Assembly: GCF_027744825.2 (NCBI RefSeq)
Contig: NC_071339.1
Location: 23,933,501 to 23,997,500 of the forward strand
Length of the DNA stretch: 64,000 nt
Reading direction: 5' to 3'
Source of the DNA: Synchiropus splendidus
Taxonomy: Eukaryota > Chordata > Actinopteri > Syngnathiformes > Callionymidae
Shown here piece by piece: positions 1-64,000 of this stretch. The translations under genes were made by a program, and so were the position numbers. Under the pieces are notes generated by a model that did not search any database, was not told where the DNA came from, and saw only the letters and a list, made by a program, of their open reading frames with translations. Numbering within the stretch: the first letter of the stretch is position 1; the number at the start of each line of letters is the position of its first letter.

Positions 1-560
1 AGAGCTTAGAAACCATGTGAACAATGTGCAAGAAAATGCAGTTCAAGAAGAGCCCTTCATTGTGATTTTTTTCATAGATGAATTGTACTCGGTCTCCTCA
101 AACTTGCTGATACATCCAACTATGGCAGAGTCGCAAACAAACACTGCAACACACTGGATCTAGGAGAAGGTGGGAGACCAGAGAATTAGTTAAATTACTC
201 AGAGGGTCCCACATGGTTTCTGTCATACAACTTAACTGCAAGTGAGGACAAAATGGGAGAAGGAACGGAATTAGCTTGCAGAACACGCACTCTCAAGCCA
301 GACACCTGAATCTACAACAGCATTCAGGGTTGACTGCAAGAAGCTTGGTTAATACAATATAAGCCTCATACATGAACCCAAAGGGGAGGCCAACCCTCTC
401 TAGCGGCGCATGTAATGGTGAGGGATAGTGAACCAAAAGCTTGGAAACAAATGCAGGCTCAAGATGTTAGCGGAACCTGATTCTACAACAGTGTCCTTGG
501 CCTGTAAGAGACAACCCCCAAAAAGGAGAATTAATTAACCATGTCCTGTCCATCATGAGT
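1..560. other. intergenic, no gene seen
   Basis: The short open frames here have no recognisable domain, signal peptide or splice context. I see no RNA gene and no clear repeat boundary before the DIRS remnant that follows. Confidence 0.4.
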
Positions 561-637
561 CCCGCAAATGAATGTCGCTGGGCCACTAACCTGCTACCAA
601 TACAACACTGTAAAAGAGGTTCAACTGATCTGGTCTC

Positions 638-2225
638 CTAAGGAGTCACTGCCCACTCATCCTGCTGACCTCCTCTGGACAGGCAATCTGCTGATGTGTT
701 GCAAATTCCTGCAATGTGGAGGGCTCTCAATGACACCAGATGCGGGTTCGCCCAAGTCCACACTTTGACAGCTACCTGATAATGCCGGGTGAATCTGACA
801 CTGCCCTGGCGGTTGATGTAGGCCACGGCTGCGGTGGTGTTGGATCTTACCAGAACATGGACTCGACGCAGAGAGGGCGCGAAGTGGGTGAGTTCTGTAA
901 ATTGCTATCACCTCCAGCAGGTTGATGTGAAGGGGAGTGGCCACCTCCCAGATGCCGCTGACGCTCTGCAGCCCACAGGTGCCGCCCCAGCCGGTCACAG
1001 ACGAGTCCGTGGAGACTTGCACCCAAGATGTGACACAGTGGAACTGGTCTTTGGACCCTTTCCAGGTCATTCCAAAACTGAAGGTCTCTCTGGGCTGATT
1101 GGGGGGCACACAAATGCATTCTGGTTTTGAAGGGTGAAGGTGCAGGCCGCCAAACTACTTCTGAACAGCTCGCATGTTGCGCAGACCCAGCCGAAGCACA
1201 GCATGGGCCACTGCCATGTGTCCCAGGAGAGAAATCACAGCGTGAGCAAGGACCCTCATTGGGCCGTCATTCAAAACAAATGATGTCTTCTGTGTGATGG
1301 GGAGAACGTGAGCTGTAAGATCTATGGAGGTCATTCAGTCTCCCACTCTGGACGCACTCCAGGAGTCTCCTGGTAGTCAACATCCAGAACCGTCGTCTGA
1401 TCATCAATTGGTTGAGGAAACTGAGGTCCAGAATAGGTCCCCACTCTCCTGTTTTCTTGGGTCTTTGGCACTAGCTTGATTACTTCCTTTGACAGTAGAG
1501 CGTGGACCTCCTCCATCAGACATGACCGCTGGTTCTCTGAGTTCACCCAGGTCCATGTGATGCCGCGGAACCTGGGAGGTTGACTGTGAAAATGAAGGGC
1601 GTGTCCCTGACCGAGTATCTTCTCAATCCAAATGGGCATGTAAGGACACAGGTCTTTCCAATTCAGAAGATACTCTGTCAAGACAGGCGCCCTGAGCACA
1701 GGAGTGGACCCACCCTCCCTCAGGGTGGGATTGGGCGGGTCCAGGACGAAACGGCTGTCGGTGCTGAGCGCCCACTCCTCTGGGGACTTCAACTGTGGGG
1801 GGCTCTTCAAAAACAGACTCGCTTTTGTCAGCGAAGCTGTCAGAGGAAGTCGGGCCCCCAAACTCTGTGATAGTCCCCAGTGCTGGACATGTGCAGCGTT
1901 GCGGAACCGACCCCCCGGGTGGCCATCGCCTGGGTCATACCGTGCCGACAGACTATTGAATCTGATGGAGTGAGAGAGGTTCTGCAATGGACGAGCCTCC
2001 ATGTTGTTCGCTTGTGCTCTGAGCTTTTCGCCATTCCACTGCACGATGTTGGCTCTGTTAGCGCCGGGTGGGATGGTCACTCCTCCAGGGGCAGGTTGAG
2101 CTCCTGGGGCAAGCGCATCGCGCATGATGGCTGAGGGAGCGCAAATGCTTCCGGAGTTCCGGATTTCATCCAGTTGTGGGAAGACAACATGCGGTCATGC
2201 CTGTATATAGTCTCACCATCCGACC
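638..2225 (-). mobile_element. DIRS-type retrotransposon remnant (gag end, RT start, RNase H)
   Basis: Read on the minus strand, 2125-1331 encodes a gag-like tail followed by the start of a DIRS reverse transcriptase (residues resembling GHALHFHSQPPRFRGITW, then SLLMEEVHALLSKEVIKLVP-like residues). The RT catalytic core is missing. The frame resumes at about 1250-640 as the RT thumb and RNase H region (VSTDSSVTGWGG; further down AYINRQGSVR and NTSADCLSRGG), spread over three frames. DIRS elements are tyrosine-recombinase retrotransposons; no recombinase is visible in this copy. The layout matches the better copies at 6.8-10.7 kb and 38.8-41.4 kb. It is a pseudogenic copy with an internal RT deletion and frameshifts. 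Confidence 0.8.
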
Positions 2226-5200
2226 TGTCAAGCACACACAATTAAACCAATGAGGTTTCAGATGAAACAAGCTACACCACGTAGTCAATAAAAACATTCA
2301 CCCACTGAAACAGCTTTCCCACCCCTGAACTAGAAGGATACCTGACAATCTATTCTCACAATGTATGGAACTTTGCCATCAGTTTTCTAGCCATCACATC
2401 ATTCTTGAAGTGATCATCAGATCACAGAGGAAAGCTACTGAAATAGTATCAAAATGGTTCTACGAGTTTCATTTTTAGGAGAGACTGAAGCCGTCGGCAG
2501 GAAACAGCCGATGGAGTCATTGAGGTGAAGACAGGCGAGTGTTTTTAGATGTGGTTGGGTTGCAGGAGGACTTATCGTGCTGCTGGAAATTGAAATGTTT
2601 GAAGGGGAAATGAACATGAGTACAATAAATGGCTCAGATAGTCAGGATGAACGCACCAATGAGTAAAACTTTCTACTCTGTTTCCACCAAATCTTCCCCC
2701 TTCATTCTCGCTCTTTTCATCTCTGAGTTCTCCTCGTGTCTGTTGCCATTATCTCTCCTCTTTGTCCTCCCTTCTTGTTGACATTCCCCTCTTCATCTCA
2801 TTCTTTCTGTGTTTCTGCACGTGCTTACTGTCATTAATGAGCTACCTGGCACAAACCCATCTGCTGAATCAGCAGACGTTTGAGTCTGAATCCGTTTCAC
2901 TCTGCACGTCGTAATCAAAAGTGTTGCTGTTCTCATCAAAAATCAGAGACACAGAATGGAGACATTGGGTCTCCTCTAGGTTTAGTGTCAACCCAGTGGC
3001 TACGGAGCAGCTGCAGAAACCCAAAATGTAATAGACGTCCTTTAAACTTGAGCTCTACAACGCGTCTCAGATGAATGACTCCGAACATGGTAGTTGTCTT
3101 CATGAGGACGGTATTTGCATTCTGGATCTGTTTTTGCTGTTATTATTTGGTATCACTTCAACCATTTCAACATTCATCAAACTGTTAAGTTTCTCTTGTC
3201 ACGTGCATTTTTGTCATTCATTTTAAACTGGAAAGCTGTTCCTGGTCGAGAACCCTCATCCACTGAAACACAGCTAAGTGAGCAAAAATTAGTCAGTCAG
3301 CCAACTGCCTACCATGTTGTGATGCCATTGGGGGATTAAATGTTTATTTATTTCCATCTGTTTAAATGAGTGCTTTATTGATTGTATCTTTCTTTTGAAA
3401 TGTTCCTCCTTTTCAGTCAACTTTTTGTCAATATTTTGTTTGGACTTTCCTCACCTGCATCATCATCCCGATCCTGGGGTCAAAACAATCCAATAAGACC
3501 CTCAAAAATATTTGGTCAATCCGCCTCCCATCCTCCATCTTTGTTCATGTATATAATCTTCTTTTTTTCTTCTTATTTGTTTTCTTATTCCTTTTTCTCA
3601 GACTTTTTTTTTATCAAATAAAATGAATTTTCTGCATAAATATCAGATTTTCTGGATTATCATTTGCAGGATTTTCTTTGTTTACATAGTTTCACTGACT
3701 GCAACTTGCTCTCACTTATAATAAAATATTTTATTTCCCTTGTTTTCACGTTATTTCACAGTAAACGACGTGACCAAGGACCAAGCATTAGATCATGTTT
3801 GTGAACCACCCCCATAATCTTCATGCTGACCATGAATCGATCCAAATAACACAGATTAAGTTGGATTCACTTTACTTCGTAGGAAGCATTTTCACTGTGC
3901 CAATTGCTGGTGTGCCACATCATACAATGTGATGTCATAACCAAAACATTCATGACTAAGGAAATGAAATGAGATCACACTGAAGTTTAAGGAAAAAAAC
4001 ACTTTGGAATAGAAGAACAAAAAAATGTCTATTAGCAGCAAAGAGTTTGCTCCTCACTGGAGCTCTTCCATCCCAGGGGGCTTATTCTGGTGTCAAATAC
4101 TGAAGTGTAATTCATTAAGATGAATTAACTATGAAACCTCTAATAAATTATATTGATCATTTTAATGAAGTCACACCCCAAAGTGAAAAAAGTCTTTTGT
4201 TGAAAGTGTATAATAAATTTATCAATGAGACTGCGGAGAACAGACTTTTGTCGAGCCGCCGAAACCCTCAAAAACATAGACATTAGTGTGAAAAGTTAAT
4301 TTGAAATTTAAACGTTGACATCCTGTGACAACAATCGTATATTTTAATCTTTGAAAACTAAATCAACACGGATTAAAAACATGATGCCCTTCTAAATTTT
4401 ATTTTTGGCTTTAAAAGTACTTTCCACTGTCAATTGCAAATACGTCTGCCTTAATGGTCGCTGCAGGAATATTTTGAAAGCCAGAGTCTGAAAGGCAACG
4501 CAGTGAGACAAAGAGAGAAAAATCGTCAAGTTTGCTTCATGGCATTTGTCTTCTGTGAGAACAAATGAAAAGGAAAGAGATTAATCATTCTGCGGGTGTT
4601 AGCCTGCAGTGAGGCGTGAGAGAGACGGTCGAGGACGGGAGGAGGAGGAAGAGGATGCAGTCCCACACAGATGATATTCCTGAAGTCACGCAGAGAAGAA
4701 TTGGACAGCAGGAGGGGCCGGCTGAGCTGTTTGACTCTCTGTCACTAGTTGGCCAGAGGTTCAAATGTCTATTGTGGAAACATTTACCTTCCAAAAACAA
4801 CGCCTCACATTGGCTGGATGTTTACACCAAGATGAAGCAGTTCTCTGTCAGAGAGTTTCCTGAAGCGGATCTTTGCTGCCTCAGTTGTCTCAGTCAGCTG
4901 GCCATATGGTTGAGTTATGAATGCGAATATTGGTGCCCTTACAACATTTCTATTAAAATAAAAATAGTTTGTTTTAATGACTGATGGAGAGTTGTTGCTA
5001 TGTTTTTAGGTCAAATGTTTAGGCACTTCATTAATTATGAATATGTTTTTTTTTTTCAATTGAATTGTTTTTATAGAATATTGTGCAACAGCTGTTGTAG
5101 AATAATTTGACAATTGTCATTAGGGTCACGTGCAGCGGTTAGTTAAATCATAACTTGTTTCTCACTACCAATGGAATGTTCAACAGATATCCACCCACTC

Positions 5201-6277
5201 TGTATTCCAAATACACCAGAGATGGCTACCTTGTGGTGAAGACAGGAATGCCTGTTTTGTCTGGCGCTCCCAGAAGGTCTTGTCTCTGGCATGCACCTGT
5301 GTGACAAAGTGTATCTGGTATGAGGAATGCCCTTGATCCAGCCTCTATTTAATGTGTTTTTACTTTGATCAATTTGATTCTGACCGATTCTGAATGATGC
5401 TATGCGATGCTGAGCGATGAGACGATTTTATGCTGATGTGGAATAAACCGAAGCACTGCACCCCACGGGTTCCTTCTGCCCCTGACTCGATGCCCTGAGA
5501 AGTGTATAATCAGCTGGCCGGGCTACACAGACACACTGAAAAGTATCAATTACAGACATGGATATGGCACCGCAGTAAGAGCTGCTTATTGCAGGTTACC
5601 AAATATTCAACAACAACTACTAAAAACAAAACATACCTGTCCATCCTCACTTGAGCAAAAGGTTTAGTAAAACTATCGGCCACCATTTCATGTGTAGGAC
5701 AATGAAGACAATGACAATGGACCGTGTGACCATGGCCCAGAAAATCATTTTAGCCGAGTCTGTGGCACAATAACCAACATTTACATAACTGTTTGTCCTC
5801 ATATACCTCAAAATGCTTAAATTCATACACAAGCCTAAACAGTACAGTATACAACCGTGTGTAGCAGTAAACACTGTTGTGAGGGGCCGTCAAGCCCAAA
5901 GAAAGGAGATGGCAAGAAAGAAAAATGCTGACATGATGAGAATACTACGTGGGGAAAAATAAACAAGTGTGGATATAACAGTGTAATTAAGAATTGCATG
6001 ATAAAAAGTATACCCAAAAAGATTGGTTCATAGTGGCTTATTTAATTTAAAACCCATTCCATATAGAGTCTCAAAGTGTCTCATACTATCTTGAATTCTG
6101 ATGTATTTCGGGGACAAGAAATACTCTTGTACTGAATACGAAAAAATGTAAAAGATTGTCAGAAACATTTCGATATGGTCAGTTTTATACTTCTACGAAG
6201 GCTCCAGTAGGGCCACATAACTCCAGCCGATGGTCCACATTTAGCCCGGGGGCCGCACTTTTCCAGTTGATCTAAAC
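2226..6277. other. gene-free stretch
   Basis: No convincing exon was found. The longest frame (4616-4984, plus) has no domain, is followed by AT-rich DNA and was not accepted. Around 5200-5500 there is an LTR-like tail (AATAAA followed by a GC-richer segment), but no paired terminus could be found, so it is not called. Confidence 0.4.
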
Positions 6278-6806
6278 CAGGGGTTCTGAAACTTTTTGAT
6301 CTCGGGGCCCAGCTTTCCCAAAACAAATGGGCCCGGGGCCCATTCAATAGAACAGATTGATTCCTCTTGATTTCCTTTGTGAACAATAACCATATTTAAT
6401 GTACTTAGACGTAAACAAACCAAAACCTTGTGAAATCATGTGAAACCATGTGATCATCCATTCAGCAGCAGACCCAGGTGCAAGTCATATTCATCAAATT
6501 TACTAAAGAAAAAAAAATAAAAATTAAATACACTTGATGCAAACTGAATAAAATTCTGAGTAAAATACATATAATACAACCAGGTCTAAATCATAAATCA
6601 TAAAATAAAAATAATATATTTCATACAAACTCCATAGAAGATATAAGTATAGTGTAAATGAAAGTATCGCCATAAAACGTTCTAATTAATTTTCACTTTC
6701 GTTATCATTTTTCTTTTCAAGAACTTCTCCATAGTTGGTAACTATCACAGATTTGCAGCTGTCAAGTCAATTTAGTGACTCACTACTGACACCATACGTC
6801 GCTCAT
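6278..6806 (+). mobile_element. hAT-like non-autonomous element, left part
   Basis: It starts with CAGGGGTTCTGAAAC followed by a GGGCCC-rich segment, as the copy at 36163 does. From 6700 to 6806 it matches the copies at 26752 and 52690 (shared words TTCTCCAT, AACTATCACAGATTTG, GACACCATACGT). Terminal CAG(T/G)G and the matching right end at 10745-10816 suggest a hAT-type element with no transposase. The element is split by the DIRS insertion that follows. Confidence 0.6.
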
Positions 6807-6859
6807 GTACTGAAACTTGCTTAGCCCTCTGACCGGGCTTCGCTATTGGTATACCTCTG

Positions 6860-7840
6860 TTTAGCCAGTGAGTAAAAAGAACCAACATGCTGCCCAATCC
6901 GCCAGCAGACGGCTCCGCAGAGGGTGCAGAATCATCAAAATTGACACCACTTGTTTGTGCCGTTGTGGTGCTTCCATTATGGTTGCGGATCTCCATGATC
7001 AATGCTTCCTGTGCCTGGGAGCTCAACACGTCATGAGATCCTGCGCAGCCTGCAACTGTCTGCCTGGGGCCGTACCGACTGATCTTGGTTAGTCTGACCC
7101 AGAGGACCACAGCGATGAGGTGATAGACATGGAGGAGACAGACCCTTTGGAAACAACGCATCAGTTCCCGGTGAGCATTCTGCCTTCTGTGTTTGCCAGC
7201 GCCGTTGAGCTTATGGTCGTGGAGTTGCCTGCACCTGAGTCCTGCAGGCCGACCTCCTTTACCGCTGGATTGACTATGGGGCACCTGCTCGACGCAAAAA
7301 AGCTATGTTTCGTCCACGTTTGCCCCAAGCTATCTGACATGTGGGCAATGGGTGATCAGGACGTGGCGGCTCCCCACAAGTGGTCTCCCCCAGTGAAGCG
7401 TTACATTCAGTATACTATGAGTGGAAGGCATCTCGCCAAAGAGCGAGGGAGCAAGAGCACCCCCCACGTCTGATGTAATGAGGGCCACATTAATGCCAGG
7501 GGTGCAGCCAAAACTGGAATGGGACGGAAGTCTTCGGCCGGTCTGTTTAACAGAGCTTTCATGGGCGGCACACAGGTCAGAGCGTTCTCCAGCAATATGC
7601 CGTTCCTGTGTGGATCTCTGGACCGGCTGATGATAGACAAAACTTGCCTGACGGCGGAAGAGGTGTCTCTGGTTCAAAACACCCCTAATGTGTGTCTTAC
7701 AATGGCCAAAGCATTGACTCTGGGAGCCAGAGTGCAGTGTGCAGCACAGGTGGGTCACCGTCATCTATGGCTGTCCCACTCTTCCATATCTGACAGAGAT
7801 AAGAAGACCATCCTCAAACTCTGTTGACCGATTCCCTTTT
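6860..7840 (+). pseudogene. DIRS gag-like ORF, broken
   Basis: About 6940-7070 encodes a Cys-rich segment (LCRCGASI, then DLHDQCFLCLGAQHV and CAACNCLP) of the zinc-binding type seen near the start of DIRS gag proteins. Further down, 7519-7826 encodes the conserved gag tail (MPFLCGSLDRLMIDKTCLTA...GHRHLWLSHSSISDRDKK), which resembles the same part of the copy at 39963-40799. Frame changes are needed between these pieces. It would encode the structural protein of the retrotransposon particle. Confidence 0.6.
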
Positions 7841-8099
7841 CGGACCGGAACTCAAATTCGCGGCCCGCCAAGAGACCTTTGATAAGGTCGGCAAAGGCCA
7901 GGCAGGATAAGACGTTCACAGATGTACGCGTCACCCAGACAGCATTTGGAGAACGGACCGAAGATGTCAGGACCGTGGTCCATCAACGCTGGCAGGACCA
8001 GGGCCAGGAGCCGAGAGGGCAGGCCAAGCAGAGATGGAGGGGACGCCAGCAGAGCGGCCAGGCCCAGAGAGGTTCCTGAGGACTCGGCCGTGGCGCTGA

Positions 8100-9300
8100 A
8101 AAGACGGATGTTTTTCGCTAATATGGGAGGAATGGTGCCTGGCTTTATCCAGATGGATAAAACAAATACTAAAGGTGGGTTACGCACTCCAGTTCAAATG
8201 TCAAGCCCTACAGCTCAAGGGGGTTTTAAGGACCGAACTGGAGAATTCTGTAAAGATCACCTGTCTCCAGGAAGAGGTTTGTACGCTGCTCAGAAAAGGA
8301 GTAATAGAACCAGTCACCCGACAGAATCAGATGACAGGTTTTTACTCTCATTACTTCCTGGTCCCCAAGAAGTCAGGCGGCTGGAGACCGATTTTGGATC
8401 TCAGCGACCTCAACGACTTTATTGTGCAGTGCCCTTTCAGAGTGTTAACAATAAAGAATCTTCGACAGTGCGTATGTCAGGGAGACTCGATGACTTCCAT
8501 CGATCTGTTGGATGCTTATTTTCACGTGCCAATCTGGCCCAGTCACAGGAAATATCTCTGGTTTGCCCACCAAAATCAGGTGTTTGAGTACCGGAGACTT
8601 CGTTTTGGTTACTTGCTCGCTCAGAACCTTCACAAAAATTATAGAGCCAGCCTTGGAACGTCTCAGTGCCCTGGGTGAATTTTATCATACTTGTGTGATT
8701 GGCTAATCCTCGCCAGATCTCAGGAGGAGTCACTGGCTCACTCCAGAATGGTGTTGGAGCATATAAGTCAGCTCGGGTTTGCTGTGAACCTGGAGAAGAG
8801 CTCGCTGAAGCTAGCCCAGTCGATGCCGTATTTAGGAGTGCAGGAGATTCTGTCCACCTCGCCAGGTGTGGTTCCAGCTCTGTGGAGAATGAGGCTCCTG
8901 GGTTTGATGGCGCCAGCCCACACCGTGGTCCAACTGGGTCTCGTGAATATGATGGAGCTGCGGAGGTGGTTCAGCTGACTTGAGCTTCACCCTGTTAAAG
9001 ACCAAAGGTGCCAGGTAAAAGTGCCAACACAACCGTTAAGAAACAGCAAACCTGCTTCGCACCGTAGCGTATGTCAACCGCCAAGGCGGGGTGAGGTCCC
9101 AAGCTCTGCACAAGCTGGTCAAAATAATTTGTAACGGCTAGCTTCCCTGACGGCGATTCATGTGCCCAGCCTACTCAATGTGGCCGCGGACAGGTTGTCC
9201 CATCGACCCCTCCCAGACAAGTGGGGTTTGTCCCAGAACATAGTGAAATTGATATGGAAGAGGTTCGGCCACCCGGTGGCTGACCTATTTGCAAGCAGAA
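8100..9300 (+). pseudogene. DIRS reverse transcriptase / RNase H, broken
   Basis: The frame 8175-8678 gives a clear RT: GYALQF, LLRKGVIEPV, FYSHYFLVPKKSGGWRPILDLSDLNDF, and SIDLLDAYFHVPI holding the first catalytic Asp. The FGYLLAQ segment then leads into a frameshift, and the second catalytic motif has lost its usual acidic pair at about 8690-8710. RNase H residues appear at 9060-9280 (AYVNRQGGVRSQ, then NVAADRLSHRPLPD and FASRKN). It resembles the RT at 38815-39807 on the other strand. Confidence 0.75.
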
Positions 9301-9399
9301 AGAACTTAAAGTGTCCCCTCTGGTTTTCTCTCCACATAACAGACAACTCACCACTGAATGCCCTGGCTCATGCAAAGTGGCCAGAGGGTCTCCTCTACG

Positions 9400-10080
9400 C
9401 CTTCCTGCTCCTTGCCTCCTGCTGGTGATGAGGAGAGTCCGCCGTCAGAGGACGCTTTTGACTGATTTGTGTTTATGTAGTAGCCATGTCCTCACTACAC
9501 CAAGGTGTGGATGGCCGCCCAGTAGTCGAACGCACACTGGTGAGTCGGTTCGTTTGGGCAGGACAAAGGATCAGACCCCCCACAAGGCCCATCTGTCCTT
9601 ATTGGGACCGCTGGTGTTCAGAGCCCTCGCCAAGGTGCCCTTCAAGCCACTTGACCAGGCCCCTGTAGAATTGGTGGCTTACAAGTCTGCACTTGGCTTA
9701 CTGGCCCTGGCTTCCACCAAGACAGTAGCGAAACTATGAGCATTGTGCTATGTGTGACCTATGTGCTTGGGGGAGGACAAAGGGAGCAAGCTGTCCTGTC
9801 CTGGTGGCTTAGACTGTCCATCACAAAAGCCTTTGAGGTAGCTAGTAAGGAGGCCCCAGACTCCCTGAGGGCTCACTCCACAAGGGGCCTGGCTCCATCA
9901 GTAGCAGCCTTCAGTGGAGTGTCGGTCGCAGGCGGCCTCTTGGGCCTCCGTTTCTATGTTTGCAGATTCTTATTTGTCAAATGTGGCTGCATTTTCACTG
10001 CCTCATATTGTTTTGTCTACAGGTATTACCAGTCACGAGGACCAGTAGATGGAACTGTCATACGGGAGCCAGGCTGGTGA
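9400..10080 (+). pseudogene. DIRS tyrosine recombinase remnant
   Basis: At 9736-9930 the translation shows a stretch like the tyrosine-recombinase core box 2 of DIRS elements (LSITKAFEVASKEAPDSLRAHSTRGLAPSVAAF; the RAHSTR motif is typical). In live DIRS elements this enzyme integrates the circular cDNA and replaces the DDE integrase. The upstream part and the final Tyr are not intact, with frameshifts in between. Confidence 0.55.
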
Positions 10081-10744
10081 TCTGGCTCCCTATTCTGGCG
10101 GAGGTGGTGCAGCGCTATTCCCAGATTAATTTTATATTGCTCATGCAATAAAACGCATCCCTATCTGCAGTACACCTTCATGAGTAAAGTGTGTCTCTGC
10201 TGACAATATTTTCTCCCACCCAGGTATGAGAGGCTATTGGTGCCCATCGTCCATTTCCATGCTGGTGACGTGCACCACTCTGACCCCATAGCAACACATT
10301 CTCCTGAGTAAGCAGCAGTGCAGTGTTGCACCTGATTTTGATGATGAGGGGGCCCCAGGAGGGGGCCTAGACCTCGGTATGGAGGGCTGTTAATGCCTCT
10401 TTCTATATACCGAGCCGTCAGTTCGGTGCACAACCTTGGGGCAAGGTGGGTGCCACAAGAAGTCTAGTAGGCTGGAGACTCTGTGATTGGAGATATCGGC
10501 AGACCTCTGGGCACGCCTCTCATTGAACAGAGACAGGTCACCGGTGGCACCACCTAGTTTGGTGACCTCTCTCTTGCGCACTGGTGCACTGTGGTGCCCA
10601 CCACTAAAGGTCAGGCTACAGTATTTCTGACATGGGGTCTGGATGCTGAAGTACTGACCTGTTTCGCACTCGCTGGTGCCCCCTGGCATCTGTTTGCAAG
10701 GGCTAAGCACGCTGACATCGAACAGGTGTTAGTTCAGTAACACT

Positions 10745-10816
10745 GCTTTTTAGCGGCCCTCAAGGAGGAGCTCGCGGCCCAACCAAGGGCCCCGGCCCTA
10801 TGGTTAAGAATCACTG
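10745..10816 (+). mobile_element. hAT-like non-autonomous element, right end
   Basis: AGCGGCCCTC and GGCCCTATGGTTAAGAATCACTG continue the element interrupted after 6806, as the uninterrupted copy ending at 52891 shows. The inverted end GGTTAAGAATCACTG pairs with the left-end CAGGGGTTCT type terminus. Confidence 0.6.
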
Positions 10817-13040
10817 CTCAACACTGTATTCTGCTGTGAGCTGCATCAAAACACCAACAGAGGTTGTAACAGCAGGAGCTCTCATAATAATCGAATGTAA
10901 TCAAACCAATTGACTATGACATTTTGCCTCAAATCTGGCCCTGTCAGTCGTTCCCACAGGATTTTCTTGAATTACATAACAATTACATCCTCAGGCAAGG
11001 CATTCCCTCTGCGCGATGCCACTGACCCACTCTTCATCTGGCAACTCCAGAATATGGCTCTGGGGCTTTGGTCCAACTCATTGAATCTCCCAATGTCAGC
11101 GATGATGTGTATTGTTGCTCCTGAGCTGCAGCTATCACAGTAAGAGCTCGTACTTTTTCAGCCAAATAGAGGCAAAGGGACAAAAGTTTTTTTTGGGTGG
11201 CCTGCATGCCATCATTTTTTGTGATGCAATGGCCACACCCCAAATTGGCCACACTGGGTCAGTTAGGGAAAGAAAGATTACGCTGATGTTTTTTAGATGT
11301 GATTTCTTTTGTTACTTTTTCATTTTCTTTTAAATTTTCATATTTTTAAGAAAATATGAGTGATCATATGAAATGAAATTTCAAAATTTTACTATACTCA
11401 AATGTCTGACACACATTTTCTACTTGAAAATAATTTTTAAAAATGTGATTTTTTTTTCTGGCAGTCCAATGTTGCTTCCTAAAATTATTTTATTAGCACA
11501 TTAATTGAATTGAATATAACTTGAAAAATGCCACACATTGAGGAATATTAAAATGGTTGATAAGTGTCAAATATAAATGTATTTGAAAGGCACCTCTATT
11601 TCTCCTGGACGAGATAAAGAGCCACCAATCGTTGCGATAGAGTGCAGGAACTGAAATCAAATCAGTATAAAAGGTGCTATGTGATTATTGGAAACTGGAA
11701 AATGAAATGGTGATCAGCCAAAAGAAAAAAAGATTCAAGCTCTCCTTTTTCAGTTAGGTGTCAGCGACAGCAGAGGAAAGAAAAGAGGAGAGTGGAAAGG
11801 AAACGCAGTTGGGAATAGATTGTGGGTAAGGTAAGCGAGTGTGGAGCAGAAGAGGGGAGAGTCTTCCACTCAAATTCCACTTTTGCTCCGCTCATCTTTC
11901 TGCATAATAGAACTGTCAGATCACAGCACCGCTGAACGACACTTACTCGCACTCACTTCTGGTCTATTTGTCACTTATTATTTTCTCAATTTTGTTTTCA
12001 TTTTATTTTCTCTGCTCTTAAAACATCTTCTCTTCTGAGTACCTAGGATTTTAACTTGGCTCTCAGACAGAAGCCTCTGGTCAGATGAAGACTACACTAA
12101 AAGCAAAATATGTAAGCTGAAAGTGGAAATTGATTAACTTAATTTACATTTGAAACTGCATATCCACTTAGTGCCACTCAAATCATTTAGCCATAACATT
12201 ATGACCATCAACGTACCGTCTGTGACCTGAATTGAGAGTTTGTAATCAAAAACTGTGATATAGCTGGACTTTTTTGGGTTTGACTTTGTTACCATATAAA
12301 TAATGGTGAAAACGATATTGATATTAAAACAGTTACATATCAGAGGTAAACAAATATGCCCAGAGTTAATCACACAACGGGAAGAAATACGATTTCTATA
12401 GTTGTTTTTTTTTTTGTAAGATTTCTTTAAACATTACCCTGCAATGCCAGTACCAGTAATGATCAAAAGAACAGTCTAGAAAACCACACACGTCCTTAAA
12501 AAAAGGTTGGATACAGTTTCATGAATACAAACCATGTTCTTTAATAAATTAATTAATAATTAATTCTGTTTAACATTAATAGGTGACTTATATCGCCTTC
12601 TCATTTCAGAGTTGAAGGGTTTGCTCCGTCTTCCTGCATTAGACTTCCAGCTCCAACTCTGTCCACTTTTCACCGTACCTGGCGAGACGAGAGCAATTAC
12701 AGCCCAAAAAACCTCGTCTCCTCCAGTCTCGGGCATGCACTTCTGCGTCTGATCTCTGAGAACCGAGCGTACTCCAACTCAAGGAACCTCCTCATAAGTA
12801 GAGACATTTTGTCACATTTTGTTTAGAAAATTGGCACACACTACTCCTCATTCAGCTCCAGAGCAGGTCAGAATCGATGTGTCACTCCAACTTTTTACAA
12901 AGACTGCATTTCTTTCAGAGAGATGTCTGAGCTCGTTTGAAAGGCAAATGAAGTGGAGGTCATGCTTCACGTTGTAGCTTCTCATCTGGAAATGTGTTGA
13001 TGATCAGAGCCGACCCTTCTCATCCTGGACATGGACTGTT
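10817..13040. other. gene-free, AT-rich stretch
   Basis: No exon, RNA gene or bounded repeat could be supported. Open frames here are short and lack domain signatures. Confidence 0.4.
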
Positions 13041-13049
13041 TGTTCCTCT

Positions 13050-13272
13050 TCCCTCTGGCAGGAGGGACCAGAACCTCCTGTCACAGGAACAGCTTCTTCC
13101 CCTCGACCATCAGACTGTTGAATTCGCCTTGTTGTTATTTGATTTTATTTGATTTTATTTGATTTTATTTTATTGTTTGTCATCACTTTATTCCAAAACA
13201 CTTTCCTAGTTGGTGGGCTCCCCACTGACCATGGCAACAAATTTGATTCTGATTCTGATTCTGATTCTGAAA
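13050..13272 (+). mobile_element. L2-type LINE 3' end with ATTCTG tail
   Basis: The sequence reads as the last ORF2 codons and 3' UTR of a fish L2-type LINE: GGAGGGACCAGAACCTCCTG, TTCTTCCCCTCGACCATCAG, then a GATTTTATTT repeat, a GGCAACAAATTTGATTCTG junction and a tandem GATTCT tail. The same junction and tail recur at 14950-15000. Confidence 0.6.
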
Positions 13273-14034
13273 TGTTTCTGCTTTAAATTTTAAAGAGCAG
13301 TATGAAGCTGAGACCTTTATGGAAGAAGATCTTAATCATGTGGCATGGCTTATTGAAATACTAATAATAAGCCTCTCTTCCTCTATGTGATCAAGATAGA
13401 TTCTCAAAACTTCACTGTCCATTCGGCTGCTCGACAGCTGCCAATCTGTCTCCTGCGCTTCCTTAAGGTTGGACTTTATCATTTTCACTAGTGTACATTA
13501 AAGGAAACCCTCTTTGATGTAGCCACGCAGAGGGTCTCTGCAAACCAAGGAACATCACTGACGTCCATTTTTTTAAATTTGTCAAATGCAATAGTCGTCT
13601 GACAGCTGATTAATTATGGAATAAAATATTGACTACGGCCTTGTTGTGTTCTTTTTTTAATTGCATTTCATGTGTTTTATCTAGTTTTTCTTTTTAGCAT
13701 TTGATCAGAATGAGGTCAATGGGAGATCCTGAACTCTGCAGTACAAGTAAGAGTGCTCCTGCTGCAGCTCTCTCCTCCACATCGTCCATGGACCTAGAAC
13801 AGGACCAACATGCCCTGAAAATGTCCCTAAAATCCATTCATCCATTTTTTTGTTATTTTGCTAATACGCTGGCAAATAAAATTCAGCCACCAAACAACAG
13901 AGATGGAGACACTAGTGACAAGTTCTACCTATCATGGACTTGGACTCAAGAGCAAAAGACTTGAGACTAAAATCTGACTTTATTTGTGGCTCATGCCCAA
14001 TATTCTGTTTTCTGTTTACTTTAGATTAGGCTAC

Positions 14035-14037
<3 letters not shown>

Positions 14038-14067
<30 letters not shown>
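14038..14067 (+). repeat. poly-A run, 30 nt
   Basis: An uninterrupted A run. It follows no recognisable retroelement body, so I list it as a simple repeat only. Confidence 0.9.
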
Positions 14068-14068
<1 letters not shown>

Positions 14069-14586
14069 ATGTGACCCAGGCTTATTACATGTTTTAATAG
14101 AAACGTAATTACTTATTATACTTATATCAATCCTTTCTCATGAGTCTCTCTTCAGTGAGACTTACTTTTTGATCGTTGGCAAAAAACTAAACTGATGCCT
14201 TTGTGTTGAATCAAAGACGCTGGATAGACCATGTCAAGTTGTCTAGACAACTAATACCCATCCTGATAAGTCAGTCGTATGACAAAGTGCAACATTGGCA
14301 TCATTACTCACTATTGTCAACGGTCCTGTTCACACCATAACCAATACCAGACAGCTGATCTGTAGCTAATTGAAAATGATGATGTCACACAGTCTGTCGC
14401 TCAAAAGTCGTCACTTCAAAACAGTAAGGGCAACAGTAGTTCAGCCTAATGTAAATATAAACACAAATCTTAGGTATATTGAGCAGCAAACTATCATTGA
14501 GAACCTGGACCAGAAATGCTAATTGTAGCATCCCTGCTTTTCATGCTAAACATTTTCTTGGGGGGGTGGCTATCAGTACTGCTCCT

Positions 14587-14612
14587 GATGATGATGATGA
14601 TGATGATATCAC
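14587..14612 (+). repeat. (ATG)n microsatellite
   Basis: A tandem ATG/GAT trinucleotide tract directly upstream of the L2 fragment. Confidence 0.8.
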
Positions 14613-14624
14613 AGTTCAAAGGAT

Positions 14625-15002
14625 CTGAATGCCCAGAAGACAGTGGAGATGATCCTGGACTTCAGGAGAATCATAACTCCTCCGTCCCCTCTCATGTTGG
14701 CTGGATCGCCCATTCCCATTGAGGACTCCTTCTGCTTCCTGGGTACCATCATCACCGAGGACCTCAAATGGGAGCTGACCATCAGATCCCTCATCAGGAA
14801 GGCCCAGCAGAGAATGTTCTTCTAGTGGCAACTAAGGAAACTGCCAACGAAGTTGCTGGTGGAGTTCTACACAGCAATCATCATGTCCATCCTCACCTCC
14901 TCTATCACCGTCTGGTACAGCAGTGCCACTTTCCTGGTTGGTGGGATCCGCACTGGCCACGGCAACAAAACTGATTCTGATTTATATTCTGATTCTGATT
15001 CA
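14625..15002 (+). mobile_element. L2-type LINE 3' fragment
   Basis: Translation gives the C-terminal region of an L2 ORF2 (NAQKTVEMILDFRR, then SFCFLGTIITEDLKWE, then TAIIMSILTSSITVWYSSA) with one stop. It is followed by the GGCAACAAAACTGATTCTGA junction and an imperfect ATTCTG tail, as in the copy at 13050. Confidence 0.7.
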
Positions 15003-16450
15003 TTCTAAATTCCTTCAACATAACGAAGCGGCGGTCTAAGTAGGCTTGATGCAAGTAAGAAATCATAGTTTCCTAATCCTAAACTCATTGGACCTCAGAC
15101 CTCGGACTTGTGAGGACCTCTCCCGTGTGCTTTTGGACTGCGAGAGGAAATGGGAGTGGCTTAAGGAAGCCCTCGCCAGCACTTGGAGAACATCCGAACT
15201 CCACACTGAAATGAAACTGATATGCCTTAAGCTAGACTCAAACCAGCCACCTTGTGTCTGCATGGCTGGAGTTGAGTTCAGTCAGGTCAAGATGTGATTC
15301 AACGTCAGCTCATGTCATGATGTTCCAGGGAACCGTCCCTTTTCTGACCGCTGCCCAGCACACTGACTCATTTAATGAACTATAATGCGGAAGAAAATTG
15401 AGTCATTCCATGAATTGATGAGAGGAAAAGCTCTGGGTAATTAATGGGTGCCCTGGAACAAATACAAAACCGGTTGCAGTCCTTGCTCCGAGCCAGTGTT
15501 TAATTAAAAACATTGAGCATCATTCATCAAATACTGTTGTACTACATATGCATGGAAAGGACATTTGATAGACTCAATACTGCAGCGGAGGGAGCAGGAT
15601 GAAGCAGGAAGAGGGGTCTCATCATTGAGTTTTATGTTATTCATGTGAGCTTGTTTGAAGGCTAGTGGACGGAATGAAGACCACACGTCATGATGAAGCA
15701 GAGATTAGGGTGGAATCACACAGAAGCTGAAGGACATCTGTGGACATTAAGGAGTCTTGAATTTAAGTGCCTACAAGTATCAGGTGAGCACTGGTTGGAA
15801 GTCAGGCTGGTTAAAGCGAGCGCAAAAGACGGAACTGAGTTGCTACACAGTCTACTTCTTAGGGCGAGTTGGAATCTCTCCTTCAACCTTTGTTAAATCA
15901 GCTATCACACAATGTCAGCAGAGAGTGAAATAAATGGTGAACTGAAATGGCAAAAACTGAACAGAACAGTTTGGTCACATGTGAAGCTCTCAAAGGCAAA
16001 GATATCAGTATGTGTGCACCATTGCAACACATTACCCAGTTGTTCTCCGAGCTTGAAAAGTGCAGTGCAGTTGAACTGAATCGAAAAACAAAAGTTGCTG
16101 TAAGAAGTGGATGAAGGGAAAACTTTCTAGCTTTCTGATTCCTGGTATTCCTCACAGCTAAAACATTTCTAAAGTTCTATTGTTTTGTTTCGCTTTTGTT
16201 TGTTTTTCTATTACAACCTTATTCATAAGGCTCGCTTTCGTGCTCAAAACGCGTTGTTATGCTGCCATCAAGTGGACAGTTGGAAACCTGCGAGGCTCCT
16301 GCAAACCGTTTTCATGTAGCTTCAGGTGATTCAAAATGGATTTTTCCTGCACTTTCCTCATTAAACATTTACTCTTCAGTGAAATCATTCCTAATCTGCT
16401 GTTAGGATTTATTTAGCTTGTCAAACAGCACTTAAAAATGAAAGCACGTG
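15003..16450. other. gene-free stretch downstream of ggh
   Basis: No coding exon was accepted. The frame at 15046-15297 has no family signature. Confidence 0.4.
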
Positions 16451-16456
16451 ACGGAG

Positions 16457-16462
16457 TTTATT
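16457..16462 (-). terminator. candidate polyadenylation signal of ggh
   Basis: AATAAA on the minus strand, about 245 bp past the ggh stop codon. The position is plausible for the 3' end, but other signals could be used. Confidence 0.4.
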
Positions 16463-16706
16463 GACTTGTTGCAGAATAAATAGATGTCATACAATCATTG
16501 CGCAGGAGCAGGTGGACTAACGTGAGAGTGGCAGAACATTCCAGGATCATTCCAGTGAAGTGACATATAACATTGATTCAAATTGTGAACAGGAATATCA
16601 CCATTAACCGGGAGTTTCTACAAATTGCAATAGTTCACAAGCAGATACACATCATTCCAGGATGGATGTCTAAGCTGTATCAGTCTGTTCATGTCGTCGG
16701 TTGTCA

Positions 16707-19700
16707 TCAATCAAAATAGTAATTCTGCACAAAGATGGCATTGCGGCCTCTGTAGACAGGCGGGTAGTTGTAGATGAGCGCTCTCCCTTCCTCCTCATGG
16801 CTTGAGAAACTGTGGTTGCTCCTCATGGCTGCAGCAAAGAGGGAAGGAAGATAATTTGACTCATCTCGCCTTTCTCTTTGATTTAGAGCGGTCATTGTTC
16901 TGGTTGTTCATTTTAAGAATGGCGATCCTGCTACACCCGGCAATATCAATGACTTTGGCGTCCTCTTGTGGTGATAATCCGCTTTGCTACCGTAAATCCC
17001 AGCAAGAAAAGAGACTTACACGATTTCAATCAGCTTTGAGATGATGCTGATCATACTTCAGACTAGTGAAAGATTAACTCAACAGTCCAAATACATGTTT
17101 GAGTAGTAACATCTGTTACTGTTTCACCTTCAGAGACGAAGAATCTGGCTGTGTAGAAGCTGGCCGTCACCGCAGCGCTCGAGTGAATCATCCCAGGCTT
17201 GTCGATCCACTCAAACTGACTTTTCTCTGGATGCCATTGCACAGCGTAGAACGGGTAACGGTAGGCTGAAAAAAGTGCGGGTGTAAATAAGACATATTTG
17301 AATCACAACTGAAAGCCAACTCACCTTCCATGGTGGAGATGAAGTCCTTCTTCCCATCCGTGTTGACCGTGAGAATCCTGTAAAATCGCTTCAGCTTTGC
17401 ATTCCTGCTGAAGTTCTGCAGAGTCAATGACAAATACCCTTGTAATTTCTCCGTTGGCAACTCTCAATCGTGTCAAAGTAAAGTACCTGCATTGTCAAAC
17501 TCCAACTGTGAAAATTAGAAGTGATGTTGTCCTCTGCCAGAGCCTGGAGGAGATCTTTGGGGAAAGATCTGAACAGACGGCTGGCCTGCAAAGCTGGGAA
17601 ACAAGACAAGAGAAAACTCTTATATGTGCACTATTAACACACCTACTAGCATTGTCTCCACGATATACAAAGGCAGCCCATTGCTGCTAGGTTTAAAAAG
17701 GAAAAAAAAAAAAAAAGTCACTGAGAAGAACAAAAGGGATGTGGAAGTTCTCATTGGTAAAACGCTCATCGCTGTAATTTGTGTATTGTTATTAGTGTCA
17801 ACATACTCCAAATGTTCACAAGATTAACCAAACATATGTTGATTATGATGTTGATGATGACGATGTATTGAGACCAGAAATGCTAAACACTGAGACCAGG
17901 AATACTAAAACAACAGAAGCAAATAATTCCAAAGTTCCATGAATGCATCACACCTCAGACGCAGTAAATGCAACTCTTGACCACTATAATTGATATAAAT
18001 ACCTGATATGAATGAAAATGCTTCATGTAAACATCGATATGAAATATGAAACTACCCAATTTGGCTAGTTCAGAATGGAATCTGAATAGAGTGGAGTTCA
18101 TTATGCAAATTGTTGGTGCTTCCATACACAAGATAACAAAAACAAACCACATAATTTCTTTGACTTTTTTCCTAAATATAACAATGATTGTCTTCATTTG
18201 ATGACAAAAATTATGCGATATCATGTGTAACACAGCGTGAGCACGAAGACCTCATTAGCTGCTATAGCTGGCTAGCAACCCTGAGCCCCATAGGTGAGAC
18301 AGCATGGACAAAAAACGACTTGTGACACTGTGCTCTTTCCTCATCAGGAACTAAAGCTCTTTAGACAATTTTCTAGGAGGACTCTTATAATAAGAGTCCC
18401 AGCCATGTTGTACAATGAAAGTCCTGTATGCAAGTCCTACAATCTGATAATGGTAACTTTTAATATTATACATATTCTAGGAGATACAAGTTGTTTCAAT
18501 GGTGTTTCTGGGCACCATAAGTGAAGACATAACGCACCGCAAGCTTGGAGTAGAGGTTAAGAAGATTTTCAAGATGGATTTCTGTGGAAGTCCACGATGT
18601 CCATACAAAGTACTTTAATAATCAGGCACAGTCATGTTGTGGACTATGTTTACTCCTCGGCATTCCAGGTCATGGGCTGTAAACTGCAAACTTTTTTTTC
18701 ACAAATGTCCCAGCCCTACAGTAAAAACAAATCTGGAGGCTTATGCATTGCATGCAAACTGAGGAAACAAACAGCTCTGATTTTGTCTCTAGCATGCCAC
18801 AACTCTTAACACAAACCTGGCTCCTTTCTGTTCTATCACGGTATGAAAACTTGATTACACTAAACTGTCCCTAGCCCCCCTCACTTCAACCCCCGCCACC
18901 GGGATTCCACGGAGAAAATACAAGCCTCCAGGAAGCGCCGTTAGTGAACAGATGGGGCAAAATCATACGGTGAGGATGCAGAACAAATGGAGGTAGGAAC
19001 TAAAGCTCTTTAGACAATTTTCCAGCAGGACACCTATAATAGGAGTCCCCTTTCTTCTGTTCAATATAATGCCAGCATGATGCAATACATTCTTCAGTGT
19101 TATTTGAGATCATTTACTGTACTTTAATTAAGACAATGGTCTTTTGGCACCCCAAGTGGCATTTCTTGAGTCTGTTTGCAGTGAAACTGAGGCTTTTGTC
19201 TTCCTAAACATGTGATTCTCTTTATTTAATCACAAAAAAAATCCACTTTCATCTTAACGGTTGTAGTGCTAAAAACCAACCTATTTGTGATATTGCCTAT
19301 GTAACATATTAATATGAAATAGCTAATCACATTAGCATTAGGAAATCATAGCTGCTAAAGCTAGATGCCACGCTCCGCCCAGAGCGGCACCACTAGTGAG
19401 ACAGCAAGGACAAAAGAAGACTGACGGCACTGTGCCCCTCCCCCATCAGAACTGAAGCTCTTCAGACCAGTTTGCACATGACTCCTTTATCAGCAGAGCA
19501 TTCTGTTCAATGTAATGCCCAGATGATTGAATATAGTGCAGTAAGTGCAGTGGCTCAATAAGATGTAGTCCTGTGCCTGGAGTGGCCGTATAAAATTCAC
19601 AGTTGCAATGAAACTCAATTTAAGTAGTCCACAATAAATTAACATACTCAAATACACAGTTGTTTTGGAGGTTTTTCACTAAAGTACATTGTTATATGAG

Positions 19701-22700
19701 ACGGTATAAGAAGAACGAGACACATGAGTGGAGTGCTGCTGCGGTGGAAGACCAACGTTTCCAAGAACACTTTCAGTTGTGTATGAATTAATCTAAAAAC
19801 GAACAATGTAACAAGAGCAAACTTTTTTTTTTTCAATGTGAGGGTTAAGTAGGCAACATTACTCAATAATTCCAAGTGATCTCTCCGTGAAAATATGGAC
19901 CATGTTAAGAGATGATTCTGATTTGAGAGGAGTACCTGGTGTAAACTTGAGGGGAAGAGCCACAGCTTTGGTGTCGGTGAGTGTAAGCAGGTTCTTATTG
20001 GCTGTAAGAACAGAGAGCTGCTGAAAGCCCTGACAAGTTCCCCACAGAGGAAAGTAGTCGCCAGCATCATTGGCCTGTAAGAGTGTCACAACAAGAATGG
20101 TTCAATGAAAACTGATCATCTGTTTTAGAGTTTCAGTCACTTCCTGTTTGTACTGAAGTAACACTTTTAGAAGCTTTGTGATCATTATTAATATGTAATT
20201 CTGCAGATCATCTTCCTGTTATTTGGAGAACAGACTTTGTGTTCACCTGCAGAGCCAGGTCATAGAAGATCTTGGCGGTTCGGCTGAACTGTGATGTCTG
20301 GAGATCCACGTCTCCTCCTGGCAGCAATACCCTAAGGAGACAATTAGGTCTGAATTTTTGCAAAACAAAGTAGAATTTAAAGTTTAAAAAATATGACAAT
20401 GCACATTGATTAAATGTTTGGAAATATCTCAAATATGACCAGCTAATTAAAAAAAGAAAGTGGTTCAACTCACCCATTGATTGAGTTAAAGAGCTTGACA
20501 TATTCCTCATGTGTTTGGTTGATTCTGATTGGTGAAAATGGAGTGAATGACAGTTAAATGGAAATATTTCATGCTGGAAAATGTATTGACAAAAGCCAAA
20601 TAACATCCACAAAATCTATAAAGAAACCTATCCATTAGTCATCAGTGGACTGGAGACATGGGTTGTAAGAAGCCACTACCTGACAGGAACCACCCTGGCC
20701 CCAGCAGCCTCTAGGTACTTCACATAAGAGGCAGCGATGTAGGTTGAGCCCAGGGCAAACTGGTCATTGGGGAAGATCTCCTGAGCCAGCACACCTTTGG
20801 GATAGATTCATGATATTTGTTGCATTTCCATCATAGTCTGATTTAGACAGATCACAAGGCACCACATATTCAAAACAAGGAACCTGTTCTCACACCATTT
20901 CACCTGATTGTTTGTCTGTGGCTAATCGTGGCATTAGTCACTGGTTGTGAAACGGTAAACAGAACCAACCTGCCAAGACTGGCACAGATGCCAAGCTCCA
21001 CTGATGGAAGGATACAGCTTGATTAAGACAGTTTTGCTGCTTCACATTGAGTGTAAATAAACGCATAGGCAGCCATGACTGGGTGCTGAACTAGTTTTTC
21101 AGGATACTTGAGGTCACATCTTTATAAAGATATCTTCATTCTTTCTTGCATGTTCAGTGTGCTGCATTTTCCAGGAAACAAACAAGCACTTTGTGAACAG
21201 CTGTCTAAAAAATCAATATAAATAAAGCTTTAGTAGTAGTATAAACATCATAGGCATTTCTTTCTGAGTTAGCCATTGGGTTATTTCTCAATATAATAAT
21301 GAACTTATCAATAATAAATAAATTTACATGACAAGAAACATGTTTAAAATTACTCCTTTAAAGTATATAATTTAACATTTGATTAACACTTAGTTATATT
21401 ATGAGGATAAAGAAAATAAAAGGCCTAAATAAATAACAGTTATATTTAGAATTCAAATAGTAATGAATGAATGCCAAGAATGCCTTTGGTAAAGGGGCCT
21501 GTATGTATCGCTTTGTCAACGTCATCGTGATATGGAATCTTTGAAACTTGTTTGTAGACATTATCCTTGATTAGATGTACAGCGGTACCTCAGTTTTCGA
21601 ACGTCTCGGACTTCGAACAAAAAATTTTTTGCTGCGGATTTCGAAGAAAAATCCAGAAATGGAACACCCCCGAAAAAAGCTGGAAAAGCTGGTGTGCAGA
21701 CCGATCAGCTGATCCACGACGCTTTGTTTTTGTGTATAACGCAGCCTCTGTATGCAGACGTGTCCCGCTAGCTACATTTACTGACTGTTTTTTTCTTCAT
21801 ATTGAGGTGTAAAACCTTTTCTGTCTCCGCACTGGACCGTGGTAGAGTGTCACAGGGCAGGTGCTCGCTCTCCACACCTCCGTGGCTGGAGCGCGCACCC
21901 CAGGGTTTGATGTCCTGTTGTCGGCTGGAGCTCGGACAGGGATGAGGCGAGTCCCGTACAGAGTGTTACTTGGTTTATTACTTTACTTTACAGCCAAACT
22001 GCACAGAAGCGCACATTCAGAGCTGAACACGCACCGGACACCTCTTCACTTCTGAATAGACGTCACTCACTCAGCAACCCCTCCAACATGCAGCGGCCAC
22101 ACACACGCGACCAGCGCACACACAGCAGACACACTACATTCACTCCCACAGTACAAAAGCCTTTTCTTTTTCCATTAATTGTTATGGGAAAAATCAATTC
22201 AGATTTAGAACAAATCGCTTCTCGAATGGCCGTCTGGAACGGATTGTGGTCAAGAACCGAGGTACCACTGTAATTGGAAAAACAAGAACCAACTTGATTG
22301 GCTTTTTGTATAAAATTTTAGTGTTGAGTGAACTTGTGTTTGGGATTTTATTTGGGAGTTTGGGTAAATATTTTCAATGCAGCACGTTCTAAATTCGGAC
22401 AGCCAAAAGAAGACAATATCATTTGAATTACTGGACGATATATTTACCACAAACATACATCTACTCACAATATCCCATTCAATATTTCTAAATTACAAGT
22501 TTATTTTTAGCTCTATGCAGTTCCAGCTCTTGTGGGCCACATAAAATGACACTGACACTAGCACTAAACCATGAACTGAACCAACTTCTTCATTATAGTA
22601 GAATGACTGAGGGAAGCTCAAAGGTAACCCCAAAAAAATATCATTCATACAACACAGATTCATTGACGCACCGTAATTTTGCAATCGCAGTCATTTAAAT

Positions 22701-22908
22701 TGACTTTCGCTTCTCCTCTCCCTGGAAGGTTCTGGATGAGAATTACATAAGTGCTACTACACGTGAAACCCGGTAATGCAGAATGTTCTCGAAGGGTCTC
22801 ACCGATGATGGGTCGGTAGTTGATTGGTGACGAGCACAGACTCGGACAAAGAGCCGCGGCCAGCGCCGACACCAGGACCGCCGCTTCCACTGGATCCAGC
22901 CGCCGCAT
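16707..22908 (-). CDS. ggh: gamma-glutamyl hydrolase, 9 exons, complete
   Basis: Lysosomal or secreted cysteine peptidase of the class I glutamine-amidotransferase fold, which trims poly-gamma-glutamate tails from folates and antifolates. CDS exons on the minus strand: 22908-22803, 20794-20680, 20524-20474, 20331-20247, 20074-19936, 17593-17487, 17415-17325, 17265-17128 and 16828-16707. All introns are GT-AG and the phases join, giving 317 residues, the usual vertebrate length. Residues 1-27 form a hydrophobic signal peptide ([17 protein letters not shown]), followed by NYRPIIGVLAQE. The nucleophile is Cys133 in WGTCQGF and the catalytic His is His243 in QWHPEK. The C-terminus [12 protein letters not shown]...NYYFD is typical of the family. 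No break is seen. Intron 1 holds a mariner-like MITE and intron 5 a repeated module. Start chosen as the only ATG giving a signal peptide in frame with exon 2. Confidence 0.95.
18245..19525 (+). repeat. threefold repeated module in ggh intron 5
   Basis: Related segments occur at 18294-18418, 18995-19073 and 19396-19520. Shared words include GTGAGACAGCA(T/A)GGAC, CACTGTGC, GGAACTAAAGCTCTTTAGAC and TTCAATATAATGCC. The order within segments is kept, so this is a diverged local duplication and not three unrelated insertions. Coding potential and a transposon identity were not evident. Confidence 0.6.
21580..22270 (+). mobile_element. mariner-like MITE with TA duplication
   Basis: The left end CAGCGGTACCTCAGTTTTCG is the inverted counterpart of the right end CAAGAACCGAGGTACCACTG. 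TA flanks both sides (21578-21579 and 22271-22272), as expected for Tc1/mariner-type elements. There is no transposase. Related copies are at 32600-33160 and 58571-58720. It sits in ggh intron 1. Confidence 0.7.
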
Positions 22909-23842
22909 CAGGAGACGTGTGGTGCTGCCGAATCCTCCGAACGATGAACGATGTGGCTGCTGGTTATGTAATAATAATCCCCACAGCGGTGTTAGTCAGA
23001 AATGTGGGCGAAGAACGGAGAGTCTTAGCGAGACCTCCGGATCTATTTAGAAAACCAGACGCGCAGGACAGCGTTCCAAAAGGCTCCCCCGCAGTGATCA
23101 CACGATACAGATCCAGCCAGTGGATGAACCAGAAGTACTAGTCCAGGTAGCGTGAGAGCAGGGCCGGTGCTAAGGTTTTGAGGGGCCGAACAAGCACTGT
23201 TGGGCAAATAAGTATAGAATAGAGCCACCTGCTCTATTCACATCACATCAGAGAACATTCGTTACCTTTATTTTGTTGATGTATTTTGAGACAGTGCTTA
23301 TAAGACACATTATTAAGATAACAAAAAGAGGGTTTAATAATAAGAATACCACGTACCTTCTTTGTGTACCTTACTTAAATAATAACTGATTCCTTTTTGA
23401 GTGCGAGGGGCATAGACGTTGTGAAGCCTTCTCAGTGTTGATGAACTGAAAGCCACGAACAGACTGTAGATGTGCGTGCAGTTTTACTTACGTTTTCAAG
23501 CAATAGACCTAAAGAACAAAGATCTGTGAAGTGAAAAGTTTTAATGATGAGATTACTGTACCTGTGTCCTCCAATGTTTTTTTCTTCTATGCAGCCTTAT
23601 TTCTGCAACGATGTTTCATTCAGAGTGACACGCATCTTGTTTAATTTAAACTCTGTTGCTTTTTTTCTTATGGTAATTTCAGTCGTATTTAATTTTCCAT
23701 ACGACAGTCAACGTCCTCTTGTTACTCCCTGTAGTAACATGAAGTCAACTCGTGGTGGCGGTAAATATTATCATTGGTCACCGGCCGCGTTCACTGTAAA
23801 CGAGGCGAAGAAGACGTCGTCTCTTACAACTTGTGCTGAGAA
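22909..23842. promoter_or_regulatory. shared ggh / uqcrc1 divergent promoter region
   Basis: The two start codons face away from each other with 934 bp between them. A CCAAT-type box (ATTGG) lies at 23774-23780, close upstream of the uqcrc1 start in a CpG-containing segment. No TATA box is obvious for either gene, which suits housekeeping genes. True transcription starts are unknown, and the middle part (23160-23700) may be unrelated repeat DNA. Confidence 0.45.
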
Positions 23843-26800
23843 ATGGCGGCGTCCGTGTGCCGAGTCGGGAGTACCGTGGGTCGAGCACTCGTCAAAAACC
23901 GAAATGTAAGCTTCATTGTAGAATGTTGTCAAATGTTAAGTGCTGAATTGCACGACTTTCACTCTTCAGAGCGATTAGAAACGTAAGCGTTAGGCTCGGT
24001 GATCACCAGTCAAGGGAATAAGCTAACCGGCTACTGCTCGATGCAAGGTCAACTGACCGCTACCGTTTTCAATCGAAGCAGTTGCACTTTATTGACAGTA
24101 TGAACCGCTTTCTCGAGACACGACCATTGTTTCATGAAGCTTATGTGAGCGTAACCGATGGTGGTAGCTGTAATTGTGCGTCCTTGTTCGTCCTCCCGAC
24201 AAATTGTAGCTTCAGTGCTAACCGCTTTAGCAGTGACATTCGTAAAATGTTGTCACACCAACGCACGCCTATTTTTATTGACAATATTTGAAAATGAAAT
24301 CGCGCTCTATTACGATGCCTAAAGTGTTAACACTCCGTAAAGTTTTTTTGCTACCAAAACCCTATAACGAAATGTACTTAGTTCACTTCTTAATATAGCA
24401 ATAGCTCCCAAACGTGTTACAAACGTTTATAAACGAATTCTGACTCGTTAATTAATAAATCAATGTTGAGTTACAAACGAACTTAATTCATAGAAGTCAA
24501 TAAAACCCCTTCTAAGCTTTGCCCACTTGAAGCGCTACATGTTTTTAGTGGCCATTACTGAAGGGCAGATCAGTGTCCTCACTAAGAGCCAGAGTCGGGG
24601 GTCGTACTCCTGCCTCTGGACCCAACGTGAGGTACATTACCAAAATATACCGGAATGTAACTCAGCTGTTTTAATAAGAATATTTTCAACTGTGCATATA
24701 AGCCCATCAAAGATTTAACAAAAGTGCATTAATTGAAAAAGTATCACAACATCTATATTGTCTTTTATATTTATTTGGGAATGTTTTTAATGAGCTGTTT
24801 TCCCCATCTATTCCAGCCCGTCCTCTTGTGCTTGCGGCGTGGACAGGCCTCCGTTAGCTATGCCCACAGTCTGCTGGGAGCCCCTGATACTCGACTTACT
24901 TCCTTGGAAAATGGCTTGAGGGTAGCATCCGAGGAGACTGGACATTCTACATGCACTGTGAGAAACTTTCATCATTGCGGTCGGTAGTCTTTATTTTGAC
25001 CCTTTGAGCTTTTCCCAGTTGAAGCTTCACATGTTTTTGGTGGCCATTATTGAGGGGTAGAGCAATGACCTCTCTAAGAGCCAGAGTCAGGGGTCGTACT
25101 CCTGCTTCTGGACCCAACGGGAGAAACATTCCATGGAGAGTCAAATATACAGAGGACTGTTAACGCCAGTGATTAGTAATGTGTCATACCTAAGGACTAT
25201 AAGCAGTTGCCCCTAAAATAACACTGTATTTATGTTTTGAATGTTCTTCTGCAGTTTGGTTTGTTCAGAAGGCTAAACCTGTACTGTATTGTCACCTTTG
25301 CAGGTTGGTCTATGGATCAGTACTGGCAGTCGGTATGAGAATGAGAAGAACAATGGCGCTGGGTTTTTCCTGGAGCACATGGCTTTCAAGGTATTGTGAA
25401 TTAGCTTTGCTAGAAGGCTGCTAGGGCAATATTAATGGTCTTAATTAAACCCCCCCCCCCAACCTACTTAAATGTTTGTCCTGAAGGGAACTAAAAAGCA
25501 CCCACAGACAGCATTGGAGCAGCAGGTGGAGTCCATGGGCGCTCATCTGAGTGCATACACTTCCCGGGAGCACACCGCTTACTATATGAAGACTTTGGCC
25601 AAAGATCTGCCAAAGGGTAAAAAAAGATCCTTCTCACTTTGCTACTTTTTTTCTGTCAGGTTTTAACTGTTCTCAAAACTGATCCACAGCTGTGGAGCTG
25701 CTGTCAGAAGTAGTGCAGAGCTGCTCATTGAGTGAGGCAGAAATTGAGCAGCAGAGAGGAGTTGTGCTTCGTGAGCTACAGGAAGTGGAAGGTAACCAGC
25801 AGGAAGTTTGTCTGGACTTGCTGCATGCCACAGCCTTCCAGGGAACCCCACTGGGCCAGAGTGTACTGGGACCCACCAACAATGTTAGGTAACTGCCAAT
25901 TACTAATTAGATAATCATATGCCAGAAGTATATGGCTCTTCTTAATGCCATTTATGGTGTCCTCAGATCTCTCACCCGTCAAGACTTGGTTGAATACATG
26001 GAAAGCCACTACAAAGCCCCTCGCATGGTCCTGGCTGCGGCAGGAGGTTGGTCTTCATTTTTGTCCGACAGCATTTCTGCTTATATGGAAGAGGCTTTTA
26101 CCTGGACGTCTTGATCTAAAGGTGTGAACCATGATGAACTCGTGAGCTTGGCCAAGTCCCACTTTGGCAACGTATCATTTGAGTATGAGGGAGATGCTGT
26201 TCCTGTGTTGGCTCCCTGCAGATTCACAGGCAGTGAGGTACAAAATCCTGATGCGCATATACATTATACTTAAAAGTCATGTTCTTTCACTTGGGTCTTT
26301 TTCCATATCAAACCATGCTTTTATGTTCAAGCGGTATGTGCTCTGCCCCTCAGATCCGCATGCGTGATGATGGTTTACCGCTTGCTCACATCGCTATTGC
26401 TGTAGAGGGAGCTGCTGCTGCTAGTCCTGACATTATTCCTCTCATGGTGGCTAACGCAACCATTGGGAGCTATGACCTCACCTACGGTGGAGGAAAGGTA
26501 GGCCAACATCTCTTATAGTTACCTGAATGACTATGAAGTTGCATCTTGGTGCTTATATCAGCTTAAGTTTGGCAGTTCAGCTGATCATTTCCCCTTTAAG
26601 CTTTTCCCACTTGAAGCTTATCATGTTTTTGGTGGCCATTTTTGAGGGGTAGATCATTGTCCTCTCTAAGAGCCAGAGTCAGGGGTCGTACTCCTGCTTC
26701 TGGACCCAACGAGAGGCACAACACCCAATGTTGAGCAGAAATGAGTATTATGTTCTCCATAGTTGTTAACTATCACAGATTTGCTGCTGTCAAGACAATT

Positions 26801-27956
26801 CAGTGACTCACTACTGCCACCATATGTGGCTCATCTACTAGTGTAGAGTGTCTCACGGCCCAGAGGTGTAAATCGAAAAAACCTTCGACGGGCCCTATGG
26901 TTACGTATCACTGATCTAGACCAAGAGTCTTAAACCCCGCCCTTTAAACTTGTACCAGGTTTTTGATCGAACCGGTCAAGCACACATAGTTGAACCAATA
27001 ATTCAGTTTTGGATTGTACATGTGTTTTTTATTTACCCATTTGATATTAAATCAACTTGGAGTACAAAAAGCTGACTTTCGCCTTCAGAACCTGAGCAGC
27101 CGCTTGGCTCGTCTGGCCGCAGAGGAGAATCTTTGCCACAGCTTCCAGGCCTTCCACTCCTCTTACAGTGACACCGGCCTCTTGGGCATTCATTTTGTCA
27201 CAGATAAGCACAACATAGAGGACATGATGCACTGGTCCCAGAACGCTTGGTTAGTGGCCTCTTGTGTAAATTATGTAATATTGTATGCATTTGTCAAGGT
27301 GTTCAACATCTTTCCTCACCTGTTTGATGCAGGATGAACTTGTGCACCACAGTGACGGAGAGTGATGTTGCTAGAGGGAAGGTTGCTCTGAAGGCCAGTC
27401 TGATTGGACAGCTTAATGGTACACAACGCTTGAGAACCAAATGGGTTTTCTCTGAACAATGTGTTTAACCAATATGACAACTTTTTTTCCCCTCTCTCTC
27501 TAAGGAACCACTCCCATTTGTGATGACATTGGCAGACACATCCTGAACTACGGGCGGCGTATTCCTCTGACTGAGTGGGACGCTCGCATTGACGTAAGTC
27601 AAAACCATCTCCTAGTCTTTTCAATTTTTGTGCCTTTGCAGGCATGTGGAAAAATAAAATCTCAATTTGGATGTTGTTTTTAAATGTTCAACTTTTCTTG
27701 GCCTCCTTGACTCTTGTCTCTCTTTCCAGGCTGTGACTCCAAGAATGGTTCGTGATGTGTGTTCCAAATACATATATGATAAATGTCCTGCTGTGGTTGG
27801 TGTCGGTAAGTAAAAAATATTGGCCAGAATCTGAATAAGAACTGTTACGCTCCAAGATTTGTTTTAAACATCACAATGTCCATCCCCCTAGGTCCGATTG
27901 AGCAGCTTCCTGACTACAACAGAATGCGCAGTGCCATGTACTGGTTGAGGTTCTAA
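23843..27956 (+). CDS. uqcrc1: cytochrome b-c1 complex subunit 1 (core I), 13 exons, complete
   Basis: Core subunit of mitochondrial respiratory complex III, in the matrix-facing part; related to mitochondrial processing peptidase beta. Exons: 23843-23905, 24817-24957, 25304-25390, 25487-25616, 25690-25888, 25967-26046, 26122-26237, 26354-26497, 27089-27249, 27333-27418, 27505-27593, 27730-27805 and 27892-27956. All phases join, giving 478 residues with no stop. The N-terminus ([18 protein letters not shown]) is an Arg/Lys-rich presequence. The M16 peptidase site is FFLEH (residues 89-93) in place of HxxEH, the substitution expected in UQCRC1 and not in PMPCB. Further landmarks: [38 protein letters not shown], and the C-terminus [19 protein letters not shown], which is diagnostic of UQCRC1. 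Introns 1, 2 and 8 carry snoRNA-like segments. Confidence 0.96.
24506..24639 (+). ncRNA. H/ACA snoRNA candidate 1 (uqcrc1 intron 1)
   Basis: Two hairpins joined by an H box. The 5' hairpin is closed by CCCTTC/GAAGGG, with an upper stem CCAC/GTGG and GAAGC/GTTTT. H box AGATCA is at 24567-24572. The 3' hairpin is closed by CCTCA/TGAGG, with upper stem CCAGAG/CTCTGG and CGGGGG/CTCCTG around the loop TCGTA. The ACA box is at 24634-24636, 3 nt before the proposed end. The 3' pocket arms are TAAGAG and ACCCAACG; the top of the right arm lies 14 nt above ACA. It lies in sense orientation, 178 nt upstream of the exon 2 acceptor. By family knowledge it would guide pseudouridylation of rRNA or snRNA with dyskerin; the target is not identified. 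Confidence 0.75.
24999..25131 (+). ncRNA. H/ACA snoRNA candidate 2 (uqcrc1 intron 2)
   Basis: Paralogue of the intron 1 segment with the same architecture. The 5' hairpin closes with ACCCTT/AGGGGT. H box AGAGCA is at 25059-25064. The 3' hairpin closes with TCTCT/GGAGA (one G-T pair), with upper stem CCAGA/TCTGG and CAGGGG/CTCCTG around TCGTA. ACA is at 25126-25128. The pocket arms TAAGAG and ACCCAACG are identical to candidate 1. It ends 173 nt before the exon 3 acceptor. Confidence 0.75.
25451..25460 (+). repeat. C-rich tract before uqcrc1 exon 4
   Basis: An 11-nt C run at 25450-25460 lies near the exon 4 acceptor, in place of a usual T-rich polypyrimidine tract. Confidence 0.6.
26591..26723 (+). 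ncRNA. H/ACA snoRNA candidate 3 (uqcrc1 intron 8)
   Basis: Third paralogue. The 5' hairpin closes with CCCCTT/GAGGGG. H box AGATCA is at 26651-26656, 15 nt below the top of the 5' pocket. The 3' hairpin closes with CCTCTC/GAGAGG, with upper stem CCAGA/TCTGG and CAGGGG/CTCCTG around TCGTA. ACA is at 26718-26720. Guide arms of the 3' pocket are again TAAGAG and ACCCAACG. The distance to the exon 9 acceptor is 366 nt, or about 204 nt once the hAT-like insertion at 26752-26913 is subtracted. Confidence 0.75.
26752..26913 (+). mobile_element. hAT-like element, right-hand fragment in uqcrc1 intron 8
   Basis: It matches the 3' part of the copies at 6700 and 52690 (TTCTCCAT, AACTATCACAGATTTG, then GGGCCCTATGGTTACGTATCACTG). 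Non-coding, no transposase. Confidence 0.6.
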
Positions 27957-28339
27957 GGAGTTAAAAGAGTGCTCTAGATTATCCCCAATATCTCCCCCAT
28001 CACATCATTGACCACTGTTGCAGTGAGTAATCATATGGCCCTTAACAAATTGGAGTTCACTGGACATTCGGGTCTTGGAAGAGAACCCAGTGGCCCTTTC
28101 GACTTTCCGCTCACATTATTGGCCCCACTTTTATTCGATCATGAATTTGTCTGCTACTCATGTGGCACAATTCATTTGCTGCTCTTGCTGCTGCTTTACA
28201 TGTTGCTTCAGATCAAATTATCCCTAAAATGTTCGTCAACTGTCAAAATCAGTCTGGAACGTGGTGCAAGAGCATATTTATAATTCTGTAAGATTTTGTT
28301 CTGTCCTCTATTGTACATAACAGGACTTGTTGTGGAGAT

Positions 28340-28345
28340 AATAAA
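28340..28345 (+). terminator. polyadenylation signal of uqcrc1
   Basis: AATAAA, 384 bp past the stop codon; the first good match downstream of the gene. Confidence 0.6.
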
Positions 28346-28394
28346 ACAGTCTAAATGCGCCTGTTTCTCTGTCACATCCAGCAGTTTGTATGGC

Positions 28395-28670
28395 TACTTA
28401 GGGCTTGTTTATCCTACTTTGTGGGGACCAATTCGTGACAAAACCACATGACTTTGTGGGGACATTTGGCTGGACCCCTAGAGGTTAAAGCCTCAATTTG
28501 AGGATGTAGGCTTCAAAATTACTGGGTTGTTTTAATTAGGTTTACGTTTGGTTCAGAGTAAATGTTAAGTTTAGCCATTTGTTTTAGATTCTTAGGTTTA
28601 AGGTGAGAGGCTGGGGAAAGCATGAAAGTCAATGACATGTCCCCACAAAAAACTGGAAATCACCTACTTG
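28395..28670. mobile_element. MITE-like repeat with GTCCCCACA ends
   Basis: TTTGTGGGGAC occurs at 28425 and 28456, and the inverted GTCCCCACAAA at 28640. The internal words GCTGGGGAAAGCAT and CATTTGTTTT are shared with 36016-36130 and with the complement of 41650-41800. Non-coding. Confidence 0.5.
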
Positions 28671-29830
28671 AACATACTCTGGTTTTATATTTGTGTTGCT
28701 GAAACTAGACGGTATGAGGATTGCATTAATTCAGACATTACAATGGAGATGCAGCTGACTATGAAGATAAGACCTCTTTAGTTCTAGCAGGGTCAGGACC
28801 TGTTTTGATGCACATTCCACTGCATCTTGACTCATAACAGATCTCATAACAACATCTCAGATGAACTTTCATGTTTCATCAGTGACTGAGATTCCATTGG
28901 TACGACTCCGTGTGACGCTCCGTGGCTTTAGTTTGACCCAAGTTTATTTATGATTCCTGTTACTTGAGAGCCCCGAGGCCTCGAGTAAACATGCTGAAGT
29001 TAACCACTGTCGCATCGTTACACTGATGAGGATCAGCGCAGTGATGGGACGCACTGAAGTGAGTCAGGAGGGAAGCGTAAGTTCTGGGCTCCAAAGTCTC
29101 TCCTTGTCAGCTCCGTAACACTCTCGATACCTGATCCTGAAAAAGACTGGATCAGTGACTGACGCTGTGGTGGGATGATCCCACTTGCACGGTCGGCCTC
29201 AAGATGCAACTCACAGAAGCAAACAGGCTTCCATCCACACTCCCATTTCTTATGCAACCACCCTTTGATGTCTAACGGATGGCCGCGTATTAAAAGGTCC
29301 GAATAAGATGTAGATTTTCATCATCGTCACACTAATGTGGGGGAAATTTGGGCCTGCTCTTTCATGGAGAACTGCTTTTCATGTGGGGGTGTGTGACGTT
29401 GGCGGCTCACGTCAGGTCCTGGAGATTGGTCTGTAGTCGGACTAAATCAGCGGAAATCTTAATATAGCTGCAAATTAGGAAAGAAAGTAGTTCTCCTATC
29501 GGCACATTCAGGAGAACTGATAATCAGCTTTAAAGGAGGCTCTTTCTGCATAGTTCCTGATGATCTATTCGTTGATTACGTGTAATCGATTCTGTAATTT
29601 TGGCAGAGAGGTGATGTTTCAGCGGGAAGCATCAAATGTTCAGGCTGTATTTATTAAAGCCCTTCCAATAAAATGATAACATAACGGCGTGACAGCATAG
29701 CGGTTACATTGATAAGATGGATGACCTCAACATGGAGCTAGTTTTTAGTGAAACCCTGGTGATCACCTGCAGGCGACGCTTTCCAACTCATGAACAATGA
29801 CAACACTGCCGTGTCATCACACACAGTTAT
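28671..29830. other. gene-free stretch between uqcrc1 and ucn3
   Basis: No exon or repeat boundary could be supported. It may contain regulatory DNA for ucn3, but nothing specific is visible. Confidence 0.35.
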
Positions 29831-29836
29831 TTTTAG

Positions 29837-30072
29837 ATGGAGCGGGATGGCAATGAGAGGAGGAGGAAATTAGATTATAAGAAGAGAGGGTGGGATCGTA
29901 CAGAAAGGGGACGTGTTCGTGGACGCATGTGGATGAAGACCCCTATCGTGAAGAGGAGCAGTCGGCTAAACACAGCGGTCCATCAGAGAGCAGCGGGGAA
30001 CCCACCGAACATTTGTACGAGCCCAGAGGAGGAGTGGCTGACTTACCGTCAACTTCAGACAGCAGTGGCAGA
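29837..30072 (+). other. possible 5' exon upstream of ucn3
   Basis: A purine-rich segment open in two frames ends at a consensus donor (GCAGAAAGTGAGTG near 30072). The ucn3 coding exon begins behind an acceptor (CTCCACAG at 30772-30779), and CRF-family genes usually have a non-coding first exon, so this could be that exon. There is no direct evidence of transcription. Confidence 0.25.
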
Positions 30073-30787
30073 AAGTGAGTGTTTGGCTTTAAATTATGTA
30101 CTTTGTTTTTTTTTTTTTTTTTTTGGTTATCAACTTTTGCATCACCTTTTATGTTCATAGGCATGGTTTGTTTAATAGGATAGTTGAGATTCAATATTTG
30201 TTTTATTATGCAATACAATAACATGTATATTTGCTTGTGCTACGGTTGGGAGATCAGCTCATTAGTGACCAGCACTCTAAATAGATGTTTTTCGGATAAA
30301 GATTATATTAAAATCAGCACTGGAATTATTTGTATTTTTACTTCTCCACTTTAGAGTTATCAATGGAGCTGAAAATTATTATATTGCATTTTATGGTTTT
30401 TTTTTTCATATTTAAGATATTTAATGGCTACATTTACATTTTTTCCTTTTTAATGTTAAATGAGAGATAAAATAAGCAAAACTCGAATGGGAAGGAACAA
30501 GTAGCTACCCAATAAACAAAGGCACTAGATATTAATATTATGTTATTAAAAAAAACGATAATTGTGGTGAATGTTTAAATGTAATAAAACATAATCACAC
30601 ATGTATTTTTAATGACAAATATTGATCATATTTTTTCCTCCATTTATCAAAGAGTGTACAATCATGTTCATAGTCATGCAGGAGAGTGGGGTGTAATTAT
30701 TATAATTTTTTGTGAATAACACTGGCCTTAGTCAGTGCAAGTCTCATTCCTGTTCCTCCATGTACTGCTTCCTCCACAGTGGCGACC

Positions 30788-31165
30788 ATGCGAAGTGTGT
30801 GTGTGAGTCCGTGTCTGCTGCTCCTCCTGCTGTGTTGTGTGGCAGCCCACAGAGTCAACGCTGTGCTGACCAAATCTGATGAAGACACCAAGCGTGACAT
30901 GCTGGCCATCGATATCCTGAACCACAGCGGTGTGTTGAACTCATTGCTCCAGTCAGAGCGTCGCACCATGCTCCGGAGCGTTCGGGCTCCTCGTCCGCTC
31001 GCTCAGGTGCCCAAGAGAGCTCAGCAAGGGTCTCGCTTTGCCCTCTCCCTCGATGTCCCCACCAGCATCCTGAGTGTCCTCATTGATCTGGCCAAGAACC
31101 AGGACATGAGGACCAAAGCTGCAGCCAATGCGGAACTGATGGCACGGATCGGCAAACGCAAATAA
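30788..31165 (+). CDS. ucn3: urocortin-3 precursor, intact
   Basis: Precursor of a CRF-family peptide hormone that acts mainly through CRF receptor type 2. It has 125 residues in a single coding exon. Residues 1-25 are a signal peptide with a Leu run (CLLLLLLCCVAA). The propeptide runs to a dibasic site KR (76-77). The mature peptide is about 38 residues, from Phe84 (FALSLDVPTSILSVLIDLAK) to Ile121, followed by Gly122 as amide donor and the basic KRK tail. The SLDVPT and AAANAELMA signatures separate it from CRF and urotensin I and fit urocortin 3 better than urocortin 2. A GTG 9 bases upstream is also in frame, but the ATG at 30788 with CGACC before it is the natural start. A splice acceptor lies just upstream, so the 5' UTR is spliced. 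Confidence 0.93.
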   Translation: MRSVCVSPCLLLLLLCCVAAHRVNAVLTKSDEDTKRDMLAIDILNHSGVLNSLLQSERRTMLRSVRAPRPLAQVPKRAQQGSRFALSLDVPTSILSVLIDLAKNQDMRTKAAANAELMARIGKRK

Positions 31166-31201
31166 CTGTGAGCAGGAAGGCCCACACCCATTTCAACTGC
31201 A

Positions 31202-31207
31202 AATAAA
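31202..31207 (+). terminator. polyadenylation signal of ucn3
   Basis: AATAAA, 37 bp past the stop codon. Confidence 0.6.
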
Positions 31208-31925
31208 CCCACAGATTCACAGTGTATAAACTTCTGGCGGCTTTCTCTTGGTTCTGAAATGTCTTGGTGTTTGCATGAGTTCAGTTTAACCCACATGGAC
31301 AATAATATCCTATTCTTCAAGTCCACGTCAGACACACGTTGCAGTTATTAGCATCACATGCAGCACAAATGAGCGTCACAGCCGCGTGAGTGGATGAGAG
31401 ATTAGATGACAACGCACAAGCAGGATATTGACCTCTGTCCAAACAACAGACTTTTTCTGTGAAACTCTCTCTGCCAATTGTTTGATTCATGTGGCAGCAA
31501 TAACTCTTGGCTATTTTGGGACCGCTGCTTTATATGCTGTACAGTTAACTCATATCTGCACTGTGATTCATCTGTTCTCCCGCAATGAGAATGAAATGTG
31601 ATGCAACAGCGTGAAATAAACTGCTTATTAGAGCCTACACTGGGCCTTTTTTTCTGCATTTCGCAGGTCATAATCCTGTCACGATCAGTGAAGACTTTTT
31701 AAATGGCTCCGGTTTAACTGCAATGCATGCAGCCTTGAAATGAATAAAAATCATTTGATATTCATAAAAACACACAGCATATGAAGCTTGTCAAATCAAT
31801 CAAAAGAAAGTTTACTGGAAACGGTCATGAGGACAGGCCAGGTCGTTCAGCACTTGCACCTGAGAAGGAGCAGACCGTAAATTCCCTCTAATTTTTCATG
31901 TGTCTGAGCAAACACACGAACTGAC
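31208..31925. other. gene-free stretch
   Basis: Nothing beyond short open frames was seen; a second AATAAA (31616) might be an alternative 3' end signal for ucn3. Confidence 0.35.
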
Positions 31926-31939
31926 GACACAGTTAATTT

Positions 31940-32110
31940 CCTCACCCGACTAGCATGTGCTCTCTATATATTGTAGTCTGAAACCTGTGCTGCAACGATT
32001 CTCTCTCCTGTGAGTGACTTCGCCGCACCAATTGGTTCAATGCATACGCACATTTTGTTCAACCACGGGTGACTTTAAGAGAAATCAGCTCTTAAACATA
32101 ATAGTTCACG
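31940..32110 (+). repeat. diverged copy of the 34.1 kb LTR-like segment
   Basis: The words CACC(C/T)GACTAGC, CTGAAACCTG, CCAATTGG and TAAGAGAAATCAGCTC occur in the same order at 34135-34300. It is probably an LTR fragment of the same gypsy-like family as the gag at 34.4-35.4 kb. Confidence 0.5.
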
Positions 32111-32599
32111 TACGTAGACCTGTGAAAAACTGCCAGTGAAGGATACACGCGGTGTCAAAGTCATTTTATTGGTCTAATGTCACATGGCTTGATGTCTGGA
32201 TGGCTAGAAGCCATGTAGTCCAGAGATTGCAGTCATTTATATTCCATTCAGGATTAATTTTTGTTGCGCAGCATAGATATTTTTGTGTGCTGTGATCGTA
32301 TCAGCTGTGCGCAATTGCACGTGCAGCTCAGAGGGAACATTGCTTTCATGTATTATGAAATCACAAGATCATCGTGGCAGGCACGTAGCTAGAAATTAAT
32401 GCAAAGCAACATGACACAAAGCCAAAAAGAGATGAAACTGTCAAACAAGCACACAAATATTTTGTTCTTAGTATTCTATGAACAGGTTTACTGGCGACAT
32501 GTCCTACATGGGTGGCTATCATTGTTTGAATTCGCTTCAGCTTTAGTCATAGTAAAATGTAAAGTTTGTTTTTCCTGAATGCAGTTCATTGACAAAATA

Positions 32600-33160
32600 C
32601 ATCAGCTGACCCACAACGTGCTTTGTTATTGTGTATAACGCAGCCTCTTTATGCAGACGTGTCCCGCTAGCTACATTTACTGACTGTTTTTTCTTCATAT
32701 TGATGTTTAAAACCTTTCCTGTCTCCGCACTGGACCGTGGTAGAGTGTCACAGGGGAGGTGCTCGCTCTCCACACCTCCGAGGCTGGAGTGCGCACCCCA
32801 GGGTTTGATGTCCTGTTGTCGGCTGGAGCTCGGACAGGGAAGAGGTGAGTCGCGGACAGAGCGTTACATGGTTTATTACTTTGTCACAGCCAAACTGCAC
32901 AGAACTGCACATTCAGAGCTGGACACGCACCGGGCACCTCTTCACTTCTGGAGAGACTTCACTCACTCTGCAACCCGTCCCACATGCAGCGGCCACACAC
33001 ATAGACAAACAGTGCACCTGCAGCAGACACTCTACATTCACTCCTACAAAAGACTATTTTAAGGCTTGGAACGCATGATTTCTTTTTCTATTAATTGTAA
33101 AGGGAACTTTACAATTAATCCGTCTGGAACGGATTGTGGTTGAGAACCGAGGTACCACTG
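32600..33160 (+). mobile_element. mariner-like MITE, left end missing
   Basis: It closely matches 21700-22270 (TATAACGCAGCCTCT, GTGTCCCGCTAGCTACATTT, GAACCGAGGTACCACTG). The left terminal repeat is absent and the right TA is mutated to CA. Confidence 0.65.
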
Positions 33161-34120
33161 CATATGTGTTTTGGGATTTTATACTTGCTATAATAATAAT
33201 AATAATAACTTAGTAGTTTGTGTCAGGATCAGCCCTGTCATCTGTTGCCAGATAAGTTGTTTTTTTTTAATTCTTTGTTTTACTTTTGGAAAAAAAAGTC
33301 TTTTTTTTTTTTTTTGTTTCATGACCAATGTTACAAAAAATCACCAAAATTCTACATTTTAATCACCATAAGTAATAACGTTATGTAGTTGCTTTTTTGG
33401 TTTAATGCCATGAAAAAATTCTAGTTTCTGCATTTGTCATTACAGATAGCTTCAGGAACAATTGAAAGTATTTTAAAAACATTCAAAAATATTGAGAATT
33501 TTTTTTTCATATCAAATGATATGAAGTGTTTTAATAATGGCATTTTTTTTGTCATATCCCTACTTCCACATTTTAAATGCACACTTTTGTAACTTCAAAA
33601 ATATACACGAGGTTCACGCTCAGCACTCTCCACTTTTGAATCTCCACTTTTGATACTCCCTTCTTTGCAGTCGAGGTAAGGGAGGTCTGTGGCGACTTCT
33701 GTAATAGTATATAGTATAATGATTATAGTATAATCGTGTTTATAATTTAAAAAAAAAGTAGAAATAGAAGCCTTTCAATTGTCTTTGAATTTTCTACAAT
33801 ATTACATATTTTAACATACATTAACTGAATAATAACGTCATTTATTCAAAATATAAATCTAGAATCTCCGAATACAACAAGTAAACTAACTCTTGTCATT
33901 GAAGTCACATTACACCATTGAAGGTGCTGAATATCAAAGCAACCTTGGCAATATTTATCCTTTTTCAAACTGATAAGACTTATGAATCTATTGCTCCTGC
34001 TTTTGTGACACTTCGTTTTGTCCACTTGAGGCCACTATATTCCGTGACGGCTGGTTGTGGAATGGTGCCTGTGTGGATCAGGCTAAAACGAACGAGGAAT
34101 ATGCTTCTTTCCCACACTAT
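33161..34120. other. AT-rich gene-free stretch
   Basis: Contains an (ATA)n tract near 33191 and several T runs, but no gene or bounded repeat. Confidence 0.4.
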
Positions 34121-34129
34121 ACTGTTAAC

Positions 34130-35440
34130 CTCTTCACCTGACTAGCGTGTACTTTCTGAAACCTGCACTGCAACAAACCTCTCTCTCTCTCCCTTTTCCC
34201 TCTCCTGAGCAGCACTCCACTCCACTCCCAATTGGCTCAGCATATGTGCATGTTTTGACCAACCGCAAGTGACTTCAAGAGAAATCAGCTCATAAAAGTC
34301 AGTCAGCCCGAACATCAAATAGCTGGGTATTCTAGTTGCTGTCCTGTCCATTGTGTATGTAGCGCGGTTACTCAGCGGACGGTGATGTTGAGCGTTAGAA
34401 ATACTCTATATACAGTACTCTGTGTGCGCTTGTCACCACTGCACTGGAGGAGTGATGGAAAATGCTGACCGGTAAGTTAGAAGGTATGCTTCTATCTGAT
34501 ATTTTTACTTTTTTTAAATCCATCAACATCAACGGACTCAAGCACTGCACCATGGAAGACATAAAGCTCAATGTTTCTCATACATGATACAAATGCATGA
34601 TGATTGCATGTCAGTGATTGGTGTAGATGCTTACAGACTTTTGAAAAACTTGATAATCCCGGATAAGCCAAGCAGCAAAACGTACCGCAATTGTGCAAAA
34701 CACTAAGTGAGCACAATAAGCCCAAACCCAACGTAATTGTAGAAAGATTCCGTTTCCAGAAGAGGAACCAAAACGAGGGGGAGTCAATTGCAGACTATAT
34801 TGTGGCATTTAAACAACCGTCAATGCACACCTAAATGATACTCTCCGAGACTGGTTTGTATGCGGTCTGAAAAGTGAGGAGGCACAAAAGAGGACGCTGT
34901 TGTTGAGACAAGGTCTGACGTTTCAGGAGGCGTGTGAGACTGCAGTGGCAAAGCAACACACAGGAATTTGCTGGAAAGTTTAAAATGACCAAAACTCTGA
35001 ATAAGGTGCAGAAGAAAAGTAAAAGTCAATGGAAAAAAGGATCCACATTCACAAAGGGACCTTTTAACTCCGAGTCATTACAGAAAAATGATCAGAGACA
35101 ACAACAAGGGAACAAGCTGTGCTCCCGTTGCAGGGGTAAGCATCCTGCACAGACATGTAGATTTCAAAATTAAAAGTGTCATTTTTGCAACATTGGACAT
35201 ATAGCTTGTGCAAATCATCATAAAAAGATTCATTATGTGCATGGAGAGGCTAAATGTGATCAAGATGACAGAGACAAATTGGGGGTGTGCACTGTGTACA
35301 CTGCTGCAAGCAAACGACACGGCATTCACATGCATGTTCATATTGAAGAAAAAGAAGTGGAAATGCTGCTCGACACAGGAGCGCAGGCAAATAGAAGCAA
35401 AAAATAATACAAAAAAAAAAAATACATGCAAAGCTCCGCC
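34130..35440 (+). pseudogene. gypsy-like gag / protease remnant
   Basis: After an LTR-like leader, 34740-34980 encodes a gag segment (LNDTLRDWFVCGLKSEEAQKRTLL, GLTFQEACETAVAKQ). At 35115-35215 a zinc-knuckle region reads LCSRCRGKHPAQTCRF, then a stop, then CHFCNIGHIACANHH. At 35355-35390 the retropepsin motif EMLLDTGAQ appears in a third frame. The frameshifts and stops make it dead. RT and integrase do not follow; an LTR does (35572-36015). It would have encoded capsid/nucleocapsid and protease of a Ty3/gypsy-type retrotransposon. Confidence 0.65.
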
Positions 35441-35571
35441 TACTGGTTGTTAAGGGTAATGAGAATAGTGCATTTATCCTACAGTATTAATATTATTCAT
35501 TGTTTGTGCTACTAATAAATCAGTTATTTACAGATGCAGGAATGCTGAATGAGGCAGTGTGGCTGAGTGTG

Positions 35572-36015
35572 TGTGAGAATTTGAAGTTGCAGGTGGAGTC
35601 CAAAGACGGGAGTGAACCACACTGGACGAACAAACATTGGAACTCATAGAGTCCAAGGTCAGGCGGAGGAGGCTGGGGAGTACCATCCTCTCCAGAGCTG
35701 GAAGGAGCTGGTCCTGATAAGAGTCACCTCGGTCCGGAATGGGGGCGCATGCCTTGTGTTCGTTGCCATGGTTACGAGGGAGCCAGCGACCAGGACTGGC
35801 GTCAACAGCGGAGGACCAATCAGATGAGGACGGAGCCCACGTAGAGAAAATTTTGTGTATAAAGGGTCAAGACCTCAGATAGCTTTTTGTCACTCTACCG
35901 GACTTCTGCTAAGGCTAAGTCAGGCGTAGCTGCTGACCCAGAATTCTGCTTTTGTATTCTGTCAGGGAATAAATCTTGAATATAACTTGTTGGTTTCTTG
36001 GTAGTCATTCTCACA
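35572..36015 (+). mobile_element. LTR, probably 3' LTR of the gypsy-like remnant
   Basis: Begins TGTGAGAAT and ends ATTCTCACA, a perfect 9-bp terminal inversion of TG...CA type. It contains a TATA-like TGTATAAAGGG near 35856 and AATAAA near 35969. The right boundary is confirmed independently: the inverted-repeat partner of the adjoining DNA (41640-41794) stays homologous up to 36016 and no further. No target duplication was found. Confidence 0.6.
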
Positions 36016-36174
36016 ATTAAGGTTAACCATTTGTTTTGCATGGTTCGGTAAAGGATTGGCGGCTGGGGAAAGCATTATGTCATTGACGTCTTCACTAAGA
36101 TAGAAAGACTAACGTGTATGTGCATGCGTACCTTTATTTATTCATGGTCTAGTTCAGGGGTTCTTAACCATTTT
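36016..36174. repeat. left arm of a large inverted repeat
   Basis: It pairs with 41640-41794 on the opposite strand: TTAAGGTTAACCATTTGTTTT, GGCTGGGGAAAGC, CACTAAGATAGAAAGAC, TCTAGTTCAGGGGTTCTTAA. It brackets the nested insertions between. Confidence 0.7.
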
Positions 36175-36329
36175 GATCTCGGCGCCCACTTTTCCCATAA
36201 CAAATGGGCCCGGGCCCCATTCAAGTAATAGAACTGATTCATTACTCTTAATTTCATTTGTGATCAACAACCATATTTAATCTACTCCAAAATCTTGATC
36301 ACATAATCCTTTTAGGATTAGGATTCTAT
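36163..36329 (+). mobile_element. hAT-like element, left fragment
   Basis: CAGGGGTTCTTAACC followed by the GGGCCC-rich segment and CATATTTAAT, matching 6278-6400. It is broken by a DIRS end at about 36330. Confidence 0.6.
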
Positions 36330-36483
36330 GTAGAGAAATGATGGTTACTCACGTAACCCAGCTTCTATGAATATGCGCATAGCCCTCTTCGCTATTGGTT
36401 AATCCACATCGAGGCACTGGCCTCGGCCTGAGATTTCAATTGATTGGCTCTCCGCCCAGGAAGGCACCACCCACCACGTATAA
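36330..36483 (-). mobile_element. DIRS terminus
   Basis: ATGGTTACTCACGTAACC and GCATAGCCCTCTTCGCTATTGG are typical DIRS terminal sequence and resemble the left end of the DIRS at 6820. The direction and position fit the far (3') end of the minus-strand DIRS whose gag and RT lie at 38.8-40.8 kb. Confidence 0.6.
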
Positions 36484-36801
36484 AGGTTCGTTCACACCGA
36501 ACGCGACTTCCGTGAGCGACACGACTGATTTGCATACAAAGTCAATGGGGTTGGGCGATTGACGGCGATCAGAGGCGACCAACATGGCCGCGACACGACT
36601 GGGGTGTGCGACGCTTGGCGATTTGAGCTACATACGGCGATTCCGGCTACTCAAGACGACACAACTGGGCTACTGCGACAATCGACAATAGTTAGCAATT
36701 TTTTGAACTACTGCGACCAGTCGTGGAGCGTTGACCACTCAGAGACCTGATCCGCGAGTGACGTAACGCATGAGGGGGAAATTAGAAAAGAAAAGGACAA
36801 G

Positions 36802-37407
36802 ATGGAAGACACGCTGATTTCTGCGGTGGCTGCATGCATTTATGACCTGCAATGCCCCTTTTACCGGGACAGAAACAGAAAGGAGCTTGCCTGGAGGGAA
36901 GTCAGCAAAACCATTGACGTCCCTGGTGAGTTGTGACATTTATCATTTTGCTTAATATACGTAGCGCACGCCCTATAGTGGATGTATCGTCGGGATATTA
37001 AACATAAATATTTGCTTTTCCTTCAGTGGAGATCTGCAAAAAAAAGAAATGGAAGGGACTCGGGGGTATTTACATGAGAGAGAAGAGGAAGGCCATGGAG
37101 AAAAAGAGTGGGTCAGCGGCATCTAGCCAGGTAAAGTGGAGGAGGTTCGCCGTCCTCTCCTTCCTGGACCCCTTCATCACCCCGAGGGAGACGTCGGGGA
37201 ACATGACTGCAGCAGCAGCAGCAGTACCACCACCAGCGGCAGGTAATAGTTGTTGTTGAGAATCTATATACTCCCTATATTAAAGTGTAATGAGCTTTCT
37301 GAATAGGAAGTATAATCACACTATGTTCTCATTTTCCAGAAACATGCCATCATGTTGATGATGAGCCACTGCTCCATCTCCCTCAGCAGAGGAGTCATTT
37401 TTGCTGA
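36802..37407 (+). CDS. Harbinger MADF-domain protein, intact, 3 exons
   Basis: DNA-binding accessory protein of a PIF/Harbinger transposon, which by family knowledge helps the transposase bind the ends and enter the nucleus. Exons are 36802-36925, 37027-37242 and 37340-37407, all with GT-AG introns and joining phases, for 135 residues. The MADF domain spans about residues 5-85 (ISAVAACIYDLQCPFYRD, ELAWREVSKTI, KKWKGLGGIYMREKRK, FLDPFI), followed by an Ala/Pro run and a short acidic end. No stop or frameshift was seen, unlike the neighbouring transposase. Upstream DNA (36484-36790) is the transposon end and probably its promoter. Confidence 0.75.
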
Positions 37408-37898
37408 GCCTGGTGCCTATGATCCAGAGATCGTCGTTCTTTTGGACATTCACAATTTAGTTTATGAACGCACTAGGGAAACAAGCAGCTAATTAAGTTA
37501 TTAAAATATGTTGTTGTTTAATTTATTTTATTTATTTATGTATTTTTCATTTCCAATTTCTGGATCATAGGAACCAGGCTCCCTGTCCTTCCTCTTCTCT
37601 CTCAAGTCCCTCGTTCCTCCAGGAAGCTCCTTTCATAAGTCTAGTTAAGTTGTGTATGTACAACAATGTGTCTTTTTGTTAATAAATGTTTTGAATGGGA
37701 ACCTTGGTCTTGTTGTAGAAATGCTTAGTTTCAAGTTAAGAAACTGAAAAACAGTGCAAAACTCAACAACTCAAGTTAAACAAAATGGACACAGTGTTAT
37801 TTTGTTGCAGACATGATAAATAATATGCAAGGAACTTTTGCTCTTTTGAAATAGGTGTGTGGCTCTTAAATGAGCCGTTGTGGTGCACTGAATGTGCT

Positions 37899-38810
37899 CT
37901 AGGTGTGTGGCTGCCATGGAACTACCCCCTCTGCAAAGGTTTCCCTCACCCGGAGAGCTTCCCTGCTCCGGTTGTTCGCTGCAACACGACCCAGACCTGG
38001 AAGTGGCTCGCCTGCATGAAATGGCACAATCTGTCTTGCTGATGCATCCCCTGCTGACATCCATATGTGATTGTGAAGAACGCACGTAGCCTTCACGCAC
38101 TTCTCCACAACATCGGGATGGACATCAATGACGCGCCTAAACAACCTCCACTGTGATGAAAGAATGCCAAAAGCATTCTCAACAACCAGCTGGGCCCTGG
38201 CCAGATGGTAGTTGTACACATTTTGCTCAGGAGGGAGGGTGCGCCCAGGGAATGGTCTCATGAGGTTCTTCCACAGGGGAAAAGCCTCATCTGCCACAAA
38301 CACGTAGGGCTGTGGTCCTCTGTGGCCATCTCCGGGAAGTGGACGGTCAGCAGGCAGGGAGAGAGAACCGGATCTTAGAGCCTGACCAAAGGCTGAATTT
38401 CCCAGGATCCCACCATCGCTACTTCTCCCGTACCCACCAACATCAATCACTCGGAAGCAGTATTTGGAGTCTACAACTGCAAGGAGAACTAGAGAAAAAG
38501 TTCCCTTGTAATTGTAAAAAAGAGATCCTGAGTTTGGTGGGGATTTCATGATGTTGTGTTTCCCGTCCACAGCAAAGCAGAAAGTTCTATCGCTTTTCAA
38601 ATTGTTGAGCAATGGATTGCCATTCGGCTGTGGAAGGCACAGCCATGATGTCCCCCACAAGGCAATCCCAAATAGCAGCTACAACTTCTGGGACAATTCC
38701 TTGGACAGTTGACACACCAACACGGAAGCTGTTGGCAATGGTCCTGAAGGAATCTCCATTTGCAAGATACCTGCAAAATTGAAGGTGAAGGTGAAATTGA
38801 AGGACACCAA
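37899..38810 (-). pseudogene. Harbinger DDE transposase, N-terminally truncated and broken
   Basis: Minus-strand translation gives the domain start LANGDSFRTIANSFRVGVSTV, then VAAIWDCLVGDIMAVP. After a stop (TAG where the family has Trp, just after EKR) and a frameshift, it gives AVDGKHNIMKSPPNSGSLFYNYKGTF, holding the first catalytic Asp. VVDSKYCFRVIDVGGYGRSSDGG, VFVADEAFPL (second Asp) and VVENAFGILSSQWR (Glu) follow. It is a nuclease of the DDE_Tnp_4 type. About the first 100 residues are replaced by DIRS reverse transcriptase sequence. Confidence 0.8.
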
Positions 38811-38814
38811 CTGA

Positions 38815-39807
38815 TCTGTCCCTGACTGGGTCGAGCCTGAGACGCGCGAACCAACGTTGAAGGCGTCTCATGTGCAAGAGACCCAGTTTGACTACCGAGT
38901 GAGCAGCCAACATGAGACCTAATAAGGTCATCACTTTGCTAACTCTCAATCTCTGGGCACTTCTCGCCGCCGTCACTGCGAGGAGAACTCTCGACAACCT
39001 CTCGTCTGACAGCCGCGCTATCATAGACTGAGAGTTGAGGAGCAACCCCAGATATTGAGTGCAAGTGCTGGGCTGCAGCGCACTCTTCTGGAGGTTGACC
39101 CCAAAGCCCAGACATGTGATGTGCCGCAGCACCATCGTCGTGTGACGCCGCGCTTCGTTCTCCGAAGCCACTAGAATGAGCCAGTCCTCCAGATATGTCA
39201 GGATTCTGATGCCCGCTGAGCGGCTCCAACACAGCATCCACCACCTTCGAGAAGGCAGGGAGTACCCGAAGGGCAGCCGGTCGAACTGGTAACAGTTGTC
39301 CCCCACTGCAAACCTCAGGTAGCGCCTGTGGCGCTGTAGGATGGGAACGTGAAAGTATGCATCCGTCAGATCCACGGAGGTTATCCAGTCCCCTGGCCTG
39401 ACACACTCGAGCAGTTGCTTTATTGTCAGCATCCTGAACGAGCAGGAGGAGATGAAGTCATTCAGCTGTCGCAGATCCAGAATTGGTCTGAGACCTCCTG
39501 ACCTCTTGGGGACCAGAAAATACATCGAGTAGAACCCTCTCTCGCGGTCCTCCTGGGGCACCAGAGAGATAGCTCGTTTCCGAAGGAGAGACTCCACCTC
39601 CTGCTCCAGACACAGACGCTCTGCTGGGGAGCGAGGAGACGTGAGACGGATTCCCGTGAACTCGGGGGAGCGGCGACAGAACTGAAGTGCGTAACCCCTG
39701 CTTAACGATATGTTTAACCAAGGGGCGAGGGGGCCGCACAAATCCACCCACACCGAGTGAAAATCTGTGAGGGTTTCAGCCAGAGACGGAAAATGCCCGC
39801 CCGCCAC
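38815..39807 (-). pseudogene. DIRS reverse transcriptase, nearly intact, 3'-truncated
   Basis: About 330 RT residues: GYALQFCRRSPEF, LLRKRAISLVPQ, GFYSMYFLVPKRSGGLRPI, SVDLTDAYFHVPI (first Asp) and RLPFGYS. In this copy the segment before ILTYLEDWLILVAS, which holds the active-site acidic residues in a YLEDWL context, is slightly rearranged. The conserved SVVKLGLLHMRRLQRWF end follows. The frame then runs straight into Harbinger transposase. An open frame of 406 codons (39807-38587) therefore spans two unrelated elements. Confidence 0.75.
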
Positions 39808-39962
39808 ATCTGGTATGGCACCCTCTGAAAGGGCCGAGTGCCACCGTCCGGATTCACTGTAGACACCGTGGGCTGTGAATTTCCGGCAACATGGGAGACA
39901 TCATCAGCAAGGGAAGCCGGGTAACGGTGACGCTCGGCGCAGTCGCACTGGGTTCATTTGAC

Positions 39963-40799
39963 TCAGGCGAAGCAAAATGGCCACCAGTGACGACACTCAC
40001 TGCCGAGCCACAGGTTGCTTGCCACCATCTGGGTGAGGGTGCATGTGCGCCCTCCATCCACCGAGGCTGCCAGCGCCATCTTCTGAAAAGCCGCCGTCGA
40101 GACCTGGATCCTCCGGAGCTCGTCCCCTTGTGTGGATTCCTTTTCGAACAACAGCCTATCCATGGAAGCTGCCAGGAAGGTCATGTTGTTCACCAGGTTC
40201 CGAACGTGCATACCGCACGCATAAGCCCGGTCCAGGAAGGTGGCGGTAGTATGGTCTTTCTCCTCAGGGAGCCGTTGCTTACCGTCAGTCCAGAGAGAGG
40301 AGTTGGGCGCCAGACAAAACCGAACCGTGTCCCCCAGAGGTGGCAGCCCTCTGGTGGGATCGACGCCTTCCACGGTGGAATACACGGCATATCCCCTAGG
40401 CGGTGCCTTGATCGTCAAGGGCGCCTGAAGGTCTTTAGCCGAGTGGGCCCAAAGCCTGGTCATCTTAGGAACCGTGGCTGAGGGTCTGGACGCCTTTCTC
40501 GCTGCCATTGCGTACAAACGCACTGAGAAATCCTCCTCTTCTGGTTCTGCCTGGACAGGGAGGGACACTCTGAGTGTCTCCGCTGCCTCGCGGAAAAGTT
40601 GGGGCATTTCGTCCATCGGGTACCTGCTCTGGCTAGGCCCCGCTGGAGTACTCTCGCCCTCGTCCACTACTCCCAAGTCGTCGTCGTCATCGTCGGGATA
40701 AATCTTGAGGTGGACCTCCTCCTCGTAAAAACAATGCTCATCCTCCTCCGTAACGTCCGCCCAAACCATCTTCGCTGGAGGTGGTTTAGGAGTGCACAC
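39963..40799 (-). CDS. DIRS gag-like protein, open frame
   Basis: 278 codons without a stop. It has an acidic run (DDDDDD near residue 40), a proline-rich start, and the conserved C-terminal block CGMHVRNLVNNMTFLAASMD, LRRIQVSTAAFQKMALAASV and GRTCTLTQMVASNLWL, the counterpart of the 7519-7826 block. By family it is the particle structural protein. RT follows at 39807 in another frame. Being part of a dead element, it is probably not functional. Confidence 0.6.
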   Translation of the reverse strand: MCTPKPPPAKMVWADVTEEDEHCFYEEEVHLKIYPDDDDDDLGVVDEGESTPAGPSQSRYPMDEMPQLFREAAETLRVSLPVQAEPEEEDFSVRLYAMAARKASRPSATVPKMTRLWAHSAKDLQAPLTIKAPPRGYAVYSTVEGVDPTRGLPPLGDTVRFCLAPNSSLWTDGKQRLPEEKDHTTATFLDRAYACGMHVRNLVNNMTFLAASMDRLLFEKESTQGDELRRIQVSTAAFQKMALAASVDGGRTCTLTQMVASNLWLGSECRHWWPFCFA

Positions 40800-41470
40800 C
40801 AGTATTGTACTGGTTATTTAAAGCAAGCAATGTGGTTTGACTAGCAATCACTATAGTCATATCAATAAAAACACGACAATGAAAATCTGCTTTCATTGAA
40901 ACTATTACATGAACATCATGGGAAGATAGTGTTGCGTAAAATACAAACGGACACGGTAATACCAGCGTACACACTTTATACTTTATTTTAGTTAGCTGCG
41001 TGAATATTCGTGTCAGAACTCCAACAACGACTGTTTGTCTTTATACCCTACTTTTGAGTTAGTTGCGTGGCTGCTCGACACGGAACTCTGAAAACAACTT
41101 ACTTGTCCAACAGGAATATCGCCAAGGCTGCATCGGTTGGAAAACCCTGAGCTCACGCCAGCGAGTGAAAGCAGAAGCCAATGTTGATCCTTGATAGCGC
41201 CTTGGTCCGGTTGCTCTCCCTCTTTCTTTTTTTCGTCTCCTCTGACAAAACCTTCCGCTTCTTTGTTGCAGCTTCGGCCATGGTAGCAGTAATGGTGATT
41301 AGACATTTGTCTCCTCTTCCGCTTCTTTATTGCAGTATCGGTTGCTGTAGCAGTAATGGCGATTAGACGTTCGTGCCATGTTTCAAGCAACGATGATAGG
41401 AGGAAGTGACGTAGGTTGAGGAGGAAGAAATGCATGGCGTACAACAACTCAGCAAATTTGTAGTTTTTTG

Positions 41471-41656
41471 GAGTGGCAGGGTTCCTACCACCCTCCTCGA
41501 GTTATTTAGTTATAACAAGAATTTATACAGACCCCCTCAGGACATGACAGGGATCCCATTCTGCTAGTTATAAGTTGATGTCTCATCACAAATGTTATGA
41601 AAATAGTTCATGAAGGTTGAATTACAGTTAAGTGTTGCTTTAAGAACCCCTGAACT
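41471..41656. other. hAT-like flank on the right of the nest
   Basis: It ends with TTAAGAACCCCTG, the inverse of the CAGGGGTTCTTAA start at 36163. The interior does not match the right ends of the other hAT-like copies, so its identity is uncertain. Confidence 0.35.
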
Positions 41657-41794
41657 AGATCATATATAAATAAACACACGCACGCACGTACACGTTGGTC
41701 TTTCTATCTTAGTGAGGACCGTCAATGATTTAACGCTTTCCCCAGCCTCCAATCCTTCACTGAACCATCCAAAACAAATGGTTAACCTTAATCT
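41640..41794. repeat. right arm of a large inverted repeat
   Basis: Inverse partner of 36016-36174, separated by about 5.5 kb of nested elements. Part of the same sequence recurs at 52881-52950 in this orientation. Confidence 0.7.
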
Positions 41795-41929
41795 TGCTAA
41801 AATCGTATTATGATAACCTGGTTCTTTTAAAGTTATTTCCCTTCAAAATGAGGCTCTAAAAAGTGAGGACCAGCCAACACAAAAAAATAAAACCTCAAAA
41901 AACTCATAACGCTTCATTGACACTAGACG

Positions 41930-42198
41930 AAAGTAAAATTGGAGTTACACGACACAAAAAAACGGTACTGGATCACTAAAGTCATTTATATTAACATTAG
42001 GGCAGCGCAACTTACCTGCTCAGAAGTAGGTCCACTGGTCTGTCTGTCCCCGGGGTCCTTGGAGCGTCACGCAGTAGCATCGAAGCCGATGACAATGGCT
42101 GTTTAAAAATTAGTTGACCGCACGTGCGTGCGTGTGCATGCATGCACGGCGAATAAGTTTCATTTATAGCCACGAAAATGTGGCACATTCACTAAACT
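41930..42198. repeat. repeat shared with 52955-53185
   Basis: The words TTTATATTAACAT, CAACTTACCTG(C/T)TCAGAAG, AGGTCCACTGGTCTG, GGGGTCCTT and CACTAAACT appear in the same order in both places. The homology stops exactly at 42198, where the LTR begins. Confidence 0.7.
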
Positions 42199-42357
42199 TG
42201 TAATATCGGGCATCCAAGGAGGCAGAACGACAAAGGTCTTCGTTGAATCAGCTCTTTAATTGAAGTTAACACAACAGACTAACCTCCATACAACCGGGGT
42301 TCTCTCTTTTTAGACGTCAACACGTATTGACATAGACACATACGTCATTACGTGACA
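42199..42357 (-). mobile_element. short LTR (159 bp) of the minus-strand gypsy element
   Basis: On the minus strand it starts TGTCACGTAATGACG and ends GATATTACA (TG...CA). Just before it, on the integrase side, is a polypurine tract AAAAAGAGGGGGA (42358-42371), as expected before a 3' LTR. Its outer end coincides with the point where homology to the empty site at 53185 stops. Confidence 0.65.
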
Positions 42358-42559
42358 TCCCCCTCTTTTTGAGTGTAACCATTTTCTCTTTGTTGAATGA
42401 CCAGTTTCATGAAAATATTATTTTTCAACACAACACATAAATACATTCTCAGTAAAAACATTATTTTTTCAATGAACTCTACCAGCTTAGAGAACTATCA
42501 ATATAATACTCATTCTCTATACCTAGCTGGTCGTCTAATTTGTCTTCCAGATCTTGTAC

Positions 42560-44090
42560 ATCTGTGTGATTAAGGGACTGGACAGTTTTCAGCGGTGACT
42601 ACAGAAGGGTTGTTACTTTGTGACTGATTACTTTTCTGAAACTCTGACTCCAAACTTTCACCAATGTCTTGGTCGACCTCTCTAGCAAACAATTTCTCTG
42701 ATGTTCTTCTCAGAAATTTCCCGTTTCTTCTATCGGGTGTTTTAACAAGATAAGAGCTTGGCTGTTCATATTGACGCAATACTATAGCTGGCTGCCAGGT
42801 GTCACCCAACTTCTTCCTTACCTCCTCAGTTCCTACTGGTGTGAGAAGCTATGTTGATGCAGGAATCTTTCCTTTCAGTCTTCTTCCCATCAACAGTTGT
42901 GCTGGAGACAGTCCTATTCCTTCCAAAGGTGTATTTTCGAAACTCCAGCAAAGCAATGTATGGGTCTCCCTCATCAAGCTTTCAATAGGTTCTTGATGGT
43001 CTGCACCATTCTTTCTGCTTGACCATTTGACTGAGGATGTCCAGGGCTGGAAGTAACATGTCTAAATTCCCATTTTTCTGCAAAGCACTTGAACTCAGCA
43101 CTTAAATATTGGGGTCCATTATCTGAAACAACACAGTCTGGAATACCATGTCTTGCAAATAATGACTTCAAGGCTACAACAACACTCTGGCCCTTTCTTT
43201 GCACTTGACTATTCCCAAGTGTGACTCATGTATTTGTTTTTCAGCATTTCTTGTCTCAGCTGATTTGGGACAATTAGTCTAGCTCCTTTGAACATCCATC
43301 CATCCGCGTGAGTGATTTCATCACTGAAGGTCCAATATGCTTGAAAGTCTGATGGTGTTGAACTTTTCTTTTCTGGCCAACCTCTTTGTGTGACTTCCTT
43401 CAGAGTTCTCAGTTCAGCTTCCTCAGCAGACATTTTTCTGAACGTTCATTTGAGACTGGAAGCTGACTTGTGATGGTGCTCACCTCTAGCTCCTTCTCCA
43501 ACAAATCCTCCTTTTGCTCATTGAGAAACGCTCTGTTCAGGGTGTCAGCAATGTGCAGCTCTTTTCCTGGCCTGGAGGTGACCTTCAGACTGTATCTCTG
43601 GGGTCTCAGCAACATTCTCTGCAGTCACATTGGTGCCTGATATATTGGTGTTTTTTGTTTTTTTTTATGTTCTCCCAGGGCTTGTGATCACTCTCCACCA
43701 CAACTTCTTTACCATAAACATATTGATTGAACTTTTCACATCCATACACAATTGCAAGTAGTTCTTTTTCTATTTGAGCGTACCTTCGCTGACAGTCAGT
43801 GAGGGCTCTAGAACCACAGGTTTGCCACAGGTTGTTCTTGCTGCAACAACACGGCCCCAATTCCTTCTGCGCTGGCATCCACCGACAATGTCACCTGTTG
43901 GAACTCCGGTTTTATTTGCCAAAATACTCGATTTGCATCAGAACAGAGAAGTATTTAGCATCATTTAGCATTCCCTGATAGCAACGGGGATCTGTATGGG
44001 AGTATGTACCACTGGTTTTACTGTTGAGGTGATTTCAATATGGTACTTGCCAGGTAAGCAGGATTGAAGATTGAAGCAGGCTTTGGGTGG
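42560..44090 (-). pseudogene. Ty3/gypsy pol remnant (RT start, RNase H, integrase)
   Basis: Minus strand in order: RT entry (LPGKYHIEITSTVKPVVH, about 44060-43970), then a jump over the RT core. RNase H residues follow (ALTDCQRRYAQIEKELLAIVYG, VESDHKP). Next come a HIADTLNRAFL linker, an integrase zinc-region neighbourhood (DGWMFKGARLIVPNQLRQEML), and the integrase core (ARHGIPDCVVSDNGPQYLS, SSPGHPQSNGQAERMVQTI) with the second Asp and the Glu. The C-terminal domain is WQPAIVLRQYEQPSSYLVKT. Several stops and frameshifts make it dead. The element is followed by its polypurine tract and LTR. Confidence 0.8.
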
Positions 44091-44289
44091 CCAAGAAGCA
44101 CTTCCAGATGACTGGACAACTACGACTGAGGTGATCAGGGAGAGAGGTACAATAATTCTTGGTGTATCATCTGGAAGAAAAGTGGATAAGGAGACTTGAT
44201 GGTGGAACGAAGTAGTGCAGGAGTGTGTACAAAGGAAGAGGTTAGCTAAGAAAAAGTGGAATGTTGAGAGAACAAAAGAGATGGAAAGA

Positions 44290-45180
44290 GTAATTTGAAG
44301 AGCTGATGAATGAGGAAAATGAGAGAGAACAAAGTGTGGAAGGAGTGGAAGGAGTGGCCATCGTTGATCAGGACGTGGCAAAGATTAGTGAGGCTGAAGT
44401 GAGAAGGGCATTGAAGAGGATGAAGAGTGGAAAGGCAGTGGGTCCTGATGATATACCTGTGGAGGTGTGGAAGTGTTTAGGAGAGGTGGCAGTAGACGTT
44501 TTGGCTAGAACATTTAACAAGGTCTTCGAGAGTAAGAAGATCCCTGAGGAATGGAGGAGATGTGTACTCGTGCCTATCTTCAAGAACAAGGGAGATGTCC
44601 AGTGTTATGGCAACTACAGAGGGATAAAGTTGATGAGCCATATGATGAAGCTGTGGGGAAAGAGTAGTGGTAAGTAGACTAAGGGCAGAAGTTAGCATAT
44701 GTGAGCAACAGCTTGGCTTCATTCCAAAGAACAGCACCACAGATGCAGTCTTTGCTTTGAGGATGTCCGTGGAGAAGTACAGAGAAGGCCAGAATGAGCT
44801 TCATTGTGTCCTTGTGGACCTGGAGAAAGCGTACGACAGTGTGCCAAGAGAAGAGTTGTGGTATGTATGTGTATGAGGAAGTCTGGAGTGGCAGAGAAGT
44901 ATGTTTGAGTGGTGCAGGACATGCTTGGAAACAGTGGCACTGAGGGAAAGACAGACAGGCAGAGCTGGAGGTAGAAGAGATGAAGATGCTCAGGTTCTCT
45001 CTGGGAGTGACCAGGATGGATAGGATCAGGAACCAGTATATCAGAGGGACAGCACATGTCAGATGTTTAGGAGACAAAGTCAGAGAGGCTAGATTGAGAT
45101 GGTTTCGATGGTTTGGACGCCACACAGGACTCGCCTTCTGTTCCAGACTCGCTATGGAAACCGTCCTTGACAACTGAAAA
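44290..45180 (+). mobile_element. RTE-type LINE fragment, broken RT
   Basis: Translation gives EVRRALKRMKSGKAVGPDDIPVEVWK, ARTFNKVFESKKIPEEWRR, NKGDVQCYGNYRGIKL, LGFIPKNSTTDAVFALR, and LVDLEKAYDSVPREELW with the first catalytic Asp. After a gap it gives GVTRMDRIRNQYIRGTAHV and LRWFRWFGRHTG from the C-terminus. There are frameshifts, and the FADD region is deleted. The clade is assigned from recall of these motifs. Confidence 0.7.
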
Positions 45181-45399
45181 TTGCAAATGATTATGAGTAA
45201 ATTATTTGATCCTATATTATACCACTTAACATTTAACCAGTAACCATCAGTTTTCAGAAGAGGAACTGTCATTGATGCAGAGGTGCGACGCTGCACAGCA
45301 GGGAGCGAATCGAATTTAGGCCACCAGAGACAGAACCCGCAGTATGAAAAGCCCCTTAAAACACCATCCCCCTAACAGCTGATTAACAAACTGATACAG

Positions 45400-45860
45400 C
45401 TGGCACTCAACATGTTGTGCAAATAGCTGCTAGACTTCCTCACAGGGAGAAGACAGGCATTGTGGGTCGGCAGCAACATGTCCAGAACACAGGGGCCCAC
45501 AAGGATGTGTATTGAGCCCTCTCTTCACCCTGCTCACCCGCAACTGCAGACCAGCACACTGTGCTCATTCTACAGAGGAACCATAGAGAGCATCTTGTCC
45601 AGCTGTATCACTGCATGGAGCCTGCATGGCATCGAGACCCTTCATCACTTAGAAAGAACAGCTGAGAAGACTGCAGGAATCTCTCTTCCTTCCTAGAGGA
45701 CATCTACAGCACCCGCCTCACCCACAAAATCCTCTTCATTACAGGGATGCTACACAGCCGCTTCAGTCTGCTGCCATCAGGAAGGAGGCTGCAGAATCTG
45801 AGGGCCCGGGCCAGCTGAATTAAGGACAGCTTCATCCACTATGCTGTCAGGATGCTGTAC
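45400..45860 (+). mobile_element. L2/CR1-like LINE 3' fragment
   Basis: Translation fragments: LTGRRQALWVGSNMSRTQGP with stops between, then RGTIESILSSCITAW, then FLEDIYSTRLTHKI, SRFSLLPSGRRLQ and KDSFIHYAV. These are C-terminal LINE ORF2 residues with several frameshifts. Confidence 0.6.
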
Positions 45861-46275
45861 TCTTTGCCTGCTCTTCCCCCTCTACTCACTTCAACAAACA
45901 CACACATACCCCACACCAGAGTCAAGCTGCATCAACCACTTTATCCATCTTTGGGTTACTTGCACTACTCCACTCTGTAAATCAGGCTTATGTGCGTTGA
46001 TAATGAGATTTTCAACTAACATTATTGCACAACTGTCCAAGTTGTTAGTTTTATGCTTTTTAGATTGTTTTTTTCATTTTTTGAATGGGGATTGGGACAT
46101 CAAGCACGAGTGGTCTGTGTTCAAAGCTGCCATGGCTGAAGCTTCAGTGGTGAACTGTGGCATGAAGGTCATTGGTGCCTCATGGGGCAGTAACCAAAGG
46201 ACATCTTGGTGGACACCAGATGTCAGGGAAGCCATACGTCTGAAGAAGAAATCTTATCTTGCTTCTGTCATGTTT

Positions 46276-46960
46276 GCTGTCGGAGCCTGACCCAAGTGCA
46301 AGATAGCTGTTAATGAACAGGAGACTAGGACAACGAGGTTAGCAGTTAACAAATAACTTAATACAAATAACACAAAATAAAGCACATACAATACACGAAA
46401 ATCAAAGCGTCAACATCAGAAGCGGAGCTAGGAAGACGAACATAAAAGGAGGGGATAAACCTGAAACAGAAAAGCAGGTGAATGAGTACAAGCCTGAAAA
46501 TGGGGACAACAGAAAGATGTGCTCGAAAAACAATACTCACAAGGCTACAAAGAACAAAAGGCGCTCTGTAGCGGTAAAAACACACACAAACCCGAGGAAC
46601 TAAACACCACACGGTCTAACAAAGAAAGCACGTTAACAAACGCAAGTCATTGAAGCACAATCGGCAATGAGAGCAATAAGCTGAGCGACAGAAAGAAGAG
46701 AAGAACGCAGAGAACAAGCACAGATACAAAAACAGAGTCTCAAGAGAACAATGGGTCTAGAGAAAACATAACCATTCGAACACGAAATGATCATCTAGCC
46801 ACGCACGCTGGAACTCCAGGGTAGAAATCTCTGCAGGTGCAATCAGTGGAATGAGGACCAGCTGCGCTGCCATTAAGCTGAAGGGAGTGAGGAAACACAC
46901 GAACAGGACAACAGGTAGTAACAAAGAGCGTTTAGTGGACTCCTGAAGCAGTTGAAAGGT
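46276..46960 (-). mobile_element. possible LTR fragment
   Basis: On the minus strand the segment ends GCACTTGGGTCAGGCTCCGACA. This resembles the 3' end of the solo LTR at 62745-63266 (GCACTTGGGTCC...GTGACA). The other end was not located. Confidence 0.3.
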
Positions 46961-47221
46961 ACCGGTTGACCCGAAGGGCTGCTGCTTTGGCTGTTGCCAG
47001 GAGTTGATGAGATTTGCCCAGAAAATCTGAAGGCACTAGTTGTTGAGGTTTATTCAAGAGGTTTATTTCAACAGGTTATTTGTCACACATACAGTTATAT
47101 GGAGTACAATGCATGGTGAAATTCTCCCCCTGCATCCTAAAAAACAAAACAAAAAAACTACAGTGCAAAGTAACAATAAAATAATTGTGCATAAGTCTAA
47201 TTTAACGTGTGTGTGCGTGTG

Positions 47222-47222
47222 G

Positions 47223-47257
<35 letters not shown>

Positions 47258-47258
47258 G
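47222..47258 (+). repeat. (TG)n microsatellite
   Basis: About 17 TG units, next to the 3' end of the minus-strand LINE. Confidence 0.85.
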
Positions 47259-47289
47259 AGGTTTGGGAGACAGGAGCGATCGAAAGTGA

Positions 47290-49130
47290 CAGTATGACAC
47301 CAGGTTATGGAGGATGGCCAGGATAGCCTAAGGGAAGAAGCTTCTTCTCATCCTCTCAGTGTTGGTCCTCAGGAGGCGGAACCGGCGTCCTGATGATAAC
47401 AGGGAGAAGATAGAATGTCCAGGTCTCTGAGCTCTCGACCTGCATCATCTGGTGTAGGTGTCCTACAGGTCGGGAATGCTGATCATATAGTCTTCTCCGC
47501 CAAGCGGACTACTCTCTTCATAGCCGAGAAGTCCTGTTTGGTGCAGCTACCCATCCAGGTGGTGATGCTCCAAGTCGTGACGCTTTCAATAGTGCACGTG
47601 TAGAAGTTCCTGAACACCTTGACGGGGAGGCTGGCTGGCCTTCTTCACGGTCTGGTTGATGTGGCGTGACCATGACAGGTCTTGTGATGTGGTCACGCCG
47701 AGGTATTTGAAATTCTCCACTCTCTCCACGACGGACTCCCTGATGTGGAGTGGATGGATGTCTTCCCACTGCTTCCTCCTGTAGTCCACAATCAGCTCCT
47801 TGGTTTAGCTGACATTCAGTAGGGGGTTATTCTCCCGGCACCAGCTCTCCAAGTGGGAGACCTCTGTCCTGTAGGCCTCCTCCTCGTTGTGGGAGATTAA
47901 CCCCATGATGAGTGTTTTGTCAGCAAACTTTATGATGTGGTTGTTTGCTGATGTGGACACACAGTCATGTGTGTACAGGGACTACAGCAGGGGGCTCAGC
48001 ACGAGGGTGAGTGGGGAGGAGATGTGGCTGCCCGCACAACCCACTTGCTCTCTGCTGGTCAGGAAGTTGTAGATCCACCTCATCAGGGAAGGTCTCAGGC
48101 CGTGGTCACACAGCTTCATCACCAGCCTGGAAGGAATGATAGTGTTGAACGCTGAGCTGTAGTCTACAAACAACACTCTGACGTAGTTTCCAGTCCTGAG
48201 GTCCACGTGGGCCAGAATCTTGTGCAGCAGGAACTGCAGGGGGTCCAGGTCTGGTGGCAGAGAGGAGGTGATAAAGGTCTTGACCAGTTTCTCAAAACAT
48301 TTCATCACCACGGGCATGAGAGCAATTGGTCGGTAGTCATTCAGGGTGCTGGGATGAGTTGTCTTAGGGACAGGGACCACCACAGATTTTTTTTAAAACA
48401 GCTGAAAATCACACTCTGTGAGAGAAAGTAGTTAAATATTGTTATGAAAACCAACGCCAGTTGTTCTGTGCAGGCTTTGAGGACCCGGGCGCTGATGCTG
48501 TCTGCTCCTGCTGACTTTTCGGGATTCACATATTGGAATAGTCTCCTCACATCAAGGTCCGTCACAGTCAGCGTCTCCTCTCCTTCAGCAGGGGGCACGA
48601 CCTCCTGCCAGCGGTTGCTTTCAAAGCGGGCATAGAAGTGATTGAGCTCATCTACCAGATACCCGTCCGCACTCATGGGAGGTGGGCGTGGTGCTTTATA
48701 GTCTGTGATGACACTGAGTCCCTGGCACAGCGCCCTGGGGTTGCTGCCTTCCATCTGCTGCTCCAGTCTGGTGGCATATCGGTGTTTGGCAGCTTTCACG
48801 GTTTTCCGGACAGCATAAGTGGCAGCCCTGTATGATGTCATGCCCCCGGCAGCGAGCCCAGAGTAGTAAGCTGCTGTGCAGGCTTTCAGCGCATCGCATC
48901 GCTCTTTTATCTACCCACGGCTTCTGGTTCGGGAACACTCTAGTAGTGGATTTCGGTGTTGTGTCTTCTATTAGTTTCCTGATAAAACCCACAACGGCAT
49001 CTGTGAATTTGTTGACCTCACCTTCCGACTGCTCTGGAACATGTCCCAGTCAGTTGAGTCGAGTGCTCCCCTCAGCGCAGCCTCTGATTGGTCAGTCCAC
49101 CTCGTCACCTGTCTTTAAGCTCACGTTCCA
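47290..49130 (-). mobile_element. L2-type LINE, 5'-truncated and decayed
   Basis: Minus-strand ORF2 from 49000 down to 47400. It shows ESLHSSLLLWARCRG, RYATRLEQQMEGSNPRALCQGL, VNPEKSAGADSISARVLKAC and KTTHPSTLNDYRPIALMPVVMKCFEKL. The catalytic block LFVDYSSAFNTIIPSRL is followed by VENFKYLGVTTSQDLSWSRHI. Frameshifts near 48400 and 47980 and a lost YxDD block show it is dead. The 3' end carries a short tail beside the TG repeat. Confidence 0.75.
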
Positions 49131-49199
49131 GGAGCTGTTTGTATTTGGGCATGAGAAAGATGCCGTTGTGGTCCGAAAGATGATGATGGAGTGAACTTG

Positions 49200-49860
49200 C
49201 GGAGGAGTGGCTGTCTTGGCTGACATCCCTCTACAACATTGCATGGATGTCTCGGTCAGGACTAGAGATGGGTCGTTCATTGAACGATTCGTTCATTTAT
49301 CTTCTTCTATGCTAAAACCATGTTGCTGGTGCAGTGTATGACCACTAACATTCTTGCCTCTCAGACCCTGTTCTTGTCGGGTGTCATGGAGGATGCTGCA
49401 GAACCTGTTCCGTGTGCTAGAGAGAGTCATTTGTTTGACGATATTTATTCTTGTTATGTTTTGAAAAAAAATAAGCCGTTTTTAAAATCATTCTCCGTTA
49501 TTTTATTTATCTTCTAACATTTCTCTGATCAGAGTTCCTGCATTCTTCCCTCAGTGGTGATATTTTGCTGACCTTTTACTTGCTCATATGGTCTCAAACA
49601 CCAGGCCAACTCTTCAAGATGGTTTAGACTATGCCTCGTGATTAACATTGTTGTTGTGCATAAGTCTAACTAATTAAGGCATCAGAGACTCTGAAGTTGT
49701 GCTCGTTGGATATTTATACCATGCAGTGATGTCCAACCACAAAAATAATGTCATGTTTGACACTTTATTTGTAAAATGTTGGTAAAGTCAATTAAATTGA
49801 TGTTTAATTCCAACTGCACTTACTATTCAATCGCAGTATTGCGTGTGGCAAAACTAACAG
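49200..49860. other. gene-free stretch between LINEs
   Basis: No domain, exon or bounded repeat seen. Confidence 0.35.
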
Positions 49861-49869
49861 GCCAGAGGA

Positions 49870-50460
49870 TGTGTGCCAACTCCTCAGCCTACCTGGTAAG
49901 GTAAACTCTAAGGAGCTGGAGAGAAGGATCCGATCTATTGTTGAACCTCAGATTCACAAGGAGCAATGCAGGGTCCGTCCTGGCCGTGGAACTACAGACC
50001 AATTGTTTACTCTCTCAACAGTTCTCGAGGGTGCCTGGGCGCATGACCTGCCCGTCTACATGTACTTTGTAGACTTGGAGAAGGCATATGACCGGGTGCC
50101 CAGAGACAAGTTGTGGGAGGTGCTTCAGTAGTATTGGGTGCGTGGCTGCCTATTGAGGGCCGTTCAATCTCTCTATTCCAGGAGTGGGAGTTGCATTCGG
50201 ATTCTTGGGTGCAAGTCTGATGTGTTTCCGGGAGGGGTGGTCTCCGCCAGGGTTGTGCTGTGTCTCCAATCCTGTTTTTGGTTTACATGGAGAGGATTTC
50301 GAGGTGCTGCTCCAGTGGGGAGTGTTTGCGGTTTGGAGGCCTGAGGACCCAGTCACTGCAATTTGCGGAAGATTTAGTTCTCATGGCTTCATCATGGTGC
50401 GACTTTCAACTCTCGCTGGATCGTTTTGCATTTCAGAGTGAAGCGGCTGTGATGAGCATC
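49870..50460 (+). mobile_element. LINE reverse-transcriptase fragment
   Basis: LLSLPGKVNSKELERRIR, VEPQIHKEQCRVRPGRGTTD and YFVDLEKAYDRVPRDKLWEV (first catalytic Asp) are followed by a stop. GCLLRAVQSLYSRSGSCIRI comes next, and after a frameshift MSPILFLVYMERISR and LQFAEDLVLMASS, where the usual acidic pair reads ED. A LINE different from the RTE copy at 44.3 kb; the fragment at 60110-60470 looks like its C-terminus. Confidence 0.7.
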
Positions 50461-50649
50461 AGCACCTCTAAGTCCAAGGCCATGGTTTTCTCCTCTGTGA
50501 CACCATGCATGTCAAACTGGATTGCTGCATTCCTTATGGTTGTCTTCTGCTCTTCATTGGGGTCAACAGGTCTTTTCAACTCCACACATTTGTTGGAATA
50601 AGCAAATCGTGGCATAAAAGCATGGACTGAGTAATTGCCCCACACCAAA

Positions 50650-52680
50650 CATCAATGATTCATTCCAAATCCATATTGTTTATATTTTACCCAGTCAGAT
50701 AGAAGCCTATGTTTGTCCACATCCAAAAGTGTAGCCATCCTACAAAAAAAGAAAGTGTGAAAAAGCTAAGATACATTTCTCAATAGCATTCTGTGGGTAT
50801 TGCTCTAAACATTGAAGGACTGCAGTGTAAATACCAGCTCCACAGCTTCCCTCACATCTCTGTTGACACGGTCCTTCACATTAATGGTCGCAGTCTCTGG
50901 CATTCCACCTACGGAGCTGAATGAAACTGACTTCACAGTGATTGACAATGAAAAATACACAAAATACATGCCACAAATTAGTTTATATTGTAACTTTGTC
51001 CCCACAAAATCATGCTGATCATGAATCGAATGATACTTCAAGTCTGAGGATCACGACTCTCAATGGCATTGAATTAAGTCAACACTACTGCCACTCTCTT
51101 GGCAGGGGCAGACGTTTAGTTTATGTTTCAAAGTTAAATGTCATTCAAAGTATTTATGTTGCCAGACATATTTTTGCTTTCTTGACGAACTTTCTGCATA
51201 AACGATCATCACGATTGCGACTTGACTAAAATTGTGACGGCTCGCAGCGCCGCAAAAAATAGGATCAATGCTAATTCAAGCAATGTTCTTTCTATTTCAA
51301 AGTGCCATGGAGCGGGGCCACATGGATCGAAAACTGATTTAGGTAAGTGTCGCCTCTCAATTTGTCAAGTTAAAAGTTTTGGAAGGATGCACAAGTGAGA
51401 TTGTTGAGTACTTTGATATGCATGTATTTTTAAAATTCCATTTCATGGAACTAGATAACTTTAAAAAGTTCAAAAGTTAACAATTATGGACACAAATTAC
51501 AAGTCAACAAAACACTCACCAGTGATGGCACTTGAACACGCTTCTCCAGGATCCATGTCACTGTCCACAATCACAAGGTCTGACGGACCATCTTCCTCCT
51601 CATCATCATCGTTGTTGACGTTGCAATTCTGTTCTGGCTCTGACCTGTTTGTTTGAAAAAAATCCAACCCACAAATGAAATGTGTTGCTGTGGGACCAAA
51701 TTTCCTCAAATGGAAATAACATTGCCCAGGTAAGGCAACTAATTTCCCCCTGGCCATCGAATCAGTGTTAGACTGTATACAAACATTAATAATTGGATGA
51801 CAAGTTAAAGAAAAACAAAATCAAATGTATTAATAATTACTCACACTTTCCATTGGTATGTTCGAACACTTGAGGACAAGCTCCTGTCCATGCAAAATGT
51901 AAGAATATAGTCATTTTTAAAAAAAAAAGGATTGCCACAATAATCAACTTTATGTAGTTGTAGGTTGGACACGTGGTTACTTAATGGAAAATTCTGAGTT
52001 ATGTCTATGTTAAAAACGTTCGAAACTATTGAACTGATAACAATATATTACAACACAATGTCAATGAAGCTGCTCAATGACCCAGCCCATCCCGTCGGCC
52101 ACACAGTTCTGAATTATTAGGGTGAAAGCAAACACTCAAAAGTCACGATACTTGGTTGCACCACATTGTATTGATATTTTTTGGTTATGTGTATATTTAA
52201 TACAACACTTAGATGTGCTGATGCATTCGTGGGATGTTTAACACTAATAACTTATTTTGTTGATTAAATTCCCCTGCTGGACAGGAAAATTTAACTGACA
52301 GTCTAACTGGACTGAGCTGGTAACAGTAAACTTATAATGGAATACTGCATTATCTGATTTATTTCCCCCCTAAAATAATGGCTCTTGTTAACAAATATAT
52401 TGGTGAGCAGACAGCATTACAAAGCCTTGCAACGTATCACATTGCCACTCCTTTATCAGGATACATATCGTATGGCAAGATAACTGCCAATACACAGTCC
52501 TACTGAATTAATACTTTGACAGTATCTGTAAAGTAATTGTTTATTATGAAACATCACTAATATACAACATACCATTTTGTGCGTGTGATAAATTTTATTT
52601 CAATTTCATATTACATTCTCAAAGAAACTGTACTCTTTCGGGATTCAATATTACAAATCTGCTTCAACAGGTGCTTTTCA
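50650..52680. other. gene-free stretch
   Basis: A frame at 51497-51757 (minus) contains an acidic run and could be a fragment of an exon, but has no convincing splice partners. Otherwise AT-rich DNA. Confidence 0.35.
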
Positions 52681-52689
52681 TGAACAGTC

Positions 52690-52891
52690 TCTTCATCATT
52701 TTTTCTTTTCAAGAACTTCTCCATTCTTGTTAACTATCACAGATTTGCAGCTGTCAAGTGAATTCAGTGACACACTACCGACACCATACGTGGTTAATAG
52801 AACTGAGCGTCTTGCGGCCCTCGTGGCCCAAAGGAGTAAAACGAAAAACTTTTAGCGTCCCTGTAGGTGGCCCGATGGTTAAGAATCACTG
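52690..52891 (+). mobile_element. hAT-like element, uninterrupted right part
   Basis: Runs from CTTTTCAAGAACTTCTCC through AACTATCACAGATTTG and GACACCATACGTGG to GGCCCGATGGTTAAGAATCACTG. It serves as the reference for the insertion points in the other copies. Confidence 0.65.
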
Positions 52892-52954
52892 AACTAGACC
52901 AAATATAAATAATCACACGCACACACATACATGATAGTCTTTCTATCTTAGAAG

Positions 52955-53185
52955 CCAAAGTTACACGATGCAAATACAAAGTTCAACAACGATACTGGAG
53001 CACTAAAATAATTTATATTAACATCGGGGCTGCACAACTTACCTGTTCAGAAGCAGGTCCACTGGTCTGCCTGTCCGTGGGGTCCTTGAAGACGCAGCAC
53101 TTTAGTAGCCAATGTCAATGCCTGTTTAAAACTCAGTTGACCGTGCATGTATTTCATAAGTGTGGCGCACTCACTAAACTGATTC
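52955..53185. repeat. repeat shared with 41930-42198 (empty LTR site)
   Basis: Same words and order as 41930-42198, ending CACTAAACT and continuing with GATTCAGATG, where the other copy has the LTR. Confidence 0.7.
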
Positions 53186-53235
53186 AGATGAATTTAAATC
53201 AATAAAATCCAAATGCATGTGAGTCTGCACTCGTT

Positions 53236-53446
53236 TTTGTGAATTTGTTTCTGAAGTCTGTAAATTTGATTTGTTTCAGTTTGTAAATGTGTTTTGCACT
53301 TCCAGCCACCGTAGTTCTGAGTGCTCTCTGCTCTGTTTCCCAACAAATTCGCAGAGAGCACTCAGAACTACGGTGGCTGGAAGTGCAAAACACATTTACA
53401 AACTGAAACAAATCAAATTTACAGACTTCAGAAACAAATTCACAAA
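53236..53446. repeat. perfect 96-bp inverted repeat with 19-bp spacer
   Basis: Arms 53236-53331 and 53351-53446 are exact reverse complements by base-by-base reading of the ends and spot checks inside; the spacer is 53332-53350. The pairing stops sharply at 53235/53447. Two mirror-image open frames (53411-53199 and 53271-53477) are a by-product. Confidence 0.9.
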
Positions 53447-53585
53447 CTTTAGAAATGCAATTACTGCAAATGTTTGAAACAAACTTTGAAACAAATTAAC
53501 AAACTTTGGAAAAACATTTACAAATTACGGAACAAATATAAACACTTTAGAAACAAATTTACAAATGCCGAAACAAATTTCCTAG
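53398..53585 (+). repeat. AAACAAATT-rich degenerate tandem tract
   Basis: Repeats of the type (G)AAACAAATTNACAAACTTT with a loose period of about 20-25 bp. It overlaps the right palindrome arm. Confidence 0.6.
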
Positions 53586-54539
53586 TTGCTTTTTAAACCG
53601 GAAAAGGCAGATACCTGCGCTGTTGAGTAGAACCGGACGTTGTTTCACAGTGACGCAGCATGGATGGCAACCAAGCAGCGTATTTTGTGGTGAATACATG
53701 AGCAAATTAAAGGGGTTTTATTTTTCATGCGGTCGTTTTTAAGAGGCGCAGACCAGGCGGAAGGACTAGCCTTTCAGGGGACATCTCAACAGCCGGATAA
53801 TGCTCAATCAAGTAAGTGTTGCACGTCACTGTCTGATGCACGTGAACGTAAATGGTGTTTAGCCGGTTTGCGGCTACCGACTATATAAACTTGGCTTTGT
53901 AAATTCCAGGAGAACAACATTGCCCATCACTTAAGAAGTTCCTGGAGTATAGACATTTGAAGTCCAAGGAGCATCAATAATTTAACTTCGGGCCAAGAGG
54001 ACATAGGGCTAAAGAAAGAAATTGGATTGATATTGCCAGATTTTGGTCTTTGCACGTTAATAAATTATCAACATCTTGGAGCATGAATACATCTTTCTTT
54101 TCAGTCCTCTGCGAGCTATCGACTGCAATCAAAATTTAGCCAAACATTTCCGTTGGGTTGTCTTAATGCTGTGTGGTAAATTACACTTATTCCCATGCAG
54201 GAGGGTGTGCAGATTTAACATCATATAGCACTCGTGCAAGACGAGATGCTTTGCTGAAGCAACTCGGCAAAACTGTGTAATGATCTGGAGTATAGTTTAC
54301 AGTCGTGTACTGCGGAACTGTGGTTGCATAAATAACAACATAGAGTGACATCACATTCTCTGGTGTTTGTATAATCTGTATCACAATGAGTAGTGCATGG
54401 AATTAACCTTACCGTGAGAAAGTCTATGGTGTCCCAGAACAAGCTCTGCTCTACCTGTGATTTATGTTTATCTTAGGTAACTAACACACTACATCATTCC
54501 ACCTCTGCCATAAGATTTTGAGTTACAAGTTTTGGTCAC

Positions 54540-57050
54540 CTGATGTCCAGAAACAAGCTGTTCAGAAGATTACGACATTTAACAAAGACATGCCAAAAGG
54601 AACATATGTCCTTTTGTATACAGACTGCTCCGAGGTCATCCATCTTCCTTGGTCAGAAAGGCCTTTCAGATTGGCAGAGTATAAAAAAAGAACTTGTGAT
54701 TCCATATGCCAGAATCACCTTTTTCATTTGCCTTGAAAAACATTTTAGAGGAGGTTAGTGGATCTCATGATTTAATATTTTGATATAATCATGATATAAG
54801 TAGATGCGACACCGAAGGCTATTTCAACTTTAACTGTGGATTTAATCTGTGGGTTTCTTTTTTTGAACAGCGGTGGATGATACCACAGACTCTGGTTCTG
54901 AAATTGTCATCACTTCAAGGAGCACAGTTGAATTAATTCGAGCTGACACTGTGGTGATACATTTTCTTATACATATTAACTGCTATCTTATTCTATACAT
55001 ATCAATAGATGCGTTTTTCAATGACGAAACTGACTGACAAAATGTCATAATTTATATGAACTGTATTTGATAATTGAGGAGTGATGGAAGTTATTACACA
55101 TTTTTGATAAATTTGTGTTTCCTCTCAGGTTTTTGCACCACAGAGCCAGAGTAATCCCAAAAACACACCTGTTGAAAGGTCAGTACATTTTTGGCACCTG
55201 GCCTTTGTCTAAGAGATTTGATATATAATATATATATATATATATAATAAAGTACCTGACATATTGCATGACGGACAGAAATAAATAATGCAATAATTTA
55301 GTCATTTTAATCGTCTTTCAGAGAAACACCGAGACATTTAGCAACAACTGAGCTTCATCAGGTATTTGGGCAGACTATGGCACCGTGGCATTTTTTAGTT
55401 CCGTTGTTGTTTCAGACATTTTCATTTCAATGTTCACATAGTAATATCTGATGCTAAAGATGTGGATCCACAGGAAACAAAGACTTCTTGCTACAGGTAT
55501 TTAACAAATGATGGGGACTCATTAATAATTGGGCCAAAATTAATGTTTATGAGACGTACTGTAAATTGGTAGACTAAAATATGGAGATTGTAATTTTCCA
55601 ATAGTATATACACGGACCTATGCACCAGATATTGAGGAAATTGACGAGGAACTGGTTGCGATCAGTGTTGAGAATTTCTAACTCACTGCAGTGTAAGAAA
55701 TTCTGACTAGCATTTTGCTGTGAAATATTGCTGGTATATAAATAATTGTTCTAAAACAACTCACTGTGTGGGATATGCATTTATTAGATCATTTTCTGTC
55801 ATTATAGGGAGGAGATGATTACACTGACTGACATAGTGGCAAATCTGTCGCTTCCAATAGATCACAACAGCGTCAGTAGGTTTAACATCAACATACAAAT
55901 TTTTGCTAATATGGATTTGCTTCTTTTCCTACATTTATACTGTATATATGCTTTACTTTTATTATATGAATTTATTCATAGGTGTTAGGGAGGATGAATA
56001 CTTCCGAGCAGGAAGCAGATGATAGCAGTGTCAGTTGTGCATGGAGGCCCTGGGCCCCATTTTCTGTCAGAAGATCTTGTCCAGCATCTTGCTGGCCAGC
56101 CTTTATTCACACTGACCGTTAATGTAATAACTGATGAGGAAATACAGAAAGCCTTGCGAGAGGTGAAAATAGCATGAAACACGCACAGTTTGGCAGGACA
56201 CACTACAGTTACACCTTTCCATGTATGTAAGGATATACACTTATTAACTAAGATGTTTATGCCTCTTTTTTGCCTTTCAGATTGAGGATGCTGCTTCATT
56301 GGATGCTCTGCAACAATGCATCCTGAGACACAGCACAGTGTTACAGACAGCAGGCTGTCTGAGACATGTGACTTCTGTGGAAGAAAAGACAGACATCGTG
56401 GCAGACTACCTCCGATGGTATGTTATTGACCACAACTCATCTGTAATTGACAGGTAATGCCAATTTTCAATTATGTTTTTTTTTTCCCCAGACAAAGTGT
56501 GTGCAAAGGTGTTACTCAGTTGCACAGTTCTCCGTTCCCTGCCTTGTGCCAATCCATAAATACTAATGCCAACCTGCTCTCTGTGTAATTGTTCGAAATA
56601 TAAACAGCTTTCTTCAGATATTGGTATTTGCAGTTGGTCCTACACAGCAGTGAAACAGTGTTTGTGTTCAGGTTATAGATTCAAAGAAGGCCTTTCAGCC
56701 CTTCAGTTTCTTACAGCATTACAGCAACACCCGTCTTTGATGACTCCTGTTATGTGTCACTCTGAAAAGCGATGGACTGGCCTTGAACTTGAGAGACTTT
56801 TTTGACCTGACCTCAGCCCTTTAGGAAGCAACAAGAGACAAAAAGAATGTCAAACCATGGCATACTGGGCAGATTATCTACTGGACTGGAATGGCAAATA
56901 CCTGTTCAAACTTGTTGAGATTACCACTTCTGGATTCTTACAATAAGTTTTAGTCACAAATGGACTATGGAATACAAAACAGCCCAGGATTTGGTTGTTT
57001 ATTAGCCACATTGGGTTTGGGTTCTAAACACTATGTTTGTTCTGCAGTCA
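54540..57050 (+). pseudogene. fish G2E3-like HECT E3 ligase, decayed, introns retained
   Basis: Exon-like segments with mostly good GT-AG borders occur at about 54545-54753 (LFRRLRHLTKTCQK...LEKHFRG), 54871-54953, 55129-55178 and 55322-55360. At 55805-55880 there is TLTDIVANLSLPIDHNSVSR. At 55985-56162 there is EDEYFRAGSR, a frameshift, then AVSVVHGGPGPHFLSEDLVQHL. At 56281-56453 there is QCILRHSTVLQTAGCLRHV...DYLRWYVIDHNSSVI. From 56672 there is FKEGLSALQFLTALQQHPSL, then PDLSPLGSNKRQK, YWADYLLDW, LPLLDSYNKF and MDYGIQNSPGFG. These match, in order, the C-terminal HECT-like part of the teleost family often named G2/M phase-specific E3 ubiquitin ligase-like. Lesions: frameshift near 56022, TGA at 56803, TAG at 56951, missing middle HECT segments and a deletion before LPLLDSY. 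The first exons are uncertain. Confidence 0.7.
55221..55249 (+). repeat. (TA)n microsatellite
   Basis: Alternating TA tract within an intron-like segment of the pseudogene. Confidence 0.8.
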
Positions 57051-57079
57051 CCATGCTGCACCTAAGCTGTGAAAGTCTG

Positions 57080-57107
<28 letters not shown>
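57080..57107 (+). repeat. poly-T run, 28 nt
   Basis: Uninterrupted T run just after the last pseudogene exon, followed by ACAG. Confidence 0.9.
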
Positions 57108-57110
<3 letters not shown>

Positions 57111-57179
57111 GTTCTTGATCAATCATACTCAAACTGTGGTCTGTTCAGGAATTCCTAGTAGTTCTACATTGTATCAATA

Positions 57180-57545
57180 AAAATGCAACACGTGCTCATT
57201 ACTTTGACATGACTGTGGTGAGCTTCATCAACAATGATGAGACAAACAGGAGTGAGAGGAGTTCTCTGGTCAGGTAGTGCAAGGACAACAATCCACACCT
57301 GAATATAGTGAAAACAAAGGAGATAATGGTTGATTTCCAGAGAACGCATGCACAGCATCCTCGGCTCAGCATCAACAGTGCTGCAGTGGAACAGGTGTCC
57401 ATCTACGATCTGTCAGGGAGGAGAGTACGGTGTCTCAGAGCAAGAACCAGCAGGCTTAAAGACAGCTTCGTCCTCCAGGTAGTCAGGAAGCTGAACTCTC
57501 TCCTGGCTCTGACCCGAGGACTGCACTGTTGTGCAGTTTAACCTG
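57180..57545 (+). mobile_element. L2-like LINE fragment
   Basis: Residues such as CKDNNPHLNIVKTKEIMVDFQR and INSAAVEQVS are the usual ORF2 stretch after the RT domain (NxxKTKEMVVDF type). Short and broken. Confidence 0.55.
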
Positions 57546-57549
57546 TTTT

Positions 57550-58570
57550 GTTATTTATGTCGGTTATGTTTATATTAATTTATATTAATGTGCAGGTCTT
57601 AGGTCTGAGAGAAACCATATATCTTGCATGGTACATGTCATGCATGTACAGCATATTTGACAACAAAGATGATTTGCCATGTTTTTTTTCATAGTTCTCA
57701 ATCATAGCTGTGCATTTTCTTTTAGTTTAAAACACAATTCAGTTGCAGACTTCCACTCCTCTGCTTTCTGTAAGTGGTTGAGTTCCATGGCTAAGTCCAG
57801 GTACTCCTGCATGATTGCATCCCCACATGGAGCTCTTAAGCCTCAGGAAAGACATCCAGATTAGCCTATTCAATTTGAAATCCACAGTCTCTGGAGTCAA
57901 ACCTATTTTAAACAGAAGATATTTATTTGAGAAAACAGTTACAATCTACCACCAAATATTACCTATGTGGCAAGTAGTAGAGCTCATTGGGCACACCTCG
58001 TGGACATGATGCTGTTCTGGAGGGTCGGATCCTGTGGCTGTTCCATAATCCAACACACTCATCCAAGTCCCTTTGAATAACCTCACCAAAGCAGTATCTC
58101 AGTAGACACTGATGCTCATGACTCCCGTTAAAGTACCCAGCGTGTCTCTGCAAAAAGCTCCATCCAGAACTGACTCCTAAAGAAATCAATATAATAAAGA
58201 TTATATATTAGTGGTGGGACTTTAAGTTAAGTTAAGTTAGATTTAATTGTGATGATTTTTTAAATCGTAATTAACGTGTTAAAATATTTTAATCACATTT
58301 AATCATTTTATTTTAATTTAACTTAATTTAACAGTTCGCTCTCCAGACAACACAGAACCTTTGTAACTGCACAAGTTCCTAGTCCACTGATCACACTGAT
58401 GCACAAGACATCGCAGCTAGTATGATGAGCAACAACAAACATGGAGGAATCCCTGAACAAAAACAAACAAAAGCAATGTTTGCTTTTGTTCAGGGATGTT
58501 TTTCGCTACACAATGGCCATTCTTTCCACTACTCTGAATGTACTTGAAATTGTAATAAAATTTAAATTCA
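57550..58570. other. gene-free stretch with two small palindromes
   Basis: 58225-58335 holds TTAAGTTAAGTTAA-type DNA with inverse matches (TTTAACTTAATTTAAC). At 58446-58498, ATCCCTGAACAAAA pairs with TTTTGTTCAGGGAT, with a nested AAAAGCA/TGCTTTT. No gene was seen. Confidence 0.45.
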
Positions 58571-58720
58571 ACAACAAAGCACGTCATGGGTCAGCTGATA
58601 TGTTTTTTCCGGCTTATTTCGGGGGCGTTTGAGTTCCGAATTTTCGTTCGAAATCCGAAGCAAAAAAATCTATAATTTTTTGTTCGAATTCCGATTTGTT
58701 CGAAAACCGTGGCAACACTG
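58571..58720 (-). mobile_element. mariner-like MITE, one end
   Basis: Read on the minus strand, CAGTGTTGCCACGGTTTTCG and GGATTTCGAACGAAAAT match the left end of the 21580 element. TA follows the terminus (58721-58722). Confidence 0.6.
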
Positions 58721-59204
58721 TAATATAAACTCATCCTACACAGCATCAAATCAGAAACCAAAGTCTGGTCTGGTTATTCATTCATTACTCCATAAAAAAT
58801 CATTACAGCCAAAGAAAGACACTTCCGATTACGACCCAATACACCTCAGCCCCGCTATTTGTACTTACTACCAAAAATGCATAAAGATCTGCATATATGG
58901 ACGGGTCCCTTCCAAGTTCCTCCACATTTCTTCTAAAACTTCCGACAGAGAAGACGCAACTCTGCACTCTCTTCCACCACCTCAGTTCCAAACCTGCTAA
59001 GTGAATATAAAAATAATAATACAAAAATAAATAATAATAAAAATAATACATTTCCTTCTCATTGTTTTCTTGGCATCGACCGAGATTGACACGATAGATA
59101 TGTGCATTTGTGCAAACATTTATAACTTTCCATTATTGTATTTATCCAGTAACCATCACCAGAAGTTGTCCTCATAGCAATGGCAAGTGAGATCACAACA
59201 CAGG

Positions 59205-59280
59205 TACAAGGGTTGGAAAAAATAATGGAAACACCTAAAAGCTTTTTTAGCTTTAATGCGTTTCCATTATTTGCACGTTT
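59205..59280. repeat. mariner-like terminal hairpin remnant
   Basis: GGGTTGGAAAAAATAATGG is followed by an inverse copy (GTTTCCATTATT) 30 bp on. This is the type of end seen in Tc1/mariner-derived repeats; no partner end was found. Confidence 0.35.
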
Positions 59281-59689
59281 GTTTATATTTAGCTACTATT
59301 CAGAATGTCACCACTAAATTAACGTGCAAACCTACCTGCTACCTTGCCGCTGCCTCTCCAGTCATGTTTGCCGAGGTCTCTCTTGGAGATGAAGGGCTCC
59401 AGAAGAGAGAGGGCGGTGAAGAACCGTCCCCGCAGTCACTTACCGGCACTAGATGCCGCTGACCACTCCACTCCTCGGTCACCATCCTCCCCTCATATAA
59501 ACAGACCCTTCATGATGTCTCATCTGAATTAAATGAAATCAGTAACAGTACTTATTTATCCCGTTGCCATACATACGTAGTTTCTACAGTCGCAGCAGTA
59601 CATTTGCCTTGTAAAGTCGGTGGACATTGCGTTTAGGCGAATATAATTTAAGTAAACTTAGATTAATAAAGGTCTCAACTCACCGGGAA

Positions 59690-60088
59690 TGCCACCGTTG
59701 TGGCGAACTTTCCCTCCGGACAAGATTGTTCCTATTTTTGTTCCGGTGGAAATTAAGAAAATGCACTATTTGTGCCACTCTCAACAGGATGGCGGAAAGT
59801 CTGCATGTAAACAACACGTCACTCGCGGATCTGGTATCTGATAGGTCAACGCACCGCGACTGGTCGCAGTCGTTCAAAAAATTGAACGACTGCGACTGTC
59901 GCAGTAGACCAGTTGTGTTGTCTTGAGTAGCCGGAATCGCCGTATGTAGCTCAAATTGCGTAGCGTCGCACACTCCAGTCGTGTTGCCGCCATGTTGGTC
60001 GCCGCTGATCGCCGTCAATCGCCCAACTCCATTGACTTTGTATGCAAATCAGTCGTGTTGCTCGCAAAAGTCGGTGTGAACGTACCTT
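59690..60088 (-). mobile_element. PIF/Harbinger end, second copy
   Basis: On the minus strand it begins AGGTACGTTCACACCGA after TTA. It stays closely similar to 36484-36770 (CATACAAAGTCAATGG, GGGCGATTGACGGCGATCAG, CCAACATGG, GCGATTCCGGCTACTCAAGA), then diverges before the MADF gene. It contains an internal inverse pair (CAGTCGTTCAA/TTGAACGACTG). It may be a non-autonomous relative. Confidence 0.7.
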
Positions 60089-60109
60089 AAGGGTCAAGTT
60101 ATACATGAG

Positions 60110-60475
60110 ACTTCAGGTACTCAGGGCGGATCTCGTCCACCCCCAAGCTCTGAATTTACCGCTCAATCTTCGGCCACACCTTCACCCATGGTCTTGAACT
60201 CAGGGTCACGACCGAATGAACAAACTCCTCGATACAAGCGATCAAAATTACTTTCCCACACAGGGTGGTTGGCCGCTTACGCAGAGATAGGGTGCTCAGA
60301 GTCGCTGCTCCTCCACATCGAGAGGAGTCAGCTGAAGTGGCTTGGGCATCTGTTTCAGATGCCTCACGGTCGCCTCCCTAGTGAGGTGTTCCAGAGGATG
60401 GGCATGCCTGCTGAGACTGCTGTCTCCGCAACCTGGTCTCGGATAAGCGGGGGAAGAAGAAGGTTGTGAATGAGG
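60110..60475 (+). mobile_element. LINE ORF2 C-terminal fragment
   Basis: LLLHIERSQLKWLGHLFQMPHGRLPSEVF is the typical C-terminal block of fish LINEs of the type found at 49870-50460. 5'-truncated. Confidence 0.6.
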
Positions 60476-60834
60476 CATCTTAGGTTTCAATGACAAAACT
60501 CATGTTAAATTTTAAGTAAATATTTTATTAATTCAATCAATTTCAACATTTAAATGTTAATAGAACATCTTACCGTTTAATGGCAGTACATTTTCAAAAA
60601 ATACTGACACAAAATCAAAAATACACAGAATCCAAGTTCAGAATTTAACAAAAATGATCGGACAGACAGAGTGATTTAAAGAAATACACAATTTCTACTT
60701 TACAAACAAAAACAATATTTTTGTTTATCTCTCACTATACATCTCGAATATATAACCATACATAAGCGCTTTGTCCTGTTGAGGGTCGCATGGAGTGCTG
60801 GACCCTATCCCAGCGAAGATCCATGAGAAACTGG

Positions 60835-62256
60835 TAGGTGTATTAGCACCATGTGGAGGTCCTTTATAAGTGACATGGATATTGTGTCTGTCAGTCCTGT
60901 AATTGCAGAGCTATTACAAAGTATGAATGAAAATGTGATAAAAATATTTGTGAAAAATATTGAGAACCGAAATTTGAGAAACTACTTGTTGTAGTAGCAC
61001 TATGTGGAGGTCCTTTATATTCAACCCAGTCTCACTGAAAAACGTGCAATAACTACGTTTGTCCACTTGGAAAAAAAGTCGTGGAATTTACCCCCAAAAA
61101 CGTATCCCAGGCACGTTTAATTTCTCAATGCTCAGTGAAAGGCAATCCTCTGGTCACGTGACTGACAGCTTTCTCTCCTGTCTGAACATAAAACATGGCG
61201 GACATCTGTTCTATTTTTGCTCTCAGTATTGTCATTACAGAACTACTACAAAATAGAAATGAAAAATTGTTGCAAATATTTGTGAAAAATATTGAGGACA
61301 GACATTTGAAAAACTAATTGTAGTAACACCATGTGGACGTCCTTTACATGTGACATGAACATGGTGTCTGTCAGTCGTGTAATTACAAAGCTATTACAAA
61401 ATATGAACGAAAATTTGATACAAATATTTCTGAAAAATATTGAGAACAGAAATTTGAGAAACTAGTCATTGTCGTAACACCATATGGAGGTCCTTTATAT
61501 GTGACATGAATATGGTGTCTGTCAGTACTGTAATTACAGAGCTATTACAAAATATGAATGAAAATGTGATAAAAATGTTTGTGAAAAATAATGAGGACAG
61601 AAATTTGAGAAACTACTTGTTGTAACACCATACAAAGATCCTTTATATGTGACATGAATATGGTGTCTGTCAGACCTGTAATTACAGATCTTTTACAACA
61701 TATGAACAAAAATTTGATACAAATATTTGTCAAAAATATTGAGAACAGAAATTTGAGATACTATTTGTTGTAGTAACACCATGTGGAGGTCCTTGATAAG
61801 TGACATCAATATGGTGACCATCAGCCTCGTAATTACAGAGCAATTACAAAATAGGAATGAAAATGGGATAAAAATGTTTGTGAAAAATATTGAGGACAGA
61901 CATTTGAAAAGCTACTTGTTGTAGTAACACCATGTGGACGTCCTTTACATGTGACATGAACATGGTGTCTGTCAGTTGTGTAATTACAAAGCTATTACAA
62001 AATATGAACGGAAATTTGATACAAATATTTCTGAAAAATATTGAGAACAGAAATTTGAGAAACTAGTCATTGTCGTAACACCATGTGGAGGTCCTTCATA
62101 TGTGACATGAATATGGTGTCTGTCAGCCCTGTAATTACGGAGCTATTACAAAATATGAAAATTGAAATTTTGATACAAATATTTGTGAAAAATATTGACG
62201 ATAGACATTTGAGAAACTACTTGTTGTAGTAACACTATGTGGAGGTGCTTTATATT
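60835..62256 (+). repeat. satellite of ~150-bp units
   Basis: Units contain ACACCATGTGGAGGTCCTTT, GTGACATGAATATGGTGTC, GTCAGTCCTGTAATTACAGA, GCTATTACAAAATATGAA, and AAAAATATTGAG(G/A)ACAGA. The last landmark falls near 60958, 61290, 61438, 61590, 61737, 61891, 62040 and 62195, so spacings alternate around 148 and 154. GAGGACA and GAGAACA variants alternate, hinting at a dimeric unit of about 300 bp. The gap between the first two landmarks holds an inserted 230-bp block (61022-61250). Confidence 0.8.
61022..61250 (+). repeat. dispersed repeat U, copy 1
   Basis: CCAGTCTCACTGAAAAACGT, GTGCAATAAC, ACGTTTGTCCACTTGG, TTTAATTTCTCAATGCT, CTCTGGTCACGTGACTG and CATGGCGGACATC. Two more copies lie at 62257 and 63357. 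Confidence 0.7.
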
Positions 62257-62470
62257 CATCCCAGTCTCACTGCAAAACGTGCAATAACGACGTTTGTCCA
62301 CTTGGAAAAAACATAGTGGTTTGACGAATTTGCCTCAAAAAACGTATTCCAGGTTCGTTTAATTTCTCAATGCTTAGTGAAAGGCATTGCTCTGGTCACG
62401 TGACTGTCAGCTTTCTTTACTGTTTGAACATAAATCTTGGCGCGCATCCGTTCTATTTTTGCTCTAAATT
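62257..62470 (+). repeat. dispersed repeat U, copy 2
   Basis: Same landmarks as the copy at 61022; it directly ends the satellite array. Confidence 0.7.
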
Positions 62471-62744
62471 GTGAGATTTTTAAACAATTAAATGCTTTTG
62501 TTGAGTTTTGATCACATGTCTAGCAACAAATGTACGCTTTATTTTCATATTTTCCGCTCGGTGTATGTTTATGGCACTTCTTTTTAGGGTTTTGACCATG
62601 ATTCTTTAGTGGTGCTCACTGAAATCGTAGTGTTCTGACGTTTGCCCTGCCACCCATAAACCTGCTCCAAAATAACTTTATTGACTTTTGATCGCATTTC
62701 TAGCGACAAATATATCCAACATTATAATATTATGTGCTTGTTTT

Positions 62745-63266
62745 TGTCACGATTCCGCTTTTATTTTGGTCATGTGAGTCCTGTTTTGTTTTTTCCCTCC
62801 GCTCTTCATGTTCCTGTGGCACACGGCTGGAGCCAATCAACCGCTGATCACCTGAGTACAAGAGTACCTGGACTCCAGCAACGTGTGCCAGATCGACTCC
62901 TGTAGTTCCCATGGTAAATTGGCTCTCCTCGTCTGTTCGCCAGCTTATTGTGACTACTTTTCTGAAACCCTGGTGCCTGAGTTAGTGTTTTGTTTCTTCC
63001 TGTTTCCGTGTGTTTCCTGGTTTCTTTTGTAATTGACTATCTCTTGTGCTTGTAGCTTTTTGTTGGACTCTTATTAATGTTTATGGACTTCTGCCAGTTT
63101 GGTGACTCTGTTTTGGACATTCAGACTTTGCTTTGATTCTCCTGGTTCGATGACGCTTTCTGTTGTGGTTTTGTTGTTAATGATAAAAATTATTTTTGAC
63201 TCGCTCCTGCCTCCTGTGACTTTCACCACTGCACTTGGGTCCCACTCCACATCTTGACCCGTGACA
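62745..63266 (+). mobile_element. solo LTR with 5-bp target duplication
   Basis: Starts TGTCACG and ends CGTGACA (7-bp terminal inversion, TG...CA), 522 bp, flanked by GTTTT on both sides (62740-62744 and 63267-63271). The end GCACTTGGGTCC...GACCCGTGACA is of the kind seen in fish gypsy LTRs. No internal region is present, so this is what LTR-LTR recombination would leave. Confidence 0.75.
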
Positions 63267-63356
63267 GTTTTATGTAAATGACACTTAGTTTCTTTTGTTT
63301 GGACGGCCATTGTTTTGTGATTCCCCATTAAAATGTAGTATTGTGACGTTGTTATC

Positions 63357-63610
63357 TGCTCGCACTGAAAAACATGCAATAACGACATTTGTCCACTTGG
63401 CATACCGTAATAATTTTACGAATTTGCCTCAAAAATCATTTCCCTGGTACGTTTCATTTCTCAATAGCTTTGTGAATGGGGTGCCTCTGGTCACGTGACT
63501 GACAGCTTGCTCTCGTGTCTGAACACAAAACATGGTGGACATCCGTTCTTATTTCGCTCTAAATTGTGAGATAATAAAACAAAAGCTTTTGTTGCCTTTT
63601 GATCGCATTT
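63357..63610 (+). repeat. dispersed repeat U, copy 3
   Basis: Same landmarks as the copies at 61022 and 62257 (CAATAACGAC, TTTGTCCACTTGG, CTCTGGTCACGTGACTG, CATGGTGGACATCCG). Confidence 0.7.
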
Positions 63611-64000
63611 CTAGCAACAAATGTATTCTATATTGGGTTGCACACTGAATAGAAAGTGGTATTTACAATCGTCCATAACTGGAGAGAAAACATTTACTGT
63701 CCGGGTTCTAGTCTGAGCTGAGCAAGAAAGAGGGAGTTTATTGAGAAATGAATAGACAGTTATGCAAGAATCCGGTGGATCTCGGGACGCTGCACACTCC
63801 GCAGCACTATAATGAAGCAGATACTGGTGTCCCAGAGCCAGTGCTGTCAATCAAGGCCTACTGGTCGCAGGGTTAGGCTGCTCCTGAAGACAGAACGACA
63901 TGAGGGAAGGAGGATGCAGACACATTAGACAAATAGTGGTCAGCAAAACTAGAGATTGATGACCAAGAAGCTGCTTTCAGAGATACTCCCTTGAAAGCAG
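63611..64000. other. gene-free stretch to window end
   Basis: No gene was seen. At the very end CTGCTTTCA (63973) pairs with TGAAAGCAG (63992) as a small hairpin. Confidence 0.4.

What the first reader, a model, noticed from the sequence alone, without database searches (positions are those of the whole stretch)
24506..26723. Three paralogous H/ACA snoRNA candidates in introns 1, 2 and 8 of uqcrc1
Segments at 24506-24639, 24999-25131 and 26591-26723 are alike and in sense orientation, and each has the full H/ACA layout: hairpin, ANANNA H box (AGATCA, AGAGCA, AGATCA), hairpin, ACA box 3 nt from the end. The lower stems differ but still pair: 5' stem CCCTTC/GAAGGG, ACCCTT/AGGGGT and CCCCTT/GAGGGG; 3' stem CCTCA/TGAGG, TCTCT/GGAGA and CCTCTC/GAGAGG. 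Covariation in both stems argues for selection on RNA structure. I could not match them to a named snoRNA, and I do not know of an annotated one in UQCRC1.
Basis: partly seen in the sequence, partly recalled or inferred. Interest (0 to 1): 0.88.

Follow-up and report, generated by a model that had tools for sequence, protein, structure and literature searches.

The report
Orphan-site guide RNAs in fish UQCRC1
Three introns of one fish mitochondrial-protein gene (UQCRC1) each hold a related 134-base stretch with the layout of an H/ACA guide RNA, and one of them is predicted to direct a chemical change at a position of 18S ribosomal RNA (human position 1177) for which a 2024 human study states that no guide is known.

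Summary
Three sense-strand 134-nt segments (24506-24639, 24998-25131, 26590-26723) align without gaps at 82-88% identity, with unalignable flanks. Each has hairpin, ANANNA box, hairpin and ACA 3 nt from the end. They lie in introns 1, 2 and 8 of UQCRC1, 99% identical to that of the dragonet Synchiropus picturatus. A search of the 583-Mb genome found only these three and three more in a 99.5% identical second copy of the locus, so they are not a dispersed repeat. They miss Rfam's cut-offs; nearest are SNORA26/SNORA27 (one clan), while the genome's own SNORA26 sits in nop56. Three-copy covariation is weak (62 of 500 shuffles match it). Better evidence: a cardinalfish UQCRC1 gene model reads into intron 8 and translates the same element. 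The 3' pocket is invariant but has no convincing target. Expression, the fish's own 18S and pseudouridine at this site in fish were not tested. A new member of a known kind, with an unusually testable target.

The parts
24506..24639 (+). copy 1 (c1), H/ACA snoRNA candidate, intron 1 of uqcrc1
24998..25131 (+). copy 2 (c2), H/ACA snoRNA candidate, intron 2
26590..26723 (+). copy 3 (c3), H/ACA snoRNA candidate, intron 8
24567..24572 (+). H box AGATCA of c1
25059..25064 (+). H box AGAGCA of c2
26651..26656 (+). H box AGATCA of c3
24634..24636 (+). ACA box of c1
25126..25128 (+). ACA box of c2
26718..26720 (+). ACA box of c3
24515..24522 (+). c1 5' pocket, left guide arm AGCUUUGC: 8 pairs to 18S 3' of U1177
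24552..24555 (+). c1 5' pocket, right guide arm CCAU: 4 pairs to 18S 5' of U1177
25007..25014 (+). c2 left guide arm (one mismatch to 18S)
25044..25047 (+). c2 right guide arm CCAU
26599..26606 (+). c3 left guide arm (one mismatch to 18S)
26636..26639 (+). c3 right guide arm CCAU
24583..24588 (+). c1 3' pocket left arm UAAGAG, invariant in the three copies, target unknown
24620..24626 (+). c1 3' pocket right arm ACCCAAC, invariant in the three copies, target unknown
23843..27957 (+). host gene uqcrc1, 13 coding exons, start codon to stop codon

Best explanation
Introns 1, 2 and 8 of this fish's UQCRC1 gene hold three related segments with the full box H/ACA layout; they are likely released from the spliced introns as guide snoRNAs, and copy 1 is predicted to direct pseudouridine to 18S rRNA U1177 (human numbering). 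In that model dyskerin binds the two-hairpin RNA. The 5' pocket pairs with 18S on both sides of U1177 (4 pairs on its 5' side, 8 on its 3' side after one free base) and places that U in the active site 15 nt above the H box. Copies 2 and 3 share the pocket with one mismatch in the left arm and would be weaker or redundant guides. The 3' pocket is kept letter for letter and probably guides a second, unidentified site. By sequence they are likely old, retargeted paralogs of the SNORA26/SNORA27 clan. Shown: layout, host, copy number, pairing of copy 1 with an 18S sequence recalled from memory. Inferred: transcription, processing, dyskerin binding, the modification itself, descent from the SNORA26/27 clan.
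For: Layout and boxes; stable two-hairpin folds for c1 and c3. Similarity stops at the RNA ends. Of 28 varying columns (of 134), none is in ACA or at the three fixed H-box letters; 1 of 12 guide letters that pair with 18S varies, 0 of 13 in the 3' pocket, against 4 of 7 in the 5' loop and 4 of 6 in linkers. Three sense copies in one gene, and the genome search found none elsewhere except in a 99.5% identical second locus. A Sphaeramia orbicularis UQCRC1 model (P0046) reads into intron 8 and contains VPFKLCPLEAVYV, matching the frame of c1/c3 (score 50; best of 300 shuffles 34; 28 against the rest of these introns); its Cys codon (TGY) forces the G that completes the 18S pairing in c1. Target: c1 has 12 uninterrupted Watson-Crick pairs at 18S U1177; 13 of 2000 shuffled guides find any site as good; U1177 ranks first of 1289 U by duplex energy for c1 and first for all three copies in the register scan. 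PMC11084827 (passages) measures human 18S-Psi1177 and says its guide is not known. In one search no H/ACA family outside the SNORA26 clan reached E 5; the genome's own SNORA26 aligns with each copy better than 500 of 500 mononucleotide shuffles of it.
Against: No expression data. Whether fish carry Psi1177 is unknown. c2 and c3 have a mismatch; by duplex energy U1177 ranks only 28th and 17th of 1289 for them, behind sites in 5.8S, U2 and elsewhere; 19 and 13 of 100 shuffles score as well; and U1177 is not among their hits when pairing must be uninterrupted. A positive control is weak: SNORA26's 3' pocket puts its 28S site (recalled) first, but 56 of 100 shuffles score as well. Three-copy covariation is not significant. 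c2's best fold is not H/ACA. The link to SNORA26 rests on sub-cut-off scores; the same family search also rings, below the cut-off, in 6 of 14 control prokaryote genomes, and no unrelated H/ACA RNA was aligned as a control.
Confidence: 0.63

Rival explanations
1. They are real H/ACA snoRNAs but U1177 is a chance match; the working pocket is the invariant 3' one, or both pockets are orphan.
For: The 3' pocket has 0 of 13 letters varying, more constant than the 5' pocket. c2 and c3 mismatch U1177, and the match significance rests on c1 alone.
Against: 12 uninterrupted pairs, a known Psi without a reported guide, and a cardinalfish letter that restores the full pairing. No 3' pocket target stands out: 25-30 of 100 shuffles score as well.
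Confidence: 0.22
2. They are simply SNORA26 (or SNORA27) gene copies.
For: Best Rfam hits are SNORA26 at 33, 29.1 and 27 bits; the twin of c3 in the second locus scores 29.2 with SNORA27, same clan.
Against: All are below the cut-offs (40 and 64). The model starts 13-14 nt inside the 5' hairpin and mispairs it. The genome has a separate SNORA26 over the cut-off, in nop56. The guide letters differ.
Confidence: 0.05
3. Dead or dying snoRNA copies, or a snoRNA-derived mobile repeat, without function.
For: c2 folds poorly; similarity ends at the RNA ends, as for a retroposed RNA.
Against: The genome search found no copies outside the two uqcrc1 loci. Boxes intact in all three. Intron 8 of a cardinalfish, another percomorph lineage (Gobiaria against Syngnathiaria), still holds the element.
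Confidence: 0.08

Closest known systems
SNORA26 and SNORA27 (Rfam RF00568, RF00443; clan CL00032)
   Same: H/ACA scaffold, some overall sequence similarity, nearest Rfam families
   Different: Scores under the cut-offs; longer 5' hairpin; different guide letters; host uqcrc1, while this fish's SNORA26 is in nop56 and zebrafish snora26/snora27 are in dancr (PMC12694859, passages)
SNORA40 (ACA40), guide of human 18S-1174
   Same: H/ACA guide to a U three bases away (PMC6466398, table passage); chicken ACA40-type guides GGgACA19/20 (PMC2653536 Table 2)
   Different: Targets 1174, not 1177; no sequence comparison made here
GGgACA4, three isoforms in introns 6, 7 and 10 of chicken PABPC4 (PMC2653536 Table 2)
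   Same: Several H/ACA paralogs in different introns of one host gene
   Different: Other host and target (18S-36)

Membership tests
box H/ACA snoRNA | two hairpins joined by a hinge | tested here: met
   c1 and c3 by free folding, c2 only when the halves fold apart (1.3 kcal/mol above its best fold)
box H/ACA snoRNA | H box ANANNA in the hinge | tested here: met
   AGATCA, AGAGCA, AGATCA
box H/ACA snoRNA | ACA 3 nt from the 3' end | tested here: met
   ACA present in all three; the exact RNA end is assumed
box H/ACA snoRNA | pseudouridylation pocket complementary to a target, 14-16 nt above the box (distance rule recalled) | tested here: met
   met by c1 only: 5' pocket to 18S U1177, 15 nt above the H box; 18S recalled; c2 and c3 carry one mismatch
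box H/ACA snoRNA | mature RNA bound by dyskerin/NHP2/NOP10/GAR1 | not testable with these tools
   no RNA data
SNORA26 (RF00568) | score over the curated gathering cut-off of 40 bits | tested here: not met
   33, 29.1, 27 bits
SNORA26 (RF00568) | guide letters for its own targets | tested here: not met
   pocket letters differ from the genome's SNORA26
SNORA27 (RF00443) | score over the gathering cut-off of 64 bits | tested here: not met
   29.2 bits for the twin of c3
scaRNA (H/ACA with CAB box UGAG) | UGAG in a terminal loop | tested here: not met
   loops (5' columns 29-35, 3' columns 98-100) hold no UGAG (sequence; motif recalled)
dispersed snoRNA-derived repeat | many copies across the genome | tested here: not met
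   6 matches in 582.7 Mb, in two near-identical uqcrc1 loci

The most novel reading that the evidence does not exclude
The uqcrc1 elements are the missing vertebrate guides of 18S Psi1177: a SNORA26/27-clan scaffold was retargeted to this site, copied into three introns of one host gene, and an unrecognised relative with the same pocket does this job in other vertebrates, humans included.
Probability: 0.35. Interest if true: 0.68.

Novelty: new member of a known kind. Interest (0 to 1): 0.52.

Why it matters
Vertebrate rRNA pseudouridines are generally made by H/ACA guides (established knowledge, recalled), yet some sites have none assigned. Psi1177 is one, and it was reported to rise on TGF-beta2 stimulation of human chondrocytic cells (PMC11084827, passages). 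If these elements guide it, the pocket letters give a probe for the missing human guide, and deleting them in a fish gives a direct test of what this single modification does. The case would also show a guide family under the curated Rfam cut-offs inside a housekeeping gene.

Tried and rejected
SNORA26 membership: rejected (scores under cut-off, separate SNORA26 in nop56). SINE-like repeat: rejected. Covariation as proof of structure: not enough with three copies. A 3' pocket target: the best in the register scan was the 28S U in GCGUUGGAUUGUUCACC with one mismatch, no better than 25-30 of 100 shuffles; rejected. More distant paralogs in the window: none above 15.1 bits, and those hits lie on the opposite strand over the copies themselves. 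Relatives through spurious reading frames: the minus-strand frame of c2 found no candidate; the cardinalfish insert found only itself. Of the 120 fish UQCRC1 proteins listed (6074 passed the threshold), inserts of 6 residues or more were listed; the 11 near the exon 8/9 junction were compared with the elements, the others were only looked at; P0046 alone stood out, the other ten were matched by 6 to 48 of 50 shuffles.

Literature: UQCRC1 with snoRNA gave 13 papers, none about a uqcrc1 snoRNA by title (listing only). Psi1177 terms gave PMC11084827 alone; looser terms gave 85 papers, 40 listed, none about rRNA by title; a broader search gave 122, 20 listed, of which three were opened by passages. 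Searches were read as listings; from them PMC12694859, PMC2653536 and PMC8351944 were opened.

Full report
What was checked. The three segments exist as described. In one ungapped register they are 24506-24639 (c1), 24998-25131 (c2) and 26590-26723 (c3), all on the + strand. Identity over 134 nt is 82% (c1/c2), 84% (c1/c3) and 88% (c2/c3); the 60 nt upstream and downstream are 13-35% identical, which is no similarity. No further copy was found in the window by blastn or with a covariance model.

Host. Thirteen coding exons from 23843 to 27957 give a 478-aa UQCRC1. The best solved relatives are named cytochrome b-c1 complex subunit 1, and the closest protein is 99% identical over its length, from Synchiropus picturatus, a dragonet. 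The elements sit in introns 1, 2 and 8, the three longest (911, 346, 591 nt; the other nine are 73-136 nt).

Structure. c1 and c3 fold into two hairpins with z-scores near -4; c2 prefers another fold by 1.3 kcal/mol. In a common H/ACA structure 97.1% of 105 cells pair, against 40-60% when one side is slid by 1-3 columns; 2 of 35 pairs change on both sides; 62 of 500 shuffles reach the covariation score. So the structure fits, but three copies cannot prove selection by covariation. The distribution of changes is more telling: 28 of 134 columns vary, 0 of 3 in ACA, 0 of 3 at fixed H-box letters (1 of 3 at its free letters), 0 of 13 in the 3' pocket, 1 of 12 among guide letters paired to 18S, 4 of 46 in upper stems, 7 of 24 in lower stems, 3 of 6 in the unpaired part of the 5' pocket, 4 of 7 in the 5' loop, 4 of 6 in linkers, 4 of 4 at the ends.

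Copy number. A DNA search of the window's own assembly (582.7 Mb, 96 contigs) found 6 matches at E 0.001 or better: the three in the window and three in the same order 3 Mb away on the same contig. That second locus is 99.5% identical over the 8 kb examined: a recent duplication or an uncollapsed haplotype, which I cannot tell apart. Nothing else matched, so this is not a dispersed repeat; the tool warns that very common words are skipped, and more distant relatives would not show.

Relatives in Rfam. No match reaches a gathering cut-off. Below it, the best is SNORA26 at 33, 29.1 and 27 bits (cut-off 40), with an alignment that begins 13-14 nt inside the elements and mispairs the 5' hairpin. 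In a 64-kb scan other sub-cut-off hits reach 18-45 bits, and the SNORA26 model rings below its cut-off in 6 of 14 control prokaryote genomes, so these scores alone prove little. But no H/ACA family outside that clan reached E 5, and the twin of c3 scores best with SNORA27, same clan (29.2 bits, cut-off 64). The genome has a separate SNORA26 over the cut-off (47 bits), between exons with Nop domains closest to NOP56 and with SNORD57 in the same locus. Its 128 nt align globally with c1, c2 and c3 at scores 79, 80 and 68; 0 of 500 mononucleotide shuffles reach any of them. No other H/ACA RNA was aligned as a control, so common H/ACA layout may explain part of this. I read the elements as old, retargeted relatives of the SNORA26/27 clan, not members of either family.

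Another fish. Among 120 listed UQCRC1 proteins, the gene model of Sphaeramia orbicularis (P0046), a cardinalfish, reads into intron 8. Its insert starts VGK, as a GT-starting intron would, and contains VPFKLCPLEAVYV. In the same frame c1 reads TPSKLCPLEALHV and c3 FPFKLFPLEAYHV. The ungapped score is 50; the best of 300 shuffles is 34; the best against the remaining sequence of the three introns is 28; the ten other inserts compared are at the level of their shuffles. Of 24 codon-determined positions, 19 match c1, 17 c2 and 19 c3. So the intron 8 element is shared by two percomorph lineages. Its Cys codon, TGY, puts a G where c1 has G and c2/c3 have U, and this G completes the 18S pairing. This is one species out of 120 proteins; the DNA itself was not seen.

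Target. Scanning every U of recalled human 18S, 5.8S, parts of 28S and six snRNAs (6242 nt with some overlap, 1289 U), the best site of all three 5' pockets is 18S U1177: score 30 for c1 (1 of 100 shuffles as good), 24.5 for c2 (19 of 100), 25.6 for c3 (13 of 100). c1 pairs without interruption, 4 bases 5' of U1177 and 8 bases 3' of it after one free base; 13 of 2000 shuffles find any site as good; c2 and c3 have no such uninterrupted match there. About four distinct pockets were tried, so this is suggestive, not proof. By duplex energy U1177 ranks 1st, 28th and 17th of 1289 for c1, c2 and c3. The recalled 18S has U at 15 of 15 Psi positions checked, 12 of them printed in papers seen here. As a calibration, the 3' pocket of SNORA26 puts its 28S site (target recalled) first, but 56 of 100 shuffles score as well, and its 5' pocket is matched by 44 of 100, so the scan cannot by itself separate true from false.

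What is known of the site. PMC11084827 (passages) quantifies human 18S-Psi1177, finds it raised by TGF-beta2, and states in a figure legend that its guide snoRNA is not known. SNORA40 guides 1174 (PMC6466398, table passage). The chicken catalogue lists no guide for the chicken equivalent in its Table 2 (PMC2653536, section 6 read whole; equivalence by the offset 1174 to 1132 is my inference). Several H/ACA paralogs in different introns of one host are known there (GGgACA4, PABPC4). Searches for UQCRC1 with snoRNA and for Psi1177 showed no paper, by title or passage, that assigns a guide or names a uqcrc1 snoRNA, within open-licence papers only.

Verdict. H/ACA snoRNA genes: about 0.9. Second target of the 3' pocket: open. 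The kind of element is known; the value lies in a named, testable target that lacks a guide.

Noticed in passing
window 18346-18402 and 18995-19051 (+): Two U7 snRNA-like segments 650 nt apart, 33.7 and 26.3 bits (cut-off 34), both with AGCUCUUU and an Sm-like site (motifs recalled); possibly real U7 genes of this fish just under the Rfam cut-off.
   Followed up: partly
L008 (own genome C6:15377652-15377770, -): This fish's SNORA26 lies between exons of nop56, with SNORD57 in the same locus, whereas zebrafish snora26 is reported in dancr: a possible host switch.
   Followed up: partly
L007 (own genome C6:26968500-26976500): A second uqcrc1 locus 3 Mb away, 99.5% identical to window 22940-30952 over 8 kb; recent duplication or assembly artefact.
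   Followed up: partly
window 37902-39807 (-): A DDE_Tnp_4 transposase frame overlaps the end of a reverse transcriptase frame (RVT_1): two kinds of mobile element side by side.
   Followed up: partly
window 8175-8675 (+): Weak reverse transcriptase fragment, 26.1 bits, under the Pfam cut-off of 29.6.
   Followed up: no
window 53298-53384 (-): Segment that several microRNA models hit far below their cut-offs (MIR8562 45 bits of 211), on both strands for mir-304, so probably an inverted repeat.
   Followed up: no
window 37836-37881 (-): Histone 3' stem-loop-like segment, 24.8 bits (cut-off 34).
   Followed up: no
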